This document shows, piece after piece, positions 1 to 64,000 of a DNA stretch of 64,000 nucleotides. The DNA is from Ruminococcus sp. GTDB lineage: Bacteria > Bacillota > Clostridia > Oscillospirales > Acutalibacteraceae. The translations under genes and the position numbers were made by a program. The notes beneath the pieces are model-generated. The model was not told where the DNA came from and did not search any database. It saw nothing but the letters and a program-made list of their open reading frames with translations. Numbering within the stretch: the first letter of the stretch is position 1; each line of letters opens with the position of its first letter. The stretch covers positions 1 to 64,000 of the forward strand of contig JAFTGL010000011.1 in assembly GCA_017457955.1 (NCBI GenBank). The letters are read 5' to 3'.

Positions 1-100
1 CATTTTGGAATAAAGTTGTAAAGCAATATAGACCACGGATAACACAATTAAATGACACAGAAACAGTATTATCTTTTTGCACGGAATAACATATTGTGAT

Positions 101-147
101 TTATCGCCGATTTTTCACTTTTGTCGGCGATAAAAAATCGGCGATAA
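101..147. repeat. 15-bp perfect inverted repeat with an internal third half-copy
   Basis: A 15-base arm at 101-115 (core TTATCGCCGATTTTT) is exactly complementary to 133-147. The 17-base loop contains a further copy of the core GTCGGCGATAAA. It lies in the otherwise gene-free 1-300 stretch, about 85 bases upstream of the promoter of the toxin-like gene. It could be a regulator site, a terminator of an upstream gene or a recombination site; nothing here decides. Confidence 0.5.
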
Positions 148-232
148 CAATTCTCGTTTCAGGATAATCTGTTAACGTTTGAGATACCGTTGCCAAGCGC
201 AGCGGCTATCTTTGGTTACAGCGTATTTATTT

Positions 233-261
233 TTGACATGTGAAACTGTTGTTATTTATCT
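233..261 (+). promoter_or_regulatory. Sigma-A-type promoter of the DUF3990/DUF3791-like operon
   Basis: TTGACA at 233-238 and TTATCT at 256-261 are separated by 17 bases, 40 bases before the ATG at 301. An AAGGCGG-like ribosome site precedes the start. Confidence 0.5.
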
Positions 262-300
262 GCAAATATGGTACACTGATTAAGTAAGGCGGTAATAATT

Positions 301-768
301 ATGAGTATTGTTTTGTATCACGGAAGTAAGGAGTACGTTGAAAATCCGAAGATTATCATATCCAAATACAACAAGGATTTTTATTTCGGGTTTTATTGTA
401 CTTTGATAGAAGAGCAAGCTGTTCGTTGGGCAACCAGAATTACAGGTAGCGGAATTATAAATAAATATGAGTACAATCCGAATACTAATCTTAAAGTATT
501 ATCATTCCCTGAAATGACAGAGGAATGGTTAGATTTCATAGCCGCGTGCAGAAACGGTGTTCCTCATAATTATGACATCGTAGAAGGTCCGATGGCTGAT
601 GACACCATCTTTAACTATGTCGAAGATTTCCTTGACGGCAGGATTACGAGAGACGCGTTTTGGGAATTGGCAAAATTCAAGCATCCTACACACCAGATTT
701 GCTTTAATACAGAACAAGCGTTGAAAACTCTTAGTTTCCTTGAAGGGCGTGAAGTAAATGACCGTTAA
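301..768 (+). CDS. DUF3990-like ADP-ribosyltransferase-fold toxin candidate
   Basis: A 155-residue protein that I recognise as DUF3990-like. Visible family marks are the N-terminal LYHGS (residues 5-9), the FGFYCT block followed by EQAVRWA (about 29-43), YDIVEGPMADD (about 91-101) and a C-terminal HQICFNTEQAL. These positions suit the H-Y-Q/E layout of ADP-ribosyltransferase folds, with His in LYHGS, Tyr in FGFYCT and Gln/Glu near the C-terminus. Members of this family commonly sit beside DUF3791 proteins in clostridial toxin-antitoxin-like loci. The next gene overlaps its end by 11 bases, so the two are probably translated together. NAD-dependent modification of a host target is inference; the target cannot be read from the sequence. 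AT-rich composition supports recent transfer. Confidence 0.7.
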   Translation: MSIVLYHGSKEYVENPKIIISKYNKDFYFGFYCTLIEEQAVRWATRITGSGIINKYEYNPNTNLKVLSFPEMTEEWLDFIAACRNGVPHNYDIVEGPMADDTIFNYVEDFLDGRITRDAFWELAKFKHPTHQICFNTEQALKTLSFLEGREVNDR

Positions 769-1198
769 CAGCAATAATTTGTTTTATCTGTGCAGCTTGG
801 TAGAATACATCGGCAGAAAGCAAAGCTTAGAGAGAAAAGCTGTTGTTAATTCGCTCGGTGTCGATAACCTTAGCAGAATATATGAACAGGCGGATATACT
901 TCATTGCGAGCCCATTGAAAAAATAGCCGATGAATACATCAGCTACTTTGATATTCCGAAAGGCAGTTTTGATAACGTCGGCAGTTGCCATTATACGGTG
1001 CCCGATCACTTTACAATCGGCAAGGTGTATCAGCGGTTGATAGAAGATACATTAAAGGACGATAATCTGATACCGCATATTATTGAAGTATTTAATTCTT
1101 GGGTGAGTGACGGAATCAGTAATTATAATACAGATTTCTACTATCAGCCCCGTGCGTATATCGCACTCTGTTATAAAGAAAATAGATTGATAGCTTGA
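758..1198 (+). CDS. DUF3791-like partner (antitoxin candidate) with C-terminal extension
   Basis: A 146-residue protein whose first 65 residues resemble DUF3791: a helical start with FYLCSLVEYIGRKQ, an ADILHCEPIEKIADEYISYF segment and no membrane helix. The remaining part, around VPDHFTIGKVYQRLI and a Trp/Tyr-rich tail, is an extra helical domain that I cannot assign to a named family. The gene starts inside the end of the DUF3990-like gene (11-base overlap), the arrangement expected of a toxin and its neutralising partner, although the toxin-first order is less common. Its role as antitoxin is inferred from family neighbourhood; no DNA-binding motif is obvious. Confidence 0.55.
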   Translation: MTVNSNNLFYLCSLVEYIGRKQSLERKAVVNSLGVDNLSRIYEQADILHCEPIEKIADEYISYFDIPKGSFDNVGSCHYTVPDHFTIGKVYQRLIEDTLKDDNLIPHIIEVFNSWVSDGISNYNTDFYYQPRAYIALCYKENRLIA

Positions 1199-1333
1199 CT
1201 GACCACATACCCGACCATATCGCCGTCCGGAGCACTTGGAAACAGCGCAGGTAAGAGCGCTCAATAGCATGTTTTCCGGAGCGGAAACCACTATATGTGG
1301 TTATACGGAAGCATTATCAGACTATTTAATATA

Positions 1334-1378
1334 TTTGGGAGCAGGATGTCGGGGGTTCAAATCCCTTCACTCCGACCA
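1334..1378 (+). pseudogene. 3' fragment of tRNA-Pro(UGG), probable attR core
   Basis: Read 5' to 3': anticodon loop TTTGGGA (1334-1340, anticodon TGG 1336-1338), stem GCAGG (1341-1345), variable loop ATGTC, T arm with loop TTCAAAT (1351-1367), acceptor strand CACTCCG (1368-1374), discriminator A and encoded CCA (1376-1378). The 5' acceptor strand, D arm and 5' anticodon strand are absent upstream. The cut lies at the first base of the anticodon loop, a preferred integrase crossover region. It is not a functional tRNA. Confidence 0.85.
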
Positions 1379-1381
1379 TTT

Positions 1382-1419
1382 GATAAAGGGAGTATCCTCG
1401 AAAGGATACTCCCTTTATC
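1382..1419. terminator. Long perfect hairpin behind the tRNA-Pro fragment
   Basis: A 17-bp perfect stem (1382-1398 with 1403-1419) with a CGAA tetraloop begins four bases after the CCA end. It is probably the original terminator of the tRNA-Pro transcription unit, which stays on the chromosome side of the attachment site. There is no long T run after it on the + strand. Confidence 0.55.
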
Positions 1420-1435
1420 GATTCAACCCACAGGA

Positions 1436-1622
1436 GGAGTGAAGGGATTTGAAGGCGACCGTGCCAAGCGAGGAGCGCAAAGTCGCTCCGAACGCAGGTC
1501 AAAACAGTCCGGCGGACTGTTTTGAGGGAGAGCGCTGATGGCGATTTGTCAGGAGGTGTTGATCCGAAGACGAGATACTCTTCGACCGACACCGCGAACG
1601 TACTTCACTCCAACCATTTGAT
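1436..1622. repeat. Degenerate element bounded by tRNA-Pro-like half sites
   Basis: Bases 1436-1453 are the exact reverse complement of 1356-1373 (T loop and acceptor end of the tRNA-Pro fragment). Bases 1603-1622 repeat 1365-1384 with one mismatch. Between them lies no convincing gene but a 12-bp hairpin (1500-1511 with 1513-1524, core AAAACAGTCC). The stretch is probably debris from repeated integration and excision at the tRNA-Pro gene. The rest of 1199-1759 shows no gene that I can support. Confidence 0.5.
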
Positions 1623-1759
1623 GTATTCAACAATCGGTTATCCGTTCACCGATGGCTTTTCTTTGATAAGGCGAGGAAGAATTTGTCCGTCGGTCTATTG
1701 TAAAGCAAAGCGTTTTATGATATGATTTTTCTATCTGATAAAGGAGCGTTGTTTGAGAA

Positions 1760-2173
1760 ATGGTCAAAGAACCGGTACACGACCCGCTGTTTTTGGGGAT
1801 CAAATCGAAGGATGCTGTCAAGGAGGATATTATCGTCGGGCGGGACTTGCTCGACACGCTCATGGCACACAGAGGAACGTGCGTCGGCATGGCGGCAAAT
1901 ATGATAGGAGTTACCAAACGTATCATCGCGTTCAGCGACAACGGCAGATACACCGTGATGTATAATCCCGAGATCATCAGCAAGTCGGGGATGTATCAAA
2001 CCGAGGAAGGCTGCCTATCCCTGCTCGGCGGTCCCAGACCGACCACGCGATACAAGACGATCCGCGTGAGGTATCAGGACAACAGCTTCACTTGGAAAAC
2101 CTCGAGCTACACCGGCTTCACCGCACAAATCATCCAGCACGAGATCGACCACTGCAACGGTATATTGATATAA
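1760..2173 (+). CDS. def: Peptide deformylase
   Basis: A 137-residue metalloenzyme that removes the formyl group from the N-terminal methionine of new proteins. All three family motifs are present: GMAANMIG (43-50, the GxGxAAxQ-type motif), EGCLS (83-87, metal ligand Cys85) and HEIDH (127-131, two His ligands and catalytic Glu). Gln of the first motif is replaced by Met-Ile, and the protein is shorter than the usual 150-190 residues, so it belongs to the compact clostridial type. The start follows an AAGGAG site at 1741-1746. An in-frame stop just upstream (1754-1756) rules out an earlier start. It stands alone; the operon partner fmt is not nearby. Confidence 0.9.
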   Translation: MVKEPVHDPLFLGIKSKDAVKEDIIVGRDLLDTLMAHRGTCVGMAANMIGVTKRIIAFSDNGRYTVMYNPEIISKSGMYQTEEGCLSLLGGPRPTTRYKTIRVRYQDNSFTWKTSSYTGFTAQIIQHEIDHCNGILI

Positions 2174-2176
2174 GTT

Positions 2177-2217
2177 AACGGTCAGGCAAGACACACCGTC
2201 AAGCCTGACCGTTTTGT
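2177..2217. terminator. Bidirectional terminator between def and the MerR gene
   Basis: An 11-bp stem (2177-2187 with 2203-2213, core ACGGTCAGGC) is followed by TTTTGTTGT on the + strand. It serves def and probably also the convergent regulator gene. Confidence 0.75.
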
Positions 2218-2231
2218 TGTATATTCCTGAT

Positions 2232-2957
2232 TTATGAGCAATAGCTCTTGATGCAATCACTGATATATTCAGCCGTACCTTCGCCGTGACTGTCGATGTT
2301 CTTCGTGAAGCGTTCGTCGGCGACGTACATCTGCCCGAGTCCTGCGATGATGTCATCGGTACATGTGTACATCCGCTCGGTAATGAACTGCTTTAACATT
2401 TCCACCTGCAAACGTGCTCTTTCATCATCGGGAGCAACACCCTCCGCTTTCATCTCAGCGAAGCCTGCCATGATCGCGTCCATCCCTTCGGACAGATCGT
2501 TCCAATCTGTTGGAGTATAATTCGCAGTACGCTGTTCGCTCTCTTTGTAAGCCTCGGTATCGCCCCAACGCTCACGCGCTTCGTCCGCATACTGCTTTCT
2601 CGTTTTTTCATAGTCATTGTTCATTTCAAAATCCCCTTTCTCCGCGCTGTCGATCGCCGCGATCAGCTTTTCGAGTCTGTTCTTCTTCAGCACCAAAAGC
2701 TGACGCTGTTTTCGGAGCGCCTGCTCTTTGTCATAGTCGGGTGAACTGAGGATTTGTGCGATACTCTTCAAAGAAAAATCCAGTTCGCGGTAGAACAGTA
2801 TCTCCCGCATACGGTCCAGACAAGAGCTGTCATAGTAACGATAACCGCTGCAGTCATCCACCTCGGACGGTTTGAGCAATCCGATCTCGTCATAATAATG
2901 CAGCGTACGCACACTGACGCCCGTCAGCTCGGCAAAATCCTTGATTTGCAGCTTCAT
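2232..2957 (-). CDS. MerR-family regulator with TipAS antibiotic-recognition domain
   Basis: A 241-residue transcription activator. Residues 1-70 form the MerR winged helix (VSVRTLHYYDEIGLLKPS, then GYRYYD), followed by a coiled-coil dimer helix (about 75-115). The C-terminal part, about 120-241, has the WGDTEAYKESEQR and YTCTDDIIAGLGQMYVADERF features of the TipAS domain, which traps thiopeptide-like or other bulky ligands in TipAL homologues. Its own promoter has the stretched 19-bp spacer and central palindrome used by MerR activators, so it is probably autoregulated. The ligand here is unknown. Targets may include the neighbouring run of detoxification-type genes, but only its own operator is visible. 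Confidence 0.88.
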   Translation of the reverse strand: MKLQIKDFAELTGVSVRTLHYYDEIGLLKPSEVDDCSGYRYYDSSCLDRMREILFYRELDFSLKSIAQILSSPDYDKEQALRKQRQLLVLKKNRLEKLIAAIDSAEKGDFEMNNDYEKTRKQYADEARERWGDTEAYKESEQRTANYTPTDWNDLSEGMDAIMAGFAEMKAEGVAPDDERARLQVEMLKQFITERMYTCTDDIIAGLGQMYVADERFTKNIDSHGEGTAEYISDCIKSYCS

Positions 2958-2976
2958 CTCTCATCACCTCGGCACC

Positions 2977-3007
2977 AGTATATCCTATGACGCAGCGTCA
3001 AAGTCAA
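2977..3007 (-). promoter_or_regulatory. MerR-type promoter/operator
   Basis: On the minus strand TTGACT (3007-3002) and TATACT (2982-2977) are separated by 19 bases. A 13-bp palindrome, TGACGCTGCGTCA, sits centred in the spacer. This over-long spacer with a dyad between the -35 and -10 boxes is the hallmark of MerR-activated promoters. Transcription would start about 10-15 bases before the regulator's ATG at 2957. Confidence 0.85.
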
Positions 3008-3120
3008 GAGGTTTTTGAAATGTTTGTAAAAGATTTTCTATTCTCTGTTCATAATCGGATGGATCAGAATGACCTGCTCTCCTGCAGAAACCATTATTTG
3101 CTATTCCCTTTCACAGTGTG

Positions 3121-3942
3121 TCACAAATCATACTTTTGAACAAAGTCAAGGATCGCGGCGACTGTTTTCTCCTGCTGTTCTTCACGGGTGATCGTCGCTT
3201 CACCGTCGCCGCTCTGTCTGCCGTAGTTGCCGAACTGCGCGTGGTTGCCGCCTGTTATCACAACTTCCTGTGAATTTGACGGATAATTCGATTTTGCTTT
3301 TTCATAAGCGTCACGCCCCAGTACCATATCCTCGGTACCGTATATCGACAAAAGGCTGATATCATCGCCGAGCACGTTGTTCGGATAGGAGGCTAACAGC
3401 ACGACTCCATCGACAACATCACTGTTCTCTGCCGCGCAGCCCGCCGCCGCGATACCACCCATAGAGTGACCGGACAGCAGCCACGTTTGATAATCATACT
3501 TGTCGATAATCCTTTCAGCGGCGTTCATATCGAATATCGCTATCCGCATCGGGGCCTTCAGCAGAAAACAGTCGATACCGTTTTCTGCCAGCTTCTTCAT
3601 CAGGGGAAGGTAGGCTTCACTGTCGACCTTTGCGCCCGGATAGAATACAAGAGCCGTATCTTCGCCCTCGCCGTCAATCATATAGGCGCCGTCGATCTCA
3701 GTTACCTGTACACTGTCAGACTCCGCCCAGACAGCAATCGCTTCATCCTCAGCAGGATAGTGGATGCCGACATACACGAAAAACGCTACACAAATCACCA
3801 GCAGTCCCGCAACGATACCGATCAGGATATGTACGCCGACCGGCGGCTTCTTTTTCAGCTTCTTTCGGATGATCCCCGTGATCAGGAAGGATATTCCGAA
3901 TATGACCGCCAATGCTGCAAGCGATAGAAAAATGTATTTCAT
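3121..3942 (-). CDS. Membrane-anchored alpha/beta hydrolase
   Basis: A 273-residue protein with two N-terminal membrane helices (about 4-25 and 37-60) and a cytoplasmic basic loop RKKLKKK between them. An extracytoplasmic alpha/beta hydrolase domain follows. The nucleophile elbow is GHSMGG (Ser at about 159). Later strands contain LLSIYGTEDMVL (acid Asp region) and GGNHAQFG (catalytic His). The fold matches the alpha/beta hydrolase family 5 / dienelactone hydrolase-like group. The substrate is unknown; a lipid or ester at the cell surface is only a guess. An AGGAGG site lies 14 bases before the ATG. Confidence 0.8.
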   Translation of the reverse strand: MKYIFLSLAALAVIFGISFLITGIIRKKLKKKPPVGVHILIGIVAGLLVICVAFFVYVGIHYPAEDEAIAVWAESDSVQVTEIDGAYMIDGEGEDTALVFYPGAKVDSEAYLPLMKKLAENGIDCFLLKAPMRIAIFDMNAAERIIDKYDYQTWLLSGHSMGGIAAAGCAAENSDVVDGVVLLASYPNNVLGDDISLLSIYGTEDMVLGRDAYEKAKSNYPSNSQEVVITGGNHAQFGNYGRQSGDGEATITREEQQEKTVAAILDFVQKYDL

Positions 3943-3995
3943 AAAGATGCGTTAAACCTCCTCCAACTTTTTACAGTGATCCTGCGACCTCCATA

Positions 3996-5126
3996 TCAGC
4001 AGTATTCTCCGTACTCACAGCCGATATGAGTCGCTTCGATTTCATCTACCAAAACCAGCTCGCCGTCCACCTTGTCATAGAGCTTCACGATGCCTACGCC
4101 GTTGCCGCCGTTCCAGAGCCGATTGTGCTTCTTTGTACCGTCGGGCGCTTCATAGTTGACGAGCAGCATGTCTTTCTTTTGACAGGTAATCTCGGTTTCC
4201 ATCACGGCGTCCTTGTTCTCCTGCCTGACATGCCAGCAAACGTCGCTCTCCCGCTCTTCAAAGGAGAATTCTGTTTTGACATTCAGCCAGACATGGGAGA
4301 AGTTGAAATCGTACTCCTTGCCCTCATAATAAAACACACCGAGCAGGCGTCTGTCGAGCGGCACAAAATAAACCTTCGGTCTGCCGCCGCCGATATCGAA
4401 AACGCTGTTTTCCAGTACCTTTCCTGTCAGCTTGCTTTTCAGGCAATTGGATGACAGCCACACCCACGGGCTGGTAAAATCCCTGCCCCAGTTCTTGTCG
4501 GCATAACCGTAGCTTTTCTCGGGCGTCACGATATACTTCTTGCCGTTATAGGTGATCGTACCTTGGTAAGCACTTTTCATTCCCTCTGCGTGCCAGTACA
4601 TGGCGAACGCCTCGATATCGCGGAGCGCCTTGCTTGCGCCGTAACCGACGTTGAACGCGATCTGTTTATCGATCGTCAAGCTCCATGACAGATCGCCTGC
4701 ATCACACATCCACTCGGGATGTGCCGCGGCTTCCTCGGGAGTGATCGAGATACTGCCCTTGAGTCTGTACTCTGCCGCAAAGCAATCATCCGCCTCAATC
4801 TGATAGGGCGCTTTTCTATGTATCCGTACCTTTTTCAGAGAGAAAAAGCGATGCAGCTGACAGTGATCCTCGCCCCAGCAGCCCGCCTTGACCATTAGGT
4901 ATGACGGCGCTTTCCCTGCCGCCTGATTCTCGGGAAGCTGTCCGAGTACAGGTTCGTCCTCGGCAAGGGCAGGGTTGCAAATAAAGAATTCAATAAAAAA
5001 CGGCTTGTCTTCACCTGTCTCTGCGTCCTGAGCGGTAAAGCTGTGCCACCACCAGTCATAGCCGTGTTGCGCCAGTGGTCCGTGCAGCATAAACGCGTTC
5101 CGTGTGATATCATGATAATTGAACAT
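3996..5126 (-). CDS. Tocopherol-cyclase / CrtC-like family protein
   Basis: A 376-residue soluble protein without signal peptide. I recognise the tocopherol cyclase-like family from HGPLAQHGYDWWWHSF near the N-terminus, the central YADKNWGRDF motif (about 210) and alternating aromatic beta-strand segments such as WVWLSSN and VYFVPLDRR. Plant members close the chromanol ring of vitamin E, and distant relatives hydrate carotenoids (CrtC). A fermentative gut bacterium is not expected to make tocopherol, so the family name gives the fold, not the reaction. It sits in a minus-strand run with an esterase and a Nudix hydrolase, 21 bases after the esterase stop. Confidence 0.7.
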   Translation of the reverse strand: MFNYHDITRNAFMLHGPLAQHGYDWWWHSFTAQDAETGEDKPFFIEFFICNPALAEDEPVLGQLPENQAAGKAPSYLMVKAGCWGEDHCQLHRFFSLKKVRIHRKAPYQIEADDCFAAEYRLKGSISITPEEAAAHPEWMCDAGDLSWSLTIDKQIAFNVGYGASKALRDIEAFAMYWHAEGMKSAYQGTITYNGKKYIVTPEKSYGYADKNWGRDFTSPWVWLSSNCLKSKLTGKVLENSVFDIGGGRPKVYFVPLDRRLLGVFYYEGKEYDFNFSHVWLNVKTEFSFEERESDVCWHVRQENKDAVMETEITCQKKDMLLVNYEAPDGTKKHNRLWNGGNGVGIVKLYDKVDGELVLVDEIEATHIGCEYGEYC

Positions 5127-5147
5127 TTCAAATTCCCTCTTTTCTTA

Positions 5148-5780
5148 TCATCTTTCCATTCTGTTCAACAGCCACGCAAACGCTTTTGCTGTCCTGAGAT
5201 CTGCGTCTTTGAAATGATTGCCATGATTCCATTCAAGAGTACAATTGATACGGCTGTCACTCAGATGGTGATGGATGGATCGGATCGCGTTTCCTACCTG
5301 TGCCATCACGGGATTGCGCGTTTTCTCCTCTTTGTCGCCGAGGCTCAGATAGACCGATTCTGTCTTTATCCGATTCTGAATGACATAGTTCTCGAAATCA
5401 GGAAACCATACAGAAGGTGAAGCCGCCGCGACTCCTTTGAACACATTCGTCTGATACGCCGCCCACAGCGCAAAGAGTCCGGCTAAGGAATAGCCGCCGA
5501 TAAAGTATGTCTTGCTCTTATCCTCGCATAACGGAAGCATGGCGGAAAGCGTATCGCAGGCTCCGCCGCCGAAGGCGTCTTTACCGAATACAGCAGGTGT
5601 CTGCCACGGGGATAGATCCGTGTTCCAGTCATCGACCTTGACGGCAATCAATCTGAAATCTTTATCACTGTTATCTGCGATCGAAGCAATCTCGTTCTCG
5701 ATCAGCGCAAGATCATGTTCATCTACCGTCTGGATCAGGACAATATCCGACGCGGGATTTCCATACTCATCAATTTCCAT
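5148..5780 (-). CDS. Alpha/beta hydrolase, esterase D-like
   Basis: A 210-residue soluble protein of the putative esterase type. Its nucleophile elbow is GGYSLAG (Ser near residue 98). LSLGDKEEKTRNP (about 140-155) carries the acidic residue and GNHFKD (about 187-192) supplies the catalytic His. There is no signal peptide. Homologues include siderophore esterases and S-formylglutathione hydrolase-like enzymes, but the substrate cannot be told. The start codon lies within the end of the upstream Nudix gene (11-base overlap), so the two are co-translated. Confidence 0.75.
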   Translation of the reverse strand: MEIDEYGNPASDIVLIQTVDEHDLALIENEIASIADNSDKDFRLIAVKVDDWNTDLSPWQTPAVFGKDAFGGGACDTLSAMLPLCEDKSKTYFIGGYSLAGLFALWAAYQTNVFKGVAAASPSVWFPDFENYVIQNRIKTESVYLSLGDKEEKTRNPVMAQVGNAIRSIHHHLSDSRINCTLEWNHGNHFKDADLRTAKAFAWLLNRMER

Positions 5781-6240
5781 TACTGCTCCTCCTGTGAATG
5801 AAAGCCGCTACCACATGACGGATCGGCGGAGAGATCTCCGATAGATCGATTTCATGAGGTGAAAAGAACCTCAGCTCTTCCATCTCTCCGTCCTGTGATT
5901 TCGGCACGCCGTGCCATTTCCTACAAATATAGATGATCTCAAAATTGGAAACTTCGTCGCCGTTGGGATAGATATAATGCGCCTCAGGACCCGAGTTGAC
6001 ATAGAAGAATTCAAGCTCTTCCGCAGTCAAGCCCATTTCCTCAAACAATTCGCGCTTGGCACAGTCCTCCACATATTCGTCGATCTCAACAGCGCCGCCG
6101 GAATAGCCCCACATTTTGTTATCCGAACGTTTTCCCAGCAGTATCCTGCCCTGAGCGTCAACGCAGATGATGCTTGCCGCGCATTGAATAAGCGTTTTGT
6201 GCCCGACGATCTTTCTCATCTCAGCGATATATCCTGTCAT
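5770..6240 (-). CDS. Nudix hydrolase
   Basis: A 156-residue protein with a complete Nudix box beginning GGAVEIDEYVEDC and ending RELFEEMGL (about 47-70), matching GX5EX7REUXEEXGU with the metal-binding Glu residues intact. It hydrolyses a nucleoside diphosphate linked to some moiety; the particular substrate is not visible. The gene leads a two-gene unit with the esterase behind it. A GGTGAGGGTGGAAGA segment precedes the ATG. Confidence 0.85.
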   Translation of the reverse strand: MTGYIAEMRKIVGHKTLIQCAASIICVDAQGRILLGKRSDNKMWGYSGGAVEIDEYVEDCAKRELFEEMGLTAEELEFFYVNSGPEAHYIYPNGDEVSNFEIIYICRKWHGVPKSQDGEMEELRFFSPHEIDLSEISPPIRHVVAAFIHRRSSNGN

Positions 6241-6326
6241 TCTTCCACCCTCACCGTTCTCTTCGTATCGTGATCTGTTGGCTCATGCTTCGTTTTCCCT
6301 GATTTTGATACCGAAGCATCTTTGTA

Positions 6327-6953
6327 TCATTTGATCGGATGTCGTACAACGGTTTTCAGCTTTTCGGGAGCCACCTTTCTCGCATCACTGAGGTAAATCT
6401 CATGGTGAAAGCGCTCTTCAGTAATATCCAGGGCATAGCCCTGACTCTCCATATACTCGTGCATCAGCCGTACCGTCTCGGGCTCGTCGTCATAAGGACC
6501 GATATGCATGCACTGCACGCACAGCCCCTCGTTATAGGTCAGAAATTCGACCTTTGAAAAATCAGTTTTCTTCTTTTCGGTTGCTTCTTTTACCGCCCAA
6601 TCAACATCTGCCTTTGTCACAAAATCCGGCAGACGGATCAGCGAGATCCAGCTGAAGGTCTCTTTATGAGCATAATCCACTCCGGTCATACCGTCCTGCC
6701 ACCAAAAGCCCTCCAGCGGCGGCACGACATAATCAAAATAGCCGTCGATCTGACGATCACCTTTCTTGCTCATTTTGATGGTGTAGGCAATCGCGTACAG
6801 CATACCGATTGCCTGTTTGTACGCGCCGTCCTCCGCGTTCGGATCGCCCTGCCCGCGCACCGCGATATAATTCATCGGCGGCACGGTCACAATGGTCGGC
6901 TTTTTCGGAGGCATATAAAATTCTTTGTACTCTTTCTTATAGTCAAAAGCCAT
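6327..6953 (-). CDS. GyrI-like small-molecule-binding protein
   Basis: A 208-residue cytoplasmic protein of the GyrI-like / SbmC group. Typical segments are MNYIAVRGQGDPN (about 27-39), the FDYVVPPLEGFWW block (about 74-86), VQCMHIGPYDDEP (about 147-160) and the terminal FHHEIYLSDARKV. This fold is the effector domain of AraC/MerR regulators and, when free-standing as here, binds or hydrolyses small toxic cyclopropane-like or cationic compounds in characterised relatives. No DNA-binding domain is attached. The VOC gene upstream ends only 5 bases before its start, so the two form one unit, in keeping with a detoxification role (inference). Confidence 0.8.
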   Translation of the reverse strand: MAFDYKKEYKEFYMPPKKPTIVTVPPMNYIAVRGQGDPNAEDGAYKQAIGMLYAIAYTIKMSKKGDRQIDGYFDYVVPPLEGFWWQDGMTGVDYAHKETFSWISLIRLPDFVTKADVDWAVKEATEKKKTDFSKVEFLTYNEGLCVQCMHIGPYDDEPETVRLMHEYMESQGYALDITEERFHHEIYLSDARKVAPEKLKTVVRHPIK

Positions 6954-6958
6954 CGTAC

Positions 6959-7372
6959 TTACTCCTTATCCTTTTCCTCATACGGTTTATCCCATGAACC
7001 GATCTCGATCAGATTCCCCTCTGGATCAGCGATATAGCAGGTTCGCTGTCCCCACGGTTCGGTGGTCGGCTCCATCACCGGCTCAGCGCCGTTCTCCACA
7101 GCATACCGATAGGTCGTGTCGACTTCAGAGAAGGAATCGACATAGAGCGCCAGCTCGAAATGACCGTTCAAGCCTTTGACATAGTCATACCTGCGGCTTG
7201 TCATCTTCTCAAAATCCTTCCTGCCGAATAGCAGAAAGAGCGTTCCGTCCTTGACAAGATAAACGTTCCCCGCGTCCTCCGCCTCTTTGATCTCAAAGCC
7301 GAGAACATCCCTGTAGAAGCGGATCATCCTGCCCATATCGTTGACAAACAGTCCAAAACCGTCTAATCGCAT
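6959..7372 (-). CDS. VOC (glyoxalase/bleomycin-resistance fold) protein
   Basis: A 137-residue protein with paired beta-alpha-beta-beta-beta modules: FGLFVNDMGRMIRFYRDVLGFEI near the N-terminus and CYIADPEGNLIEIGSW near the C-terminus. This is the vicinal oxygen chelate fold of glyoxalase I and antibiotic-binding proteins. The ATG at 7372 is preferred to the one 12 bases upstream, because the GGAGGG ribosome site overlaps the upstream codons and stands five bases before 7372. It is the first gene of a pair with the GyrI-like protein. The substrate is unknown. Confidence 0.85.
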   Translation of the reverse strand: MRLDGFGLFVNDMGRMIRFYRDVLGFEIKEAEDAGNVYLVKDGTLFLLFGRKDFEKMTSRRYDYVKGLNGHFELALYVDSFSEVDTTYRYAVENGAEPVMEPTTEPWGQRTCYIADPEGNLIEIGSWDKPYEEKDKE

Positions 7373-7464
7373 AGTTCCCTCCATATATTTTTTTTATCGT
7401 TTTATGATCACGTATTCTATCTTAACTGTCCTATTTATTTCTCATATCGCTTTTGCTGTACCTG

Positions 7465-7980
7465 TCAAAGTGTTTTCACAACTTCGTCCATCGCTTTGGA
7501 CTCTTCGTGGAGCTTCATCGGCTTTGCGTCATCCGCGGGATAGCCGAGGGTCAGCAGGAGAACGGGCGTTTCGTTATCGGGCAAGCCGAACGCTGCCTTG
7601 ACCTCGCTCGGCTTGAAGTAGTTCACCCAGCAAGAGCCGATCCCGATGTCCCACGCGGCGAGCATCATGTGGTCGGCGACGATGCTGACGTCCTGTATCC
7701 CCGCATGGCAGCCTGCTTCAAGCGGGCTTTTCCAGTCCTCATCTTCATTCAGCGCGACGATCAGCACCACAGGCGCGTCGAACGCACAGCGCGAGAGCGT
7801 GCGGATCTTCGCTACCGCCTCAGCGCTTTTCAGCACATAGATACGCTGGGGCTGATAGTTGCACCCCGTCGGCGCGACCATCCCCGCCTTTAGGATCGCG
7901 TTCAGCTCCTCGTCCGTTATCATATCGGGCTTATATTTGCGAACGGAATACCGCTCGCGGATCACTTGGTTAAATTCCAT
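7465..7980 (-). CDS. Nitroreductase-family flavoprotein
   Basis: A 171-residue FMN-binding oxidoreductase of the short nitroreductase type. It shows the N-terminal RYSVRKYKPDMI motif (phosphate and ribityl contacts), MVAPTGCNYQPQ (about 34-45) and the IGIGSCWVNYF segment (about 112-122). Such proteins dimerise and reduce nitro groups, quinones or flavins with NAD(P)H. The flavodoxin-fold reductase gene stands 36 bases upstream on the same strand, so the two may form a redox unit. Confidence 0.88.
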   Translation of the reverse strand: MEFNQVIRERYSVRKYKPDMITDEELNAILKAGMVAPTGCNYQPQRIYVLKSAEAVAKIRTLSRCAFDAPVVLIVALNEDEDWKSPLEAGCHAGIQDVSIVADHMMLAAWDIGIGSCWVNYFKPSEVKAAFGLPDNETPVLLLTLGYPADDAKPMKLHEESKAMDEVVKTL

Positions 7981-8016
7981 AAACTATTTCCCCACTTACA
8001 CAGTTTCTCCATCCGT

Positions 8017-8568
8017 TTATCTGCACGGTCCTTTCATTGCTTCATGGAGGATCTCTTCTGCGTCGTTACCGACGATATCCAGCATCTCCGCCTTTATAAG
8101 CGAGACGTTTGGGATACCGAAGAAATTCTGCGCAAGGCTTTTGATATACCCGTAACTGTAGGTCGGATCATACGGTCCTCCCGCGGTCGTCACATAGATC
8201 AGGCGATCCGCCCGGCACAGACCGCGCGGCATACCGTCCTCACCGTACTCGGAGACGATCCCCGTGACATAAATATTTTCGATATAGGTCTTCAGCGGCG
8301 CGGGAAAAGACAAGTCCCAGTAAGGCGCGGCGATCACGATCGTATCTGCACAAGCGAACTGTTTCGCGTAATCAAACATCCTGTCGCCGTAGTCGCCCTG
8401 TTCGATCAGAGCGGAACGTCTCTCCAGCGTTTCACGGTCAAGCGGGCACAGGTTTTCTTCATACAGCTTCAATTCCGTTACGCCACCGTCAAGCTGACTG
8501 AGCACATGGCGGGCAAGCCTGTCCGTCCTCGATTCTTCACGCACACAGCAATTGATATACAGGTTCAT
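8017..8568 (-). CDS. Flavodoxin-fold NAD(P)H-dependent oxidoreductase
   Basis: A 183-residue protein of the AzoR / NAD(P)H dehydrogenase (quinone) family. It has an INCCVREESRTDRLAR phosphate loop (5-20), IVIAAPYWDLSFPAPLKTYIE (about 97-117; aromatic FMN shield and P-x-LK-x-Y/W-I motif) and TTAGGPYD (about 151-158). It probably reduces quinones or azo compounds by two electrons with FMN. A 15-bp palindrome 32 bases upstream looks like a repressor operator, so expression is probably inducible. Confidence 0.85.
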   Translation of the reverse strand: MNLYINCCVREESRTDRLARHVLSQLDGGVTELKLYEENLCPLDRETLERRSALIEQGDYGDRMFDYAKQFACADTIVIAAPYWDLSFPAPLKTYIENIYVTGIVSEYGEDGMPRGLCRADRLIYVTTAGGPYDPTYSYGYIKSLAQNFFGIPNVSLIKAEMLDIVGNDAEEILHEAMKGPCR

Positions 8569-8599
8569 ATTATCACCTTTTTCATCATAAACTTTTTTA

Positions 8600-8614
8600 C
8601 TGTTATCATAACAG
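8600..8614. promoter_or_regulatory. 15-bp palindromic operator candidate
   Basis: CTGTTATCATAACAG is a perfect palindrome around a central base, 32 bases upstream of the flavodoxin-fold reductase start and about 60 bases before the TATAAT of the remnant gene on the other strand. Its size suits a MarR- or TetR-like dimer. No cognate regulator gene is adjacent. Confidence 0.5.
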
Positions 8615-8713
8615 ATTCAGAAGTAAACTTCCACTGTTTTTATCATATTCTTCCTTTTGTCAGAAGGTTATGCTATAATGCTGTCAAATCATAACGATAA
8701 AGGAAGGGATCAT

Positions 8714-8806
8714 ATGAAACTGACACCGGAAAGAGCGAAAGAGATCAACAGCACGGTGGTGACCGACTTTAATGTGATACCGTCCAGCTGTCAACGATCT
8801 CCATAA
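8714..8806 (+). pseudogene. Truncated 5' remnant of a lost gene (HD-hydrolase-like N-terminus)
   Basis: A good AAAGGAAGGG ribosome site and a TATAAT box (8674-8679) precede a 30-codon frame beginning MKLTPERAKEINSTVVTD. These first 18 residues resemble the start of clostridial HD-domain hydrolases (recollection only). The frame then runs into the antisense tail of the E2-like gene and stops at 8806. It looks as if a deletion or rearrangement joined the front of a former gene to the end of the E2-like gene. Confidence 0.45.
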
Positions 8807-9347
8807 AAGGATCTGAGGCTTTTTCCACCGCGTCGATTTCTTCAGGCGTATTTTCGGTCAGCTGCGTATGATCGGAAGGAAACAGAGCGGCATTGTCCCT
8901 GTTCATACTATACCAGTCCTGCGCCTTATAATTTGCAGGAGTATCCGTTTCGGTCAGGGACGGTCCATACCGAAGTCCTTCCAGCATCCGCAGGATATGA
9001 TCCTTTAATGAATCTTCGGGACGCCACGGCTCAGACGGACAGTAGGTACCCTTGGAGTACCATTCGGGATGGAACACGGGAGGGATATCCAGCATGCATA
9101 TATACGGAGCGGTTTCGGGATAGGAGTCCCACAGCGTCACCCGTATGGTACACCGACGGATCGCCCCGACGGTACACTTCCCTTTCTCGGCGGAGAATAC
9201 ATAAGTTCTGAGCTTGACCGTCAGCAGGTATTCCTGCACGTACGGAAGCTCGCCTTTTGCCGCGATCCACGAGAGGTACGGGCGGTTCTGTATTTTCAGC
9301 ATTTCGCGGTAATCAAACGCCAAACGTTCTTTTCTGCTGTCAGGCAT
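8769..9347 (-). CDS. Ubiquitin-conjugating enzyme (E2/UBC)-fold protein
   Basis: A 192-residue protein with a convincing E2 core. Basic N-terminal helix is KERLAFDYREMLKI (6-19). Beta strands run to SYPETAP (75-81, the YPxxPP turn). An FHPEW motif (92-96) takes the place of HPN, with Asn replaced by Glu. The presumed catalytic Cys103 lies in GTYCPSEPW, followed by RPEDSLKDHILRMLEGL (109-125) and the P-x-N-x-A-x-x-W/Y segment PANYKAQDWY. Spacing between the HP motif, the Cys, the Trp and the helix equals that in eukaryotic E2s. It would accept a ubiquitin-like protein as thioester. No E1, JAB protease or ubiquitin-like gene is within the window. The start at 9347 follows AAAGGAG by eight bases; an ATG 54 bases upstream lacks such a site. 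The C-terminal 35 residues are acidic and unassigned. Confidence 0.75.
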   Translation of the reverse strand: MPDSRKERLAFDYREMLKIQNRPYLSWIAAKGELPYVQEYLLTVKLRTYVFSAEKGKCTVGAIRRCTIRVTLWDSYPETAPYICMLDIPPVFHPEWYSKGTYCPSEPWRPEDSLKDHILRMLEGLRYGPSLTETDTPANYKAQDWYSMNRDNAALFPSDHTQLTENTPEEIDAVEKASDPFMEIVDSWTVSH

Positions 9348-9379
9348 ATTCCGTCTCCTTTTTCTCAGTAAATAGTACA

Positions 9380-9406
9380 AGGTCGTGAAAGAAAGCTTCA
9401 CGACCT
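9380..9406. terminator. Hairpin between the E2-like gene and the phospholipase-like gene
   Basis: A 10-bp perfect stem AGGTCGTGAA (9380-9389 with 9397-9406). It may end the phospholipase-like transcript on the minus strand, although only a mixed A/T tail follows, so termination is uncertain. Confidence 0.4.
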
Positions 9407-9430
9407 ATTTGTTTTGTATTGAAACAATTT

Positions 9431-10186
9431 TTATCCGTCGATATACGAACGGCTGCCGACGGCCGCTCTGAACGCGGCTTCTGTGATGTTTCCGCTGACA
9501 AACTCTTTTGCCGCCTCGATGAACCTTACCGCATCGTCAAGCGCCTGCCGATACAAAGGTTGAAAACCGCTCAGATCCATATCGTCTATCGCCTTGCTGC
9601 GATACGAAACGAGCCTGAGCTTGGTACGCGTTTTTCCCGCAAATCTGTCGAGCGTACCCTTTTGATCGGACACGATACGGAAAAACGGAGCCATATCGCG
9701 GCGGCCTTCCCTGAGCTTTTCCCACGCGTCGTTCCAGCCGTAGATCTTCGTGATCGCTCCGCCGACTTCCTTCCGCAGCGTATCGGGCAGAAACGGCGGG
9801 ATACGGATATTGCCGCCGCTCATCACATCTAATTTATGTTCGACAGCCATATGCATCGAGGCGCTGAAGCCCGCCATGCGGTTGATATACGGATGGGTGG
9901 TCGAATCCAGCGCGTAATGGCACAAAAAGCCGCAGAGATACGAAAACACTTGGCTGTCATCTTTTGCCCTGCGTGCCAGCTCCGCAAGGAAATCCCCCGT
10001 ATGCTCACGGTGCATTGCAGAAGAATAACGGTTGACGCGGTTGCGAAACGGCGGCAGATACCAGCGATAGAACAGATACGGGTCGGGCCCTAAAAGTCCG
10101 AAATCAAAGACAGCGCGGTCAACGCCGATCTGCGCGCGGTCAAGCACCTGAGCGCCGAATTTGGTATGAACAACGATATCGGGCAC
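9431..10186 (-). CDS. Zinc-dependent phospholipase C-like protein
   Basis: A 251-residue alpha-helical protein of the zinc-dependent phospholipase C family. His and Asp ligands of the tri-zinc site are spread through MPDIVVHTKFG (N-terminus, His7), GLLGPDPYLF (30-39), GFLCHYALDSTTHPYI (about 86-101) and MHMAVEHKLDV (about 111-121). Secreted clostridial toxins of this fold have a signal peptide; this one does not, and it belongs to the short intracellular group whose substrate is unknown. Translation starts at a GTG preceded by AAAGGAG. Confidence 0.82.
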   Translation of the reverse strand: MPDIVVHTKFGAQVLDRAQIGVDRAVFDFGLLGPDPYLFYRWYLPPFRNRVNRYSSAMHREHTGDFLAELARRAKDDSQVFSYLCGFLCHYALDSTTHPYINRMAGFSASMHMAVEHKLDVMSGGNIRIPPFLPDTLRKEVGGAITKIYGWNDAWEKLREGRRDMAPFFRIVSDQKGTLDRFAGKTRTKLRLVSYRSKAIDDMDLSGFQPLYRQALDDAVRFIEAAKEFVSGNITEAAFRAAVGSRSYIDG

Positions 10187-10258
10187 TGTGCCGTCTCCTT
10201 TCTTTGGTGATGTTATTAAACCATATGCGATACGACTTATTCGTCCTATCGTACGGGT

Positions 10259-10939
10259 TCATTTTAAAAACTTCTTCAAGACCCTTTCCTCTTCATCGGG
10301 AAAGAGCTCTTTAAAGTGATTCAAAAGTCTCTCATAGGATTCTTGGGGCGTTCTTTGATAAACCGCATCCGAAAATGCTTTTCCCATAAAGCTCTCGGGC
10401 GTCGCGTACTCCGCTACACCCCAGCCGTATGGCTCGCCGAACCTGTCCTTCATATACACAAAGTCGCTGATGATCACATACCCTTGGCTTTGCAGGCGGG
10501 TGATGATCGTATCAAAGCCCTTGACCCCGCCCTTGCGGTAGTCGCCGATCTTCTTGAGCTCCTTCGAAAGGATCGGGGCGTTCGCCTCGATCAGATCATA
10601 GAGCTGCTTGTCCTTCAGCGGCGCGAGACCGTCGTCATAGCGCGCGTCAAAATCATATCCGTCGCGGCGGTAATTCGCGAAATCGGGAAACCACTCGGGG
10701 CTGATATAGCAGGCTTTTTTTTCAAAGAACTTTCCGTAGGCACAGCCTGTCTCGCGGATCACAGGGCCCTTCCACTCCCACACAGGCCAGCTGCCCGTCT
10801 CGTTGTCATACCAGCAATCGGGATCGATATGTTCCTCGATCGAAAAACCTGCGACAGAGTTTTCAAAAAACGGCAAAAAGCCGAACGTGTCGATCGCTTT
10901 GATCAGTTCAGCTTTACTGTGTATGATAAAATCTTTCAT
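10259..10939 (-). CDS. AlkZ-related conserved protein
   Basis: A 226-residue soluble protein that I associate with proteins labelled AlkZ-related in clostridia. Conserved-looking blocks are FGFLPFFENSVAGFSIEEH, the WPVWEWKGPVI tryptophan cluster, YISPEWFPDFANYRRDGYDFDARYDDG, and PYGWGVAEYATPE. AlkZ proteins are glycosylases that unhook interstrand cross-links and antibiotic adducts from DNA. This relative is shorter, and I cannot identify the catalytic QxQ motif of true AlkZ, so a repair role is only suggested. The second ATG of the pair is preferred because GGAG lies seven bases before it. Confidence 0.6.
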   Translation of the reverse strand: MKDFIIHSKAELIKAIDTFGFLPFFENSVAGFSIEEHIDPDCWYDNETGSWPVWEWKGPVIRETGCAYGKFFEKKACYISPEWFPDFANYRRDGYDFDARYDDGLAPLKDKQLYDLIEANAPILSKELKKIGDYRKGGVKGFDTIITRLQSQGYVIISDFVYMKDRFGEPYGWGVAEYATPESFMGKAFSDAVYQRTPQESYERLLNHFKELFPDEEERVLKKFLK

Positions 10940-10958
10940 TTTCATTCTCCATAAAGCG

Positions 10959-11195
10959 TCAATATTCGACCTTCAAACTATCGACCCGATAAGTCCTTTT
11001 GAATTCTTCTTCATCCTTAGGCGAGCAGATCAGCATGACCTCGGTGAATTGTCCGCTGCGCTTATCGCGGAATCCCGCGACCTTCTCGCCTGTGCAGATC
11101 GAGCCGCGTATCACGGAGACCTGTGTTTCAGGATCGAACGGTTCTGTCTCAAACCGCGAGCCGCCGCTCTTAAAGCTGAATAATTTATGCTTCAT
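10959..11195 (-). CDS. Small conserved protein of unknown function
   Basis: A 78-residue soluble protein with no recognised domain. The middle reads VIRGSICTGEKVAGFRD followed by TEVMLICSPKDEEEF, which I recall as a compact family frequent in gut clostridia, sometimes mislabelled aspartate dehydrogenase. GGAGG stands five bases before the chosen ATG; another ATG lies immediately upstream. It lies 11 bases after the acylphosphatase stop and 19 bases before the AlkZ-related start, so it is probably co-transcribed with both. Confidence 0.6.
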   Translation of the reverse strand: MKHKLFSFKSGGSRFETEPFDPETQVSVIRGSICTGEKVAGFRDKRSGQFTEVMLICSPKDEEEFKRTYRVDSLKVEY

Positions 11196-11206
11196 CATAA
11201 CCTCCG

Positions 11207-11497
11207 TCAGTGATACCTGACTCTGAACCCGCGCTCATCGGGAACCGCCTCGATCGTTTTCACATCCATGCGGTCGATACGGATATATCTGCCGCGATCG
11301 ATACCCGTGATAACGTCGTCGATCTGCTGCTCCGTTCCCTGTATCTCCATCGACACGGAGTCGTCATATTCGTTCCGCACCCATCCTGTCGCTCCGTACA
11401 TGTCGGCGGCGGTTTTCGCGTAATAGCGGAACCCTACCGCCTGTACGCTGCCGTAAAAGCGGATATATTTGCGTACGATCTTTCTTTTGGCAAACAT
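11207..11497 (-). CDS. acyP: Acylphosphatase
   Basis: A 96-residue protein with the alpha/beta sandwich motifs of acylphosphatase: GSVQAVGFRYYAK (about 16-28), containing the phosphate-cradle Arg, and GATGWVRNEYDDSVSMEIQG (about 35-54), containing the catalytic Asn. It hydrolyses acyl phosphates such as acetyl phosphate or 1,3-bisphosphoglycerate. A short basic N-terminal extension (KRKIVRK) precedes the domain. It is the first gene of a tight group with the small unknown protein. Confidence 0.9.
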   Translation of the reverse strand: MFAKRKIVRKYIRFYGSVQAVGFRYYAKTAADMYGATGWVRNEYDDSVSMEIQGTEQQIDDVITGIDRGRYIRIDRMDVKTIEAVPDERGFRVRYH

Positions 11498-11507
11498 ATT
11501 TTACCTC

Positions 11508-12530
11508 TTACTTTTTATAATAGATCTGATCGGGATAGCGGGACGAAACGGTGATGAAGCCGTCGCCGAGGGTGAAGGTGTACTCCCAGCCCCCATGATC
11601 CTCAGCGCCGCCGATCTCCGACGCGACGGTCTTATCAGCGTTGTCGAACTCCATCTGATAGTCGACGTCGATCATTTTTCCCTGTTCGGTAATCTTATGA
11701 AAGATCAGCGTCAGCCCCGTATCGGACACATCGGTGATCTCAAGACTTTCACCGCCGGCGTTTTCCCATGTGCCGAGCCAGCCGCTGTCCGAAGCGTCAT
11801 TTGGAGCGCTCTCGGGCATTAGCGAATAGGCTTCCTCCAGAGAGCGCTTTTCCCAGTCGCTGAACGGCGCTGTATCGGGATAGTCATAGGTCGTATGCTC
11901 TTCGTCGATATAGCGGATCATATGATCGTCCTTGAAATAGAGACGGTGTTCCTCCGTGCCGTCAAAGATAAACGCAAAGACGAGCTTGCCGCCGTGAAAG
12001 CGGTAGTCCCTCGCGTATCGCCAGCCGTCTGTTCCGCTCTCGACCGTTTTCTGTACGTCATCGGCGGTCGGCGTATAGTAATAGACGCGGATCTTCGCAA
12101 TCTCCTCCTCCAATTCATCGGCAGAAATGGAGAAGGGCGCTTCGGTCGGCTTTTCTGTGGGTTTTTCTGACGGCTTTTCGGAAGGAGCGTTGGTCGCCGC
12201 TTCTGACTCCGATACCGCCGCCGTCGCTTCTTCACTGACGGCAACTGTTGCGGAAGGCATTGTGTCAGGCTTTAAGGCAAAGAAAGACAGCATGAGCCAC
12301 ACCAATAAGCCAAGCACGCATACGCCGCCGGTGACCGAGAGGGCGATGATCAGCCCTTTATGACTTTTCGGCTTCTCTGCGGGAGCAGTAACAGGAGCAG
12401 ATCCGCGCACTGCTTCCGTATTCATTTCTATGTTTTTGCCGCCGATATTCTTTTTGCCGATCGGCGCACCGCATTTAGTACAGAACAGCTCGCCGTCCCG
12501 CAGCGGATGACCGCATTGTTCACAATACAT
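11508..12530 (-). CDS. Zinc-ribbon membrane protein with extracytoplasmic domain
   Basis: A 340-residue protein. Residues 1-22 form a cytoplasmic zinc ribbon with two CxxC knuckles (CEQC and CTKC). One membrane helix follows at about 59-80. A low-complexity linker with three EKP/SEKPTEKP repeats (about 115-130) leads to an outer domain of roughly 200 residues with DYRFHGGKLVFAFIFDG and WLGTWENAGGESLEITDV segments. This inside-zinc-ribbon / outside-domain layout is common in clostridia and may serve envelope sensing, but no partner or ligand can be named. GGAGGG precedes the ATG by four bases. Confidence 0.75.
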   Translation of the reverse strand: MYCEQCGHPLRDGELFCTKCGAPIGKKNIGGKNIEMNTEAVRGSAPVTAPAEKPKSHKGLIIALSVTGGVCVLGLLVWLMLSFFALKPDTMPSATVAVSEEATAAVSESEAATNAPSEKPSEKPTEKPTEAPFSISADELEEEIAKIRVYYYTPTADDVQKTVESGTDGWRYARDYRFHGGKLVFAFIFDGTEEHRLYFKDDHMIRYIDEEHTTYDYPDTAPFSDWEKRSLEEAYSLMPESAPNDASDSGWLGTWENAGGESLEITDVSDTGLTLIFHKITEQGKMIDVDYQMEFDNADKTVASEIGGAEDHGGWEYTFTLGDGFITVSSRYPDQIYYKK

Positions 12531-12859
12531 GATACCCTCCTAAAATCATTACTTCATAGCGCAAGTAAAAACCTTATCCTGTCAGAACGGGAAAGAGCCT
12601 CCCCACCGCCGGAACGTCCTCCGCCCGAGGATGAACGTCCGCCGGAGCCTTCGGGACATTGGTCATAACATTTCCTACGTTGTGCTGAGTATAAACAATC
12701 GATATTGACAGTATACCATCAAAAAAATCGTACTTCAACAGCTATCGGCACAATTCTCTCATGATTTTTCACATACCGTTCACACAGCTGTCAAACGGCT
12801 TTCATATTGCAGGCATACAATATAGCCACAATCAAAAATATGATGCAGGAGGCAACAAC
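12531..12859. other. Gene-free stretch with a short Gly/Ser-rich coding-like remnant
   Basis: No gene can be supported. On the minus strand, about 12575-12660 would encode a Gly/Ser/Arg-rich tail (GGRSSSGGGRSGGG) without start signals, resembling the C-terminal end of some surface proteins; it may be a relic. The downstream half is AT-rich and should hold the promoter of the lipoprotein gene at 12860. A TACAAT box lies at 12816-12821 but no good -35 box. Confidence 0.35.
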
Positions 12860-14296
12860 ATGAAACGAACTACTCTCAAAATCGCGTCCGTCCTGATGGC
12901 AGGGCTGATCACCGCCTCTCTGGCGGCATGCGCGAATGAAAACACCACTGACGAAACACAGGCGGCGACTGCCGATACAGCAACGATCGCGGCGACTGAA
13001 ACAGCGACATTGCCTGTCGCGACAGAGGCGTCCGCAAAGTCGCTTTCCGAAAGCGATATCACCGTCAACGAGACCATCGAAAACAGCGCTGACGGAGAGC
13101 ATGCGGTCTCAGCCGACGGCGAGGGCGCAAGCTACAGCAATGTGAAGGTCGTCAAAACAGGCGACAGCAACAGCGGCGACGAAGCCGACTTCTACGGCGA
13201 TAACGCCGCGATCTTTGCCACAAACGGCGCGACCCTCGACCTCAGCGAGATAGTCGTCGATACCAACGGCACTCACGCGAACGCCGTGTTCAGCTACGGC
13301 GAGGGCACGACCGTCAACATCAGCGACAGCTATATCACCACATCGGGGAACTGCTCGGGCGGCTTGATGACCACCGGCGGCGGTACGATGAACGCGACCA
13401 ACCTCACGATCAATACCTCAGGCAACTCGTCGGCGGCGATCCGCTCTGACCGCGGCGGCGGCGACGTGAATGTCAGCGGCGGCTATTACACCACCTCGGG
13501 CACAGGCTCCCCCGTCATCTACTCGACAGCCGACATCACCGTGGATAACGCCACCCTGACCTCCACCGCTTCACAAGGCGTAGTCGTCGAGGGCAAGAAC
13601 AGCGTCACCCTCAATAACGTGACCCTCAACGCCGACAACAACAAGAAAAACAGCGATAAGTCCGAATGGTATCAAGCGGTCATGATCTACCAGAGCATGT
13701 CGGGCGACGCGGCAGAGGGCACCTCGTCCTTCACCATGAACGGCGGTACGCTCACCAATGAGAACGGCGATATCTTCTTCGTCAACAACACCGCTACCGA
13801 GATCCGCCTCAGCGAAGCAAACATCATCAACAACGACAGCGACGGCGTGTTCCTCAGAGCGGCAGCCGCAGGCTGGGGCAGCGAGGGCAGCAACGGCGGT
13901 CAGGTCAGCCTGTACGCCGAGAAGCAGACCATCAACGGCGATATGATCGTAGACGATGTGTCGAACCTCAACCTCTATCTCAGCGACAGCTCCACCTTCA
14001 ACGGCGCGATCAACAGCGACGGTCAGGCAGGCGAGGTCTATGTCGACCTCAGCGGCGGCTCAAAGTGGGTTCTGACAGCTGACAGTTACATTACTTCCTT
14101 GACCTGTGACGCTGACAGCATTGACCTCAACGGTCATACGCTCTATGTAAACGGCACCGCCTACACCGCGGGCACTGCTTCCACGGGCGAAGCGATCGCG
14201 GTCGTCTCCACAGGCGGCGGCAACGGCGGCGCTCCCGACAAACCCGGCGAGGGCGGCGGTCACAGCGGCGGCACCCCTCCCGCAAAGCCCGAATAA
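12860..14296 (+). CDS. Surface lipoprotein with beta-helix-like repeats
   Basis: A 478-residue exported lipoprotein. The signal peptide ends in LAAC (acylated Cys24). A Thr/Ala-rich spacer (about 28-60) follows, then many short strands with Asn/Gly turns (for example VDTNGTHANAVFSYGEG, INTSGNSSAAIRSDRGGG and VDNATLTSTASQGVVVEG). This pattern fits a right-handed beta-helix, as in adhesins or carbohydrate-binding proteins of the pectate-lyase type. The C-terminus is a GGGNGG...GGHSGGTPPAKPE tail. No catalytic motif is evident. The ATG at 12860 is chosen over an upstream in-frame start because GCAGGAGG precedes it and the signal peptide begins there. It is transcribed alone. Confidence 0.75.
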   Translation: MKRTTLKIASVLMAGLITASLAACANENTTDETQAATADTATIAATETATLPVATEASAKSLSESDITVNETIENSADGEHAVSADGEGASYSNVKVVKTGDSNSGDEADFYGDNAAIFATNGATLDLSEIVVDTNGTHANAVFSYGEGTTVNISDSYITTSGNCSGGLMTTGGGTMNATNLTINTSGNSSAAIRSDRGGGDVNVSGGYYTTSGTGSPVIYSTADITVDNATLTSTASQGVVVEGKNSVTLNNVTLNADNNKKNSDKSEWYQAVMIYQSMSGDAAEGTSSFTMNGGTLTNENGDIFFVNNTATEIRLSEANIINNDSDGVFLRAAAAGWGSEGSNGGQVSLYAEKQTINGDMIVDDVSNLNLYLSDSSTFNGAINSDGQAGEVYVDLSGGSKWVLTADSYITSLTCDADSIDLNGHTLYVNGTAYTAGTASTGEAIAVVSTGGGNGGAPDKPGEGGGHSGGTPPAKPE

Positions 14297-14344
14297 TATA
14301 GCCCAAATAATCTCCATTTCTTTTTCATGATAACTTCTTTACGC

Positions 14345-14375
14345 ACAACAGCCACCCAAAGCGGGTGGCTGTTGT
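14345..14375. terminator. Terminator between the lipoprotein and the C_GCAxxG_C_C gene
   Basis: A 13-bp perfect stem (14345-14357 with 14363-14375, core GCCACCC) lies between convergent genes. Only TTAT follows the arm on the + strand, so strength is uncertain. Confidence 0.65.
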
Positions 14376-14393
14376 GTTATATAGGATGCTTTG

Positions 14394-14837
14394 CTAAAGA
14401 GATAACAGCTCGTCAACGATCTGAGCCGCCTGACGGCACAGCATGGGACAGGGGCGTTTCTGATAATACTCCGCCGTGCGCGCTTCGGGATCTCTCCCCT
14501 CCTGCGCGTTCACCCCGCTCAGCAGTTCACGGCAGATGATAGAGCCGTTTTGCTCCTTGAACCGTCGGGCAAACTCCTGCACCAGATGATAGTGTTTCTT
14601 TTTCGCTTCGAGGTCATCAGGGTCGCTGTACCCCTTGACCAGTCCGAGCACCATCGACGCACCGCTGACAGCGCCGCACACCTCGCGCATACGACCCAGT
14701 CCCCCGCCGAAGGAGGACGACAGCTTCACCGCCGTATCATTCTCGAGACCTGTCACATCCCCGAATGCCATCAATACGCTCTGGGCGCAGTTATAACCCT
14801 GTCGGAACAATTCCTCTGCTCTTTCACCGTGATCCAT
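14394..14837 (-). CDS. C_GCAxxG_C_C family redox protein
   Basis: A 147-residue cytoplasmic protein with the conserved cysteine layout of this family: GYNCAQSVL (Cys17), REVCGAVSGASMVLG (the GCAxxG-like core, about 52-66), IICREL (about 101-106) and PCPMLCRQAA (about 129-138). Family members are thought to be redox-active or metal-binding proteins, often fused or next to electron-transfer genes; the actual reaction is unknown. It is flanked by the Fe-S scaffold pair, which agrees with a thiol/metal role. Confidence 0.85.
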   Translation of the reverse strand: MDHGERAEELFRQGYNCAQSVLMAFGDVTGLENDTAVKLSSSFGGGLGRMREVCGAVSGASMVLGLVKGYSDPDDLEAKKKHYHLVQEFARRFKEQNGSIICRELLSGVNAQEGRDPEARTAEYYQKRPCPMLCRQAAQIVDELLSL

Positions 14838-14950
14838 GTGCTCACCCCGCTTTATACGACTCCATGATACTATAACGAAACGGTTTCGTCAACCGACAAA
14901 AAGGCTCCGGACATTTCTGCCCGAAGCCAAAGAGAAAGTTATTGCGATTA

Positions 14951-15949
14951 TTACTTGAGGCTGTTCTGGACAGCGACGGCTACCGCGACGGTAGCGCCGA
15001 CCATGGGGTTGTTGCCCATGCCCAAGAAACCCATCATCTCAACGTGAGCGGGAACGGAGGATGAACCCGCAAACTGAGCGTCGCTATGCATACGGCCCAT
15101 GGTGTCGGTCATGCCGTAAGAAGCGGGACCCGCAGCCATGTTGTCGGGGTGCAGGGTACGGCCTGTGCCGCCGCCGGAAGCAACGGAGAAGTACTTCTTG
15201 CCCTGCTCGTTGCACTCCTTCTTGTAGGTGCCTGCAACGGGATGCTGGAAGCGGGTGGGGTTGGTGGAGTTACCGGTAATGGAAACGTCAACGCCCTCTT
15301 TGTGCATGATCGCAACGCCCTCGCGGACGTCGTCGGCGCCGTAGCAGCGAACGTTCGCGCGCTCGCCGTCGGAGTAAGCGATCTCCTTGACGATCTTCAG
15401 CTCGCCGGTGAAATAATCGAACTGAGTTTGAACATAAGTAAAGCCGTTGATACGGGAAATGATCTGAGCGGCATCTTTGCCCAGACCGTTCAGGATAACG
15501 CGCAGCGGCTCTTCACGAACCTTGTTCGCGTTGCGGACGATACCGATCGCGCCTTCAGCGGCAGCGAAGGACTCGTGACCCGCGAGGAACGCGAAGCACT
15601 TGCTCTCGTTAGAAAGCAGCATAGCGGCGAGGTTGCCGTGACCGATACCGACCTTGCGGTTGTCGGCGACGGAGCCGTCGATACAGAAGCTCTGCAGACC
15701 GATACCGATGTAGCGGGCAGCTTCCTCAGCGTTCTTTGCGCCTGCCTTCAGAGCGATAGCAGCGCCTACACAGTAAGCCCAGCATACGTTCTCGAAGCAG
15801 ATGGGCTGGATGCCCTTCGCGATCTCATAGGGATCGAAGCCGGCGGCCTGACAGATCTCACGGGCTTCCTCAACGGAGGAGATACCGTACTCAGCCAGAA
15901 CGCGGTTGATGTTTTCTATACGTCTGTCGTAGTTTTCAAATAAAGCCAT
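14951..15949 (-). CDS. GGGtGRT family protein
   Basis: A 332-residue protein carrying the name-giving GGGTGRT motif near residue 258, followed by the Gly-rich C-terminus with MGNNPMVGATVAVAVAVQ. The family is conserved in anaerobes and almost always adjoins the NifU-like protein encoded just upstream (15964-16656); its biochemical role is not established. The start ATG at 15949 is seven bases behind GGGAGGT; a GTG nine bases upstream overlaps that site and is less likely. Both genes share the promoter at 16740-16768. Confidence 0.85.
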   Translation of the reverse strand: MALFENYDRRIENINRVLAEYGISSVEEAREICQAAGFDPYEIAKGIQPICFENVCWAYCVGAAIALKAGAKNAEEAARYIGIGLQSFCIDGSVADNRKVGIGHGNLAAMLLSNESKCFAFLAGHESFAAAEGAIGIVRNANKVREEPLRVILNGLGKDAAQIISRINGFTYVQTQFDYFTGELKIVKEIAYSDGERANVRCYGADDVREGVAIMHKEGVDVSITGNSTNPTRFQHPVAGTYKKECNEQGKKYFSVASGGGTGRTLHPDNMAAGPASYGMTDTMGRMHSDAQFAGSSSVPAHVEMMGFLGMGNNPMVGATVAVAVAVQNSLK

Positions 15950-15963
15950 ACTGTGCACCTCCC

Positions 15964-16656
15964 TTAGTCTTTACGCGGGTCGATATACTTCGCCGCGTTG
16001 TCCCACTGACCGTAGTGACCCTTAGCCTTTTCGATCGCCTCGTTGGCGTCCATACCGGCTTTGATGAAGTCCATCATCTTGCCGAAGCTGATGAATTCGT
16101 AACCGATGATCTCGTTGTCCTTGTTCAGCGCAAGCTGAGAGCAGTAGCCCTCGGTCATCTCGAGGTAACGGGGACCCTTTTCGCGGGTAGCGAACATGGT
16201 GCCGACCTGCGAGCGCAGACCCTTACCGAGGTCCTCGAGAGAAGCGCCGACCAGCAGACCGCCCTCAGAGAACGCGCTCTGGGTTCTGCCGTAAACGATC
16301 TGTAAGAACAGCTCGCGCATAGCGGTGTTGATCGCGTCACAGACGAGGTCGGTGTTCAGCGCCTCTAAGAGAGTCTTGCCGATCAGGATCTCGGAAGCCA
16401 TAGCCGCGCTGTGAGTCATACCGGAGCAGCCGATGGTCTCGACCAGAGCCTCTTCGATGATGCCTTCCTTAACGTTCAGTGTGAGCTTGCAGCAGCCCTG
16501 CTGGGGAGCGCACCAGCCGATGCCGTGTGTGAAACCGGAAATATCCTTGATTTCCTTTGCCTGTACCCACTTGCCCTCTTCCGGGATGGGAGCAGGACCG
16601 TGATACGCGCCCTTAGCGACAGGGCACATATTCGATACTTCTGCTGTGTAATACAT
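15964..16656 (-). CDS. Iron-sulfur cluster assembly scaffold-like (NifU-like) protein
   Basis: A 230-residue protein with a NifU/IscU-like middle: EALVETIGCSGMTHSAAMASEILIGKTLLEAL, including one ligand-type Cys, plus an additional CAPQQGCC cluster (about 49-56) and SQLALN further on. It is presumed to hold or deliver an Fe-S cluster or related cofactor. It is first in a two-gene unit with the GGGtGRT protein (14-base gap). The 5' leader of about 75 bases has a CGGGAGG...CCTCCCG-like hairpin. A clear sigma-A promoter lies upstream. Confidence 0.82.
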   Translation of the reverse strand: MYYTAEVSNMCPVAKGAYHGPAPIPEEGKWVQAKEIKDISGFTHGIGWCAPQQGCCKLTLNVKEGIIEEALVETIGCSGMTHSAAMASEILIGKTLLEALNTDLVCDAINTAMRELFLQIVYGRTQSAFSEGGLLVGASLEDLGKGLRSQVGTMFATREKGPRYLEMTEGYCSQLALNKDNEIIGYEFISFGKMMDFIKAGMDANEAIEKAKGHYGQWDNAAKYIDPRKD

Positions 16657-16739
16657 AAGCTTTTCCTCCTTCAGTTTAAGCGTCGGGAAACGAACCTCCC
16701 GCCGCAGTAGTCCAAGGTTGCCTATTAAACCTTATGTAC

Positions 16740-16768
16740 ATTATAGACGAAGCACCCTGATAAGTCAA
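16740..16768 (-). promoter_or_regulatory. Strong sigma-A promoter of the NifU-like/GGGtGRT operon
   Basis: On the minus strand TTGACT (16768-16763), a 17-base spacer and a perfect TATAAT (16745-16740) lie about 85 bases before the ATG at 16656. Confidence 0.8.
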
Positions 16769-16833
16769 TACAAAGATTGACAGAAAGCACCAAAAAATCG
16801 GCGGTATAACGGCGTTTTCTGGCTGAAAAACTC

Positions 16834-16862
16834 TTTACACCTTCCTCTTGATATGCTATCCT
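16834..16862 (+). promoter_or_regulatory. Promoter of the small lipoprotein gene
   Basis: TTTACA (16834-16839), a 17-base spacer and TATCCT (16857-16862), with the ATG 31 bases further on. It is divergent from the promoter at 16740-16768. Confidence 0.55.
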
Positions 16863-16893
16863 TGTATCAGCAGGCAAAAAGAGGGGATACCCT

Positions 16894-17406
16894 ATGAAAA
16901 AAGCTGTAAAAGCGATCTTAATACTGATGGCGGTGATGATGATGTTCAGTCTGTTCGGCTGCGGCAAAAGCAAACAATATGACATAAAAACCTATCTTGA
17001 CAAACCCGCGGGTACAATGCTCATCGACTACTTTGACCGTACGGTCGGCACCCCGATGGAACAGCCGTACTTCGAAATGGTGATGTACACACATTCCGAG
17101 GACAAGATCCTGCTCGAACGCTACACTCAGGGTGGTACGGACAACGAGCACTGCGACCGCTACCTCGTCCCCGTAGAAGCGGCTCAGGAGGTTTTGGATG
17201 TGATCAAAAAAAGCGGCATGGACAGGTGGAACAGCCGCAGTGATACCGTCGGTATCTGCGGCAAAGCATATGTCTGCAAGTTCCCCGACGGAAAGGGAGA
17301 TTATATCCGCGTCACAAGCGACCGCATGCCCGAGGACGGGACGAGAGCCTTCGGCGAGGTGAGCGCCGCGATGAGCGCTTGGGCAAAGGACGAGTACAAA
17401 GAATAA
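16894..17406 (+). CDS. Small lipoprotein of unknown function
   Basis: A 170-residue lipoprotein. It has a basic start, a hydrophobic core and lipobox LFGC (Cys23). The mature part of about 147 residues is a small alpha/beta domain with no recognised family. Segments YFEMVMYTHSEDKILLERYTQGG and GKAYVCKFPDGKGDYIRVTSDRMPEDG suggest a compact beta-sheet, and three Cys residues in the mature part could form a disulfide. It is monocistronic, with its own promoter and terminator. Confidence 0.7.
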   Translation: MKKAVKAILILMAVMMMFSLFGCGKSKQYDIKTYLDKPAGTMLIDYFDRTVGTPMEQPYFEMVMYTHSEDKILLERYTQGGTDNEHCDRYLVPVEAAQEVLDVIKKSGMDRWNSRSDTVGICGKAYVCKFPDGKGDYIRVTSDRMPEDGTRAFGEVSAAMSAWAKDEYKE

Positions 17407-17448
17407 ACAGTGCCTTCCGGCGTTTGTCGGAAGGCACTGTTGCTTTTA
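17406..17448. terminator. Terminator between the lipoprotein and the nitroreductase gene
   Basis: A 14-bp stem (17406-17419 with 17428-17441) starts on the last base of the lipoprotein stop codon and is followed by GCTTTT. It is shared by two convergent genes. Confidence 0.8.
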
Positions 17449-17453
17449 CCATA

Positions 17454-18107
17454 TTAAATGAATGTTCTGCCCGAGCCGATCTCGAAATGACACTTGGCGA
17501 TGCCGAGATCGAGCTTTGCGAACGGCGCGTTCCCCGTCACCCGCGCGACGGGCTTGCCGCCGTCGAGGGTGAAGAAAAACTTCTGCTGATTTCTGGCGGT
17601 CGGCGCAAGGAGCGCGGCTTCTACGCCCGCCTTGAACCAATCGGGCATATCCTGCACGTCTGTCACGTCGGAGAGCGTCTTGGAACGGCGGCTGTGACCG
17701 CTGTCCACGCCGTATCCGATCGCGATCACCAGCGCAAGCCTCTCTCCCTCGCGGATCTCAGCGGTCGCCTGCTTGCGCTTGAAGATGCCTGCCCAGCAGG
17801 TATTCAGCCCGAGCTTCTGCGCCTCGAGCACCACCCGCTCGCCGACATAGCCGCAAAGCTCGTCTAAGCTCTCACTGTCCTTGCCGACCATCGCGATATA
17901 GGACGGAACATGGCTCCAGCCGCAGATCTTTGACACAACGCCGCTGAACACTCCGCCGACATCCTCGATCAGCTGCATATGCAGGTCATATTCTTTGTTC
18001 AAACGGTCAAGCAGTTCTCTCAGTGCTTCTGCCTTTTCCGCTTCGATTTTCTTATCCTGATAGGCTCGCACAGAATGTCTCGCCTGTATTGCCTGTAAGT
18101 CTGTCAT
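17454..18107 (-). CDS. Nitroreductase family protein (TM1586-like)
   Basis: A 217-residue protein of the two-module nitroreductase type. It has the FMN-contacting ARHSVRAYQDKKI near the N-terminus, CGYVGERVVLEAQKLGLNTCWAGIFKRKQA in the middle and a second half with GVEAALLAPTARNQQKFFF. The single chain mimics a dimer. Substrate is unknown. The ATG at 18107 (MTDLQ) is used because GGAGGAAGCT stands immediately before it; the open frame continues 12 codons upstream without such a site. Confidence 0.85.
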   Translation of the reverse strand: MTDLQAIQARHSVRAYQDKKIEAEKAEALRELLDRLNKEYDLHMQLIEDVGGVFSGVVSKICGWSHVPSYIAMVGKDSESLDELCGYVGERVVLEAQKLGLNTCWAGIFKRKQATAEIREGERLALVIAIGYGVDSGHSRRSKTLSDVTDVQDMPDWFKAGVEAALLAPTARNQQKFFFTLDGGKPVARVTGNAPFAKLDLGIAKCHFEIGSGRTFI

Positions 18108-18154
18108 AGCTTCCTCCGTCAAATGGAAAACGCCCGTTCTCACGGGCGGAAAGT

Positions 18155-18625
18155 TTATAGTAATCCGTTGTAGCTTGCCAAAGGCGCGAAGCCCAGCTTG
18201 GTGAGGATCTGTGCTTCTTTCAGCATCAGGTCGTCCTTTGCCTTTTTATCGGTATAGTACTGTCCCAGCAAATTCAGCACGCCGTGGACCGACGCGTACA
18301 CAATGCCCATCTCGAACGGCTGGTTATACACCTGCACCAGTTCGAGGATACGCTCCACCGAGATCACCAGCGTACCAAGATCATCACCGTCCTCCTCAGA
18401 CGGAAGGGAAATCACCTCGGGGGCTTCAAAGTTGCTGACGCGCTTATCGCTGTAGGTATCCAGCAGTTCGTTGTCCGCGAACGTTACACGGATCTCCGCC
18501 TGCGCGTCATAGTGCTCATGCTGCAGCACGGCGTGACAGCTGCGGCGTACCAACATGCGCGTGCCCGAAGGGATTTTAAATTTTGCCTGCGAATTCTCGA
18601 TGATAACTTTCAGATTACTTGCCAT
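18155..18625 (-). CDS. YbeY-like protein with a degenerate zinc site
   Basis: A 156-residue protein whose beginning (KVIIENSQAKFKIPSGTRMLVRRSCHAVL) and end (ERILELVQVYNQPFEM, then HGVLNLLG) follow the YbeY endoribonuclease family. Active YbeY has an H-x3-H-x5-H zinc triad. Here only the first His (His114) is kept; the second position is Asn118 and the third Tyr124 (HGVLNLLGQYY). The usual YRxxDxPTDVLSFP motif is also altered to SDKRVSNFEAPEVISLP. It is therefore a full-length, intact frame of a probable pseudoenzyme, not a truncated gene. It might bind ribosomes or RNA without cleaving (inference). The canonical neighbours phoH, dgkA and era are not here, which suggests a second, normal copy elsewhere. 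Confidence 0.75.
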   Translation of the reverse strand: MASNLKVIIENSQAKFKIPSGTRMLVRRSCHAVLQHEHYDAQAEIRVTFADNELLDTYSDKRVSNFEAPEVISLPSEEDGDDLGTLVISVERILELVQVYNQPFEMGIVYASVHGVLNLLGQYYTDKKAKDDLMLKEAQILTKLGFAPLASYNGLL

Positions 18626-18854
18626 GTTATCGTCTCCTCTTTGTAGGTTTAATCGGGATTATAGCATAGAAAACGGCTTTTGTCCACATTAAACAGAAGT
18701 GAATCTAAAAATTTGTTAAAAATTCACATAATCCAAAAAGAATTTTAGATATTTTCACCCGCAAAAAAAGCCCATTTTAAGCCATTATTCAAGGTTTTTG
18801 GCCTTTTTTGTATATAAAACACAACAGCCTTCGGCATATTCCGACAACCGTTTA

Positions 18855-18895
18855 CAAAAAAACAGACCGCGTATGATCGAACATCATACGCGGTC
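18855..18895 (-). terminator. Terminator of the degV gene
   Basis: A 13-bp perfect stem (18865-18877 with 18883-18895, core GACCGCGTATGAT) is followed on the minus strand by TGTTTTTTTGT. It begins nine bases after the degV stop codon. The AT-rich 18626-18854 stretch holds no gene that I can see. Confidence 0.9.
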
Positions 18896-18903
18896 CGTCA
18901 GAA

Positions 18904-19761
18904 TCATTTTAACATAAAGAACAGTGCGAAGGTACCCGGACCGCAGTGAGAGGTAATGACACAGCCCGCGGTGGATACGATGACTTCATCACAGCGGATG
19001 AGCTTTTTCAGCTCCTTCTTCCAGCGCTTATGATCCTTTTCGCTGAAATCGCAGGTGGTGTGCAGGATGATGCGGCGGGTGTCGATCTGACCCTCATACT
19101 CCGCAAGTCTGTCCTGCAAATACTTCATGCGGCAGATATCATCCTTGCCGCGGTACTTCTTCGCGACGCTCATCGCGCCGTCCTTCACGACGATAGAGGG
19201 CTTGATGTTCAGAAGATTCGCGCCCAGCAGCGAGACGCTCGAGCATCGGCCGCCCTTATGCAGGAATTCCAGCTGACTGAGCAGGAAACCGCCGACGTTC
19301 TTTTCGATCAGGTCGGCAGTCATCTGGGCGATGCGATCGCCCGAAAAGCCCATGTCTCTCAGCTCGCAGGCACGGATCGCCAGCAGCGTCATGCCGCAGG
19401 ACAGCACACGGCTATCGACGATGTGGATCTTCTGCTCGAACTCTCCTGCCGCGATCACCGCGTTCTGATAAGTAGAGGACATATCGGACGCAAAGGCGAT
19501 GTGGACGATCTCGGTATAACCCTCGCGAAAGATCTGCTTGAAGAACAGGCGATAACCCTCGGGAGTCACCGCGGAGGTAGAGGGGAGCTGTCCCTGTTCC
19601 TCATAGCGCTCGATGATGTATTCGGGCGTGATATCCACGCCGTCGGTGAAGTCCTCATTGTCGTACAGAACGTGCAGGGGAGCGACACGGATGTTATATT
19701 TTTCGGCGATATCGGGAGAGATATCGGCGGTGCTGTCGGTCGTGATGATAATACGGCTCAT
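18904..19761 (-). CDS. DegV family fatty-acid-binding protein
   Basis: A 285-residue two-domain protein. IIITTDSTADI (N-terminus), LPSTSAVTPEGY (about 58-69; Thr/Ser contacts to the lipid carboxylate), IHIAFASDMSSTYQNA (about 86-101) and HKGGRCSSVSLLGANLLNIKPSI (about 168-190) are the DegV signatures. In Firmicutes this fold presents fatty acids to the FakA kinase for phosphorylation and use in phospholipids; the particular partner is not in the window. It has its own promoter and terminator. Confidence 0.92.
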   Translation of the reverse strand: MSRIIITTDSTADISPDIAEKYNIRVAPLHVLYDNEDFTDGVDITPEYIIERYEEQGQLPSTSAVTPEGYRLFFKQIFREGYTEIVHIAFASDMSSTYQNAVIAAGEFEQKIHIVDSRVLSCGMTLLAIRACELRDMGFSGDRIAQMTADLIEKNVGGFLLSQLEFLHKGGRCSSVSLLGANLLNIKPSIVVKDGAMSVAKKYRGKDDICRMKYLQDRLAEYEGQIDTRRIILHTTCDFSEKDHKRWKKELKKLIRCDEVIVSTAGCVITSHCGPGTFALFFMLK

Positions 19762-19816
19762 AAAATCACTCCTTATCCATGCGAACTGTCAAATTGTTTC
19801 GCACTTCTATGACGGG

Positions 19817-19845
19817 ATTTTACCACTAACGCGCAGGGTTGTCAA
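19817..19845 (-). promoter_or_regulatory. Promoter of degV
   Basis: On the minus strand TTGACA (19845-19840), 17 bases, then TAAAAT (19822-19817), about 55 bases before the ATG. Confidence 0.75.
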
Positions 19846-19969
19846 GCGTTCATGCTCCCGCGCGGTTTTTCAGAGTCGGATAGGGTTACAGAACTTAACA
19901 TGATAAAACATGCTGACAGTTGTTATCACTGTTTTACCCTGTCGTGCGGAAGAATACAAACAGCTTCTG

Positions 19970-20013
19970 CTAAAAACACAAAGAGACCGCAGCATGCCGC
20001 TGCAGCCCCTTTG
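19970..20013 (-). terminator. Terminator of the amino acid symporter gene
   Basis: A CAAAG/CTTTG base (20013-20009 with 19983-19979) closes an imperfect GC-rich stem with GCAGC/GCTGC pairing, followed on the minus strand by TGTTTTTAG. It begins 27 bases after the stop codon. Confidence 0.65.
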
Positions 20014-20039
20014 CGTATATACCAAAAAGTTGATATCCG

Positions 20040-21563
20040 TTATTGCATTTCACTGTCGCCGCTCATGATATCCTGCTTGAACTCCTCGTTCATGTCGGGA
20101 TACGCGGAGAGCATCGGCTCGACCTTGACGCCCTTCTTGCGGTCGAAGTAGTTTTTCGTGATCTTTGCGACCAAGCCGCTGAGCGCGACCAGACAGATCA
20201 GGTTGGGCAGCGCCATCAGGCCGTTGAAGGTGTCGCTGATATCCCAGACCAGTCCGCTGTGGATGGTGGCGGACGCCGCGATCAGCAGGACATAGATCAC
20301 CTTGAAGATGATGACGGGGTACTTGCGGTTCTCTTCCTTCATAAAGCCAAAGAAGAACTCGACAGCCTTCTCGCCGTAGTACGACCACGCGATGATCGTG
20401 GTGAACGCGAACAGCGGCAGGATGATGGAGAAGGTCGCCGTACCGAACGCGCCGAAGTTGGTCGAGAACAGGGACATCGACATCACGCTGTCCTCCATCT
20501 CGGGCGAAAGGGTGCTGATATCAAAGGTCGTCAGGAACATCAGCGCCGTGAGAGTGCAGATGACGAAGGTGTCGAAGAAGATCTCGAACACGCCCCAAAG
20601 TCCCTGCTTGACAGGCTCGCGGGTCTCGGACGCGGAGTGTGCGATGACCGAAGAACCCAAGCCCGCTTCGTTAGAAAATACGCCGCGCGCCATACCCTTT
20701 TTGATGACCGTACCGAAGGTGAAGCCTAAGATACCGCCGCCGACGGCATTGAAATTGAATGCCTTTGAAAAGATCAGCCCGAACGCCTCGGGGATACGGT
20801 AATAATGCGTCACGATGGCGATGATCGCCAGCACGATGAACAGCAGTGACATGAACGGCACGAGCATGGACGCGACCTTGCCGATACGCTTGATGCCGCC
20901 GATAATGATCGCCGCCGCGATGACCGCTACGACGATACCGACGATCAGCTTGACTAAATCGGCGTTTTCGTTATTGCCGGTGATACGGGAGAAGGTCTCT
21001 GTCAATGCGCCGGAGATCTTATTCGTCTGTACGCCGCTCATGCCGATCGACGCGAAGATACAGAAGATGGACGCAAGGTACGCCAGCCACTTCCATTTCA
21101 GACCGTAGGCGATGTAGTAGAACGCGCCGCCCGCGAGGTTGCCCTTGCTGTCCTTCTTGCGGAAGTAGAGACCGAGGACATTCTCGGCGTAATTGGTGAC
21201 CATGCCGAAAAAGGCGGAGATCCACATCCACAGCACCGCGCCGGGACCGCCTGTCAGGATCGCCGCGACGACGCCGATGATATTGCCGGTGCCGACGGTG
21301 CCCGAGATCGCGGTCGAGAACGCCTCGAACTGGGAGATCGAGCGCACGCGCCCGTCCTCCTGCTTTTTCTTGCCCAGACTTTTGATGGTCGGCACGATGG
21401 TCGTGTTCAGCGACTCGCCGAACTTGCGCACCTGCAAAAAGCGGGTGCGGATGGTCAGCAGCAGACCTGTGCCCAGGATCAGGATGATGGTCGGCCAACC
21501 CCAGACGTAGCTGTTGAGAACGCCGTTGACCTGCTCAACCGTTTTGAGAAAACTTTCCCACAT
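20040..21563 (-). CDS. Alanine/glycine:cation symporter family protein
   Basis: A 507-residue integral membrane transporter of the AGCS family with about ten helices. It carries SGTVGTGNIIGVVAAILTGGPGAVLWMW (about 80-107) and NEAGLGSSVIAHS (about 298-310), both AGCS signatures for Na+ and amino-acid binding. It imports glycine or alanine with sodium. The glycine riboswitch upstream supports glycine as substrate, with transcription probably rising when glycine is plentiful, as is known for AGCS permeases. The ATG at 21563 follows AAGGAGGAAGAACAATC; an upstream in-frame start lacks a ribosome site. Confidence 0.92.
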   Translation of the reverse strand: MWESFLKTVEQVNGVLNSYVWGWPTIILILGTGLLLTIRTRFLQVRKFGESLNTTIVPTIKSLGKKKQEDGRVRSISQFEAFSTAISGTVGTGNIIGVVAAILTGGPGAVLWMWISAFFGMVTNYAENVLGLYFRKKDSKGNLAGGAFYYIAYGLKWKWLAYLASIFCIFASIGMSGVQTNKISGALTETFSRITGNNENADLVKLIVGIVVAVIAAAIIIGGIKRIGKVASMLVPFMSLLFIVLAIIAIVTHYYRIPEAFGLIFSKAFNFNAVGGGILGFTFGTVIKKGMARGVFSNEAGLGSSVIAHSASETREPVKQGLWGVFEIFFDTFVICTLTALMFLTTFDISTLSPEMEDSVMSMSLFSTNFGAFGTATFSIILPLFAFTTIIAWSYYGEKAVEFFFGFMKEENRKYPVIIFKVIYVLLIAASATIHSGLVWDISDTFNGLMALPNLICLVALSGLVAKITKNYFDRKKGVKVEPMLSAYPDMNEEFKQDIMSGDSEMQ

Positions 21564-21671
21564 GATTGTTCTTCCTCCTTGATTTCCTCGTAGGGGAGGG
21601 GCGCGGCACACGTGTCTGCTCCTCCCGAATAAAAAGAATAACATTCAGTGCAAAGCAAATGCTTTCTTCAA

Positions 21672-21703
21672 AAGGAAAGAGCCGTAAACCCATGTTACGA
21701 CTC
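21672..21703 (-). terminator. Attenuator hairpin between glycine aptamer and symporter gene
   Basis: On the minus strand GAGTCGTAAC pairs with GTTTACGGCTC (one G-U wobble that is a mismatch on the other strand), followed by TTTCCTTTT. It lies about 40 bases after the glycine aptamer and about 110 before the start codon, so it is the probable expression platform. Confidence 0.7.
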
Positions 21704-21744
21704 TCAAGCACGATGTAAAATGTCCGCGTATGCTGACATCTTGA

Positions 21745-21860
21745 TCTCCGTCCTTTTGCCTGAGAGATTGACGCGATAACGCGCTTGCACCTTCGGCATC
21801 CATCCGCAAAAATACGATGGAATTCTCCGGAGTACCGTCCTCACGCGGTCAAGCGTCTTT
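21745..21860 (-). promoter_or_regulatory. Glycine riboswitch (gcvT-type aptamer)
   Basis: Reading the minus strand, the conserved blocks are CGGAGAATTCCATCG, GCCGAAGGTGCAA and CTCTCAGGCAAAAGGACGGA (ending near 21746). These are the hallmark sequences of the glycine aptamer, in particular the CTCAGGCAAAAGGAC strand. One aptamer is evident; I do not see a full second copy, so it is a singlet or has a ghost partner. Its position ahead of an AGCS permease is a well-known arrangement. Confidence 0.9.
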
Positions 21861-21925
21861 CTACATCTATATGCAAAGGCGCTTTTCTGCATGATTCATT
21901 CGGCACGATTCTTTTTCTGCTGTCT

Positions 21926-21953
21926 ATTATACCATTATCACAGCGGATTGCAA
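21926..21953 (-). promoter_or_regulatory. Promoter of the glycine riboswitch / symporter unit
   Basis: On the minus strand TTGCAA (21953-21948), 16 bases, then TATAAT (21931-21926). RNA would start some 60 bases before the aptamer. Confidence 0.6.
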
Positions 21954-21962
21954 TAGTTTTTG

Positions 21963-21991
21963 TTGACTTTGTGATTTTTTTGACGGATAAT
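21963..21991 (+). promoter_or_regulatory. Promoter of the FliB-like gene
   Basis: TTGACT (21963-21968), 17 bases, GATAAT (21986-21991), 32 bases before the ATG at 22024. It diverges from the symporter promoter. Confidence 0.75.
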
Positions 21992-22023
21992 ACTTTTTAT
22001 TAAGACAAACAGAGGGGTTCATC

Positions 22024-23004
22024 ATGAAGCATTATTACCCGACCTATTATCAAGACTTCTTCTGTATCGCCGCCGACTGTCCCGACAGCTGCTGTCAGGG
22101 ATGGGACGTTGTGATCGACAGCGATACGGAGCGCTTTTACAACACCGTCAAGGGAGAATTCGGCGAAAAGCTGAGGAACGCGATCTATACCGACAGTGAC
22201 GGCGACCGTATCTTTCGCCTTGCAGATCAAAAGCAATGCCCTTTCTGGGGAGCGGACAGGCTGTGCGACATCTACAGGGAGCTTACTGAAGAACACCTCT
22301 GCACTACCTGCAAGCAGTTCCCGCGCCTAAGCATGGAATACGCGGAGTTCACCGAACACAGCTTGGCCCTTGCCTGTCCCGAGGCGGCGCGGCTGATCCT
22401 CCTGACCGACAATGCCTACGCGTCCTTCACACAGGAAACATCCGCAAGATGTGAGGATTATGACGCACAAGATATGGAAATGCTTCTGCAAGCCCGCCGA
22501 AAATGCGCGGAGATTCTCACCTCACAAAAACCCCTGTCTGAACGCCTGCGGGAATTTCTGGCATACGGTAAGGAAGTCCAGAACCGATTACAGCCGTATG
22601 AAGAGCCGAACCAACCCTTTGAGAACTCCGCGCTATCAGCGTTGTTCGGCGAACTCGAATATATCGACAACAATAACCGTATTATAATCCAAAAAGCGTG
22701 CGAGCATGCAGCCGATTTCGACGGACAGGAACCCGCGCTGACACGCCTTGCGCTGTATTATCTTTACCGCTACATTCTGAACGCCGTCGGCAGTCTCGAC
22801 GTCCTTGCCCCGATAAAGCACATGGCAGTATCAGCCGTCGTCATTTCCAACCTCGCCCGTGATCTTGACCTCTCCCTCACCAAAGCGGCTCAGCTTTATT
22901 CCAAAGAGACAGAGCAGAGCTATGAGAACATGGAGCGGCTGTATGACGCGTTCGGGTATGACCCCGCGTTCTCGACGGAAAACATCATTAATCTTACCTC
23001 ATAA
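22024..23004 (+). CDS. FliB-like (flagellin lysine-N-methylase family) protein
   Basis: A 326-residue protein with the Cys-rich N-terminal signature of the FliB family: CIAADCPDSCCQGWDV (14-29), QCPFWGADRLCDIYREL (about 70-86) and EEHLCTTCKQFPR (about 88-100). The eight or so cysteines probably bind an Fe-S cluster or metal. The founding member methylates lysines of flagellin, but related genes are frequent in non-motile gut clostridia, where another protein must be the substrate. No flagellar gene is present in this window. It is monocistronic, with its own promoter and a shared terminator. Confidence 0.82.
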   Translation: MKHYYPTYYQDFFCIAADCPDSCCQGWDVVIDSDTERFYNTVKGEFGEKLRNAIYTDSDGDRIFRLADQKQCPFWGADRLCDIYRELTEEHLCTTCKQFPRLSMEYAEFTEHSLALACPEAARLILLTDNAYASFTQETSARCEDYDAQDMEMLLQARRKCAEILTSQKPLSERLREFLAYGKEVQNRLQPYEEPNQPFENSALSALFGELEYIDNNNRIIIQKACEHAADFDGQEPALTRLALYYLYRYILNAVGSLDVLAPIKHMAVSAVVISNLARDLDLSLTKAAQLYSKETEQSYENMERLYDAFGYDPAFSTENIINLTS

Positions 23005-23007
23005 AAA

Positions 23008-23038
23008 ATGCCATCCCGAGAATCTCTCAGGATGGCAA
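23008..23038. terminator. Terminator between FliB-like and thioesterase genes
   Basis: A stem TGCCATCC (23009-23016) with GGATGGCA (23030-23037). A-rich DNA before and AATTGTATT after make it usable from both convergent genes. Confidence 0.7.
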
Positions 23039-23043
23039 TTGTA

Positions 23044-23760
23044 TTATCTTAATATTTCGCACTCTACCGCGACGGTATCACCGTGGACAATATCGAACAG
23101 CTCTCTGCCGTCCGATACCGCCTTGCGGATGGTCAGCGTATCGCCCTCATGGGTCTGACCGGCGTAGCGCACCTCGATCTCGCGCACGGGACGCTCGCGC
23201 AACTCCTTTACCGTATAGGTGTTCATCAAAAAGCGCACATACGACACGTTGTTGGTATGCTGGATGAAGTCGATATCTCCCGACTGCACCACGACCTCAG
23301 CGATTTTTTCCAGTCCCTCGTGCTTAAGGCGGCTGAACGCGATCTCTCTCTCGGGCGTCTCCACATGGGTATCCGAGGTCACGCCGACGTCGCGGATGCG
23401 TTTGATCTTCTGTGTCGATAGCTCCAGCACGCACATCTCGATACGCGAGTAGACGCAGATGTTCCCGTCCAAGTCCTTGATCACGGTGTCCACCGTCATC
23501 TTTGCGCCCTTTGCAGACGAGATGTAGCTTTCGATCACACATTTCTCGCTCCAGCGCGGTGTGCGGTCGATCTGTATGCGGTTGCGGGTAAATACCCAGA
23601 CACAGCCGTATTTTTTCTTCAGGCTGACGCCGTCGAGCTCCAGCTCGCCCAGCATTTCGGTCAGATAATCCTGCGCCAGATCAAACGCGCCCTTGACGCT
23701 CAAAACGATATTGGGGTCACAGATACTGGCGGGGATGACCGTCTCTTTAATCAGTTTCAT
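23044..23760 (-). CDS. Acyl-ACP thioesterase
   Basis: A 238-residue double-hotdog enzyme. The first module has YGCVWVFTRNRIQIDR and EKCVIESYISSAKGAKM; the second has the catalytic SGDIDFIQHTNNVSYVRFL, equivalent to the Asn-His region of plant FatA/FatB, then VREIEVRYAGQTHEGDTL. It releases free fatty acids from acyl carrier protein. The second of two adjacent ATGs is preferred (seven bases behind GAGG). It is divergent from the alpha-oxoamine synthase / SDR operon with 165 bases between starts, so a joint lipid function is plausible. Confidence 0.85.
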   Translation of the reverse strand: MKLIKETVIPASICDPNIVLSVKGAFDLAQDYLTEMLGELELDGVSLKKKYGCVWVFTRNRIQIDRTPRWSEKCVIESYISSAKGAKMTVDTVIKDLDGNICVYSRIEMCVLELSTQKIKRIRDVGVTSDTHVETPEREIAFSRLKHEGLEKIAEVVVQSGDIDFIQHTNNVSYVRFLMNTYTVKELRERPVREIEVRYAGQTHEGDTLTIRKAVSDGRELFDIVHGDTVAVECEILR

Positions 23761-23839
23761 CATATCCCTCTTTTCAGCGTTATTTTAACACAACCGCGCC
23801 GAAAATTCAATGGCAGGTTTGCGCCAAAGCGGTTTTTTC

Positions 23840-23868
23840 TTGACATTAACGCATTATTAAGGTAAAAT
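23840..23868 (+). promoter_or_regulatory. Promoter of the alpha-oxoamine synthase / SDR operon
   Basis: TTGACA (23840-23845), 17 bases, TAAAAT (23863-23868). It also excludes translation starts before about 23876. Confidence 0.8.
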
Positions 23869-23925
23869 ATTTTGGGTTATGTTAATCTCAATCAGATGAT
23901 AATAATGATAAATGAGGGCAGAGAT

Positions 23926-25104
23926 ATGGATATATTTGAAAAATGCGAAAAATTCACACTGGCTGACGACTACCGCGAAAAGGGCATTTACCCCTATTTC
24001 CACGCGCTGGAGACCCGTCAGGACGTCGAGGTCATCATGGAAGGCAAACGCCGCATCATGCTCGGCTCCAACAACTACCTCGGTCTCACCACCGAGCCGT
24101 CGGTCATCGAAGCGGGCATCAAGGCGCTCGAGAAATACGGCTCCGGCTGTTCTGGCTCCCGTTTCCTCAACGGCACGCTGAGCATGCACTTAGAGCTTGA
24201 AGCGGAGCTTGCCGTGTTCGTCCACATGGACGAGGCGGTCACCTTCTCGACCGGCTTCCAGTCCAACTTAGGTATCATCAGCGCCATTGTCGGGCGCAAC
24301 GACTATGTCGTCTGTGACCGTGAGAACCACGCGAGCATCTATGACGGCTGTAAATTGAGCTACGGCAAGATGGTGCGCTATAAGCACAACGATATGGAGG
24401 ACCTCGAAAAAGTTCTCAAATCCATCCCCGAGACCGCGGGTATCCTCATCGTCACCGACGGCGTATTCTCCATGGGCGGCGACATCGCCAATCTTCCCGA
24501 GATCTGCCGCTTAGCGGAGCAGTACGGCGCGCGCGTCATGGTCGACGACGCTCACGGCTTGGGCGTCATCGGTGAAGGCGGCAGAGGTACCGCGAATTAC
24601 TTCGGTCTCGAGGATAAGGTCGACATCATCATGGGCACCTTCTCCAAGTCCCTCGCGTCACTCGGCGGCTACATGGCGGCGTCCCACACCGTGTGCGACT
24701 ATGTACGCCACAACTCCCGCCCGTTCATCTTCTCGGCTTCTATCCCGCCAGCATGCTGCGCGGTGGCATTAGCCGCTTTAAGACATCTGAAGGCTCACCC
24801 CGAGCTGCCTGTCAGACTCAACGAGCTTTCCGCCCACGCGAGAGAGGGCTTCCGCAAGGCGGGTCTCAAAATCCGCGAGAGCGCAACGCCGATCGTCCCG
24901 ATCTACACCTATTCTATGGAAAACACGCTGATTAAGGCGAAAGAGGTCTATGACGCGGGCGTTTACGTCAACCCCGTCCTGCCTCCCGCAACAGCTCCGA
25001 ACGAGTGCCTGCTGCGCACCAGCTACATGGCAACGCTGACCGAGGATCTGATCGACGAAGCGGTCGAGATCATCGCACGCGTTCTGCTCGCCGACAATGG
25101 CTGA
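23926..25104 (+). CDS. Alpha-oxoamine synthase (KBL/BioF/serine palmitoyltransferase family)
   Basis: A 392-residue PLP enzyme that condenses an amino acid with an acyl-CoA or acyl-ACP and releases CO2. Motifs are MLGSNNYLGLT (substrate loop, about 45), YGSGCSGSRFLNGT (about 70), DRENHASIYDGC (cofactor-stacking His, about 134), VDDAHGLGVIGEGGRGT (PLP-binding Asp, about 205) and the PLP lysine in GTFSKSLASLGGY (about 236-248). Glycine acetyltransferase, BioF and serine palmitoyltransferase cannot be separated by eye. The overlapping SDR downstream and the thioesterase next door favour long-chain ketoamine (sphingoid-base-like) synthesis over threonine breakdown, because tdh is absent. The start at 23926 is supported by GAGGGCAGAGAT and by the promoter position. 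Confidence 0.85.
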   Translation: MDIFEKCEKFTLADDYREKGIYPYFHALETRQDVEVIMEGKRRIMLGSNNYLGLTTEPSVIEAGIKALEKYGSGCSGSRFLNGTLSMHLELEAELAVFVHMDEAVTFSTGFQSNLGIISAIVGRNDYVVCDRENHASIYDGCKLSYGKMVRYKHNDMEDLEKVLKSIPETAGILIVTDGVFSMGGDIANLPEICRLAEQYGARVMVDDAHGLGVIGEGGRGTANYFGLEDKVDIIMGTFSKSLASLGGYMAASHTVCDYVRHNSRPFIFSASIPPACCAVALAALRHLKAHPELPVRLNELSAHAREGFRKAGLKIRESATPIVPIYTYSMENTLIKAKEVYDAGVYVNPVLPPATAPNECLLRTSYMATLTEDLIDEAVEIIARVLLADNG

Positions 25105-25894
25105 TAAGAAAGTCGCCGTCGTCACCGGCGGCAGCAGCGGTATCGGACGCGCCACGGCGAACAGCCTGCTGATGAAGGGCTGTACCGTCTATGAGCTATC
25201 CCGCCGCGACAAGCCGCAGAGCGGTATTCGCCACCTGACCGCCGACGTCACCGACGAAGAACAGGTCAGAGCGGCTGTCGGCGAAGTCATTGACCGCGAA
25301 GGACAGATCGACATCCTCGTCAACAACGCGGGCTACGGCATCTCGGGCGCCGCGGAAATGACGTCCTCTGCCGACGCTCACGCCCAGCTTGAACTGAACC
25401 TCTACGGCATGGACAACGTCACACGCGCTGTCCTGCCCCATATGCGCGAGAAGGGAAACGGCAGGATCATCTGCGTCAGCTCCATCGCGGGCATTTTGCC
25501 GATACCGTTCCAGCTGTGGTACAGCGTCAGCAAAAGCGCCATCGCCGCCTATGTCCTCGCCCTGCAGAACGAGGTGCGTCCCTACGGTATCACGGTCTGC
25601 GCGGTACTGCCGGGCGATATCGCCACAGGCTTCACGGACGCGAGGCAGAAAAACGATTGCGATAACAGCGACTACAGCGGACGCGTCCGCCGATCCGTTG
25701 CAACGATGGAAAAGGACGAGCGCGGCGGCATGAGCCCCGATAAGGCGGGCAAATATATTGCGAAACTCGCGATGAAAAAGCATACCCGTCCCCTCAAAGC
25801 GATCGGACTGTCCTATAAAGCGGTCGCGGTGCTGACCAAGCTCCTGCCGAGGAGCCTGTCCAACTACCTCGTCGGAAAAATCTACGCGAAATAA
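25097..25894 (+). CDS. Short-chain dehydrogenase/reductase, candidate 3-keto-sphinganine-type reductase
   Basis: A 265-residue Rossmann protein. It has the cofactor loop TGGSSGIG (10-17), LVNNAGYG (about 72-79), catalytic Ser in CVSSIAG and the YSVSK active-site motif (about 143-147). The C-terminal 60 residues, with GLSYKAVAVLTKLLPRSLSNYLVGKIY, form an amphipathic membrane-seeking tail, as in lipid-acting SDRs. Its ATG overlaps the stop region of the synthase gene by eight bases, so they are translationally coupled. It would reduce the ketone made by that enzyme; this pairing matches the first two steps of sphingoid-base synthesis, but product identity is inference. Confidence 0.8.
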   Translation: MADKKVAVVTGGSSGIGRATANSLLMKGCTVYELSRRDKPQSGIRHLTADVTDEEQVRAAVGEVIDREGQIDILVNNAGYGISGAAEMTSSADAHAQLELNLYGMDNVTRAVLPHMREKGNGRIICVSSIAGILPIPFQLWYSVSKSAIAAYVLALQNEVRPYGITVCAVLPGDIATGFTDARQKNDCDNSDYSGRVRRSVATMEKDERGGMSPDKAGKYIAKLAMKKHTRPLKAIGLSYKAVAVLTKLLPRSLSNYLVGKIYAK

Positions 25895-25909
25895 TTTTTA
25901 TACATACGA

Positions 25910-25938
25910 AACGGCTGTCGCACATCGCGGCAGCCGTT
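25910..25938. terminator. Terminator between the SDR and a lipoprotein gene
   Basis: AACGGCTG (from 25910) pairs with CAGCCGTT (to 25938), with further partial pairing inside. It lies between convergent genes and is followed by TTCTTATACATTTT on the + strand. Confidence 0.7.
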
Positions 25939-25958
25939 CTTATACATTTTATGGAGTT

Positions 25959-26624
25959 TTATTGATTGCGGTTGGATTTTACCTCTTCTATCTCGATCGT
26001 TCCCGTGACAGCGTTGTAATTTACCCGCACGGATTTGCGCTCTGTCTCGCCGATACTGTTTTTATACATACCTGTCGCGACAGCGCCCGAAAGCGCCTCG
26101 CCGTCCTCATAGGGCGATACCGTGATCTCATAATTACCGCCCGGCAGGAAGAAGGATGCGATCGCTACATTCTCCTTATCGGCAGAGTAGTTGCAGGACG
26201 CGGAGTATGATTTCTTTGTATCGGTGTTCAGCATAGTGATGGTAAAATTCGGCTTTTTGCCGTCTCTGTAGGCGGGATTGCCGGAGGACGCCTTTGAAGA
26301 AGCGGAAGAAGATGTTTTCGGCGTCTGCTCCTGCTGTTCTTCCTCGGGCTGAGAGGTGACGATCTGCTCCTCCTGAGGGGTGTTGTTTTCTTCCGCGGAA
26401 AACGACACAGCAGACGATGATGCGGATGAGGACGCAACGGAAGAAGCCTTGTCAGCCGACGCCTCGGCGGTCGTGGGTATGGGAGTTGCGGTCACAGTCC
26501 GTACGACCACGCTTTCGGCGTTATCGGGAGTCGCGCCTTCGGTTTGATCCTCGCCGCAGGCGGTCAGCACAAAGCATACCGCCAAAACCAGTGCCGTTAA
26601 AATAATCAAAAGCCTTTGTTTCAT
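25959..26624 (-). CDS. Lipoprotein with Ser-rich linker
   Basis: A 221-residue lipoprotein. The signal peptide ends in LTAC (Cys23). Residues of about 45-125 are a low-complexity Ser/Ala/Glu/Gln linker, typical of a wall-spanning spacer. The C-terminal 95 residues form a small beta domain (KPNFTITMLNTDTKKSYSASCNYS, FFLPGGNYEITVSPYEDGE) with no recognised family. It is the last gene of the minus-strand run behind the polyol-phosphate cluster (45-base gap, no promoter seen), so it may be co-transcribed and placed at the surface with that polymer. Confidence 0.7.
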   Translation of the reverse strand: MKQRLLIILTALVLAVCFVLTACGEDQTEGATPDNAESVVVRTVTATPIPTTAEASADKASSVASSSASSSAVSFSAEENNTPQEEQIVTSQPEEEQQEQTPKTSSSASSKASSGNPAYRDGKKPNFTITMLNTDTKKSYSASCNYSADKENVAIASFFLPGGNYEITVSPYEDGEALSGAVATGMYKNSIGETERKSVRVNYNAVTGTIEIEEVKSNRNQ

Positions 26625-26669
26625 ATATAAAATCTCCTTATTCTTCTATCGAGTGAAATGTTCAGGGAA

Positions 26670-28367
26670 TCAGACGGGCGGAAACCTGAGCGCCCTTGCG
26701 CGGGCGGTCTCAACGCGGCGGGTCTGCAAAGCGGACGAGTATTCTTCGGGCAAGTTGCCGAGTACCAGCCAGTCGATGACACGGTCGCAGCTGCCTGTAT
26801 CGACATGGTCGAAGTACAAGGGCAGCATCCGCTCGACCTTATCAAATTCGTAATCCCCCTCACGCATCGCCCTCAGCAGCTCGTCGAAGGTCAGGCAGAT
26901 CTTGCCGGGCACATTGGAGGCATAATCGCGGTGGAATCCGCGGGACACCGCATAGCGGTCATGATCGTAGGCGAAGAAAAGCATCGGCTTCTTCATCAGC
27001 ATGAATTCATAGATACAAGAGGAGTAGTCGGTGATCAGCAGGTCGGTGATATAGAACAGCTCGTTGATGTTGGGGTAAGCGTTCATAGAAAAGAAGCGGT
27101 CGCGGAATCGTTCCTCGATCCCGACCTCGCCGGGGACCCACGGGTGCATCTTGAAGAGCACGACGGAGTCCGTGTCCTCACAATAGCGGTAAAGACCCTC
27201 GAAGTCGATCAGATCATAGGGATAGTAAGCGGTTTTCCGATTGCGCCCGCGGTAAGTCGGTGCAAAGAGGATGACCCGCCTGTCTTTGAACGAGGGATAA
27301 GTCTCATAGAGCTGACTCTCGACCTTGCGTCTGTTTTCTTCATCGAGGTAAGGGTCCATGCGGGGCATACCGGTAGGGATGACCTGTTCCTCGAGGATAC
27401 CGAACGGCTCAGAGAAAAAGTGCCTGATCGCCATGGAGTCGGAGATCGCATAGTCGCTGCGGCGGTGAGCGCAGAACGGAGCAGGGCAGCCGAAGTGCCC
27501 CCACCGGCTGTAGCCGACGCCCTTGAAGCCCGCGCCTGCGTGCCAGAGCTGGATCACCCTGACGCTGTCAGAGAGCTTCAGCGTATTGAACGCAGGGACA
27601 TAGTCGTCGATGATGATGATATCTGCCTTCGCGATCCTTGCGATCACCGCGGCGGTAGATAATTTTGAGTAAGATTTGCTCTCTGTGTTGCGAAGCGAGT
27701 GCTTGATGACATAGCTTTTGTCAAGTCCTCGCCCGATCATCCTGTCGTATAGCGCCGACATGCTGGGTGCGAGGACGTCCCGTTTTTCATCAAGGAACAG
27801 GATACGGGGTTTTCGCAGGAATCGGAAAGCCCTGATAAACGAATAGATCACCCGCTGGAACAGAATATTTGCCGCGTCGGCGGTTTTTTTGACAAACCGT
27901 TTCAGCCGCGCGGATATGCCTCTCTTGCGGTAAAGGTCATCCTTCTCATCAGACTTTTTCGCGTTCAAAAAAATGAGACGCAGCTCGGGAAGATCGGAGA
28001 ATTCATCAGTCATGAAGCTGACAGTATAAACGCCGTTCCCCGCGCCGTAGACAAAGCTCCGTCCATAGCGGGAAAGCGTCTCGAACGAGCCGTCGAACAA
28101 TACGGCGATAGGCTCACCGTTTCCGTCAGAAGCGAGAATACGGTAAGTCCCGCTCTCAATACAGCGGTTCAGCCCGTTGTTGGTCACGTTCAGCGACAGA
28201 CGGAAAACGTCTCCGTCAACACCTGCAAGACGGAATTCCGCTTCGACCCTGCCCGACAGCGCGACAAGATAGAAGCGGAGAGAATGAATTCTTTCCGCTT
28301 CTTCGTCTGTTGCTAAAGTCAGATTCAGGTGGATCCTCTCCCACGAGGCGTCCTTCAAATATATCAC
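26670..28367 (-). CDS. CDP-glycerol glycerophosphotransferase family protein
   Basis: A 565-residue membrane-associated transferase of the TagB/TagF type. The first 190 residues are an all-beta or mixed domain of unknown role. The GT-B-like catalytic part has IIIDDYVP (about 251), QLWHAGAGFKGVGYSRWG (catalytic His region, about 273-290), LFAPTYRGRNRKTAY (about 362), FKMHPW (about 402) and LLITDYSSCIYEF (about 442-454), which bind the CDP-polyol. It polymerises or adds polyol-phosphate units on a lipid-linked acceptor. GTG start behind GGGAG. Together with the cytidylyltransferase and epimerase genes upstream it makes a teichoic-acid-like or capsule-type polymer; glycerol or ribitol as the unit cannot be told. 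Confidence 0.85.
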   Translation of the reverse strand: MIYLKDASWERIHLNLTLATDEEAERIHSLRFYLVALSGRVEAEFRLAGVDGDVFRLSLNVTNNGLNRCIESGTYRILASDGNGEPIAVLFDGSFETLSRYGRSFVYGAGNGVYTVSFMTDEFSDLPELRLIFLNAKKSDEKDDLYRKRGISARLKRFVKKTADAANILFQRVIYSFIRAFRFLRKPRILFLDEKRDVLAPSMSALYDRMIGRGLDKSYVIKHSLRNTESKSYSKLSTAAVIARIAKADIIIIDDYVPAFNTLKLSDSVRVIQLWHAGAGFKGVGYSRWGHFGCPAPFCAHRRSDYAISDSMAIRHFFSEPFGILEEQVIPTGMPRMDPYLDEENRRKVESQLYETYPSFKDRRVILFAPTYRGRNRKTAYYPYDLIDFEGLYRYCEDTDSVVLFKMHPWVPGEVGIEERFRDRFFSMNAYPNINELFYITDLLITDYSSCIYEFMLMKKPMLFFAYDHDRYAVSRGFHRDYASNVPGKICLTFDELLRAMREGDYEFDKVERMLPLYFDHVDTGSCDRVIDWLVLGNLPEEYSSALQTRRVETARARALRFPPV

Positions 28368-28413
28368 AAAAACATCTCCCTTGACGGACAGAAGCTTTCA
28401 GGCGGTATCGCCT

Positions 28414-29487
28414 TTACTCTTCCTCTAAAATGGCAACCGCTCTGCGGATACCTTCCTTGAGGTCGACTCTCGGCTCCCAGCCGATGGAGCGGATACGCTT
28501 GTTGTCCATGATCTCGGGGGTGGGATCGCTCGGCGAAGGCTCGGGCATGACCTCGTCCTCGGGATTTGCGAACGCGAGCTTCATGTTGCGCTCGGGGAAC
28601 ACCTCGCATGCCGCCTGCGCAAAGCCGCGGATGGTGGTGTTGGACGCTTCGTTAGAGATATTGTACGGCACACAGTTCTCGCCGTCGAGCAGGACGTGGA
28701 GCATGGCGGTGACCGTGTCGGTCACATAGCAGAAGGAGCGGTTGGTCGCGCCGTTGCTCTTTAAGAGAATATCCTGACCGCGGACGATGTTGGCGATGAA
28801 CTGCGCCCAAACGCGGTCGTCGTCGAGACGGCTTGCGCCGAAGATGTAGGACGGGCGCACGATGCGGATGTTCATGCCGTACTGCTTTGCGTAGCTTGCC
28901 GCTAAGGTCTCAGCCGCGCGCTTGCCGATGGCGTAGCAGTTTTTGTAAGAGGTGAAGTCAACGTAGCCGTTGTCATCCTCTTCGATATAGGGCTTGCCTG
29001 TATACAGAGTGCCGTAAACCTTTAAGGAGGATACGATCAGGGACGCTTCCGCATTGCTGTCCTTCGCGAAGTTCAGCGCATTTTCCGTACCGCTGAGGTT
29101 CGCGCTGATGGTGCCGACGGGATCGCGCTCAAATTCGATATTGCTTGCCTGAGAAGCGGCGTGGATCACGAAATCCGCTCTTTCGGCTTCGATCGGGACG
29201 GTGATGTCCTGCACGATCAGCTCGACGTCGTCGCGCTCAAGGAGCTTGCCGAACTTCTTCTTTGCGAAGTCGCCGAAGCGCTCCAGCGCCAGCACCTTGA
29301 TGTTGTCGCCGTAGAGGTCGTTTCTCAGCAGGATACCGCAGGTCATGTAGTAGCCGATGAAGCCGCCCGCGCCGGTCAGGAGCAGGGTCTTGCCGCGGAG
29401 CTTGTCCCATGAGATCGGAGCGTTGGCGATATCTTCAAGATTGGTATAGATACTCTTTTTGACGCAGTCTTTTACCTTATAATCCAT
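28414..29487 (-). CDS. NAD-dependent epimerase/dehydratase
   Basis: A 357-residue extended SDR. The NAD loop is LLLTGAGGFIGYY (about 33-45), then VIHAASQAS (about 107-115), SSLKVYG, and the active-site YAIGKRAAE (YxxxK, about 190). The C-terminal substrate domain has PYNISNEASNTTIRGFAQAACEVF. The ATG at 29487 lies behind AAGGAGG and overlaps the end of the cytidylyltransferase gene by 11 bases. It probably forms or alters the nucleotide-activated polyol or sugar used by the downstream transferase; which sugar is unknown. Confidence 0.82.
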   Translation of the reverse strand: MDYKVKDCVKKSIYTNLEDIANAPISWDKLRGKTLLLTGAGGFIGYYMTCGILLRNDLYGDNIKVLALERFGDFAKKKFGKLLERDDVELIVQDITVPIEAERADFVIHAASQASNIEFERDPVGTISANLSGTENALNFAKDSNAEASLIVSSLKVYGTLYTGKPYIEEDDNGYVDFTSYKNCYAIGKRAAETLAASYAKQYGMNIRIVRPSYIFGASRLDDDRVWAQFIANIVRGQDILLKSNGATNRSFCYVTDTVTAMLHVLLDGENCVPYNISNEASNTTIRGFAQAACEVFPERNMKLAFANPEDEVMPEPSPSDPTPEIMDNKRIRSIGWEPRVDLKEGIRRAVAILEEE

Positions 29488-30217
29488 ATTTGAGTTCCTC
29501 CTTGGCGAATTTCTTGTAGTTCTCATAATAATACTGCGAACGCAGGGTAGTCAGATCCTCGGGCGTGGTGACCTTGATATTGAAGCGCTCGCCGAGGAAG
29601 ATGTGCACCTTCTCGCCCAGCTCGATGAACAGCTCGCTGGAGGATACGGGACTTAAGATCCCGCGCTTGTACGCCTGATCGTGCGCCCAGAGGATGCGTT
29701 CCATCGTATAGCCCTGCGGCGCCTGGGTGATGTACATGGTACTGCGCTGGTAGCTCTTTCCGCAGGTCTCGCCGTCCTCAGAATACAGCAGGCTGTCGAT
29801 GGACGGAGTGACTGGCACGGCAGTCTTGTATTTCTTGGTCTCGTTGATACAGTTGGTGATGAGCTCTTCGCTCAGCATGGGGCGGACGCCGTCGCAGATG
29901 AGGATGATATCCTCGGGATCGCGGGAGAATTCGTGGGTCGCGACAACGCCGTTGTGGATGGAGTCAAAGCCGTTCACGCCGCCGGGGACGATGGATTTGA
30001 CCTTCTGCACGTTGAACTGCTCGATCAGCCCCTCGAGGTGCCCGATCCAGTCCTCCTTGCAGGCGATGACGATATTGTCCACCATCGGATGGCGGGCAAA
30101 ATGCTCCATCGTGTGGATAATGATGGGCTTGCCGCCCACCTCTAAAAACTGCTTGGGCAAATCGACAGACTTCATGCGCGCGCCGATACCGCCCGCAAAT
30201 AACATCGCAGTGATCAT
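29477..30217 (-). CDS. IspD/TarI family cytidylyltransferase
   Basis: A 246-residue enzyme that activates a phosphorylated polyol with CTP. It has the CTP loop AGGIGARMKSVDLPKQFLEVGGKPI (8-32), IVPGGVNGFDSIHNGV (about 82-97), ILICDGVRPML (about 105-115) and FNIKVTTPEDL (C-terminus). IspD (MEP pathway) and TarI (ribitol-5-phosphate) share this fold. Here the neighbours (dehydrogenase-like protein and CDP-glycerol type transferase) favour the polyol-phosphate role. It is the first gene of the cluster, with a TTGACA promoter 100 bases upstream. Confidence 0.8.
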   Translation of the reverse strand: MITAMLFAGGIGARMKSVDLPKQFLEVGGKPIIIHTMEHFARHPMVDNIVIACKEDWIGHLEGLIEQFNVQKVKSIVPGGVNGFDSIHNGVVATHEFSRDPEDIILICDGVRPMLSEELITNCINETKKYKTAVPVTPSIDSLLYSEDGETCGKSYQRSTMYITQAPQGYTMERILWAHDQAYKRGILSPVSSSELFIELGEKVHIFLGERFNIKVTTPEDLTTLRSQYYYENYKKFAKEELKYGL

Positions 30218-30319
30218 AATAATTCCCTTTCCTTATCAACGGTCGTTGCGAACCCGACACATGCGTTGCTGGGGGAGCACAGTTTCGACCGATTTTCATA
30301 GATATAATAACACATGATT

Positions 30320-30349
30320 ATATTATCATACCCGCAAGTGCTTTGTCAA
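30320..30349 (-). promoter_or_regulatory. Promoter of the polyol-phosphate cluster
   Basis: On the minus strand TTGACA (30349-30344), 18 bases, TAATAT (30325-30320), with a TATAAT also in phase slightly downstream. The 100-base leader contains CGGTCG/CGACCG arms (about 30240-30295) that could fold. Confidence 0.6.
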
Positions 30350-30465
30350 CACAGAGACTTTTGTATTGCGTTTTTTCGATCACACTGCTATGATTATCTC
30401 AACAGAATGAACCTTTTGCGCTCCTCAATTGTATATATAATGAAATTCTTTTAGGAGGAATCGAC

Positions 30466-31614
30466 ATGAAAAAAGCCATCTCTTTATTATCTGTCATAAT
30501 ACTGATCGCCGTACTGGTCTCGGGACTTACCCTCAGCGCGGGAGCTGTACCGATGCCCGAACAGATCGGCGACGTCAACAACAACGACTCAGTCGATATC
30601 GACGACGTGACGCTGATCCGGCGCTACCTTGTCGGTCTGGAGACCTTTGACGTGTACGCGCTCTCAAAAGCTGATTATGACCACGACAAAGACGTCACGG
30701 TGCTGGACGTCACTGCGCTTCAGCGCACGCTCGCGCATATGGACGTGCCCGAAAGCTGGGGCGGTCTTTTCCTTTCAAGCTCTTCTATCCACCGTATCTA
30801 CTCAAACTACGGCTCCGGTAAAGCAATGACAGGCATACCTGTCACCATCACCGCGGAAGGCATAGATACCAGCCCTTACTATCCTCAGCCCGACAGCTTT
30901 TTTGAACCGATCGAATACTTCTTTGAGATCGGTCAGGGCGATTATATCCGCGATGAAAGCGGCAAGATCATTTTTGATGAAAACGGTTCTCCGCAGTATC
31001 ACTATGACGTATACGCACAGCAGGACTGGTCCGAGCAGAACAATATCACCTATACCTTTGAAGAAGCGGGGAACTATTCGCTGACCATCAAATCGCGCAA
31101 CCGCTTCGGCTATGAGGATCAGGATCACACCTATCTCACTGTCGTCGAGCCGTTCAGCGCCGATCAGCCCGTCATCACCTCTGTCATCACCGACAGGGGC
31201 AACAGCTTGGGACTCCTGCAGTATGACAAGATCCAGCCCTCCCGCGATGACGAAAGCCTGACCGTCACCACCCTCGTGACAGGCGGCAGCGGCAGCTATG
31301 AATACTATTTTGAGCTGAGGAACCCAAAGGAAACGGTCATACAGGATTACAGCTCCGACAACAGCTTCACCATCGACAAGGCGTATCTGCCCGGGTGGGC
31401 GGAGTATGAAGAGCTGAAACAGCGTGAAAACGAATATGTTTCGCAAAAGTTTGCAGAGGGAGCATACTGGGTCGAGATCCCGCATGAGTTCGAATATGAC
31501 GCGGACAACTACGATCCCTACGACCTGATCGTCAAGGTCAGGGACAGCGAGGGCAGCGAGACCTCCGAGACCGTACAGATCGCGCCGATCTATGACTTTG
31601 ACTATATTGGATGA
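30466..31614 (+). CDS. Secreted protein with N-terminal type I dockerin
   Basis: A 382-residue exported protein. The signal peptide spans 1-27 (cleavage after SAGA). The dockerin at 36-92 has two EF-hand-like calcium loops (GDVNNNDSVDIDDVTLIRRY and ADYDHDKDVTVLDVTALQRT). The C-terminal 280 residues contain two beta-sandwich-like repeats, each with an aromatic GNYSLTIKSRNRFG or SGSYEYYFELRN strand, but no catalytic motif. Dockerins bind cohesins of scaffoldins, so the protein is probably a cellulosome-like or surface-attached component. Placement of the dockerin at the N-terminus is unusual for enzymes but seen in ruminococci. An AGGAGGAATCGAC segment precedes the ATG; it is monocistronic. Confidence 0.85.
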   Translation: MKKAISLLSVIILIAVLVSGLTLSAGAVPMPEQIGDVNNNDSVDIDDVTLIRRYLVGLETFDVYALSKADYDHDKDVTVLDVTALQRTLAHMDVPESWGGLFLSSSSIHRIYSNYGSGKAMTGIPVTITAEGIDTSPYYPQPDSFFEPIEYFFEIGQGDYIRDESGKIIFDENGSPQYHYDVYAQQDWSEQNNITYTFEEAGNYSLTIKSRNRFGYEDQDHTYLTVVEPFSADQPVITSVITDRGNSLGLLQYDKIQPSRDDESLTVTTLVTGGSGSYEYYFELRNPKETVIQDYSSDNSFTIDKAYLPGWAEYEELKQRENEYVSQKFAEGAYWVEIPHEFEYDADNYDPYDLIVKVRDSEGSETSETVQIAPIYDFDYIG

Positions 31615-31623
31615 TAAATGTAC

Positions 31624-31660
31624 AAAAGGCTGCTGTGATACGAAATCACAGCAGCCTTTT
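31624..31660 (+). terminator. Terminator of the dockerin gene
   Basis: A 16-bp perfect stem (31624-31639 with 31645-31660) with an ACGAA loop; the 3' arm ends in CCTTTT. Confidence 0.9.
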
Positions 31661-31663
31661 CTA

Positions 31664-31939
31664 AGCCAGCCGAGAATAAATCCGAACACGCTGTAAATGG
31701 CAATATTTCGGCATTTTTCGGCTTATCAATCTTGGCAGGCGCCAGCCTGCCTGCACTTTCTGCACCGAAAACTGCTCGAAATCTTGCTGATTTTCAGTCC
31801 TTTGGAGTTTTGCCGGAGCAGATTTTTGTCTGATTGCGGCAAAACCACAGCGAACCCTGACGGGTTCGCGAGGATTTTAACAAAGAGCAGGCGAAAATCT
31901 GCCCGTCAAAACCGGGTTCGGATTTGTTCTCGGTTGGCT
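31664..31939 (+). ncRNA. 276-nt structured element closed by a 24-bp helix
   Basis: Bases 31664-31687 pair with 31916-31939 over 24 positions. The two non-Watson-Crick positions are both G-U wobbles if the + strand is transcribed, but A-C mismatches on the other strand. Inside are three clean hairpins: GGCAGGC/GCCTGCC (31734-31751), GTTTTGCCG/CGGCAAAAC with an inner CAGA/TCTG stem (31807-31845), and GCGAACCC/GGGTTCGC with a TGAC loop (31850-31869). No open frame of note. It lies between the dockerin terminator and the convergent mntP stop codon, which its last two bases overlap. It could be a structured RNA or a MITE-like repeat; I do not recognise a named family. Confidence 0.45.
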
Positions 31940-32513
31940 ATGCAAAGAATATGTTTTTCACAAAGATCTCGATACCTATGGCGATCAGGATGATACCGCC
32001 CACCAGCTCGGCATGCTTAAAGATACTGCCAAAGCTCCTGCCGATCCACAGCCCGAACAGGCAGATGATGAACGTCACCGCCGCGATAATGAGCGACGCG
32101 AGCAGTGCCATAGGCAGCTCATAGTCGGCGATGGTGAAGCCCACCGACAGAGCGTCGATCGCGGTCGCGATCCCCTGCAGCAGCAGGACGCCGACCGTCA
32201 GACGGCGGGTCTCATCATCCTCCCTGCCCCTGAGACACCCGACGATCATCTTGATCCCGATGTAGAGGAGCAGTCCGAGGGCAATATAAGGAATGAACTT
32301 TTCAATCACACCGAACCAGCCCACCACCGTGCGCACCAACAGCCACCCGACCATCGGCATGAGGAACTGGAAGAAGCTGTAAGTCCCCGCGACGGCAGTG
32401 CATTTCAGCGGGCGCATTTTCGGCTCGGCAAGCCCGTTCGCGATCGACACCGAGAAGGCGTCCATCGCCAGCCCTACGCCCAAAAGAATGGAATTGAAGA
32501 GAAATAACCACAT
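31938..32513 (-). CDS. mntP: Manganese efflux pump MntP
   Basis: A 191-residue six-helix membrane protein built from two inverted halves. Each half begins with an Asp-containing motif: GLAMDAFSVSIANG (14-27) and ATAIDALSVGFT (about 115-126), which line the Mn2+ path. It exports excess manganese. No yybP-ykoY-type manganese riboswitch is recognisable directly upstream, because the DUF1284 gene ends nine bases before the start. It is therefore probably expressed with bioY and the DUF1284 gene. Confidence 0.92.
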   Translation of the reverse strand: MWLFLFNSILLGVGLAMDAFSVSIANGLAEPKMRPLKCTAVAGTYSFFQFLMPMVGWLLVRTVVGWFGVIEKFIPYIALGLLLYIGIKMIVGCLRGREDDETRRLTVGVLLLQGIATAIDALSVGFTIADYELPMALLASLIIAAVTFIICLFGLWIGRSFGSIFKHAELVGGIILIAIGIEIFVKNIFFA

Positions 32514-32522
32514 AGGATTCGC

Positions 32523-32897
32523 TCACTTTTTGCAGATCGTCAGCCATTGGCAGTCACGGCAGACCTCGGATAATTTGGAACACCCGATGATTCTATCATA
32601 TGCGCGGGCGGATAATTCATTCCACCGCAGAGTGTCGCCGACGCTCAGCCCCAGGAGTGCAAGCGCTCTTTCGTCTATCGCCCGCACCTTATCGTCCGTC
32701 TCGCAAACGCCGCCGGCATTATGCGGGCATTTCTCGCACAGCATGTCACAGCCGCTATGGAGCGTGACCGCGGGATCATCGCTTTGCAACACCCCGATGA
32801 CCGCACTCATATGGCTGACAAAGGCTTCGCTGTAGCCCTTGCCCTCAAAAAACTGTATGCACAGCGCGTGGTGAGGACGCAGATAAATCTGACTCAA
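32523..32897 (-). CDS. DUF1284 domain protein
   Basis: A 124-residue protein with the DUF1284 opening IYLRPHHALCIQFFEGKGYS and two Cys pairs, CDMLCEKCPH (about 67-76) and CRDCQWLTIC at the end, probably binding zinc or an Fe-S cluster. Function is unknown. No ATG is available at the front of the domain. A TTG at 32897 shares bases with the bioY stop codon (TTGA overlap), so translation is probably coupled to bioY. The open frame continues 70 codons upstream only as the shadow of bioY. Confidence 0.75.
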   Translation of the reverse strand: MSQIYLRPHHALCIQFFEGKGYSEAFVSHMSAVIGVLQSDDPAVTLHSGCDMLCEKCPHNAGGVCETDDKVRAIDERALALLGLSVGDTLRWNELSARAYDRIIGCSKLSEVCRDCQWLTICKK

Positions 32898-33454
32898 AGG
32901 GCAACTATCTTTGACAGGCGGTTCGCGAGGATCATCGCCAGCGCGATCTTCACGCCGTCGGGGATCAGGAACGGCACTACACACAGCATGAGCGATTCGC
33001 CGATGTGCATGCCCGTCACGATCATGAACCAGATCGTGCCGATCGCGTAGCATACGAGCACGCCGAGTATCATAGAAAGCGTCAAAGGGAGCGCCTTTCT
33101 CTGCCATTTATCCGCGGCGAGACCGATGATCAGCGCGCAAGGAATGAAGCCGATGATATAGCCGCCGGTCGGACCCGCGAGGATACCCACGCCGCCGGAC
33201 ATCCCCGCGAACACGGGTACGCCTACGGCGCCCAACAATACATAGATGAACACGCTGAGCGTCCCGCGCTTCCAGCCAAGCATGGCGGCAGCCAGACAGA
33301 CCGCGAAGGTCTGCAGGGTGATCGGCACCTCGCCGATGGGGATACTCAAGATGGAACACACCGCGATCAGCGCGGCGAACATCGCGGTAAAGACCAGATC
33401 CTTGACCGCGGTTTTTGAACGGTTTTGCTCTTTGTCATGGGAATTTGCTGACAT
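32894..33454 (-). CDS. bioY: Biotin ECF transporter S component BioY
   Basis: A 186-residue membrane protein with six helices. Typical BioY features are FTAMFAALIAVCSILSIPIGEVPITLQTFAVCLAAAMLGWKRG and the GGVGILAGPTGGYIIGF loop (about 93-109), which binds biotin. It needs the shared ECF energising module, not encoded here. The ATG at 33454 follows GAGG by eight bases; the frame upstream lacks a ribosome site and overlaps the promoter. It leads a unit with the DUF1284 and mntP genes. Confidence 0.92.
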   Translation of the reverse strand: MSANSHDKEQNRSKTAVKDLVFTAMFAALIAVCSILSIPIGEVPITLQTFAVCLAAAMLGWKRGTLSVFIYVLLGAVGVPVFAGMSGGVGILAGPTGGYIIGFIPCALIIGLAADKWQRKALPLTLSMILGVLVCYAIGTIWFMIVTGMHIGESLMLCVVPFLIPDGVKIALAMILANRLSKIVAL

Positions 33455-33485
33455 AAAAAATACCTCATTTCTCAATTTCAAATTG

Positions 33486-33514
33486 ATTATACTACCAACT
33501 GCCGAGCAAGTCAA
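33486..33514 (-). promoter_or_regulatory. Promoter of bioY, with an adjoining palindrome
   Basis: On the minus strand TTGACT (33514-33509), 17 bases, TATAAT (33491-33486). Immediately downstream CAATTTGAAATTG (33474-33486) is a perfect 13-bp palindrome touching the -10 box; it may be an operator. It does not resemble the known BirA site. Confidence 0.8.
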
Positions 33515-33697
33515 TTATGAGGATTTTGACTGAATTTGCTTGATTTTTGTGAATTATGAATAGAAAAGAATCCGAAAAATAGCCATATAGCGAATTGTCT
33601 TTTTTTGAAGCATATGTTATTATTAAATATGTATAAAATTATCATAGAATCTTTAGATGTTTTTAACACTTTAACTAACGAAAGGAATTGGCACGGC

Positions 33698-36124
33698 ATG
33701 CGCGAGACCATCCATCTGAACAACGGCTGGGATTTCACCCCCGACTTTTCGGAATCCTTTTTAAACGGCGGCGGTGAAGCCGAAACCGTCCGTCTGCCGC
33801 ACACCTGCGCGGTCACGCCGTTTCACTACTTTGATGAGAGCATCTATCAGATGGTCTGCGGCTACCGCAAACGTCTCGACCTGAGCGGCAGAGATGGGCG
33901 CAGAGCCTTTGTCGTGTTCGGCGCGGCGGCACACTTTGCTAAGATCTACCTCGACGGCGTGCTGATCGGCGAACACAAGGGCGGCTACACCTCCTTTGAG
34001 ATCGAGCTCATCACCGAGAACCCCTCTCCCCTATTATGCGTAGAACTCGATACCCGCGAGAGTCTCGATATCCCGCCCTTCGGTCACGTGATCGACTACA
34101 TGACCTACGGCGGGCTTTACCGCGCGGTGCGGCTCGAATACCGCGCAGAAAGCTATATCAGCGACCTTTTCCCGAAGCCCCTTATCCCCGACAGCGTCCG
34201 CGTCACGCCGAAGATGAACAGGAAGCTGATCGCGGGCATGACCTTCAAGGGCGTTATTGACTGCGATGCCGATGTGGTCGGCGGAGCGGACGGTATCCGT
34301 CTGTACCTGACCGAAAAGGGCAGTGAAGCGATCCTCGCCGACAAGCTCTTTGCCCTTGATGAGCCCCTAAGGCTCACCGTACCCTCGGCACACCTGTGGG
34401 ATACCGAAAGTCCCGTACTGTACGACCTGCACGCTCAGCTGATAAAAGATAACAAGGTCACCGATACCTTAACAAGACGCGTCGGCTTCCGCAGGGCAGA
34501 ATTCAAGACAGACGGCTTCTACCTCAACGGCAGGAAGCTCAAACTCCGCGGGCTGAACCGCCACCAGAGCTACCCCTACGTCGGCTATGCCATGCCGCGC
34601 AGTATGCAGCGTCTTGACGCGGATATCCTCAAAAGCGAGCTTGGCTGCAACGCCGTGCGCACCTCGCACTATCCCCAGTCGCACCACTTCATCGGACGGT
34701 GTGACGAACTGGGACTTCTCGTCTTTACCGAGATACCGGGATGGCAGAACATCGGCGGCGCAAGCTGGAAGGCTCAGGCGGTCGCGACCACCGCAGAGAT
34801 GGTGCGCGAATACCGCAATCATCCCTCCATCATCCTCTGGGGCGTACGTATCAACGAGAGCAAGGACGACCGCGACTTTTATATCAGAACAAACCAAGCT
34901 GCACATGATCTCGACCCCACCCGCCCGACCGGCGGTGTGCGGTGTCACAAAAAGAGCGAATTGCTGGAGGACATCTACACCTACAACGACTTCATCCATG
35001 ACGGAAAGCAGGCGGGCTGTGAGCCGAAGAAAGCGGTCACTTCCGACATGACAAAGCCCTACCTGATCTCCGAGTACGGCGGACATATGTACCCGACTAA
35101 GGGCTTTGACGACGAGGAGCACCGCCTCGAGCACATGCTCCGTCATGCGCGGGTACTGGACACAGTAAGCTCCCACGACGATATCGCAGGCTCCTTCGGC
35201 TGGTGCTTCTTCGACTACAACACCCACAAGGAGTTCGGCGCGGGTGACAGGATCTGCTACCACGGCGTATGCGATATGTTCCGCAACAAAAAGCTCGCCG
35301 CCGACCTCTACGCGATACAGCAGGACGACACCCCCATCCTGACGCTCAGCTCCTCCATGGACATCGGCGACCACCCCGCCTCCAACCGCGGACGCGTCTA
35401 TATTCTCACCAACGCCGACTGCGTCCGTTTCTACAAAAACGACCGCTTCATCCGTGAGTACACCCACGCGGATTCCGAATTCAAACATATGAAAACCCCG
35501 CCGATCGAGATCACCGACTACATCGGCAGTCAGATAGAAGAAAACGAAAACTTCACCGAAAAGCAGGCGGCATACGTCAGGGATATCCTCAACGAGTCCA
35601 CCCGCTTCGGGATGAACAACCTCTCGCTCGACGCAAAGCGCAAGGCGGCGTGGCTGATGACGCGCTATGGCATGAGCTTCGACGACGCCTACGGACTTTA
35701 CGGCAAGTACATCGGCAACTGGGGCGACGACTCTGTCGTTTACCGCTTTGAGGCGGTCAAAAACGGCAAGGTCGTCAAAACGCTGAACGTCTCGCCCTTT
35801 GAGGAGCGTGTTCTTACGGCTCAGGCCGACCATACAGAGCTGATCGAGGATAAAACCTACGACGTCGCGGCGGTGCGCATCCGCATGACCGACCAGAACG
35901 GCATCACCCTGCCCTACTATAACGGCGCGGTAAAGATGCAGCTCGACGGCGACGCGGAGCTGATTGCCGAAGACCCCGTGATCCTTCGAGGCGGCACAGG
36001 CGGCATCTATATCCGCACCAAGGGCAAAAACGGCAAAGCAGCTTTGACCCTCAGCGCAGATGGCGCGGAGAGTCTTACGATCGGATTCACTATCACTATC
36101 AAGGAGGACAGCGATGGAAGATAA
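33698..36124 (+). CDS. Glycoside hydrolase family 2 protein (beta-galactosidase-like)
   Basis: An 808-residue cytoplasmic enzyme. The N-terminal sugar-binding domain (NGWDFTPDF, RLPHTCAV, GGYTSFEIEL) is followed by an Ig-like domain ending RRVGFRRAEF, then the TIM barrel. The acid/base is Glu387 in WGVRINES (the WxxxNE motif of the family) and the nucleophile is Glu459 in ISEYGG. Further C-terminal beta domains run to 808. No signal peptide. GH2 enzymes cleave beta-galactosides, beta-glucuronides or beta-mannosides; the GH36 and GPH partners favour galactosides. The ATG at 33698 is chosen as the domain start, with AAAGGA 11 bases before it. The gene overlaps the next by 11 bases. Confidence 0.88.
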   Translation: MRETIHLNNGWDFTPDFSESFLNGGGEAETVRLPHTCAVTPFHYFDESIYQMVCGYRKRLDLSGRDGRRAFVVFGAAAHFAKIYLDGVLIGEHKGGYTSFEIELITENPSPLLCVELDTRESLDIPPFGHVIDYMTYGGLYRAVRLEYRAESYISDLFPKPLIPDSVRVTPKMNRKLIAGMTFKGVIDCDADVVGGADGIRLYLTEKGSEAILADKLFALDEPLRLTVPSAHLWDTESPVLYDLHAQLIKDNKVTDTLTRRVGFRRAEFKTDGFYLNGRKLKLRGLNRHQSYPYVGYAMPRSMQRLDADILKSELGCNAVRTSHYPQSHHFIGRCDELGLLVFTEIPGWQNIGGASWKAQAVATTAEMVREYRNHPSIILWGVRINESKDDRDFYIRTNQAAHDLDPTRPTGGVRCHKKSELLEDIYTYNDFIHDGKQAGCEPKKAVTSDMTKPYLISEYGGHMYPTKGFDDEEHRLEHMLRHARVLDTVSSHDDIAGSFGWCFFDYNTHKEFGAGDRICYHGVCDMFRNKKLAADLYAIQQDDTPILTLSSSMDIGDHPASNRGRVYILTNADCVRFYKNDRFIREYTHADSEFKHMKTPPIEITDYIGSQIEENENFTEKQAAYVRDILNESTRFGMNNLSLDAKRKAAWLMTRYGMSFDDAYGLYGKYIGNWGDDSVVYRFEAVKNGKVVKTLNVSPFEERVLTAQADHTELIEDKTYDVAAVRIRMTDQNGITLPYYNGAVKMQLDGDAELIAEDPVILRGGTGGIYIRTKGKNGKAALTLSADGAESLTIGFTITIKEDSDGR

Positions 36125-37580
36125 AAGCAAAATCATCTTCGGGAACCAAATCAGCGCGAAAGACTACAAAAGCGCGCTGAACTCGAAGAAAAAGTATCTG
36201 AAAAAATACGGCGACGACAGCAAAAAGGCGTACACAGCGAAGCTGGTCGAAAACGCCACGCTCAGCGATCCGCTCGGGGTGCTGGATATCCGCGTCGGCG
36301 AGGGCGGGGGCGATATCCCCTTCGATACCGAGAAGGGTATCATCGTCGGCAACATCCGCATGGGCTTCGGTCACTATCGTATCTCTATCGCGATGGCGAG
36401 TGCGGCTCACGCGCTGGGCTACACGCCCTACTGGATGGACCTCAACTCCTACAAGGATACCACCTGCACCAAGGTCATCGGCGCGCAGAACGACTTGTAC
36501 AGCCTCGGCTCCCGCCTGTCACAGAAAAGCAAGCTGTTCAACAAGATCGTATGGGAGCCGATGAACTATGAGGGCTTCAGACAATTAAGCTACAACGCCT
36601 CCGACCAGAAGAACGCCGAGCTGATGGCTCCCGTGTTCCACAGCGTTCCCAAGGACATCCCGCTGATCGGCACGCACGTCTGGCCGGCGCAGGCGGCTCT
36701 GCACGCAGGCATGAAGCACGTTGTCAACGCGATCCCCGACAACTGGCCGATGGCGCTGCACCTTGCCGAAGGCGCGACCCACACCATCCAGACCCACCAG
36801 AGCTACATGGGCTACCGTATCCTCAACGGCTTCCGCAAAAAAGCTGTCCTCAACCCCATGCCGGCGAAGGACTTGGTCTACACAGGTCACTATATCGACC
36901 ACGAGCTGGTCGCGAATATCGAGAAGGACTGCGACGCGCGCTTAAAACGCAAGCAGGACGGCAAGCCGATGCGCTTTCTGCTCACCATCGGCGGCGCGGG
37001 CGCTCAGCGAGAGCTGTTCGCGGCGGTCATCAAATACCTGCTCCCTGCCGTCAGGGAAAAGAAAGCCGCCCTCTATGTCAACGTCGGCGACTACAAGGCG
37101 GTTTGGGAAGAACTGGTAAAGGAGATCCCGGGACTTGCAGAGTTATCTACCACCCATTTCAACGACTGGTCTGACACGAACAGCTTTGCCGAAAACGCGA
37201 TCATCGGCGACATCGAAGGCGTGCACGCCTTCTGGCATGAGAACATCTTCGAGGCGGTCTACTGCACCAACCTTCTGATGCGCTCGGCGGACGTACTGCT
37301 GACAAAGCCCTCTGAGCTCGCCTTCTACCCCATCCCGAAGCTGTTCCTCAAACGTATCGGCGGTCACGAAAAGTGGGGCGCGATCCACTCTGCCGAGATG
37401 GGCGACGGCACGCTCGAGTGCGAGGACATCCCGCACACCCTGCAGATGGTCAGCCTGTTCCTGAACGAAGAAGCGACCTTGAAATACATGTGCGACCGCA
37501 TCAAAGCCAACAAGATCGCGAGTCTCTACGACGGCGCGTACGAAGTCGTCAAGATCGCGATGGCAAAAAAGAATCAATAA
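36114..37580 (+). CDS. GT-B-fold glycosyltransferase-like protein of unknown function
   Basis: A 488-residue soluble protein. After a basic coiled N-terminus (about 10-40), GIIVGNIRMGFGHYRISIAMASAAHALG (about 75-102) is the GxGHxxxA motif of MGDG-synthase/MurG-type GT-B enzymes. LLTIGGAGAQRELF (about 285-298) is the GGxGxQ linker motif, and LLTKPSELAFYPIPKLFLKRIGGHEKWGA (about 399-427) corresponds to the nucleotide-sugar or acceptor site. A C-terminal helix closes the fold. The usual acidic UDP-binding signature is not clear. AAGGAGG precedes the ATG. Its place between a GH2 and a sugar symporter in one operon is odd for a transferase; it may act as a phosphorylase-like enzyme or make a glycolipid (both inference). 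Confidence 0.6.
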   Translation: MEDKSKIIFGNQISAKDYKSALNSKKKYLKKYGDDSKKAYTAKLVENATLSDPLGVLDIRVGEGGGDIPFDTEKGIIVGNIRMGFGHYRISIAMASAAHALGYTPYWMDLNSYKDTTCTKVIGAQNDLYSLGSRLSQKSKLFNKIVWEPMNYEGFRQLSYNASDQKNAELMAPVFHSVPKDIPLIGTHVWPAQAALHAGMKHVVNAIPDNWPMALHLAEGATHTIQTHQSYMGYRILNGFRKKAVLNPMPAKDLVYTGHYIDHELVANIEKDCDARLKRKQDGKPMRFLLTIGGAGAQRELFAAVIKYLLPAVREKKAALYVNVGDYKAVWEELVKEIPGLAELSTTHFNDWSDTNSFAENAIIGDIEGVHAFWHENIFEAVYCTNLLMRSADVLLTKPSELAFYPIPKLFLKRIGGHEKWGAIHSAEMGDGTLECEDIPHTLQMVSLFLNEEATLKYMCDRIKANKIASLYDGAYEVVKIAMAKKNQ

Positions 37581-37619
37581 TCGTTATAAATATCGATCCA
37601 AATCATCAGGGAGGAAATC

Positions 37620-39038
37620 ATGAAACGTTTATCTAAAAGACAAATGCGTATCTTCGCGGTCGGTCAGCTCGGTTGGTCGACCCTCAGCGGTATCATCAGC
37701 GCGTGGTTCGTCACCTTCTATCTGCCCACACAGGCGGATATCTCCGAGAACGGCGCGATCCAGTACATCACCCCCGGTCTGGTCATCGGCGGCTTTCTGA
37801 CCGTCCTCGGTCTCATCACCGCGCTGTCCAGAGTCTTTGACGCGGTCACCGACCCGCTGATCGCGTCCATGTCCGACCGCAGTAAAAATCCGCGCGGCAG
37901 ACGTATCCCCTTCATGCAGTACGCGGCGATCCCGCTGTCCGTGGTCACCGTTCTCCTGTTCTGTGCTCCCGTCAACATGATCAGCGGCTGGAACATCGCG
38001 TGGATCTCGGTATTCATCGTGCTGTTCTACCTGTTCATGACCATGTACTGCACCCCCTACAACGCCCTGATCTCCGAGTTCGGCAAAACGCAGGACGACC
38101 GCATGTACATCTCCACCGCGATCTCCCTGACCTTCTTCGCGGGCACCATGCTCGCCTACACCCCGTTCGTATTCGCGGGCTTCCTCAGAGGCAGCGTGGG
38201 CTTCGCGTGGAGCTACCGTATCTGCTTCATCGTGCTGGCAGTCATCTCTTGCATCTGCATGCTGATCCCCACCTTCGCTCTGAATGAAAAAGAGTTCGTC
38301 GACACCAAGCCCTCGAACGCCAATATGCTCAAGTCCTTAGGTGCGACCTTCAAGAACGGCAGCTTCCGCACCTTCGTCGGCTCCGATATCATGTACTGGG
38401 TGGGTCTGACCCTGTTCCAGACTGGTCTGCCGTTCTTCGTCAAGGTCTCTATGAACATCAGCGAAGCCTACACCATGTACTTCCTCGGCGGCATGACCAT
38501 CCTGTCCGCTTGCTTCTATCCGATCGTCAGTAAACTGGTCAGAAAGTTCGGCAAGAAGAAGCTCGTCATCACGGGTTTCCTCGGCTTGGCGCTCGCCTAT
38601 GTGATCGCGGCGCTGATCGGTATCCTCGGTACGGTCGAGAACGGCAACGGCTCCATCCCCGGCATGGTATTCGGCGTGCTGATCTGCGTGATCGCGGCGT
38701 TCCCGATGGCGCTTCTGGGCATCATCCCGCAGTCTATCGTTGCGGACGTTGCGGAGGCTGACGGCTATGAGACAGGCGAGAACCGCGAGGGCATGTTCTT
38801 CGCAGCCCGTACCTTCGCCATGAAATTCGGTCAGTCGCTCGCGATGCTGGTATTCACCTCGCTTGCCATCATCGGCACTACCCAGAACCAGAGCAGCAAC
38901 GACATCACCGCCTCCGTCACAGGCATGACCATCGTCGGCTGGGTCGCGGTCGCGTTCTGCGTACTCGGCGCGGTCATCCTCAGCTTCTATAACGAGAAGA
39001 AGGTCATGTCCACCATCGAGAAGAATCACAAGAAATAA
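37620..39038 (+). CDS. GPH-family sugar:cation symporter
   Basis: A 472-residue transporter with 12 predicted helices of the glycoside-pentoside-hexuronide family (MelB/LacS/UidB-like). The signature RVFDAVTDPLIASMSDRSKNPRGRRIPFM (about 68-96) contains the cation-site Asp residues and the loop-2 SDR...GRRxPF motif. VADVAEADGYETGENREGMFFAARTFAMKFGQ (about 375-405) is the equivalent in the second half. There is no C-terminal EIIA domain. It brings in the galactoside split by the flanking GH2 and GH36 enzymes, with Na+ or H+. A GGGAGG site lies before the ATG, 40 bases after the GT-B-like gene. Confidence 0.9.
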   Translation: MKRLSKRQMRIFAVGQLGWSTLSGIISAWFVTFYLPTQADISENGAIQYITPGLVIGGFLTVLGLITALSRVFDAVTDPLIASMSDRSKNPRGRRIPFMQYAAIPLSVVTVLLFCAPVNMISGWNIAWISVFIVLFYLFMTMYCTPYNALISEFGKTQDDRMYISTAISLTFFAGTMLAYTPFVFAGFLRGSVGFAWSYRICFIVLAVISCICMLIPTFALNEKEFVDTKPSNANMLKSLGATFKNGSFRTFVGSDIMYWVGLTLFQTGLPFFVKVSMNISEAYTMYFLGGMTILSACFYPIVSKLVRKFGKKKLVITGFLGLALAYVIAALIGILGTVENGNGSIPGMVFGVLICVIAAFPMALLGIIPQSIVADVAEADGYETGENREGMFFAARTFAMKFGQSLAMLVFTSLAIIGTTQNQSSNDITASVTGMTIVGWVAVAFCVLGAVILSFYNEKKVMSTIEKNHKK

Positions 39039-39053
39039 TCAGGATGATAACCT

Positions 39054-41399
39054 ATGATCAAAAAACTCAGCGGCGAGCGGGAGAGCTTCCTCCTGCAGAC
39101 CGATAATACCTCCTACGTGCTCGCGATCACCGACACGAAGCATCCCGAGCACATTTATTACGGCGCGAAGATCGACGTCGACAGCGCGGATGATTTAAAA
39201 GCGATCCATGAAAAACGCGAATTCGAGCCCGGCAACTCCATCGTCTATAACAAGGATACCAAGCTCGCCCTCGAGGACATATGTCTCGAGATGTCGGGCT
39301 TGGGTCACGGCGATATCCGCGAGCCCTTCATTGAGCTTGTCTATCCCGACGGTTCGCGCACGACCGATTTCCTCTATCAAAGTCATACGATCACGGATGA
39401 AAAGCCCGTTTTCACCGACCTGCCCGGCTCCTATGACGAGAGCGGCAAGGTCGAGCACCTGTGCCTGACCCTTTCTGACGGTGATCTTGTACTGGAGCTG
39501 CACTACTGCGTCTATCCCGAGTGCGACGTCATCACCCGCTCGGCAAGGCTGATAAACAACGGCAACAAAGCTGTAAAGATCGAGCGCCTGCTCAGCACGC
39601 AGCTCGACATCCCCGATAAAGACTTCTGCGTGACGTCCTTCCACGGCGGCTGGGCAAGGGAAATGAACGCCTCCACCTACCCCGTCCTGTCGGGCAAGCA
39701 CGTGATTGAATCGCGCACAGGAACCTCCTCTAACCGCGCGAATCCTTTCTTCATGCTGCACCGTCCGTCGACCACCGAGACCGCGGGCGAATGCTACGGC
39801 TTCAATCTCATCTACAGCGGCAACCACTACGCCGCGATCGAGGTGACCCCCTACGGCAAGACCCGCGTCGCGCAGGGCGTCAATCCCTGCGGCTTTAGAT
39901 GGATATTAAAGGGCGGCGACAGCTTTGAAGCCCCCGAGGCGATCATGACCTACAGCAGCAGAGGCTTTGGCGGTCAGAGTGAAAACATGCACCGCTTTAT
40001 CAAGGCGCATATCCTGCGCGGCGAGTGGAAGGACAAGGCGCGTCCTGTTCTTCTCAATTCGTGGGAAGCGAGCTACTTCAACATCAGCGAACACAGTCTC
40101 GTCACCCTCGCGAAAGCGGGCAAGGAACTCGGGATCGAGCTGTTCGTCATGGACGACGGATGGTTCGGCGAGCGCAACGACGATACCCGCTCCTTAGGAG
40201 ACTGGGACGTAAACCCTAAGAAGCTCCCCGGCGGACTGCGCCGTTTGGGGAGCAAAATCACCGCCCTCGGGCTGCAGTTCGGCATATGGGTCGAGCCGGA
40301 GATGTTCAACGTCAACTCCCGCCTGTATGAAGCCCATCCCGACTGGGCGATGGCAGTTCCCGGCAAGCGCCACAGCGAAGGGCGTAATCAGCGCATCCTC
40401 GACCTCTCTAATCCCGAGGTCGTCAGCTATATGACCGATAAGATGACCGAGGTCTTTTCCTCAGCGGATATCAGCTATATCAAATGGGATATGAACCGCA
40501 TTTTCTCGGACGTTTTCTCTCCCTATCTGCCCGCTGAAAATCAGGGAGAGGTCGCCCACCGCTATGTCCTCGGACTGTACCGCATGATGGGTACGCTGTG
40601 CAAACGCTTCCCGCACATCCTCTTTGAGGGCTGTGCGGCAGGCGGCAACCGCTTTGACCTCGGCATCCTCTGCTACTTTCCGCAGATTTGGGGATCGGAT
40701 AACACCGACGCGCTCAGCCGCGTCCATATCCAAGAGGGCTACAGCTTCGGCTATCCGCAGTGCTGTGTCGCGGCGCATGTTTCCGCCAGCCCGAACCACC
40801 AGACCCTACGCTCCACCCCGCTCGAAAGCCGCTTCAATATCGCCGCCTTCGGCGTACTGGGCTATGAGCTGAACGTCCGCGATATGGGTGCAGAGGAAAA
40901 GGAGCATGCCCGCCTGCAGATCGAACTCTACAAGGCATGGCGCGAGGTACTGCAGTATGGCAGCTTTTACCGCCTGTCTGCCGACAACCTTCACACGTGG
41001 ATGTGCGTCTCGGACGACAGAACGCAGGCGGTCGGAATGATCTTTCAGGAGCAAAGCGAAGCCAACACAGGCTCACAGCGGTTTTTCGCGCGGGGACTCG
41101 ATCCCGAGCGCACCTACCGCTTCCGTAATATCTCCGGCAAGGTCAACATTAAGCTGTTCGGCAGTCTCATCAACACCATGGCGCCGATCCATGTCAAACA
41201 GGACGGCGTACTGCACAACCTGATCGCACGCTTTTACAAAATGGGCGGCGAGACGGAGGACTGTACCGCGAAAGGATCTGTGCTGATGAACGCGGGCGTC
41301 GCGCTCAGCCAACCGTTCTCCGGCACAGGCTACAATGAGAATGTCCGCCTCTTCCCGGACTTCGCGTCACGGATGTATTTCTTCGAAGCGATCAAATAA
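39054..41399 (+). CDS. Alpha-galactosidase, GH36
   Basis: A 781-residue cytoplasmic enzyme with the N-terminal beta-supersandwich (to about 330), TIM barrel and C-terminal beta domain of GH36. LFVMDDGWFGERNDD (about 364-378) is the substrate pocket. The nucleophile is Asp479 in YIKWDMNR and the acid/base Asp549 in GSDNTDALSR. HVSASPNHQT follows as usual. Length and motifs match bacterial tetrameric AgaA/AgaB-type enzymes acting on melibiose and raffinose-family sugars. Being last in the operon, 16 bases after the symporter and with a terminator behind, it is the intracellular partner of that carrier. Confidence 0.93.
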   Translation: MIKKLSGERESFLLQTDNTSYVLAITDTKHPEHIYYGAKIDVDSADDLKAIHEKREFEPGNSIVYNKDTKLALEDICLEMSGLGHGDIREPFIELVYPDGSRTTDFLYQSHTITDEKPVFTDLPGSYDESGKVEHLCLTLSDGDLVLELHYCVYPECDVITRSARLINNGNKAVKIERLLSTQLDIPDKDFCVTSFHGGWAREMNASTYPVLSGKHVIESRTGTSSNRANPFFMLHRPSTTETAGECYGFNLIYSGNHYAAIEVTPYGKTRVAQGVNPCGFRWILKGGDSFEAPEAIMTYSSRGFGGQSENMHRFIKAHILRGEWKDKARPVLLNSWEASYFNISEHSLVTLAKAGKELGIELFVMDDGWFGERNDDTRSLGDWDVNPKKLPGGLRRLGSKITALGLQFGIWVEPEMFNVNSRLYEAHPDWAMAVPGKRHSEGRNQRILDLSNPEVVSYMTDKMTEVFSSADISYIKWDMNRIFSDVFSPYLPAENQGEVAHRYVLGLYRMMGTLCKRFPHILFEGCAAGGNRFDLGILCYFPQIWGSDNTDALSRVHIQEGYSFGYPQCCVAAHVSASPNHQTLRSTPLESRFNIAAFGVLGYELNVRDMGAEEKEHARLQIELYKAWREVLQYGSFYRLSADNLHTWMCVSDDRTQAVGMIFQEQSEANTGSQRFFARGLDPERTYRFRNISGKVNIKLFGSLINTMAPIHVKQDGVLHNLIARFYKMGGETEDCTAKGSVLMNAGVALSQPFSGTGYNENVRLFPDFASRMYFFEAIK

Positions 41400-41415
41400 A
41401 CTATATATAGTAAAA

Positions 41416-41450
41416 GCCCGATTTCGGCAAGCGCTGAAATCGGGCATTGT
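41416..41450. terminator. Terminator of the galactoside operon
   Basis: A 10-bp perfect stem GCCCGATTTC (41416-41425 with 41436-41445) followed by ATTGTTATG. TTTTAC on the opposite side makes it usable by the convergent SDR gene. Confidence 0.8.
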
Positions 41451-41460
41451 TATGTAAAAA

Positions 41461-42312
41461 TCATTTCATTTTGTTGACGATGCGGGCAGTGAAATCTGAT
41501 GTAAATATGCTTTTCATCAGCCTGTCATAGAAACCGTCGGGCAGGAGCGTATTCATCACGACCAAAGGCTTTGCGCCGAAGCCGAACAGGTATCGGGCGC
41601 GGGGCTTCTCTTTTTCAGCCGCAAGATACACCTTTCTCGCGACCGTCATCGGGGTGGTCAGCAAGCGGTTATCCTCACTGTATACCTTACGGTACATCGC
41701 GGCGACCTTATCGCAGTCCGCTTCATAGCGCGAGTCTTTTCCCGCCTTTTCAAGGTGATCCGCCGCGATCCTGCCCCAAGAACTACATACGCCGCCCGGC
41801 TCGATCAGGACAACGTTGATACCGTAATCTATCAGCTCCCGCCTGAGGGCGTCAGATAACGCCTCCAGCGCGTACTTTGTCGCGTGGTACCAGCCGCCGA
41901 GGTAAGTCCCCGCACGGCCCCCTGCCGAACCGAGGTTGATGATCCTGCCGCCCTTCGGAATATGCGGCAGAGTCTTTTGGATCATCCGCACCGTGCCGTA
42001 TACGTTGACGTCCATCTGCCGCTCAGCGTCCCTGATCGGGACGGTCTCGATGGGACCGTAAGCCCCGTAGCCTGCCGCGTTGATCAGCGCGTCGATGTGA
42101 CCCTCGCGGGCAACGACCTCGCCGACGCACGCTTCACAGCTCTTTTCGTCGGTGACGTCCAGATACAGCGGACAGACACCGCGGATCTTCAGCTCATTCA
42201 GCTTTTCTGTCCGTCTGGCGGCGGCGTAAACACGCCAGCCCCTATACGCGAACAGCACCGCGCACGCTCTGCCGATTCCCGAGCTTGCGCCCGTGATCAG
42301 TACGACTTTCAT
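41461..42312 (-). CDS. Short-chain dehydrogenase/reductase
   Basis: A 283-residue classical SDR. It has the cofactor motif TGASSGIG (7-14), ALINAAGYGAYGP (NAAG motif variant, about 80-92), active-site Ser in LGSAGG and YHATK (about 151-155). The C-terminal extension with LFGFGAKPLVVMNTLLPDGFYDRLMKSIF resembles lipid-acting or 17-beta-type SDRs. The ATG at 42312 is five bases behind GGAGG; another ATG sits directly before it. Substrate is unknown. It lies 53 bases behind the trpS stop on the same strand. Confidence 0.85.
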   Translation of the reverse strand: MKVVLITGASSGIGRACAVLFAYRGWRVYAAARRTEKLNELKIRGVCPLYLDVTDEKSCEACVGEVVAREGHIDALINAAGYGAYGPIETVPIRDAERQMDVNVYGTVRMIQKTLPHIPKGGRIINLGSAGGRAGTYLGGWYHATKYALEALSDALRRELIDYGINVVLIEPGGVCSSWGRIAADHLEKAGKDSRYEADCDKVAAMYRKVYSEDNRLLTTPMTVARKVYLAAEKEKPRARYLFGFGAKPLVVMNTLLPDGFYDRLMKSIFTSDFTARIVNKMK

Positions 42313-42365
42313 CATTTCCTCCGTTAACGAAAAGAGGGATGACATTAGCATCCCTCCAAAAACTT

Positions 42366-43385
42366 TTATCTCTTCGGCAGGACGTAGCCGATTTTCTTCA
42401 TCGCCTTTTCCACGGTGCGGTGGCTCAGACGCTGTACGAACTCGAGCGACTTTGTATAGCACTCTTCCATGTACTTCTTGTCCTTGAGGTAGTCCTGATA
42501 CCGCTTGCGGATAGGCGACAGCTCCGCAACGACAGCCTCGCCGACGGCGGTCTTAAAGTCGCCGTAGCCCTTGCCGTCAAAGTCGTGCTCGATCTGCTCA
42601 TAGCTGAGTCCCGTGACCGCGGAGTAGATGGACATGAGGTTGTTGATGCCGTCTTTGCCCTCGGCATAGCGCACCTTCATCTCGCTGTCGGTGACCGCAC
42701 GCTTAAACTTCTTCATGATGACGTTGTCGTCGTCGGTGAGCAGGACATAGGCGTTCGCGTTCTCGTCGCTCTTGCTCATCTTGGCGGTCGGATTCTGCAG
42801 GCTCATGACGCGCGCGCCGTCCTTCGGGATGAAGCCCTCTGGGACCGTGAACACGTTGCCGTAGATACCGTTGAAACGGTTGGCGATATCGCGGGTCAAC
42901 TCAAGGTGCTGCATCTGATCCGCGCCGACGGGCACCTTGTCCGCCTGATAAAGCAGGATGTCGCCTGCCATCAGGCTGGGGTAGGTAAAGAGACCCGCGT
43001 TGATGTTGTCGGCATGCTTCGCGCTCTTGTCCTTGAACTGCGTCATTCTCGACAGCTCGCCGAACTGGGTGTAGCAGTCGAGGATCCAGCCCATCACCGC
43101 GTGATCGGGGTTGTGGCTCTGGATGAAGAAGGGCGCTTTCTCGACGTCAACGCCGCAGGCGAGGATCGCCGCGTACATGTCGATAACGTTCTTGCGGAAC
43201 TGCGGGGGATCCTGACGCACCGTGATGGTGTGCAGGTCAGCCAGCGCGTAGATACAGTTATAGGTAGGATCCTCCTGCATTTTGACCCAGTTCCTGACAG
43301 CGCCGAGGTAGTTGCCTAAAGTGATAGCGCCGCTGGGCTGGATCGCGGAGAATACGATTTGCTTCTTTTCGGTTGTGTTTTCCAT
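42366..43385 (-). CDS. trpS: Tryptophan--tRNA ligase
   Basis: A 339-residue class I aminoacyl-tRNA synthetase. The HIGH-like motif is PSGAITLGNYLGA (17-29) and the signature lysines are in KMSKS (202-206). GDILLYQADKVPVGADQMQHLELTRDIA (about 141-168) binds tryptophan and ATP. Length is normal. It lies 12 bases behind the aminotransferase gene and probably shares its promoter. No T-box is visible in the leader at 44592-44690. Confidence 0.95.
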   Translation of the reverse strand: MENTTEKKQIVFSAIQPSGAITLGNYLGAVRNWVKMQEDPTYNCIYALADLHTITVRQDPPQFRKNVIDMYAAILACGVDVEKAPFFIQSHNPDHAVMGWILDCYTQFGELSRMTQFKDKSAKHADNINAGLFTYPSLMAGDILLYQADKVPVGADQMQHLELTRDIANRFNGIYGNVFTVPEGFIPKDGARVMSLQNPTAKMSKSDENANAYVLLTDDDNVIMKKFKRAVTDSEMKVRYAEGKDGINNLMSIYSAVTGLSYEQIEHDFDGKGYGDFKTAVGEAVVAELSPIRKRYQDYLKDKKYMEECYTKSLEFVQRLSHRTVEKAMKKIGYVLPKR

Positions 43386-43397
43386 AGTATCTGTCCT

Positions 43398-44591
43398 TTA
43401 TTTGATGATTTCCTTCGCCAGTCTGCCGATCTCCTTGATACCCTCGGTCAGATCCTCGTCGGTCGGGGTGGAGAAGTTGATGCGGAAGCTGTGGCAGGGC
43501 AAGTCGCTGTCGGTGAGGAAGGCGTTGCCGGGCACGACGCAGACCTTGCGCTCGGTGAGGCGCTTGCAGAAGTCGAGCATATCGACGTTCTCGGGCAGGT
43601 CGCACCAGATGAACAAACCGCCTTCGATCTTATTGTAGCTGATACCGTTCGGCACGACGTACTCGTCGAGGAGCTGCATACACAGGTCAGCCTTGACGGT
43701 ATAGAGCTTTCTGAGGTAATCGAGGTGACCCTCGTAATCGTACTTCGTCATGAACTCGTTGCAGAGCATCTGCGACCACATCGTGGTGTGGACGTCCTGA
43801 CCCTGCTTGCAGATGATCATTTTCGCCATCGCCGCTTTATTTGCCATCATGAAGCCGACGCGGATACCGGGCGACACGACCTTGCTGAACGAACCCGAGT
43901 AGATGACGATACCGTCCTCATCAAAGCTCTTGATCGCGGGCACGTCCTCGCCGTAGTATCTCAGGTCTCCGTAGGGATTGTCCTCGATGATCAGACAGTC
44001 ATGCGCTTTTGCCAGTTCATACAGGCGCTTTCTCTTGCCGAGCGACATAGTTACGCCCGAAGGGTTCTGGAAGTTCGGGATGGTGTAGATCATCTTGGCG
44101 CGGGGATTTGCGTCGAGCACCTTTTCCAGCTCCTCCATGTTCATGCCGTCAGGCTCCACGGGCACGCCGACAAGCTCGGTGTTGTAGCTGCGGAAGGTGT
44201 TCAGAGCGCCGACAAAGCTGGGCGCTTCGCACACCAGCACGTCGCCCTCGTTGAGGAAGCTCTTCGCGGCAATATCCATCACCTGCTGTGCACCTGAGAC
44301 GATGATCAGCTCGTCGCTGTCGCTGCCGATATGATGCTTTTCTTTGAGATAGCTTTTCAGGGTGTCGCGCAGGGGCGCGTAGCCCTCGCTGACGCCGTAC
44401 TGCAAAACGCCGATGGGGTTGTCACGGAGCAGCCTTGCGGAGATCTCGCTGATCGCCGCGACAGGAAACGCGTCGGGAGCGGGATTGCCCGCGGAGAGAG
44501 AGATGACCTCGGGGTCGGAAGCGCTCTTTAAAATCTCGCGGATGGCGTTCGGTTTGAGCGCCAGCACACGGTCGGAAAATCTGTAATCCAT
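43398..44591 (-). CDS. PLP-dependent aminotransferase (MocR-like / 2-aminoadipate type)
   Basis: A 397-residue fold-type I aminotransferase. It has ISLSAGNPAPDAFP (about 30-43), YGVSEGYAPLR (about 66), IVSGAQQVMDIAAK (about 95), FQNPSGVTMS (about 172-181), EDNPYGDLRY (about 199) and the PLP lysine in YSGSFSKVVSPGIRVGFM (about 226-243). The sequence lies close to LysN/AroH-type enzymes that act on aromatic or 2-aminoadipate substrates. Co-location with trpS could point to aromatic amino acids, but that is a guess. An ATG at 44591 is preferred over a GTG nine bases upstream; the ribosome site is weak. Confidence 0.88.
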   Translation of the reverse strand: MDYRFSDRVLALKPNAIREILKSASDPEVISLSAGNPAPDAFPVAAISEISARLLRDNPIGVLQYGVSEGYAPLRDTLKSYLKEKHHIGSDSDELIIVSGAQQVMDIAAKSFLNEGDVLVCEAPSFVGALNTFRSYNTELVGVPVEPDGMNMEELEKVLDANPRAKMIYTIPNFQNPSGVTMSLGKRKRLYELAKAHDCLIIEDNPYGDLRYYGEDVPAIKSFDEDGIVIYSGSFSKVVSPGIRVGFMMANKAAMAKMIICKQGQDVHTTMWSQMLCNEFMTKYDYEGHLDYLRKLYTVKADLCMQLLDEYVVPNGISYNKIEGGLFIWCDLPENVDMLDFCKRLTERKVCVVPGNAFLTDSDLPCHSFRINFSTPTDEDLTEGIKEIGRLAKEIIK

Positions 44592-44608
44592 TGATATCAC
44601 ACTTTCTT

Positions 44609-44635
44609 ATACTGGTTTTTACTGAAAACCAGTAT
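44609..44635. promoter_or_regulatory. Inverted repeat downstream of the aminotransferase promoter
   Basis: ATACTGGTTTT (44609-44619) and AAAACCAGTAT (44625-44635) are perfect 11-bp arms around TACTG. It lies between the -10 box and the start codon, about 18 bases from the ATG, so it can be an operator or a hairpin that hides the ribosome site. Confidence 0.6.
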
Positions 44636-44656
44636 TGTAAAATAAAACCGTATAAT

Positions 44657-44685
44657 ATGATAGCATAAGTTGGCCGTTTGTGCAA
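44657..44685 (-). promoter_or_regulatory. Promoter of the aminotransferase-trpS unit
   Basis: On the minus strand TTGCAC (44685-44680), 17 bases, TATCAT (44662-44657). A second TA-rich box, TATTAT, follows. Confidence 0.55.
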
Positions 44686-44831
44686 GAAAATCGGCAAATT
44701 TCTGTATATCTGTACTGTAAGATCGTTCAGTTATCGCCAATATCATCACGATTCTTTTCGTATTTCACACCGAAAAAGCCCAAAATAACGGAATATTCTT
44801 TTGATTTTATCATATTTTAGCGATTTTTCGG

Positions 44832-44860
44832 TTGTATCTGAGCGATTTTTGTAGTATAAT
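44832..44860 (+). promoter_or_regulatory. Promoter of the DHHW lipoprotein gene
   Basis: TTGTAT (44832-44837), 17 bases, TATAAT (44855-44860). The resulting leader is about 90 bases. The stretch 44686-44831 is AT-rich and without a gene. Confidence 0.7.
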
Positions 44861-44957
44861 AGTAAGGTATATAAAGCGCGCCGATCAGATAACGGTGATC
44901 GTATTTGACCGGCATTTTCCGAACCGAAGCATGCGGTTCACCGAATTGGAGGAAAAA

Positions 44958-46067
44958 ATGAAAAAGCCATATCAGGCTCCGCGGCACGGTATCGCGATCC
45001 TGTGTCTGCTGCTGTCAGCAGTCACGGCGCTGTCCCTTACCGCGTGTAAAAAGATGGTCGACGCAGAGAAAAGCGCGACAGAAGAAGCTGCTCCTGTCGT
45101 TCAGCAGGAGCCGGAAACGACCGCTCTCTCAACCGACCCGCTGCAGTTCGATACCCCGAACATCCCCGACGACGGCACCTCAGAGGGTTACTTCTCCGAC
45201 GTAGACTCGGGCGTGTACATCTACAAGGGCATGACGCTGGAGCTTTCCGGCGCGAGCGACAGCGCCGCTCAGGACTACTCCTCGGCGATCTCTGAATTCA
45301 AGAGCGCCTGCCCCGACGTCACCGTCTACAACATGGTCATCCCGACCCACACCGAATACGCCCTGCCGCAGCGTATCATCGACAGCGGCGTAACCACCTC
45401 GTCACAATCACAAAACATCAAGACGGTTTACAGCAGCTACACGGCTGATGTGAAACCAATCAACTGCTACAACACGCTCTCCGAGCACATCGGCGAGTAT
45501 ATCTACTTCAACACCGACCACCACTGGACGGGACTGGGCGCGTACTACGCGTATCAGGCGTTCTGTGAGCAGACCGGTCAGACGGCTTTGGATGTCAGCG
45601 CGTGCACGGAGCACAAGATCGAGGGCTTTGAAGGCTCGTTCTTCGATACGGGCAGCGACCTTACCCCCGACACCGTGTCCTACTGGACGCTCCCCTACGA
45701 GACCCGCGCCACCTGCACGGTCGAGTCGGGCGACGAGCCCTACGACACCGATATCTTTATCGAAGGCCTTGAAGGCGTCAACGCCTACATCACCTTTATC
45801 GGCGGCGACTCAGCGCTCTTTGTCGAGTACAACGACAATCTCAACAGCGGCAAAAAGCTTGCTGTCATCAAAGAGAGCTACGGCAACGCCTTTGTACCGT
45901 GGCTGACCAACAACTACGACGAGGTCCACGTCATCGACTCCCGCTACTTCACGGGCAGCTTGAAGGACTATCTGTCAAAGAACGGTATCACTGAGATACT
46001 GTTCATGAACAACATCATGTCGGCAAACAATCCCTTCATGGTCGACGGGATCAGAGAAATTTTCTAA
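44958..46067 (+). CDS. DHHW-family lipoprotein (AlgX/SGNH-like)
   Basis: A 369-residue lipoprotein. The signal peptide ends in LTAC (Cys30). The exported domain has the name-giving YFNTDHHWTGLGAYYAYQAF (about 177-196), with Asp-His-His of an SGNH-like active site, and the GKKLAVIKESYGNAFVPWL block (about 302-320) where the Ser of the triad is expected. AlgX/AlgJ-type proteins of this fold transfer acetyl groups to polysaccharides, together with an MBOAT membrane partner; a second DHHW protein and an MBOAT gene lie 3-5 kb further on. The ATG is seven bases behind TTGGAGG. It forms a unit with the Nudix gene 17 bases downstream. Confidence 0.82.
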   Translation: MKKPYQAPRHGIAILCLLLSAVTALSLTACKKMVDAEKSATEEAAPVVQQEPETTALSTDPLQFDTPNIPDDGTSEGYFSDVDSGVYIYKGMTLELSGASDSAAQDYSSAISEFKSACPDVTVYNMVIPTHTEYALPQRIIDSGVTTSSQSQNIKTVYSSYTADVKPINCYNTLSEHIGEYIYFNTDHHWTGLGAYYAYQAFCEQTGQTALDVSACTEHKIEGFEGSFFDTGSDLTPDTVSYWTLPYETRATCTVESGDEPYDTDIFIEGLEGVNAYITFIGGDSALFVEYNDNLNSGKKLAVIKESYGNAFVPWLTNNYDEVHVIDSRYFTGSLKDYLSKNGITEILFMNNIMSANNPFMVDGIREIF

Positions 46068-46084
46068 GAAGGAGGTGAGACGGA

Positions 46085-46774
46085 ATGATAGCAAAGAAGG
46101 TCAGAGTCAACGTATACGGTATGCTGGCGGACGGTCTGTACTCCGGCTACGCGAACGGCGAAGGCATCAAAAACAAAAGCGCGTATATCATCTCTAAAAA
46201 GCCGCTGCGTGACTGTATGTTCGGTGTTGTCATCGCCGTCGCAGCCTTCAAAAATGCGGGCGAAAAGCTCATCATCGCTCCCGAGGGCGAGATCTACTAC
46301 GAGCCCGCTATCCGCGAAAAGCTCAGCCGCCTGCACAACGCCGAGATCGAGAGCCTTTCCTGCTTATACGAAAAGAGCTGCGGCGCCATCGTCATCCACA
46401 AGAGCGGCGACCGCTGCAAGATCCTTCTCGTCCGCAACCATAACGGACGCAACTACAGCTTCCCCAAGGGTCACGTCGAACAGGGCGAGACCGAGGAGGA
46501 GACCGCCATCCGCGAGGTCAAGGAGGAAACGGGGCTGGATATCACCATCATCCCCTCGTTCCGCGAGGTCGCGGACTACTGCCCCTTCGGCAAGATCCGC
46601 AAGCGCGTGGTGTTTTTCATGGCGCAGACCATGAGCGATAAGGTACATATCCAGGAGGAAGAGATCGACTCCTACATCTGGGTCGACCTGAACGAAGCTC
46701 ATAACCGCTGTACCTACGACAACGACCTGCGCGTCATCCGCAAAGCGCGGGAAAATATACATAAGCTGAAATAG
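46085..46774 (+). CDS. Nudix hydrolase with pyrophosphatase-like N-terminal domain
   Basis: A 229-residue protein. Residues of about 95-229 are a Nudix domain of the Ap4A-hydrolase type (PKGHVEQGETEEETAIREVKEETGLDI, a complete Nudix box near 125-150). The N-terminal 90 residues (AYIISKKPLRDCMFGVVIAVAAFKNAGEKLIIAPEG) resemble the strand order of family I inorganic pyrophosphatase-like proteins of clostridia, but without the acidic metal site that I can identify. This fold call is by eye. It is the second gene of the DHHW lipoprotein unit and is followed by two hairpins. Confidence 0.75.
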   Translation: MIAKKVRVNVYGMLADGLYSGYANGEGIKNKSAYIISKKPLRDCMFGVVIAVAAFKNAGEKLIIAPEGEIYYEPAIREKLSRLHNAEIESLSCLYEKSCGAIVIHKSGDRCKILLVRNHNGRNYSFPKGHVEQGETEEETAIREVKEETGLDITIIPSFREVADYCPFGKIRKRVVFFMAQTMSDKVHIQEEEIDSYIWVDLNEAHNRCTYDNDLRVIRKARENIHKLK

Positions 46775-46836
46775 TCTGGATACTTTCCGCTGCAAAGCCC
46801 AAGGATTTGCAGCTTTGACTGAAACCCAATGCAGTA

Positions 46837-46904
46837 ACGACAATGCTCCTGACAAAAAGTCGGGGGCATTGTCGTTTTGGGTGACAGGAGTAATCCTGTC
46901 ACCC
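46837..46904 (+). terminator. Two tandem hairpins behind the Nudix gene
   Basis: Stem 1: 46837-46849 with 46863-46875 (core GACAATGC), followed by TTTTGGG. Stem 2: GGGTGACAGGA (46879-46889) with TCCTGTCACCC (46894-46904) and a GTAA loop. The first is the intrinsic terminator. The rest of 46775-47132 carries only the blaI promoter. Confidence 0.8.
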
Positions 46905-47003
46905 TGCCTTGTGTCGATCGTGTTATTCATTTATTTGGCATATTCCATGAATTTTGTCAATCATTTTTATTTTCTATAAAAGCAAAAAAGTAGCTGAAAT
47001 CAG

Positions 47004-47032
47004 TTGACTTCATGCGAAAGCTGTATTATAAT
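47004..47032 (+). promoter_or_regulatory. Strong promoter of the BlaI-like gene
   Basis: TTGACT (47004-47009), 17 bases, TATAAT (47027-47032), about 93 bases upstream of the start codon. No TACA-TGTA dyad typical of BlaI is clear in the leader. Confidence 0.75.
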
Positions 47033-47132
47033 AGCGATAATGATATACCTTAGTAAGCGTTACATAAATATACAGTCCGTGCATTTTCATCTATGACTAT
47101 CCACGAACCGTATTCTAATAAGGGAGCTGGAA

Positions 47133-47510
47133 ATGGTTCTGACTAAAAGCGAAAAGCAAATCATGAATCTGTTATGGAGCGTAGACCGTCCCCTGTCCTG
47201 TTCAGAGATCGTCGAGATGTCTGACGACAAGACATGGAAGGACAGCTATGTCCATTCTCTGATAAAATCCCTGATGAAGAAGGGCGTCGTAGAGATCGAA
47301 TCGTTTGAGCTGATCTCGCGCAGTTACGCGCGTAAATTTTCACCGAAGCTGAGCAAAGAGGCGTTCCTCATCCGCGAGTATCTGGCGGAAAACCCCGAGA
47401 ACAGTATGCTCAAGCTGTTTCAGACATACGCCGACTCCTCGGATGACGCGCAGGAGATGAAGGACATCGAAGCCGTCATAAAAAAGTGGAAGAAAGCCCA
47501 CGCTGAATAA
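47133..47510 (+). CDS. BlaI/MecI/CopY family regulator
   Basis: A 125-residue winged-helix repressor. The DNA-binding part is LTKSEKQIMNLLWSVDRPLSCSEIVEMS followed by VHSLIKSLMKKGVVEI (1-55). The C-terminal dimer helices (about 75-125) end in KDIEAVIKKWKKAHAE. BlaI proteins are normally inactivated by a BlaR1 antirepressor protease, which is not adjacent here, so the signal is unknown. It stands alone with its own promoter. Confidence 0.85.
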   Translation: MVLTKSEKQIMNLLWSVDRPLSCSEIVEMSDDKTWKDSYVHSLIKSLMKKGVVEIESFELISRSYARKFSPKLSKEAFLIREYLAENPENSMLKLFQTYADSSDDAQEMKDIEAVIKKWKKAHAE

Positions 47511-47542
47511 AGACAATTCCTTATCATTTTTCATGTTGTTTT

Positions 47543-47589
47543 ACCAAATGCCGGTTAAAAGCTGAGGAGGCTTTTGACTGGCATTTGGT
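47543..47589 (+). repeat. 20-bp hairpin with an SD-like loop ahead of rubrerythrin
   Basis: 47543-47562 pairs with 47570-47589 over 20 positions including two G-U wobbles; the loop TGAGGAG contains an AGGAG motif. There is no U run behind it, so it is a poor terminator. It may process or regulate the blaI-rubrerythrin transcript, or be a palindromic repeat. Confidence 0.6.
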
Positions 47590-47635
47590 ATATTCCCGCG
47601 TCATTTGCCCATGATAAAGGAAAAGGAGAATGATG

Positions 47636-48175
47636 ATGGAAAACAAATACGCGGGTACAAAAACCGAACAGAACCTCAACGCGGCTCTCAGCGCGGAGTC
47701 AACAGCCAGAAGCAAATACACCTTCTATGCCGCGAAGGCAAAGGAAGAAGGCTTCGAGCAGATCGCGGCGCTCTTTTTGAAAACTGCCGAAAATGAAAAA
47801 GAACACGCCGAAATATGGTTCAAAGAACTGGGAGGGATCGGCAGCACCGCAGAAAATCTCGGCGCAGCGGCAGACGGCGAAAACTACGAATGGACGGATA
47901 TGTATGAAGGATATGCCAAGACAGCCGAGGAAGAAGGCTTTACTGAGCTTGCGGAAAAATTCCGTCTGGTCGCCGCGATAGAAAAGACGCATGAGGAGCG
48001 CTACCGCGCGCTGCTCAACAACGTGCAGACCGCTCAGGTCTTTGAGAGAAGCGAGATCAAGATGTGGGAGTGCCGCAACTGCGGTCATATCGTTGTCGGC
48101 ACCAATGCACCCGATACCTGCCCCGTATGCAGTCACCCGCAAAGCTACTTTGAGCTTCGCGCGGAAAACTACTGA
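47636..48175 (+). CDS. rbr: Rubrerythrin
   Basis: A 179-residue non-haem iron protein that reduces hydrogen peroxide in anaerobes. The ferritin-like four-helix part has the di-iron ligands in [23 protein letters not shown] and EKTHEERY (Glu/His residues to about 133). The C-terminal rubredoxin domain has CRNCGH and [11 protein letters not shown] (two CxxC knuckles, about 146-172). Of three consecutive ATG codons the last, 47636, is chosen, seven bases behind GGAG. A terminator follows. Confidence 0.95.
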
Positions 48176-48192
48176 TACAACACCCTATCAAA

Positions 48193-48226
48193 AAAGAGCT
48201 GTCAGTGCGACAGCTCTTTCGTTTAT
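48193..48226 (+). terminator. Terminator of rubrerythrin
   Basis: An 11-bp stem AAAGAGCTGTC (48193-48203 with 48209-48219) followed by CGTTTATTG. Shared with the convergent DHHW gene. Confidence 0.75.
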
Positions 48227-48234
48227 TGATCTAT

Positions 48235-49365
48235 TTATCCGATACGCCCGACGTTGGTATCGGTCGCTAAATTGTCGATGGAATACAGCACCAGCACCTG
48301 ATCGATCCCCTCGCTCTCGATCAGCTGAGATACAGGGCTGACGTAATAGCGGAAGTCGACCATGATGATCTCGCTGTAGTGGTCGGCGAGGAACGGCACT
48401 AGCGAGTGGGCAAAGCTGTCCTTGATGACCAGCAGTTTTTTGTCAGAGTCGGCGTCCTGATTTGTGATCACGGTGTAGGGATGGTTGCCGTCGAGGTAGA
48501 CGGGATACTTGTCGTCCTCTTCAAGGTGGGTATAATAGAACATATCCTGCTGCTCGGAGGTCTCGTCGCCCTCGGTGACGGCAGTGGTCACGACGGCGTC
48601 ATTCGCGGGATTATCCCAGATCTCAAGCGTATCGGACGGGTTCATCCAGAAGCCCGAGGACGAGTAGGTCGTGCCGTAAAAATCGGGATATGAGGTGATC
48701 TCATAATCACTCTGTGTAAGCGGCGTATAGCCAAGCGTTTCGCCCAGCGCCTTATAGGCGGTATACGCGCCATAAGCCGTCCAGTGGTGGTCGGTCTTGT
48801 AGTAGATCTGATTGCCGTCGGCGTATTCATCCTTGAAGGTGTCGCGGATATCCACGAACGCCGCGGAGGACAATGTCTCCTTCATCTCGGAGAACATTTC
48901 ATCGTCACGGTATTCGCCGTGGACGGCAGGCAGGATGTCGGAGCAGATGTAGCCCGTGGAGGGAGCGATCAGGACGGTGGTGTCGACGGGACAGCTCTCG
49001 GCAAACTCTTCGATATAGCCGACGTTGCGCATGAGGTTCGACATGTCCTCGGGATCGTTAACGAGGTAATCGTCGGTGCACTTGTAGATTCCCGTCGAGC
49101 CGTTGTTGCCGATACAGTAGTTATAATAGGCGGATAGGCCGACCCAGAAGTTGCGCCCCGCGGTCTGATCGGAAAGGAACTTCTCGAAATCGTCGCCGAA
49201 GTCGCCCGACATCAGGCTTTGGAAGCTGAACGCGGGAGCCTGCTGGAGATAGCGCTTCTCAGAGGAGGAGTATTCTTTTTTGGGCAGGATGATGAACAGC
49301 GCCATCATCACGACGATGAACAGCACGAACACGATCGCGGGTAAACATTTGTATACCTTTTTCAA
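48235..49365 (-). CDS. DHHW-family protein, membrane-anchored
   Basis: A 376-residue protein with one N-terminal membrane helix (8-28) and an outside domain. YYKTDHHWTAYGAYTAYKAL (about 191-210) is the DHHW motif; KKLLVIKDSFAHSLVPFLADHYSEI (about 318-342) holds the expected serine in DSF, and WMNPSD and DFRYY complete the fold. Relatives AlgJ/AlgX take acetyl groups from an MBOAT protein and put them on exported polysaccharide. The MBOAT gene is the next one upstream on the same strand, with a short repeat element between. Start is a TTG behind GGGAGG. Confidence 0.85.
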   Translation of the reverse strand: MKKVYKCLPAIVFVLFIVVMMALFIILPKKEYSSSEKRYLQQAPAFSFQSLMSGDFGDDFEKFLSDQTAGRNFWVGLSAYYNYCIGNNGSTGIYKCTDDYLVNDPEDMSNLMRNVGYIEEFAESCPVDTTVLIAPSTGYICSDILPAVHGEYRDDEMFSEMKETLSSAAFVDIRDTFKDEYADGNQIYYKTDHHWTAYGAYTAYKALGETLGYTPLTQSDYEITSYPDFYGTTYSSSGFWMNPSDTLEIWDNPANDAVVTTAVTEGDETSEQQDMFYYTHLEEDDKYPVYLDGNHPYTVITNQDADSDKKLLVIKDSFAHSLVPFLADHYSEIIMVDFRYYVSPVSQLIESEGIDQVLVLYSIDNLATDTNVGRIG

Positions 49366-49385
49366 GAAAAATCCTCCCTTCTGAC

Positions 49386-49512
49386 AATTAGGAATTAGAA
49401 GTTAGGAATTAGGAATTAGGAATTAATGTAATGTAGCATATGTAACTTTTACAAATGGGTGTGGGCAACGCCCACCATCAACTCCTCATTCCTCATTTCT
49501 AAATCCTCATTA
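49386..49512. repeat. Short inverted-repeat element, copy 1
   Basis: Left end: five direct copies of the motif GAATTAG/GTTAG-like heptads (49386-49425). Centre: GTGGGC-AAC-GCCCAC hairpin (49461-49475). Right end: CTCCTCATTCCTCATTTCT, imperfectly complementary to the left end. Same plan as 50931-51072 and 51650-51735. Confidence 0.65.
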
Positions 49513-49513
49513 T

Positions 49514-50911
49514 TTAAAATCTGAAGTACAAGAACGGATTATAGCTCTGCGAAACAAGCAGGGCGGTGGAAATGCCCAGCACCACGATACAGAACGCGGT
49601 TTTGAGGGCAGGAGCCGCCTTGGTATTCTCTATCTTGCGGTAAAGCTTGGTCATCACGGGCGTAGAAGCGAATGCCGCCACCAGCAGCATCGGCAGATAG
49701 GACAGCGCCAGCGCACCCGCGTCCGCGGAGATCACCGTACCGCCGAAGCCGAACATCGATGTGATGAAAGCGCCCATCTGACCGAGGTCGCTGAAGTAGA
49801 ACAGCACCCAGCCGAAGATGATGAAAAACAGCGCGTAGATATGCTGAACAAAGGCAGGCGCCTTATCGAGCCACTTCTTGAGCACGAATTTTTCGAGCAC
49901 CAGCAGAACGCCGAAGTACAGACCCCAGAAGATGAAGTTGAAGTCCGCGCCGTGCCAGAAGCCTGTCAAAAACCAGACGATCAGCAGGTTCAGCATTTGT
50001 CTTGCCATGCCCTTGCGGTTGCCGCCCAACGGGATATACATATACTCCCTAAACCACGTGCCCAGCGAGATATGCCATCTGCGCCAGAACTCGGTGATAC
50101 TTTTGGAGATATAGGGATAGTTGAAATTTTTGAGGAACTCAAAGCCGAACATGTTGCCCAGTCCGCACGCCATATCGGAGTAGCCCGAGAAGTCGAAATA
50201 GATCTGGAAGGTGTAGGCGATGATCCCGACCCATGAGCCCAGCCAGCCGTTGGGCATATCATTTTGCAGGAGCTTGTCCCACAGCGCACCCATCTGGTTG
50301 GCAATCAGCACCTTTTTCGCAAGACCTACGCAGAAGATACATACGCCCTTGGTAAAGTCGTCGAGGGTCTCTCGGCGGTGATTGAGCTGATAGGCGACGT
50401 CCTTATAGCGGACGATCGGTCCCGCGATCAGCTGAGGGAACAGCGATACATAGGTGCCGAAGGTGATGATGTTCTTCTGCACGGGAGCATCGCCGCGGTA
50501 GACGTCGATCGAGTAGGACATCGTCTGGAAGGTGTAGAAGCTGATGCCGATCGGCAGGGGGATCTTCAGGGCGGGGATGTTCAAAAACGGCAGATAATTC
50601 AGCGTTTCGGTCAGGAAGCCCGCGTACTTGAAGAAGCCCAAAAGGCTCAGATTGATGATGACCGACGCGACAACAAAGCGCTTTGCCTTGCGCTTGTCGG
50701 TCTCGCGGTATTTATTGATGAACCAGCCGCAGGTGTAATCCACGATGGTCGAGAAGATCATCAAGGTGACGAAGACCGGCTCGCCCCAGCCGTAGAAAAC
50801 GAGGTTCACGATGAAGAGCAGCAGATTGCGCCACTTGCGCGGGCAGATGTAGTACAGTATCAGCACGACAGGCAGATACATGAATAAGAATAATAACGAT
50901 GAAAATACCAT
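49514..50911 (-). CDS. MBOAT-family O-acyltransferase (AlgI/DltB-like)
   Basis: A 465-residue polytopic membrane protein. PIGISFYTFQTMSYSIDVYRG (about 121-141), FPQLIAGPIVRYKD (about 158), YFDFSGYSDMACGLGNMFGF (about 239-258), FWRRWHISLGTWFREYMYIPLGGNR (about 276-300) and the catalytic His in GFWHGADFNFIFWG (about 318-331) are AlgI signatures. It moves an acyl group from a cytoplasmic donor across the membrane to a surface acceptor. The DHHW protein downstream is the likely extracellular partner; the acceptor may be the polyol-phosphate polymer of the 26.6-30.2 kb cluster or another glycan (inference). Confidence 0.93.
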   Translation of the reverse strand: MVFSSLLFLFMYLPVVLILYYICPRKWRNLLLFIVNLVFYGWGEPVFVTLMIFSTIVDYTCGWFINKYRETDKRKAKRFVVASVIINLSLLGFFKYAGFLTETLNYLPFLNIPALKIPLPIGISFYTFQTMSYSIDVYRGDAPVQKNIITFGTYVSLFPQLIAGPIVRYKDVAYQLNHRRETLDDFTKGVCIFCVGLAKKVLIANQMGALWDKLLQNDMPNGWLGSWVGIIAYTFQIYFDFSGYSDMACGLGNMFGFEFLKNFNYPYISKSITEFWRRWHISLGTWFREYMYIPLGGNRKGMARQMLNLLIVWFLTGFWHGADFNFIFWGLYFGVLLVLEKFVLKKWLDKAPAFVQHIYALFFIIFGWVLFYFSDLGQMGAFITSMFGFGGTVISADAGALALSYLPMLLVAAFASTPVMTKLYRKIENTKAAPALKTAFCIVVLGISTALLVSQSYNPFLYFRF

Positions 50912-50930
50912 GGTGAACCTCCCTTCGATG

Positions 50931-51072
50931 AATTAGGAATTAGAAATTAGGAATTGAGGGCGGGCGATGCCCGCACCTGTTCTATATACAAGATTGAAAC
51001 GCTTCATTTTCATGATATAGGAATACAAAAGCCGAAGGCTTTCCCATAATTCCTCATTCCTCATTCCTAATT
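50931..51072. repeat. Short inverted-repeat element, copy 2
   Basis: Ends of about 25 bp (50931-50955 and 51048-51072) are imperfect inverted repeats of AATTAGGAATT-type heptads. Inside are GCGGGC-GAT-GCCCGC (50960-50974) and AAAGCC/GGCTTT hairpins. The element sits between the zinc-ribbon gene and the MBOAT gene and may carry a transcript break. Confidence 0.7.
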
Positions 51073-51481
51073 AAAACAAAATGTTCTTCGTAAAGTCCTG
51101 ACCGCACCTCGGGCAGTGGATATGCTGCACTCCCGTGCGCTTCTTAAGCCTTAACTGCGCCTTGCAGTGGGGACAGCGCAAATAGCGATGGGTCTTGAAA
51201 TCCCGCACCTTCATATACTGACGCTTGAAGAAATCCGCCACGGCGGTATAGATGCTGACGAAGCGGTTATTCTCGTACAGACGCTTGGTGATGTTGGTCG
51301 ACAGCGAGCGGAAGATCGCCAGCGCGCCGAGCAGCAGGATAATGACCATCAGAAACGGACTGCGAACAAAGAGATTGATCAGGTACAGCACTGCCGCCAA
51401 AATCCAGATCAGCGTATTCAGTTTATCGTGTCCGTATCTGCCCTGCATGAATTCGGCAGCCTTTTTCAGAAAATTACGCAA
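51071..51481 (-). CDS. Small membrane protein with C-terminal zinc ribbon
   Basis: A 136-residue protein. Two helices span about 24-40 and 44-60, followed by a cytoplasmic amphipathic region and a zinc ribbon RCPHCKAQLRLKKRTGVQHIHCPRCGQDF (about 102-130, two CxxC pairs). Start is TTG behind GAGGTGATATC. Function is unknown; the position upstream of the MBOAT gene on the same strand suggests co-expression, but a repeat element lies between. Confidence 0.7.
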   Translation of the reverse strand: MRNFLKKAAEFMQGRYGHDKLNTLIWILAAVLYLINLFVRSPFLMVIILLLGALAIFRSLSTNITKRLYENNRFVSIYTAVADFFKRQYMKVRDFKTHRYLRCPHCKAQLRLKKRTGVQHIHCPRCGQDFTKNILF

Positions 51482-51649
51482 GATATCACCTCGTCGTTGA
51501 GAGTGCGTGGAGTCCTTGAATTGACGGATGTTTATATCACTTAACTTTTATATTACCATATGAAACCGTGCTTTTCAAGAAAATAATTCCTATGGACTAT
51601 TGAAGTTTCACGAAAGAAAGGGTATACTTTTAGGCAGATTGACAAAACA

Positions 51650-51735
51650 GTTAGTAGTTAGAAGTGAGGAGTGAGGAGTTTATATGAACCTGAGTGTTGT
51701 CCGAAACTCCTAACTCCTAACTGCTAACTCCTCAC
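51650..51735. repeat. Short inverted-repeat element, copy 3
   Basis: Left end 51650-51681 (GTTAGTAGTTAGAAGTGAGG and on) and right end 51704-51735 (ending CTAACTCCTCAC) form imperfect 32-bp inverted arms around a 22-base centre. The CLC-type gene starts 20 bases behind it. Confidence 0.7.
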
Positions 51736-51755
51736 TATCACCAAAGGTGACTCTT

Positions 51756-53024
51756 ATGGACAAATTCAAATCCACCCTTCGCCATGACGCTTCAAGGGTA
51801 AAACAATATATCATCTCATTTTTCAAATGGACGCTGATCGCTCTGGTGACGGGAGCGCTGGGCGGCGCGATCGGCGCGGGCTTCCGCTATGCCATCAGCT
51901 ACGTGACCGATATCCGTCACATGAATCCGTGGCTGTGTTATCTGCTGCCGCTGGGCGGCGTGATCATCGCCTTTTTGTACCGTGTGACGCAGCTCAGCGG
52001 TCATGCCGACACCAACCTGATCATCAACTCGGTGCGCACCGATGAAAAGGTGCCGATTCTGCTCGCGCCCGTGATCTTCGTCTCCACCGTCGTCACCCAC
52101 CTCTTCGGCGGCTCAGCGGGCAGAGAGGGCGCGGCGTTACAGCTGGGCGGCTGTATCGGCAGTTTCATCGGCAGAGTCGCGCGCCTGAACGAAAAGGACA
52201 TGCCCATCGCCGTGATGTGCGGCATGAGCGGACTGTTCTCCGCACTGTTCGGCACCCCGCTGACGGCGACAGTGTTCGCGATGGAGGTCATCTCGGTCGG
52301 TATCATCTACTACAGCGCCTTCCTGCCGTGTATCGTCGCGGCGCTGACGGCGTACGGTATCACTCAGCTCTGCGGACTGGACCCCGCGGCATACATCCTG
52401 TGGGAGATCCCGAAGCTCAGCGTGCTCAACATCCTCGCGGTCGCGGTCATCGGTATCGCGGCGGCTGTCATGAGCATTGTTTTCTGCGTCTCGCTCGAAA
52501 AAACGCACGCGTGTGTGGCAAAATTCTTCCGCAACGAGTACCTGCGCACCGCTGTCGGCGGCACGGCGATCACGCTTCTGACCCTGCTGATCGGCACACG
52601 CTACAACGGTATCGGCGGCGAAGTCATCGCAGCGGCTGTCGAAAACGGCAGCGCTCTGCCCTACGACTTCATCCTCAAAATGCTGTTCACCGTCATCACC
52701 ATCGGCTTCGGCTTCAAGGGCGGCGAGATCATCCCGACCTTCTTCATCGGTGCGACGCTGGGCGCGACGATCGCCCCGCTGTTGGGACTTCCTGCGTCCT
52801 TCGGCGCGGCGATCGGACTGGTGGCGCTGTTCTGCGCGGTGGTCAACTGCCCCATCGCTTCGATCATTCTCTCGATCGAGCTCTTCGACAGCAAGGGGAT
52901 CATCTTCTTTGCCGTGGCACTATGCGTCAGCTACATGCTCTCGGGCTACTACAGTCTCTACTCGGGTCAGAAGATCATGTACTCAAAACGCAGAGCGAGA
53001 TTCATCAACAGAAACGCGAAATAA
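51756..53024 (+). CDS. CLC-type anion channel/antiporter, candidate fluoride exporter
   Basis: A 422-residue membrane protein of the CLC family with about 11 helices. The gating glutamate is in GGSAGREGAALQLGG (about 123-137; GREGA instead of the GREGP of chloride carriers). The second selectivity segment is GFGFKGGEIIPTFFIGATLG (about 309-328), close to the GGE-x-x-P pattern of the CLC-F fluoride/proton branch. GMSGLFSALFGTPL follows the first. The exact branch is inferred from these motifs; no fluoride riboswitch is visible upstream. Start is the second possible ATG, behind AAAGGTGA. Confidence 0.82.
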   Translation: MDKFKSTLRHDASRVKQYIISFFKWTLIALVTGALGGAIGAGFRYAISYVTDIRHMNPWLCYLLPLGGVIIAFLYRVTQLSGHADTNLIINSVRTDEKVPILLAPVIFVSTVVTHLFGGSAGREGAALQLGGCIGSFIGRVARLNEKDMPIAVMCGMSGLFSALFGTPLTATVFAMEVISVGIIYYSAFLPCIVAALTAYGITQLCGLDPAAYILWEIPKLSVLNILAVAVIGIAAAVMSIVFCVSLEKTHACVAKFFRNEYLRTAVGGTAITLLTLLIGTRYNGIGGEVIAAAVENGSALPYDFILKMLFTVITIGFGFKGGEIIPTFFIGATLGATIAPLLGLPASFGAAIGLVALFCAVVNCPIASIILSIELFDSKGIIFFAVALCVSYMLSGYYSLYSGQKIMYSKRRARFINRNAK

Positions 53025-53089
53025 AACGGCAAACACAATTTGAGATTGCCGTTAATTTTAGATAGATAAATCAGAATTTAGGGTGGATT

Positions 53090-53509
53090 ATGGATTATAA
53101 AAAGATTGCAGAATTTATCAGTAAACAAAAAGTTGCTTTTATCTGTTCTGTCGATGAAGACGGTTTTCCGAATGTAAAAGCAATGCTTAAACCCAGAAAA
53201 ATTGATGGGTTACATCAGTTTTATTTTTCAACAAACACTTCTTCAATGAGAGTAAAACAGTATATGAATAATCCCAATGCCTGTATTTACTTCTACCATA
53301 AAGGCTTGATTAAGTACGCGGGTGTTATGTTGAAAGGCAAAATGGAAGTGTTGACCGACCAAAAAACAAAAGATATGATTTGGCGCAAAGGAGACACTTT
53401 GTTTTATAAGGGCGGTGTTACTGATCCCGACTACTGTGTTTTGAAGTTTAATGCCGTCAGCGGAAGATTCTATTGCGATTTGAAAACGGAAAGTTTTGCA
53501 ATTGAGTAA
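53090..53509 (+). CDS. Pyridoxamine 5'-phosphate oxidase-like flavoprotein
   Basis: A 139-residue split-barrel protein: VAFICSVDEDGFPNVKAM (16-33), FYFSTNTSSMRVKQYMNNPNACIYFY (about 44-69) and YAGVMLKGKMEVLTD. This is the FMN- or F420-binding pyridoxamine oxidase-like fold used by general stress and nitroimidazole-resistance proteins. It is much more AT-rich in codon choice than its neighbours (AAA, GAA, TTT preferred), which suggests recent acquisition. Monocistronic with a strong terminator. Confidence 0.82.
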   Translation: MDYKKIAEFISKQKVAFICSVDEDGFPNVKAMLKPRKIDGLHQFYFSTNTSSMRVKQYMNNPNACIYFYHKGLIKYAGVMLKGKMEVLTDQKTKDMIWRKGDTLFYKGGVTDPDYCVLKFNAVSGRFYCDLKTESFAIE

Positions 53510-53550
53510 TACAAATTCTGATTTTTGTGAGTAAATACCCGCAACAAAAC

Positions 53551-53590
53551 GCCCCGAAGCAACCGTCAGTTGCTTCGGGGCTGAATTGTT
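53551..53590 (+). terminator. Terminator of the PNPOx-like gene
   Basis: A 13-bp perfect GC-rich stem GCCCCGAAGCAAC (53551-53563 with 53569-53581) with a CGTCA loop, 40 bases behind the stop. The tail is only moderately T-rich on the + strand; on the minus strand GTTTTG follows, so it also serves mgtE. Confidence 0.75.
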
Positions 53591-53610
53591 ATTTGGTTTT
53601 CTGCGCTGTA

Positions 53611-54990
53611 CTACAAATGCAGCAGCGCTGTCGCGATCTGGAAATAAACGAACAGGGAGATCGCGTCGACGATCGTCGTGATGAACGGCGACGCCATGAC
53701 CGCGGGGTCAAAGCCGATCTGCTTGGCGATCATCGGCAGGGTACAGCCGACGAGCTTGGCGATGAAGATGGTGACGATCATCGTCAGGCACACCACCAGC
53801 GCGACCATCAGGGTGATCCCCTCGTTGTGGAGCACGAGGCGGTCAAAGAGCATGATCTTCGCAAAGTTCGCGGCGGCAAGCGTCACGCCGCACAACAGCG
53901 ATACCCGTGCCTCTTTGAAAATGACCTTGAAGATGTCCTTGAACTCGATCTCGCCCAGTGACAACGCACGGATGACGGTAACGCTCGCCTGGGAGCCGGA
54001 ATTACCGCCGGTATCCATCAGCATGGGGATGAACGCCGAGAGCACCAGAGAGCCTGCCAAAGCGTCCTCAAAGCCAGTGATGATCATGCCCGTGAAGGTC
54101 GCGGAGATCATCAGGATCAGCAGCCACGGGATACGCGCGATGAAGGTCTCGAACACGCCGATACGGTCGTAGGGCTTCTCGGTGTTCGGGGTGATAGCCG
54201 CCATCTTCTGGATATCCTCGGTAGCCTCTTCTTCCATGACGTCGATCGCGTCGTCGACGGTGACGATACCGACCAGACGGTTCTCTTTATCGACGACCGG
54301 CAGGGCGAGGAAATTATACTTGTTGAACATCTGGGCGACGACTTCCTGGTCGTCGAGGGTGTTGACCGAGATGACGTTGGTCTCCATGATGTTCTCGATG
54401 ACCTCGTCATCCTCAGAGAGCAGCAGGGTCTTGATGGTGACGATACCGATTAGGGTGGAGGAGCCGTCCGACACGTAGCAGGTATAGATCGTCTCCTTGT
54501 CGATACCGGTGCGGCGGATGCGCTTGATCGCTTCCTCCGCCGTCATCTTGGGTCTGAGGATGACGCACTCGGTCGTCATGATGGAGCCGGCGCTGTCCTC
54601 AGGGTACTTCAGTATTTCGTTGATTTCTTTTCTTGTTTCGGGATCAGCCTGACGGAGAATTCTTTTGACCACGTTCGCGGGCATTTCTTCGATCAGGTCG
54701 ACTGCGTCATCGACATACAGCTCGTCGATGATCTCTTTCAGCTCTGTATCCGAAAAGCCGTGGATCAAAAGCTCCTGCGTATCCTCGTCCATCTCGACGA
54801 AGGCGTCGGCAGCCGTCTCCTTCGGCAAAAGCCGGAACAGCAAAGCTGTTTTCTCACTCTGCAGATCCTCAAAAACCGCCGCGATATCGACGGGGTTCAT
54901 GGTATTGAGAATGTCGCGCAGAGTGGAATAGCGCTTGTTCTCGAGAAGGGTCTGGATCGTCTCGAACAAGCTCACCGTATTCCTTTCCAT
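53611..54990 (-). CDS. mgtE: Magnesium transporter MgtE
   Basis: A 459-residue Mg2+ channel. The N-terminal superhelical domain (about 20-130, DIAAVFEDL...LFRLLPKETAADAF), two CBS domains (about 137-258, IMTTECVILRPKMTAEEAI and VISVNTLDDQEVVAQMF) and a five-helix pore domain (about 285-459) with MLMDTGGNSGSQASVTVIRALSLGEI (the pore signature) are all present. The CBS and N domains sense internal Mg2+. A leader of about 245 bases precedes the gene and is probably a Mg2+-sensing riboswitch. Confidence 0.95.
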   Translation of the reverse strand: MERNTVSLFETIQTLLENKRYSTLRDILNTMNPVDIAAVFEDLQSEKTALLFRLLPKETAADAFVEMDEDTQELLIHGFSDTELKEIIDELYVDDAVDLIEEMPANVVKRILRQADPETRKEINEILKYPEDSAGSIMTTECVILRPKMTAEEAIKRIRRTGIDKETIYTCYVSDGSSTLIGIVTIKTLLLSEDDEVIENIMETNVISVNTLDDQEVVAQMFNKYNFLALPVVDKENRLVGIVTVDDAIDVMEEEATEDIQKMAAITPNTEKPYDRIGVFETFIARIPWLLILMISATFTGMIITGFEDALAGSLVLSAFIPMLMDTGGNSGSQASVTVIRALSLGEIEFKDIFKVIFKEARVSLLCGVTLAAANFAKIMLFDRLVLHNEGITLMVALVVCLTMIVTIFIAKLVGCTLPMIAKQIGFDPAVMASPFITTIVDAISLFVYFQIATALLHL

Positions 54991-55235
54991 AAAAATAACC
55001 TCCTAAACAGCCTCGGCACGCAAATGCATCGCCAAAGCCGCGCAACCTATGGGTGTGGGAGCGGGGAGGCACTGAGGAAGGTTTTATAATAATGAACAGG
55101 CAAGATGAACGCCTGCAGCGTCACCTTGGCACGTATCATTACACCGTCGCCCTCCGGCAGCGCCGCTCGTACTTCCAGCGTCCATATTCTCGCCTCTTTC
55201 TTTTCATAGATTCTGTCGGCACACACACCGACAGT
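54991..55235 (-). ncRNA. Long structured leader of mgtE, M-box-like candidate
   Basis: The transcript from the promoter at 55242-55270 would carry about 245 leader bases. Just after the start it folds CTGTCGG/CCGACAG (55234-55213). Further on it reads GAGGCGAGAATATGGACG, GGCGCTGCCGG and ACGTGCCAAGG in the order of the AGGTGAGGCTCC..ATATGGA, GCTGCC and GACGCCAA blocks of M-box magnesium riboswitches. The match is partial. The M-box is the usual control of mgtE in Firmicutes, which raises the likelihood. Confidence 0.45.
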
Positions 55236-55241
55236 ACTATT

Positions 55242-55270
55242 ATTGTACTCTCCCGCGCCAAAGAAGTCAA
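55242..55270 (-). promoter_or_regulatory. Promoter of mgtE
   Basis: On the minus strand TTGACT (55270-55265), 17 bases, TACAAT (55247-55242). Confidence 0.75.
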
Positions 55271-55304
55271 TCAAAATATCGCCGAAATTTATATAATATT
55301 TATC

Positions 55305-55333
55305 TTGATTTTATGGGAATGATACTCTATAAT
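55305..55333 (+). promoter_or_regulatory. Promoter of the small membrane protein gene
   Basis: TTGATT (55305-55310), 17 bases, TATAAT (55328-55333), 39 bases before the ATG; divergent from the mgtE promoter. Confidence 0.75.
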
Positions 55334-55371
55334 TATATCTGCTGAAAAATTCTGCTTATACGGAGTAAAGC

Positions 55372-55917
55372 ATGAACGATAAACTTGAAAAAACGCTCAA
55401 AGAGCTTTTGCCATATATCATCATCACAGGTATCATCTATCTCCTGCTGCCGCTGTTCATGAGCGGGGGCGAGAGCGCCGCGACCTACATCATCCAGCTC
55501 GGCGTCTTTCCGCTGACCGCCCTCGGCTGCGGCGTTTTTTATAAGAATACAAAGCACAAAAACAACCTGTGGCTCTGTGCTGTTGCTCCTGTATTCTACG
55601 CGCTGACCGCACTTTTATACGGCATGTGGCGCTCGTCGTGGTACACGGTGCTCATCTATCTTGTCGCCTATGCCCTGTGCGGCTACCTCGGATTGCTGCT
55701 GGGCGACGTGCTAAGCTTCGGCAAGGGCAGGGATACGGTGAAGAAATTTACCGAAAAAACCTCTCAGCGTGCCCGCAGGGTGAACGTGGAAGAGGAAGCA
55801 CAGCCCACTGAAGAATTCAAGGCGCAGGACCCCGAAGAGGATATGAGTCTCGACATCTCCACTACCGATGACGACATCGAAGCGATCCTCAACGATATCC
55901 ACAACCGCAAATCATAA
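55372..55917 (+). CDS. Four-helix membrane protein of unknown function
   Basis: A 181-residue protein. Hydrophobic helices lie at about 13-30, 38-54, 65-84 and 90-110. The C-terminal 70 residues are cytoplasmic, first basic then strongly acidic (EEEAQPTEEFKAQDPEEDMSLDISTTDDDIEAIL), with no known domain. The acidic tail could be a binding site for a partner protein. No family recognised. Confidence 0.7.
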   Translation: MNDKLEKTLKELLPYIIITGIIYLLLPLFMSGGESAATYIIQLGVFPLTALGCGVFYKNTKHKNNLWLCAVAPVFYALTALLYGMWRSSWYTVLIYLVAYALCGYLGLLLGDVLSFGKGRDTVKKFTEKTSQRARRVNVEEEAQPTEEFKAQDPEEDMSLDISTTDDDIEAILNDIHNRKS

Positions 55918-55921
55918 GATT

Positions 55922-55948
55922 AAGGCTCCCGCAAGGGAGCTTTTGTTG
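55922..55948 (+). terminator. Terminator of the four-helix membrane protein gene
   Basis: AAGGCTCCC (55922-55930) pairs with GGGAGCTT (from 55935) around a GCAA loop, followed by TTTTGTTG. Confidence 0.9.
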
Positions 55949-56011
55949 ATATTGTATGGTTTTCGGTCCCGTTTTTTTACAAATAATCATCATCTTCTTT
56001 TCCGCGGATTA

Positions 56012-56041
56012 TTGACACGTTTCACGGGTATCATATATAAT
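56012..56041 (+). promoter_or_regulatory. Promoter of the PAP2 gene
   Basis: A perfect TTGACA (56012-56017), 18 bases and a perfect TATAAT (56036-56041), 34 bases before the ATG. Confidence 0.85.
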
Positions 56042-56074
56042 AAATGTGTAATAATCCTTTTTTCGGAGCGAAAT

Positions 56075-56614
56075 ATGTTTGAAAAACTGCGCCGGATCGA
56101 CACCCGCGTCGTCGAGCGGATGTCCGGCATCCATCGCCCCGTGCTGGATAAGGTAATGGTGCTGTTCACCTACGCGGGAACAGGCGCGCTGATCTGGTGG
56201 GTGCTGTACGTCGCGCCCCTGCTGATCACAAAGCACTTCCGCGTCGGCATCATCCTGACCACGACACTGGGCGTCAACTATCTTCTCGGCGAGATCATCA
56301 TCAAAAAGAGCGTCGGCAGAGATCGTCCCTCGACGCAGATCACGGACGAGGATATGAAGATCCGCAAACCGAAGGATCACTCCTTCCCCTCGGGTCACAG
56401 TGCGTCATCCTTCTGCGCGTTCACGGTGCTGTTCTGGACCTGTCCGTTCTGGATGTGGCTTCCCGCGCTGACGCTGGCGTCCACTATCGCGTTCTCGCGC
56501 ATGTATCTGCGCGTGCACTACTTCACCGACGTCATGGGCGGCGTCATGCTCGGCGTCCTCGACGGCAGTCTGGTGACCTTCATCTTTCAATTTTTTCTGT
56601 TCCAGCCCGCCTGA
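56075..56614 (+). CDS. PAP2-family lipid phosphatase
   Basis: A 179-residue membrane protein with the three PAP2 motifs: KKSVGRDRPS (K-x6-RP, about 76-85), PSGHSASSF (about 108-116) and SRMYLRVHYFTDVMGG (SR-x5-H-x3-D, about 140-155). It dephosphorylates undecaprenyl pyrophosphate or phosphatidic-acid-type lipids outside the membrane. The N-terminal 50 residues include one extra helix. The start at 56075 fits GGAG six bases upstream and the promoter. Confidence 0.92.
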   Translation: MFEKLRRIDTRVVERMSGIHRPVLDKVMVLFTYAGTGALIWWVLYVAPLLITKHFRVGIILTTTLGVNYLLGEIIIKKSVGRDRPSTQITDEDMKIRKPKDHSFPSGHSASSFCAFTVLFWTCPFWMWLPALTLASTIAFSRMYLRVHYFTDVMGGVMLGVLDGSLVTFIFQFFLFQPA

Positions 56615-56627
56615 ACAAAATAATCCT

Positions 56628-56660
56628 TCACCCTGTACTGCGGTACGGGGTGATTTTTTC
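56628..56660 (+). terminator. Terminator of the PAP2 gene
   Basis: An 11-bp stem TCACCCTGTAC (56628-56638) with GTACGGGGTGA (56643-56653), TGCG loop, followed by TTTTTTC. Confidence 0.92.
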
Positions 56661-56843
56661 TGCGATTTTTCTTTATTTTTTCTGTTTGGCGATTGACACG
56701 GGGGATATTACGAAATGTATAAAAATTTTTCTTTTTTTCATCAAAAGAAGATAGGATAATTCTGTTAAAAAAATTATGGAAAAGTGGAACAACTTCAAAA
56801 TCCTGCAAAAAATTCGGTGATTATGGGTCATATGAAGCGTGAG

Positions 56844-56873
56844 TTATTCCACTTATCCACAGAGTTATCAACA
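56844..56873 (+). other. DnaA-box cluster in an AT-rich gene-free stretch
   Basis: TTATTCCAC (56844-56852), the consensus TTATCCACA (56853-56861) and TTATCAACA (56865-56873) stand head-to-tail. They lie in the 56660-57022 gap, which is very AT-rich on both sides (T/A runs at 56715-56780 and 56900-56945). This looks like part of a replication origin or a DnaA-controlled site. dnaA, dnaN, rpmH or parA/B are not in the window, so an origin cannot be claimed. Confidence 0.5.
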
Positions 56874-57022
56874 TTTTTATTGAAAAATACGAATAATACA
56901 AAGAGTATAATTTCCTAAAAATAATTATTTTTTGAAAATATAACGCCTTTCTTCCTCCCGCTTCGGGCATAGCGTACAAGGAGCTGTTCATATAATCCCT
57001 ATAGAATGAAAGGGGATCATCC

Positions 57023-57577
57023 ATGAACAAAAAAGCTGTCGCCGTATCGGAGGCAGTCGGGTGCGTCGTCATCTATGCCGCCGCGGTCGGTCTGCACTTC
57101 GTCTATCCGCTGTTCGGCGGGGCGCTGAGCATCCTGTTCGGCGCGGTAAACGAGAGCGTATGGGAACACGCGAAGATCTTTTCGGCGGCGTATGTCGGCT
57201 GGTCGGTCTTACAGCTGAGCTGGCTGAGGGTGCGCTTCCGGCAATACCTTGTTGCGAAATGCATCGGGCTGTACGTGCTGATGGGGCTGATCATCGGCGT
57301 CTTTTACGCCTACACCGCCGTCACGGGTGAGAACATTCCCTGTGTGGACATCTTTTCCTCAGCCGTCTCGGTGATAGCGGTGCAGGCGCTGACGTACTTT
57401 CTCGAAACCGCCGACAACCGCCTCGGGGAGTACTTCTCCCCTGCCGTCATGCTGATCCTGCTGTACTATCTGATGTTCTTCTCGTTCACCATCTTTCCGC
57501 CGAAGGTCGGGCTGTTCCGCGACCCCGTCAGCGGCGGGTATGGGGTCATTGAAAAAATCGTCGGAAAAGAGGGCTAA
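57023..57577 (+). CDS. DUF6512-like integral membrane protein
   Basis: A 184-residue protein with five or six helices. The segment VGLHFVYPLFGG...LFGAVNESVWEHAKIF (about 20-52) is typical of this family, and the last loop has FTIFPPKVGLFRDPVSGGYG. No function is known. AAAGGGG precedes the ATG by six bases. The rlmB gene follows after about 118 bases. Confidence 0.7.
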   Translation: MNKKAVAVSEAVGCVVIYAAAVGLHFVYPLFGGALSILFGAVNESVWEHAKIFSAAYVGWSVLQLSWLRVRFRQYLVAKCIGLYVLMGLIIGVFYAYTAVTGENIPCVDIFSSAVSVIAVQALTYFLETADNRLGEYFSPAVMLILLYYLMFFSFTIFPPKVGLFRDPVSGGYGVIEKIVGKEG

Positions 57578-57695
57578 AAAACCTCGTCAAATTTCGCTTT
57601 ATTTCTGTCTAAGAAGCATAGCGGCATACTACATATGGTATACTGTAAGAGTATATAATGGATTATTATGTGTGTGGCAGAGAAAAGGCAAGGCT

Positions 57696-58451
57696 ATGAC
57701 AGACAACAAAAACGACAGATACAGAGATGACGAGCTCCTGATCGGGCGCAACCCGATCACCGAAGCGCTTTCCTCAGGACGTTCGGTCATCAAAGTGATG
57801 ATCGCCAAGGGCAATACCTCGGGCGCGGCGGTGGAGATCGCCGCCAAAGCGAAGAAGGCAGGCGTGCCGGTGCAGGAGGTCGAGCGCAAAAAGCTCGATT
57901 ACATGACAGGAGGCGCGGCGCATCAGGGCGTCGCAGCGCTGTGCGCGGTGAAGGAATACGCCTCGGTGGAGGACATCCTCGCCCTTGCCGAGGAGCGGCA
58001 GGAAGCTCCGTTCATCATCATCCTCGACGAGATCGAGGATCCGCACAACCTCGGCGCGATCATCCGCTCGGCAGAGTGCGCGGGCGCCCACGGCGTCATC
58101 ATCAAGAAACGCCGCTCGGCAGGGCTGACCTACACCGCCTACAAAGCCTCGGCAGGCGCGCTTGAGTACGTTCCCGTCGCGCGTGTCACGAACATTGCCG
58201 ATACCATCGACGACCTGAAAGCACGCAACATCTGGGTCTACGGCGCGGATATGGACGGAGAGGAGTACTGCAAAACCGATTTCAGCGGCGGGGCAGCTCT
58301 GGTCATCGGCAACGAGGGCAAGGGTATCTCACGCCTCGTACGCGAGAAATGCGACGTCATCGTATCGCTGCCGCTCAAAGGCAGGATCAATTCTCTCAAC
58401 GCCTCGGTCGCCGCGGGAATACTGATGTATAAGGTCGCGGAGAAGCGATAG
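57696..58451 (+). CDS. rlmB: 23S rRNA (guanosine-2'-O)-methyltransferase RlmB-like (SpoU family)
   Basis: A 251-residue TrmH/SpoU enzyme. The N-terminal L30-like substrate-binding part opens with LLIGRNPITEAL (14-25). The SAM-binding trefoil knot has LDEIEDPHNLGAIIRSAECAGAHGVI (motif 1, about 109-134), ALVIGNEGKGISRLVREKCD (motif 2, about 201-220) and VSLPLKGRINSLNASVAAGIL (motif 3, about 222-243). All catalytic residues (Asn, Arg, Glu, Ser/Asn) are kept. The ATG at 57696 is where the family starts; the frame upstream is not protein-like. Confidence 0.93.
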   Translation: MTDNKNDRYRDDELLIGRNPITEALSSGRSVIKVMIAKGNTSGAAVEIAAKAKKAGVPVQEVERKKLDYMTGGAAHQGVAALCAVKEYASVEDILALAEERQEAPFIIILDEIEDPHNLGAIIRSAECAGAHGVIIKKRRSAGLTYTAYKASAGALEYVPVARVTNIADTIDDLKARNIWVYGADMDGEEYCKTDFSGGAALVIGNEGKGISRLVREKCDVIVSLPLKGRINSLNASVAAGILMYKVAEKR

Positions 58452-58484
58452 CCAAAGGGAGCCTTAAGAAAGGAGATGAAAAAC

Positions 58485-61181
58485 ATGAGCATATTCCGCA
58501 GGGACAAGCATAAGGAGCAGGAAAAGCCCGCAGAGGCGGCACAATCGCTCGCTCTTGAAGCTGTACCCGAGACAGAGCCCGAAGAATTCACCGATATCAG
58601 CGACGCGGCATACGACTCATCACGATCTCTCGACAACAAGATGGAGGAAATCTACTCCACAAGAGATAAACAGGTCAAGTTCAAGCGCATGCAGCCGCTC
58701 GAAGCGGAAGCCGCCGCCAAGCGCAAGGAAGCCGCCAAGGACGACCTCATCCGCGGCAAGCTGGAGTTCAGCGCCGCAACCGACGACGAAACGCCCGAGG
58801 TCAAGCTCGAAGCGGAGCTCGACCCCAACGCCGTCGTCGCCGACGAGATCATCGAGGACATCGTCGACGTCAAGAAGCTGCGCAACATCTATGTACAGGA
58901 CATCGACGACATCGACGTCAGCCTTGACCCGATGGAGAGCCTTAACGAATATGAAAAGCGAGCCAACGACATGGCGCGTCATAACGCGCGCGCCGTGCAG
59001 ACGGAGCCCGAGGAACCTTACGTTCCCTCAGGTGATACCGTAGTCGCGAAGGTGCCCGTGTATCAGCACGAGGGCAGCGTGGACAAGCTCTACCTCAAGG
59101 CGGGACGCTTTACCGACGTGGTCGAGAACGAGTACGACGAGTACCTCAAATCCACCGACCCCACCATCTCCAAAAACTACCATACGACGAAGCCCCTGAT
59201 CAAGCCCCATCAAAGCCTGCTCTACACGCTCAGTCAGGTCGCCCAGCGGCACAGGAATGAGTCCGCCCAGAAGCAGAAGAGCAAGGAGATCATGCGGGAC
59301 AACTTTGACGAGGAACCGCAGAAGGAAGAGCCCGTCGTCAAACAGCCGAAGAGAAAGAAACGCTCCCGCGTCGGGAAATTCTTCCGCGTCTTGGGAGCGG
59401 TCATCACCTCGAGCGTCACCTCGCCCTCCGAGGACGAGCAGGAGCGCGCGATGGACTATAACAGCCGCGAGGACGAGATGTACATATCCGAAAAGACCCG
59501 CGGCAACATTAAACGTCAGGCGATCAGCCTCTCGCTGTACGCGCTGATCGCGGTCGCCATGCTGGGGCTTGTGATCTGGGAAGGCGTCGCGGGAGCGGCA
59601 ACGGTAGAAGCGAACGGCCCCGCAACCGCGTTCACCTACTGCGCGCTGAACCTGATCCTCACCGCCGCGCTGGGACTTGTCGCCCGCCACAACGTGATCG
59701 ACGGGTTGAAGCCCCTCATGCACTTCAAGTTCAACAGCAACACCGTGATCGCGCTGGCGTACATCGCCTGCGCCTTACAGAGCCTTGTCTCGGTATTCAC
59801 CGGCACGTCCTTTGTCGGCGGCGATCACCATCTGTACAGCTTCATCGTCGCGTTCGCGCTGATCCTCAGCACCACGGGACGCCTGCTGATGGCAGTACGC
59901 GTGCAGAGCAACCTGAGTTTTATCAGCGAGCGTTCTCCCGCCTACGCGGCAAAGATCTATAATGACGAGGAAACCGCCCGCCGCTTAGTCAGCGGCACCA
60001 CCACCTCGCGCGGAGTGGTCGCTTACCAGCACGTGACGAGCTTCCTCTCCGACTTTCTGAAAATCTCCTACGCACCCGATCCCAGCGAGGAGCTGACCGG
60101 CAAGATGGCGCCCATCGCCATCATCAGCTCGCTGGTCGTCACCATCCTGTACGCCTTCATCTTCAAGAGCGTGCAGGGCGCGGTATCGGCGCTGGCAGTC
60201 ATGCTGTGTATCGGTATCCCCTTCACCGGCATGCTGGCAGGCAACCTGCCGCTGCTGATCTTCAGCCGCCGCATGCTCAAGGAGGATGCGATGGTCGCGG
60301 GTTATCCCTCGGTGCGTCAGTTCTGCGACACCTCCGCGGTCATGATGAGCGCGGCTGACCTCTTCCCCGCGGGCTGCGTCACGATTGAAGAGCTCCTGCC
60401 CTTACAGCAGTACCGCGTCAACGAAAGCCTTTTGATGGCGACGGCGGTACTCAGGGAGGGCAACTCCCCCATCGCCCCCGCCTTTGACGAGCTGGTGATG
60501 GAGAACAACGGCGTGCTGCCCTCGGTCGAGAGCGTCATGTACGAGGACAAAAGCGGGCTGGTTGGCTGGATCGGCGGCGAACGCGTGCTGATCGGCAACA
60601 TGAAGCTGATGAACCGCTACCACATCACCATCCCGATGGACGTATCCCCCCGCCGCAAGAACGAAAAGGGTGCGGACATCACCTATATCGCGATCTCGGG
60701 TCAGGCGGTCGCCATCCTCGCGCTGAAATATACCGCGAACAAGATCGCCAAGGATCAGATTGGGCGTGCCGAGAGAAGCGGACTGGCTCTCGTGGTCAGC
60801 ACCACCGACGCAAACATCACCGCGGAGCTGATCGCCGACCGCTACGGCGTATTCTTCCGCTCGGTCAAGGTCACCGCCCCGGGCTACTCCAACGTTATCG
60901 ACGAAGCGATCACCAAGGTGGAAGAGACCTCCCGCGCCTATTTAGCGACCCGCGGACGGATCGGTTCGCTGGCGCGTGCCATCGGCGGGTGTATCGGGCT
61001 CAAATCCAACATCAGCCTCGGCATCGTCATCGAGATCTTCGGCACCCTGCTGGGGATCCTGCTGAGTGCGACGCTCGCGCTGTACGCCTCGGTCGCGCGG
61101 CTCTCTATCGTGGAGCTGATGATCTACATCGGCTTCTGGGTAGGAGCGACGATCATCGCGGAGCTGATCAAGAGACCGTAA
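58485..61181 (+). CDS. P-type-ATPase-like pseudoenzyme with long acidic N-terminus
   Basis: An 898-residue membrane protein. Residues 1-330 are hydrophilic, rich in Glu/Lys and without a fold that I recognise. The rest follows a P1B-type ATPase plan: helices 1-4 (about 345-480), helices 5-6 with IPFTGMLAGNLPLLIFSRRML, a P/N region and two final helices. At the phosphorylation site DKTGT is replaced by CDTSAVMMS (Asp615). The N-domain keeps SGLVGWIGGERVLIGNMKLM but lacks the His-Pro motif; TGD has become TTD (Asp775); GDGxND is missing (TRGRIGSLARAI instead). Ion pumping is therefore unlikely; a sensory or scaffold role is possible. The ATG at 58485 is nine bases behind AAAGGAG. It follows rlmB by 33 bases. 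Confidence 0.7.
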   Translation: MSIFRRDKHKEQEKPAEAAQSLALEAVPETEPEEFTDISDAAYDSSRSLDNKMEEIYSTRDKQVKFKRMQPLEAEAAAKRKEAAKDDLIRGKLEFSAATDDETPEVKLEAELDPNAVVADEIIEDIVDVKKLRNIYVQDIDDIDVSLDPMESLNEYEKRANDMARHNARAVQTEPEEPYVPSGDTVVAKVPVYQHEGSVDKLYLKAGRFTDVVENEYDEYLKSTDPTISKNYHTTKPLIKPHQSLLYTLSQVAQRHRNESAQKQKSKEIMRDNFDEEPQKEEPVVKQPKRKKRSRVGKFFRVLGAVITSSVTSPSEDEQERAMDYNSREDEMYISEKTRGNIKRQAISLSLYALIAVAMLGLVIWEGVAGAATVEANGPATAFTYCALNLILTAALGLVARHNVIDGLKPLMHFKFNSNTVIALAYIACALQSLVSVFTGTSFVGGDHHLYSFIVAFALILSTTGRLLMAVRVQSNLSFISERSPAYAAKIYNDEETARRLVSGTTTSRGVVAYQHVTSFLSDFLKISYAPDPSEELTGKMAPIAIISSLVVTILYAFIFKSVQGAVSALAVMLCIGIPFTGMLAGNLPLLIFSRRMLKEDAMVAGYPSVRQFCDTSAVMMSAADLFPAGCVTIEELLPLQQYRVNESLLMATAVLREGNSPIAPAFDELVMENNGVLPSVESVMYEDKSGLVGWIGGERVLIGNMKLMNRYHITIPMDVSPRRKNEKGADITYIAISGQAVAILALKYTANKIAKDQIGRAERSGLALVVSTTDANITAELIADRYGVFFRSVKVTAPGYSNVIDEAITKVEETSRAYLATRGRIGSLARAIGGCIGLKSNISLGIVIEIFGTLLGILLSATLALYASVARLSIVELMIYIGFWVGATIIAELIKRP

Positions 61182-61221
61182 AATCGGTCAACAATCAAGA
61201 ATCATTAGGAGAAAAATTATT

Positions 61222-61872
61222 ATGCTGATAGCACCATCCCTCTTATCCTGTGACTTTTCCATTTTCCGTGACGAGATCATCCGCGCCGACAAGGCGGGAG
61301 CCGATCTTATGCACCTCGACGTGATGGACGGGCACTTCGTCCCGAACCTGACCTTCGGCGCGCCTGTCATCAAAAAGCTGAGAAACGCCACCGAAAAGCC
61401 CTTTGACGTTCACCTGATGATCTCAGAGCCGCACCGCTACATCGGCGACTTCGCCGACGCGGGCGCCGATATCATCTCGTTCCATACCGAGTCTGACAGC
61501 GACATCGGCGAGACCCTGAGCCTGATCGAAGAGCGCGGCGTCAAGCCCGCTTTAGCCATTAAACCAGGCACCTCTCCCGACGTCGTCCTGCCGTATCTTG
61601 ACAGGCTGTACATGGTGCTGGTCATGACCGTGGAGCCCGGCTTCGGCGGTCAGAGCTTCATGCCCGACATGATGGAAAAGGTCACGTTCCTGAGAAAAGA
61701 GATCGAAGAAAGAGGACTCGACACCCTGATCGAAGTCGACGGCGGTATCGCGAAGAGCACCATCGCCACAGCCGCGAAAGCGGGCGTAGATATCTGCGTC
61801 GCGGGCACGGCGGTATTCGGCGAGCCCGACGCAAAGGAAGCGATCGACACGCTCAAATCTCTTTGTGAATAA
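61222..61872 (+). CDS. rpe: Ribulose-phosphate 3-epimerase
   Basis: A 216-residue TIM barrel that interconverts ribulose-5-phosphate and xylulose-5-phosphate. It has APSLLSCDF (4-12, catalytic Asp), MHLDVMDGHFVPNLTFGAPVI (about 30-50, metal His and Asp), DVHLMISEP (about 62-70), MTVEPGFGGQSFMP (about 135-148) and EVDGGI (about 173-178). Length is normal. AGGAG lies 10 bases before the ATG; it may be read through from the P-type-like gene 40 bases upstream. Usual partners rsgA and prkC are not directly next to it. Confidence 0.95.
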   Translation: MLIAPSLLSCDFSIFRDEIIRADKAGADLMHLDVMDGHFVPNLTFGAPVIKKLRNATEKPFDVHLMISEPHRYIGDFADAGADIISFHTESDSDIGETLSLIEERGVKPALAIKPGTSPDVVLPYLDRLYMVLVMTVEPGFGGQSFMPDMMEKVTFLRKEIEERGLDTLIEVDGGIAKSTIATAAKAGVDICVAGTAVFGEPDAKEAIDTLKSLCE

Positions 61873-61896
61873 AATCATTTATAACAGACATAATAA

Positions 61897-61928
61897 AAGC
61901 AGGAGCACAGCGCTCCTGCTTATTTTTA
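61897..61928. terminator. Terminator between rpe and a lipoprotein gene
   Basis: A 10-bp stem AAGCAGGAGC (61897-61906) with GCTCCTGCTT (61912-61921), followed by ATTTTTAT; serves both convergent genes. Confidence 0.9.
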
Positions 61929-61940
61929 TACCAATATTGA

Positions 61941-62582
61941 TTATTTTGTCGAGATCAAGTTGCCGTCGCCGTCGTACTTCTGCTCGGTGAAGGTGCCGTC
62001 GTCGTTGTCGGTGTAGGTGATATAGGATTCCACCTCGCCGTTCGCGTCATAAACGGTCATCTTGATCAGCTGATCCTCGTCATCATACTCATAGGAACGC
62101 CAGCTGAGCAGATTATCGCTGCCGTCGTATTTGTACACCGCGGACTCCGCACCGAAGTCGGTGTACTCGGTGGTGATGACAGAGGTCGTCTCGCCCTTGG
62201 AATTCAGATCGGTGCGCTTGGTGACAAGCCCCTCGGCAGTCTTTTCGTACAGCGTCTGACCGGTGACCTCACCGTTCGCGTTGTACATGATATCCTTGAT
62301 CGAGTTGCCGTTCTCGTCATACTCATAGCCGATCGAACTGACTGGCTTGCCGGTCGCATCGTAGGTATAGTTGCGGATGACGCGGTTTTCGTCGTCATAC
62401 TCGTTCTTATAGTAGCTGGTCGGGGAACCGTCCTCATTCACGCTGAACGGCGTCAGGTCGTCGGACACGGAGGATACGGCTTCGGTCGCGGTATCGGCTT
62501 CCGGCTTTTTCTGACAGGCAGAGAGAGACAGGACGGATACAGCGAGGATGATGACCAGCAGTAAAGATACAGTTCGTTTCAT
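61941..62582 (-). CDS. YD-repeat-like lipoprotein
   Basis: A 213-residue lipoprotein with lipobox LSAC (Cys23). The mature part has six or seven short repeats of about 20 residues around YxYDxxGxxxxxxxY (for example YEYDENGNSIKD, YNANGEVTG, YEYDDEDQL and YDANGEVESY). Such YD/RHS-like repeats form beta-hairpin sheets that often bind carbohydrate or other surface polymers. There is no toxin or protease domain. The ATG at 62582 follows AGGAG; an upstream in-frame start has no ribosome site. Confidence 0.75.
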   Translation of the reverse strand: MKRTVSLLLVIILAVSVLSLSACQKKPEADTATEAVSSVSDDLTPFSVNEDGSPTSYYKNEYDDENRVIRNYTYDATGKPVSSIGYEYDENGNSIKDIMYNANGEVTGQTLYEKTAEGLVTKRTDLNSKGETTSVITTEYTDFGAESAVYKYDGSDNLLSWRSYEYDDEDQLIKMTVYDANGEVESYITYTDNDDGTFTEQKYDGDGNLISTK

Positions 62583-62669
62583 AATACTTCTCCTAATTGC
62601 GGAATACATAATGTAGTTATTATAGCAATTATTCTCGGTTAAGTCAACCGTGAATCAGGAGGGGTCAGG

Positions 62670-63782
62670 ATGGTACTGAATACGGAGAAGAAAATACTGC
62701 TGAGGTATCCGATCACAGGGTTCCCGCATAGGTCAGAGCTGTGTCAGATCGACGCGGGAGAGGATTTTTTGCCCGCGATCTATACGGCTTTCAGCGGCAC
62801 GACGGCGCGGACAGCCGCGGTGCTGAGCATGAGCGCGGAGGATGAAAAGCTCCTGCGGCAGAACCTCGAAAACCTCGGCTATACGGACATCATGACGATC
62901 GCGTTCACGCATACCGACCGCGGCAAGATCGGCATGTGTATCGGCAGTCGCGTCAAAGACAATCTGCTGCAGATCGCCGTCGTCCTGCGCGGAACGACAG
63001 GCGACGAGTGGTACTCAAACTTCGACATCGGCTACTCTGCAGAGCACAGCGGCTTTGCGAGGGCGGCTGACTTTGCGGAGCTGAAACTCGGAGACTATGT
63101 TTTCACCCACGCCATCGGCAGAGACCCCGTCTTTTTCATCACGGGCTACAGCCGCGGCGGGGCTGTGGCGAATATCCTCGCAAAACGCCTGTGCGACCGC
63201 TACGGGCTAGAACAGGTCTGCGCCTACACCTTCGCCTCTCCCGCGACCACCATCAGCCGCCGCACCAACCGCTACAGCACGATCTTCAACCTTGTCAGAG
63301 ACGAGGATTTCTTCACCCGCGTCCCGCTCACAGGCTGGGGCTACACCCGCTACGGCAAGTCGCTTTCCATGTCAGACGCGGGCGACATGACCGCCCGCTT
63401 CAAGGAGCTGACGGGCAAGGAATACATCGGCTTCACTCGGCAGGCGGCTGTGGACAATTTCCTGCATGCGGCAATGAACCTTGCGCCCAACGTCCACGCC
63501 TACTACGAACGACGCAGGCAGGTCGGCGACAAACGGCTGAGCCTGTACGAGTTCATGCGCGCGGTCGCGGACATGCTCAGCGAGAACATGGACGAAGCCG
63601 CCGCGGACGTCTTTCTCAGCGCGATGGTGTCGGAGTACACCGACCTCATCAGCTTTCTCTCCAGCGGAGCGGATCTCTACGAGCTGATCGGCTCAGCGGG
63701 CGGAGTGCCGAAGTGCAGTGTCGCGGACAGCCACTGCCCTGCCGCTTATATGGCGGCGCTGGATGTTTTTCTCCAGAAGTAG
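62670..63782 (+). CDS. Class 3 lipase-like alpha/beta hydrolase
   Basis: A 370-residue protein without signal peptide. Strand IAVVLRGTTGDEWYSNF (about 102-118; oxyanion and lid entry), nucleophile elbow FFITGYSRGGAVANILAKRL (Ser at about 161), FASPATT (about 188) and VRDEDFFTRVPLTGWGYTRYG (Asp region, about 209) match lipase class 3. The C-terminal 100 residues are helical with a possible His in NFLHAAMN. Substrate unknown, perhaps an intracellular lipid. AGGAGGGG precedes the ATG. Its last 90 bases overlap the convergent MecA-like frame. Confidence 0.82.
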   Translation: MVLNTEKKILLRYPITGFPHRSELCQIDAGEDFLPAIYTAFSGTTARTAAVLSMSAEDEKLLRQNLENLGYTDIMTIAFTHTDRGKIGMCIGSRVKDNLLQIAVVLRGTTGDEWYSNFDIGYSAEHSGFARAADFAELKLGDYVFTHAIGRDPVFFITGYSRGGAVANILAKRLCDRYGLEQVCAYTFASPATTISRRTNRYSTIFNLVRDEDFFTRVPLTGWGYTRYGKSLSMSDAGDMTARFKELTGKEYIGFTRQAAVDNFLHAAMNLAPNVHAYYERRRQVGDKRLSLYEFMRAVADMLSENMDEAAADVFLSAMVSEYTDLISFLSSGADLYELIGSAGGVPKCSVADSHCPAAYMAALDVFLQK

Positions 63783-64000
63783 TTTTCCGAATTCCGCTAT
63801 CCGTGCGGCGGCGGTACTGCTGAGCATATGCAGATCGCCGAACTCCGAGAGCTTCAAAACAACGCTGTCAGAAGCGGCGGGATCGGGCAGGAGCACATAG
63901 TTCCCCTCATAGCGGTAGAGCCGATAGCCGCAACTAAGCCCCCGTATACAGTCAAGCATATCGTCGGCACAGCGGAACACGCACGCGGCGAGTCTTTCGG
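63693..64000 (-). CDS. C-terminal part of a MecA-like adaptor protein (partial)
   Basis: A minus-strand frame enters from beyond the window and continues for 101 codons to a stop at 63693. VFRCADDMLDCIRGL, YRLYRYEGNYVLLP and LSEFGDLHMLSS...RIAEFGKLLLEKN follow the C-terminal domain of MecA, which delivers substrates to the ClpC protease. The start and acidic linker lie outside. The last 25 or so codons overlap the lipase gene on the other strand; true MecA proteins end about there, so the tail may be read-through into antisense sequence of a longer C-terminus. Confidence 0.6.
   Translation of the reverse strand, partial: ERLAACVFRCADDMLDCIRGLSCGYRLYRYEGNYVLLPDPAASDSVVLKLSEFGDLHMLSSTAAARIAEFGKLLLEKNIQRRHISGRAVAVRDTALRHSAR

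Follow-up and report, generated by a model that had tools for sequence, protein, structure and literature searches.

The 64,000-nucleotide stretch of Ruminococcus sp. DNA analyzed here (the window) carries, directly downstream of rlmB, a gene for an order-specific, catalytically stripped relative of the P1B ATPases that has been kept by purifying selection. The defining feature of P-type ATPases is an aspartyl-phosphate cycle, which in known pumps requires the Lys of DKTGT, GDGxND, and TGES; because the family has none of these, the cycle cannot run as it does in those pumps, and the protein presumably no longer phosphorylates or pumps. Since selection has kept it intact without its pumping parts, it probably has another job at the cell membrane. 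Judging from the parts lost and the parts kept, we favor, with a probability of about 0.6, a non-pumping, membrane-anchored pseudo-ATPase that acts as a scaffold or receptor for a partner or ligand conserved in the order.

A P1B ATPase frame without its catalytic parts

The longest frame, open throughout from 58476 to 61181, has 901 codons, and residue numbers below follow that version. ATG 58485 appears to fit better as the start than ATG 58476, because the Shine-Dalgarno-like AAGGAG just upstream is, by eye, better placed for it; translation from there would give the uninterrupted 898-codon frame of a preliminary description of this DNA (Table 1).

Table 1. Positions in the window of the pseudo-ATPase gene, its parts, and its upstream neighbor (residue numbers from ATG 58476)
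Feature	Position	Strand	Remarks
rlmB, directly upstream	57696..58451	+	TIGR00186, 2.6e-75, above cut-off; start inferred from start of profile match
Shine-Dalgarno-like AAGGAG	58470..58475	+	9 nt ahead of ATG 58485; by eye
Pseudo-P1B-ATPase gene	58485..61181	+	898 aa from ATG 58485, 901 aa from ATG 58476; frame, P1B homology, fold, relatives order-wide
Charged N-terminal tail, presumed disordered	58485..59510	+	Sequence; tail dN/dS 0.14-0.19
Tail motif KMEEIYST	58638..58661	+	Taken as genus version of [FY][ST][LIV][DE][DE]ILxE; aligned position
Second tail motif KAGRFTDVVENEYDEYLKS	59097..59153	+	Conserved in 15-sequence genus alignment
Helices MA, MB (P1B-specific N-terminal pair, our assignment)	59517..59723	+	AlphaFold helices, hhalign to CopA
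Helices M1, M2 (our assignment)	59736..59930	+	AlphaFold helices, hhalign to CopA
Remnant at actuator (A) domain position	59940..60050	+	~37 residues, without TGES; alignment, model
Helices M3, M4	60081..60281	+	CPC replaced by GIP; P582 kept
S625-AADLFP replacing DKTGTxT	60348..60368	+	Own motif [DE]-x-[FY]-P; alignment to CopA
N-domain fold	60372..60731	+	His of HP lost; G694, G707 kept; Y752 at Asp of pumps' A-D-x-x-K
P domain, second half, reduced	60741..60950	+	TTDANIT (D778, N780); GDGxND stretch gone
Helices M5, M6	60960..61166	+	W888 nearly invariant

By profile alignment and predicted structure, the encoded protein is a homologue of the P1B (CopA-like) ATPases. A profile-profile alignment with real CopAs (hhalign) covered 519 columns at an E value of 1e-29, and a PDB sequence search matched the window protein to Legionella CopA (3rfu) at 1.3e-11. 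The NCBIfam models CopA (1e-11) and ATPase-IB_hvy (3.9e-11) were matched far under their curated cut-offs, and the protein fell far short of the cut-off of each NCBIfam model that it touched; a Pfam search of it gave nothing significant. The NCBIfam CopA model matched 27 of 35 family cores at 0.001 or better, and a Pfam family matched 1 of 35. The AlphaFold model is confident, and its top structural matches in the PDB are CopA and ATP7B; we assigned eight helices in it and recognized the P1B fold and helix layout, including the MA/MB pair. The helix layout and N-domain segment proposed in the preliminary description are thus upheld, and an unrelated transporter is ruled out by the CopA profile alignment and by best structural matches that are P1B ATPases. 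In a midpoint-rooted tree confined to P1B among the P-type classes, 28 pseudo-ATPases and 30 real P1B ATPases, all of the latter carrying DKTG, GDGxND, and CPC, fell on separate sides with support of 100/100; long branches, the rooting, and ten rows of odd letter makeup leave the point of origin within P1B unplaced.

The catalytic motifs are gone from this frame, although not quite as first described. S625-AADL (60348-60362) is what aligns with the DKTGT of pumps; the CDTSAVMMS named earlier as the replacement is instead the stretch that ends at that Ser. TGD has indeed become TTD, but its Asp (D778) is retained, and GDGxND is absent as claimed, with the CopA alignment showing a gap there rather than a substitution. 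TGES is missing along with most of the A domain, which is down to ~37 residues between M2 and M3, and the CPC of M4 has become GIP, with loss of both Cys. Six real pumps of the same genus carry DKTGT, TGD, and GDGxND.

These losses recur across the family. We surveyed 181 loci encoding 160 distinct proteins, a few of them truncated, and found no canonical motif in place in any: the phosphorylation site held DKTG in 0 of 160, residue 626 was never Lys (0 of 160), and GDGxND had no match, at least two of the relatives being truncated before that site. Four seeming canonical motifs (L131, L148, L181, and L204, with L148 and L204 from one genome) were rejected since they lie in the wrong place, in the tail or the N domain; the single TGES match, in L131, is one that sits in the N domain. 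Each of the two CPC positions holds Cys in 1 of 160 relatives. The Asp of TGD was kept in 73 of 74 proteins from outside the genus and in 83 of 84 from within it (84 rather than 86 where two truncated rows are omitted), and Gly at 777 was seen in one same-genus row among the eight commonest residues listed. P1B N domains contact nucleotide through the His of HP, GxG, and GN; no His was found at 664 in the 74 outside-genus and 86 same-genus rows, and this set of residues is not present as such, with G694 and G707 kept. The family therefore combines the marks of a pseudoenzyme, namely, a homologous fold, a vanished catalytic set, and purifying selection, and is probably inactive, as judged from its sequence.

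Distribution, selection, and gene neighborhood

The family profile was matched at E ≤ 1e-42 by 233 of the 238 genomes sampled from the order and by 128 of 129 genera, with matches that, among those listed, span nearly the whole profile; G230, G253, G266, G267, and G377 (5 of 238) had none at that threshold. Among 59 near genomes, 58 matched, G021 and G031 solely via real pumps, so that the pseudo-ATPase was not found in these two members of the genus; G039 had no match. Outside the order the picture is different. None of 141 genomes from other orders of the class had a relative at E ≤ 1e-42: 136 matched only as ordinary pumps do, the best pump-like match among those listed reaching 2.8e-37 over the middle part, and 5 had no match at 1e-10, whereas six same-family or same-order genomes in the class sample matched at full length at 1e-121 or better. 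Only 3 of 249 genomes in the phylum sample matched at 1e-42, and all three belong to the same order (the kinship of the 226 unmatched genomes is unlisted). We infer that the order is Oscillospirales, which includes many gut commensals; 80 of 194 confirmed loci carry labels such as Ruminococcus, Oscillospiraceae, Ruminococcaceae, and Clostridia, and many come from rumen or gut.

Such presence throughout the order excludes chance, and the motif losses were seen in 24 of its families. Counted by a simple method at dS of 0.6 to 1.0, dN/dS between the window gene and seven relatives was 0.16 to 0.19 for the whole frame, 0.16 to 0.19 for the core, and 0.14 to 0.19 for the tail, which shows at the level of coding sequence that purifying selection has kept the gene intact. 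Loss of the catalytic motifs, judged from the window alone, might suggest a decaying gene on its way out; its presence in 233 of 238 genomes, the dN/dS values, and the 24 families rule out local decay and leave such a reading next to no probability. The earlier proposal that selection has kept the membrane frame but not phosphorylation is supported by these values and by the lack of DKTGT in all 160 relatives. Among the matches listed, two copies, L031 (G057:C38) and G312:C2, have a stop within the frame (TGA and TAA, respectively), which represents either a split gene or an assembly error.

The gene lies between rlmB and rpe, as had been noted, and both neighbors were identified as such. The gene immediately upstream, in the same orientation, is rlmB at 57 of 59 order-level loci with at least 700 nt of upstream sequence (order-level locus counts include up to three same-genus loci: L147, L177, and L178) and at 76 of 78 same-genus loci with room upstream. 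Among the exceptions, rlmB precedes the first half of the split frame in L031 and is ~610 nt away in L076; L052 has an Obg-like frame instead (by eye, L052:3038-4498) with no rlmB in ~4.5 kb, and L074 has none in 916 nt. The suggestion that this is a long-standing chromosomal gene is therefore borne out on the rlmB side; on the other side, a downstream rpe was confined to this genus and to some relatives within the family. In other families, an elongation factor G-like gene lies downstream at 18 of 76 loci, identified mostly by clustering; the copy at L031:6163-8277 matches NF009381 above cut-off.

Elsewhere in the window, a gene for an MgtE magnesium transporter (TIGR00400, above cut-off) lies a few genes away at 53611-54990 on the minus strand. 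Past the pseudo-ATPase gene are a minus-strand frame that by eye looks lipoprotein-like and has YD-type repeats (61941-62609) and a plus-strand frame of 370 aa with a lipase-like GYSRGG (by eye; 62670-63782), which had no NCBIfam match at 1e-5.

Conserved residues at the former active site and in the N-terminal tail

Residue 625, the counterpart of the phosphorylated Asp, varies. It is Asp in 24 of 74 proteins outside the genus, with Asp at 626 in 44 more and at neither site in 6; within the genus, it is Asp in 34 of 86, the remainder having N, S, E, R, T, G, or K there (two rows not shown); Asp is at neither site in 52 of 86, the window protein among them. Its variability exceeds that of 470 of 560 core sites within the genus and is middling outside it, exceeding 296 of 560.

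The family has, however, conserved residues of its own at the old catalytic loops. Besides D778, these include N780 (63 of 74 proteins outside the genus and 84 of 84 within), Y752 (69 of 74 and 84 of 84), P631 (61 of 74 and 86 of 86), G694 (72 of 74 and 84 of 84), and G707 (74 of 74 and 84 of 84); Y752 occupies the place of the Asp in the A-D-x-x-K stretch of pumps in the alignment. We suggest that they form a putative binding site. In the membrane, the M4 proline P582 is kept in 58 of 74 proteins outside the genus and in 86 of 86 within. Few polar consensus residues are found in the assigned helices outside the genus (R351, D422, S423, Y884, and W888), and R351, D422, and S423 lie near helix ends.

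The charged N-terminal region reported earlier is present, but it comprises ~345 residues rather than 330. A motif, [FY][ST][LIV][DE][DE]ILxE, recurs close to the N terminus in many families. In relaxed form, it matched 34 of the 63 complete outside-genus tails (0.5 in shuffled tails), leaving 29 without a match, and 18 of the 81 tails from the genus (1.3 shuffled), and the genus version was found in 43 of 81 same-genus tails (0.0 shuffled), all counts of a motif spotted before counting in tails that share descent. A second motif has invariant columns G210, F212, E219, Y220, Y223, and S226 in the 15-sequence genus alignment. As a strict DNA pattern, the first motif gave 12 matches in 11 of 14 genomes, most of them picked for a copy bearing it, against 1 match for a backward-read control; 10 of the 12 lie in the pseudo-ATPase gene, so that for these genomes we reject a recruiting motif common to many proteins, and the other two lie in a short protein (L254) and a doubtful frame (L255). 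Separately, a small membrane protein (by eye; window 55372-55917), without an NCBIfam match at 1e-5, ends in DDDIEAILNDIHNRKS, which resembles the tail motif but is C-terminal; a similar C-terminal end, DIDAILSEIQNRR, occurs at L087:2546-3205.

Possible functions and relation to known P-type ATPases

As a scaffold or receptor, the protein would use its eight-helix membrane core to anchor a cytosolic head. The old N/P interface would have been rebuilt into a putative binding site comprising D778-x-N780, Y752, [DE]628-x-[FY]630-P631, and G707, and the long N-terminal tail might recruit a cytosolic partner via its short motif, making the whole protein a membrane-tethered scaffold or receptor. Of the roles first proposed (sensor, scaffold, or passive conduit), the conduit is disfavored by the lack of Cys ligands and the few shared polar membrane residues; sensor and scaffold are indistinguishable here. 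A ribosome or translation link is hinted at by the fixed place behind rlmB and the elongation factor G-like gene downstream at some loci, but it is doubtful that a dead copper pump has become a membrane adaptor that binds such a partner through its former active site and tail motif.

Transport, pump regulation, and altered chemistry appear less likely than a scaffold or receptor. Because homologous folds can pair, the protein could be a regulatory pseudo-subunit that pairs with the cell's real CopA-like P1B pump and tunes it, and the two occur together in nearly all genomes (233 of 238 for the pseudo-ATPase and 236 of 238 for a real P1B at 1e-60). Joint occurrence of two near-universal genes is weak evidence, though, and the gene linked to the pseudo-ATPase is rlmB rather than a pump, the real P1B here being on another contig (C15); G263 and G278 have the pseudo-ATPase without a P1B at 1e-60, a weak point in genomes 94 and 97% complete. 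We consider this role improbable. A transporter or regulated conduit that needs no phosphorylation would account for the retained helix layout and M4 proline of the P1B membrane path, but it too is unlikely, since metal ligands and energy-coupling parts are gone and shared polar membrane residues are few. Less probable again is a HAD-fold enzyme that uses a shifted nucleophile, Asp 625 or Asp 626, for non-canonical chemistry of the sort argued for human ERMA/TMEM94: Asp at one of these sites in 68 of 74 proteins outside the genus and the largely kept Thr776 and Asp778 of TGD speak for it, while the 52 same-genus proteins without either Asp, the lack of Lys 626 throughout, and the loss of GDGxND and TGES speak against it. 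For those relatives that do have Asp at 625 or 626, altered chemistry is possible.

The part order of the P1B-1 copper-exporting ATPases (CopA and ATP7B; PDB 3rfu, 4bbj, and 7si7), MA-MB-M1-M2-(A)-M3-M4-P-N-P-M5-M6, is also that of the present family, which shares with them the N-domain fold, the 519-column profile alignment, and the best structural matches; unlike them, it lacks DKTGT, GDGxND, TGES, the CPC Cys, and the His of HP in place and has an A domain of ~37 residues and a long N-terminal tail.

In the text available to us, the closest published precedent is human TMEM94/ERMA, a eukaryotic P-type-ATPase-like protein of the ER that has ten helices and retains Asp-Lys, as DKQGI, at its phosphorylation site (PMC12134183, PMC13322241). 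Its status is disputed between two groups, one reporting ATP-dependent Mg2+ uptake and the other no ATPase activity (PMC12134183, PMC13322241). Both it and the present family have P-type architecture without TGES and with GDGxND lost, replaced in TMEM94/ERMA at GDGVND (PMC12134183, PMC13322241); the present family differs, as far as those sources describe the human protein, in being bacterial and P1B-like, with eight assigned helices and Lys 626 in 0 of 160. A 2014 survey, in its accessible portions, found that 22 of 9,634 P-type sequences lacked an intact DKTGT and described them as single point mutations (PMC3896382), not as a conserved family stripped of the entire catalytic set. Our literature search, which covered few subscription papers, gave no description of such a pseudo-ATPase family among the matches listed, and the family is unnamed in Pfam and NCBIfam as tried here.

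An order that nearly always keeps a P-type frame without its catalytic parts would clearly exemplify the conversion of a pump into a non-pump, and it raises the question of what such a frame can do without ATP. As a near-universal, untouched membrane gene, it also offers a handle on the biology of the order.
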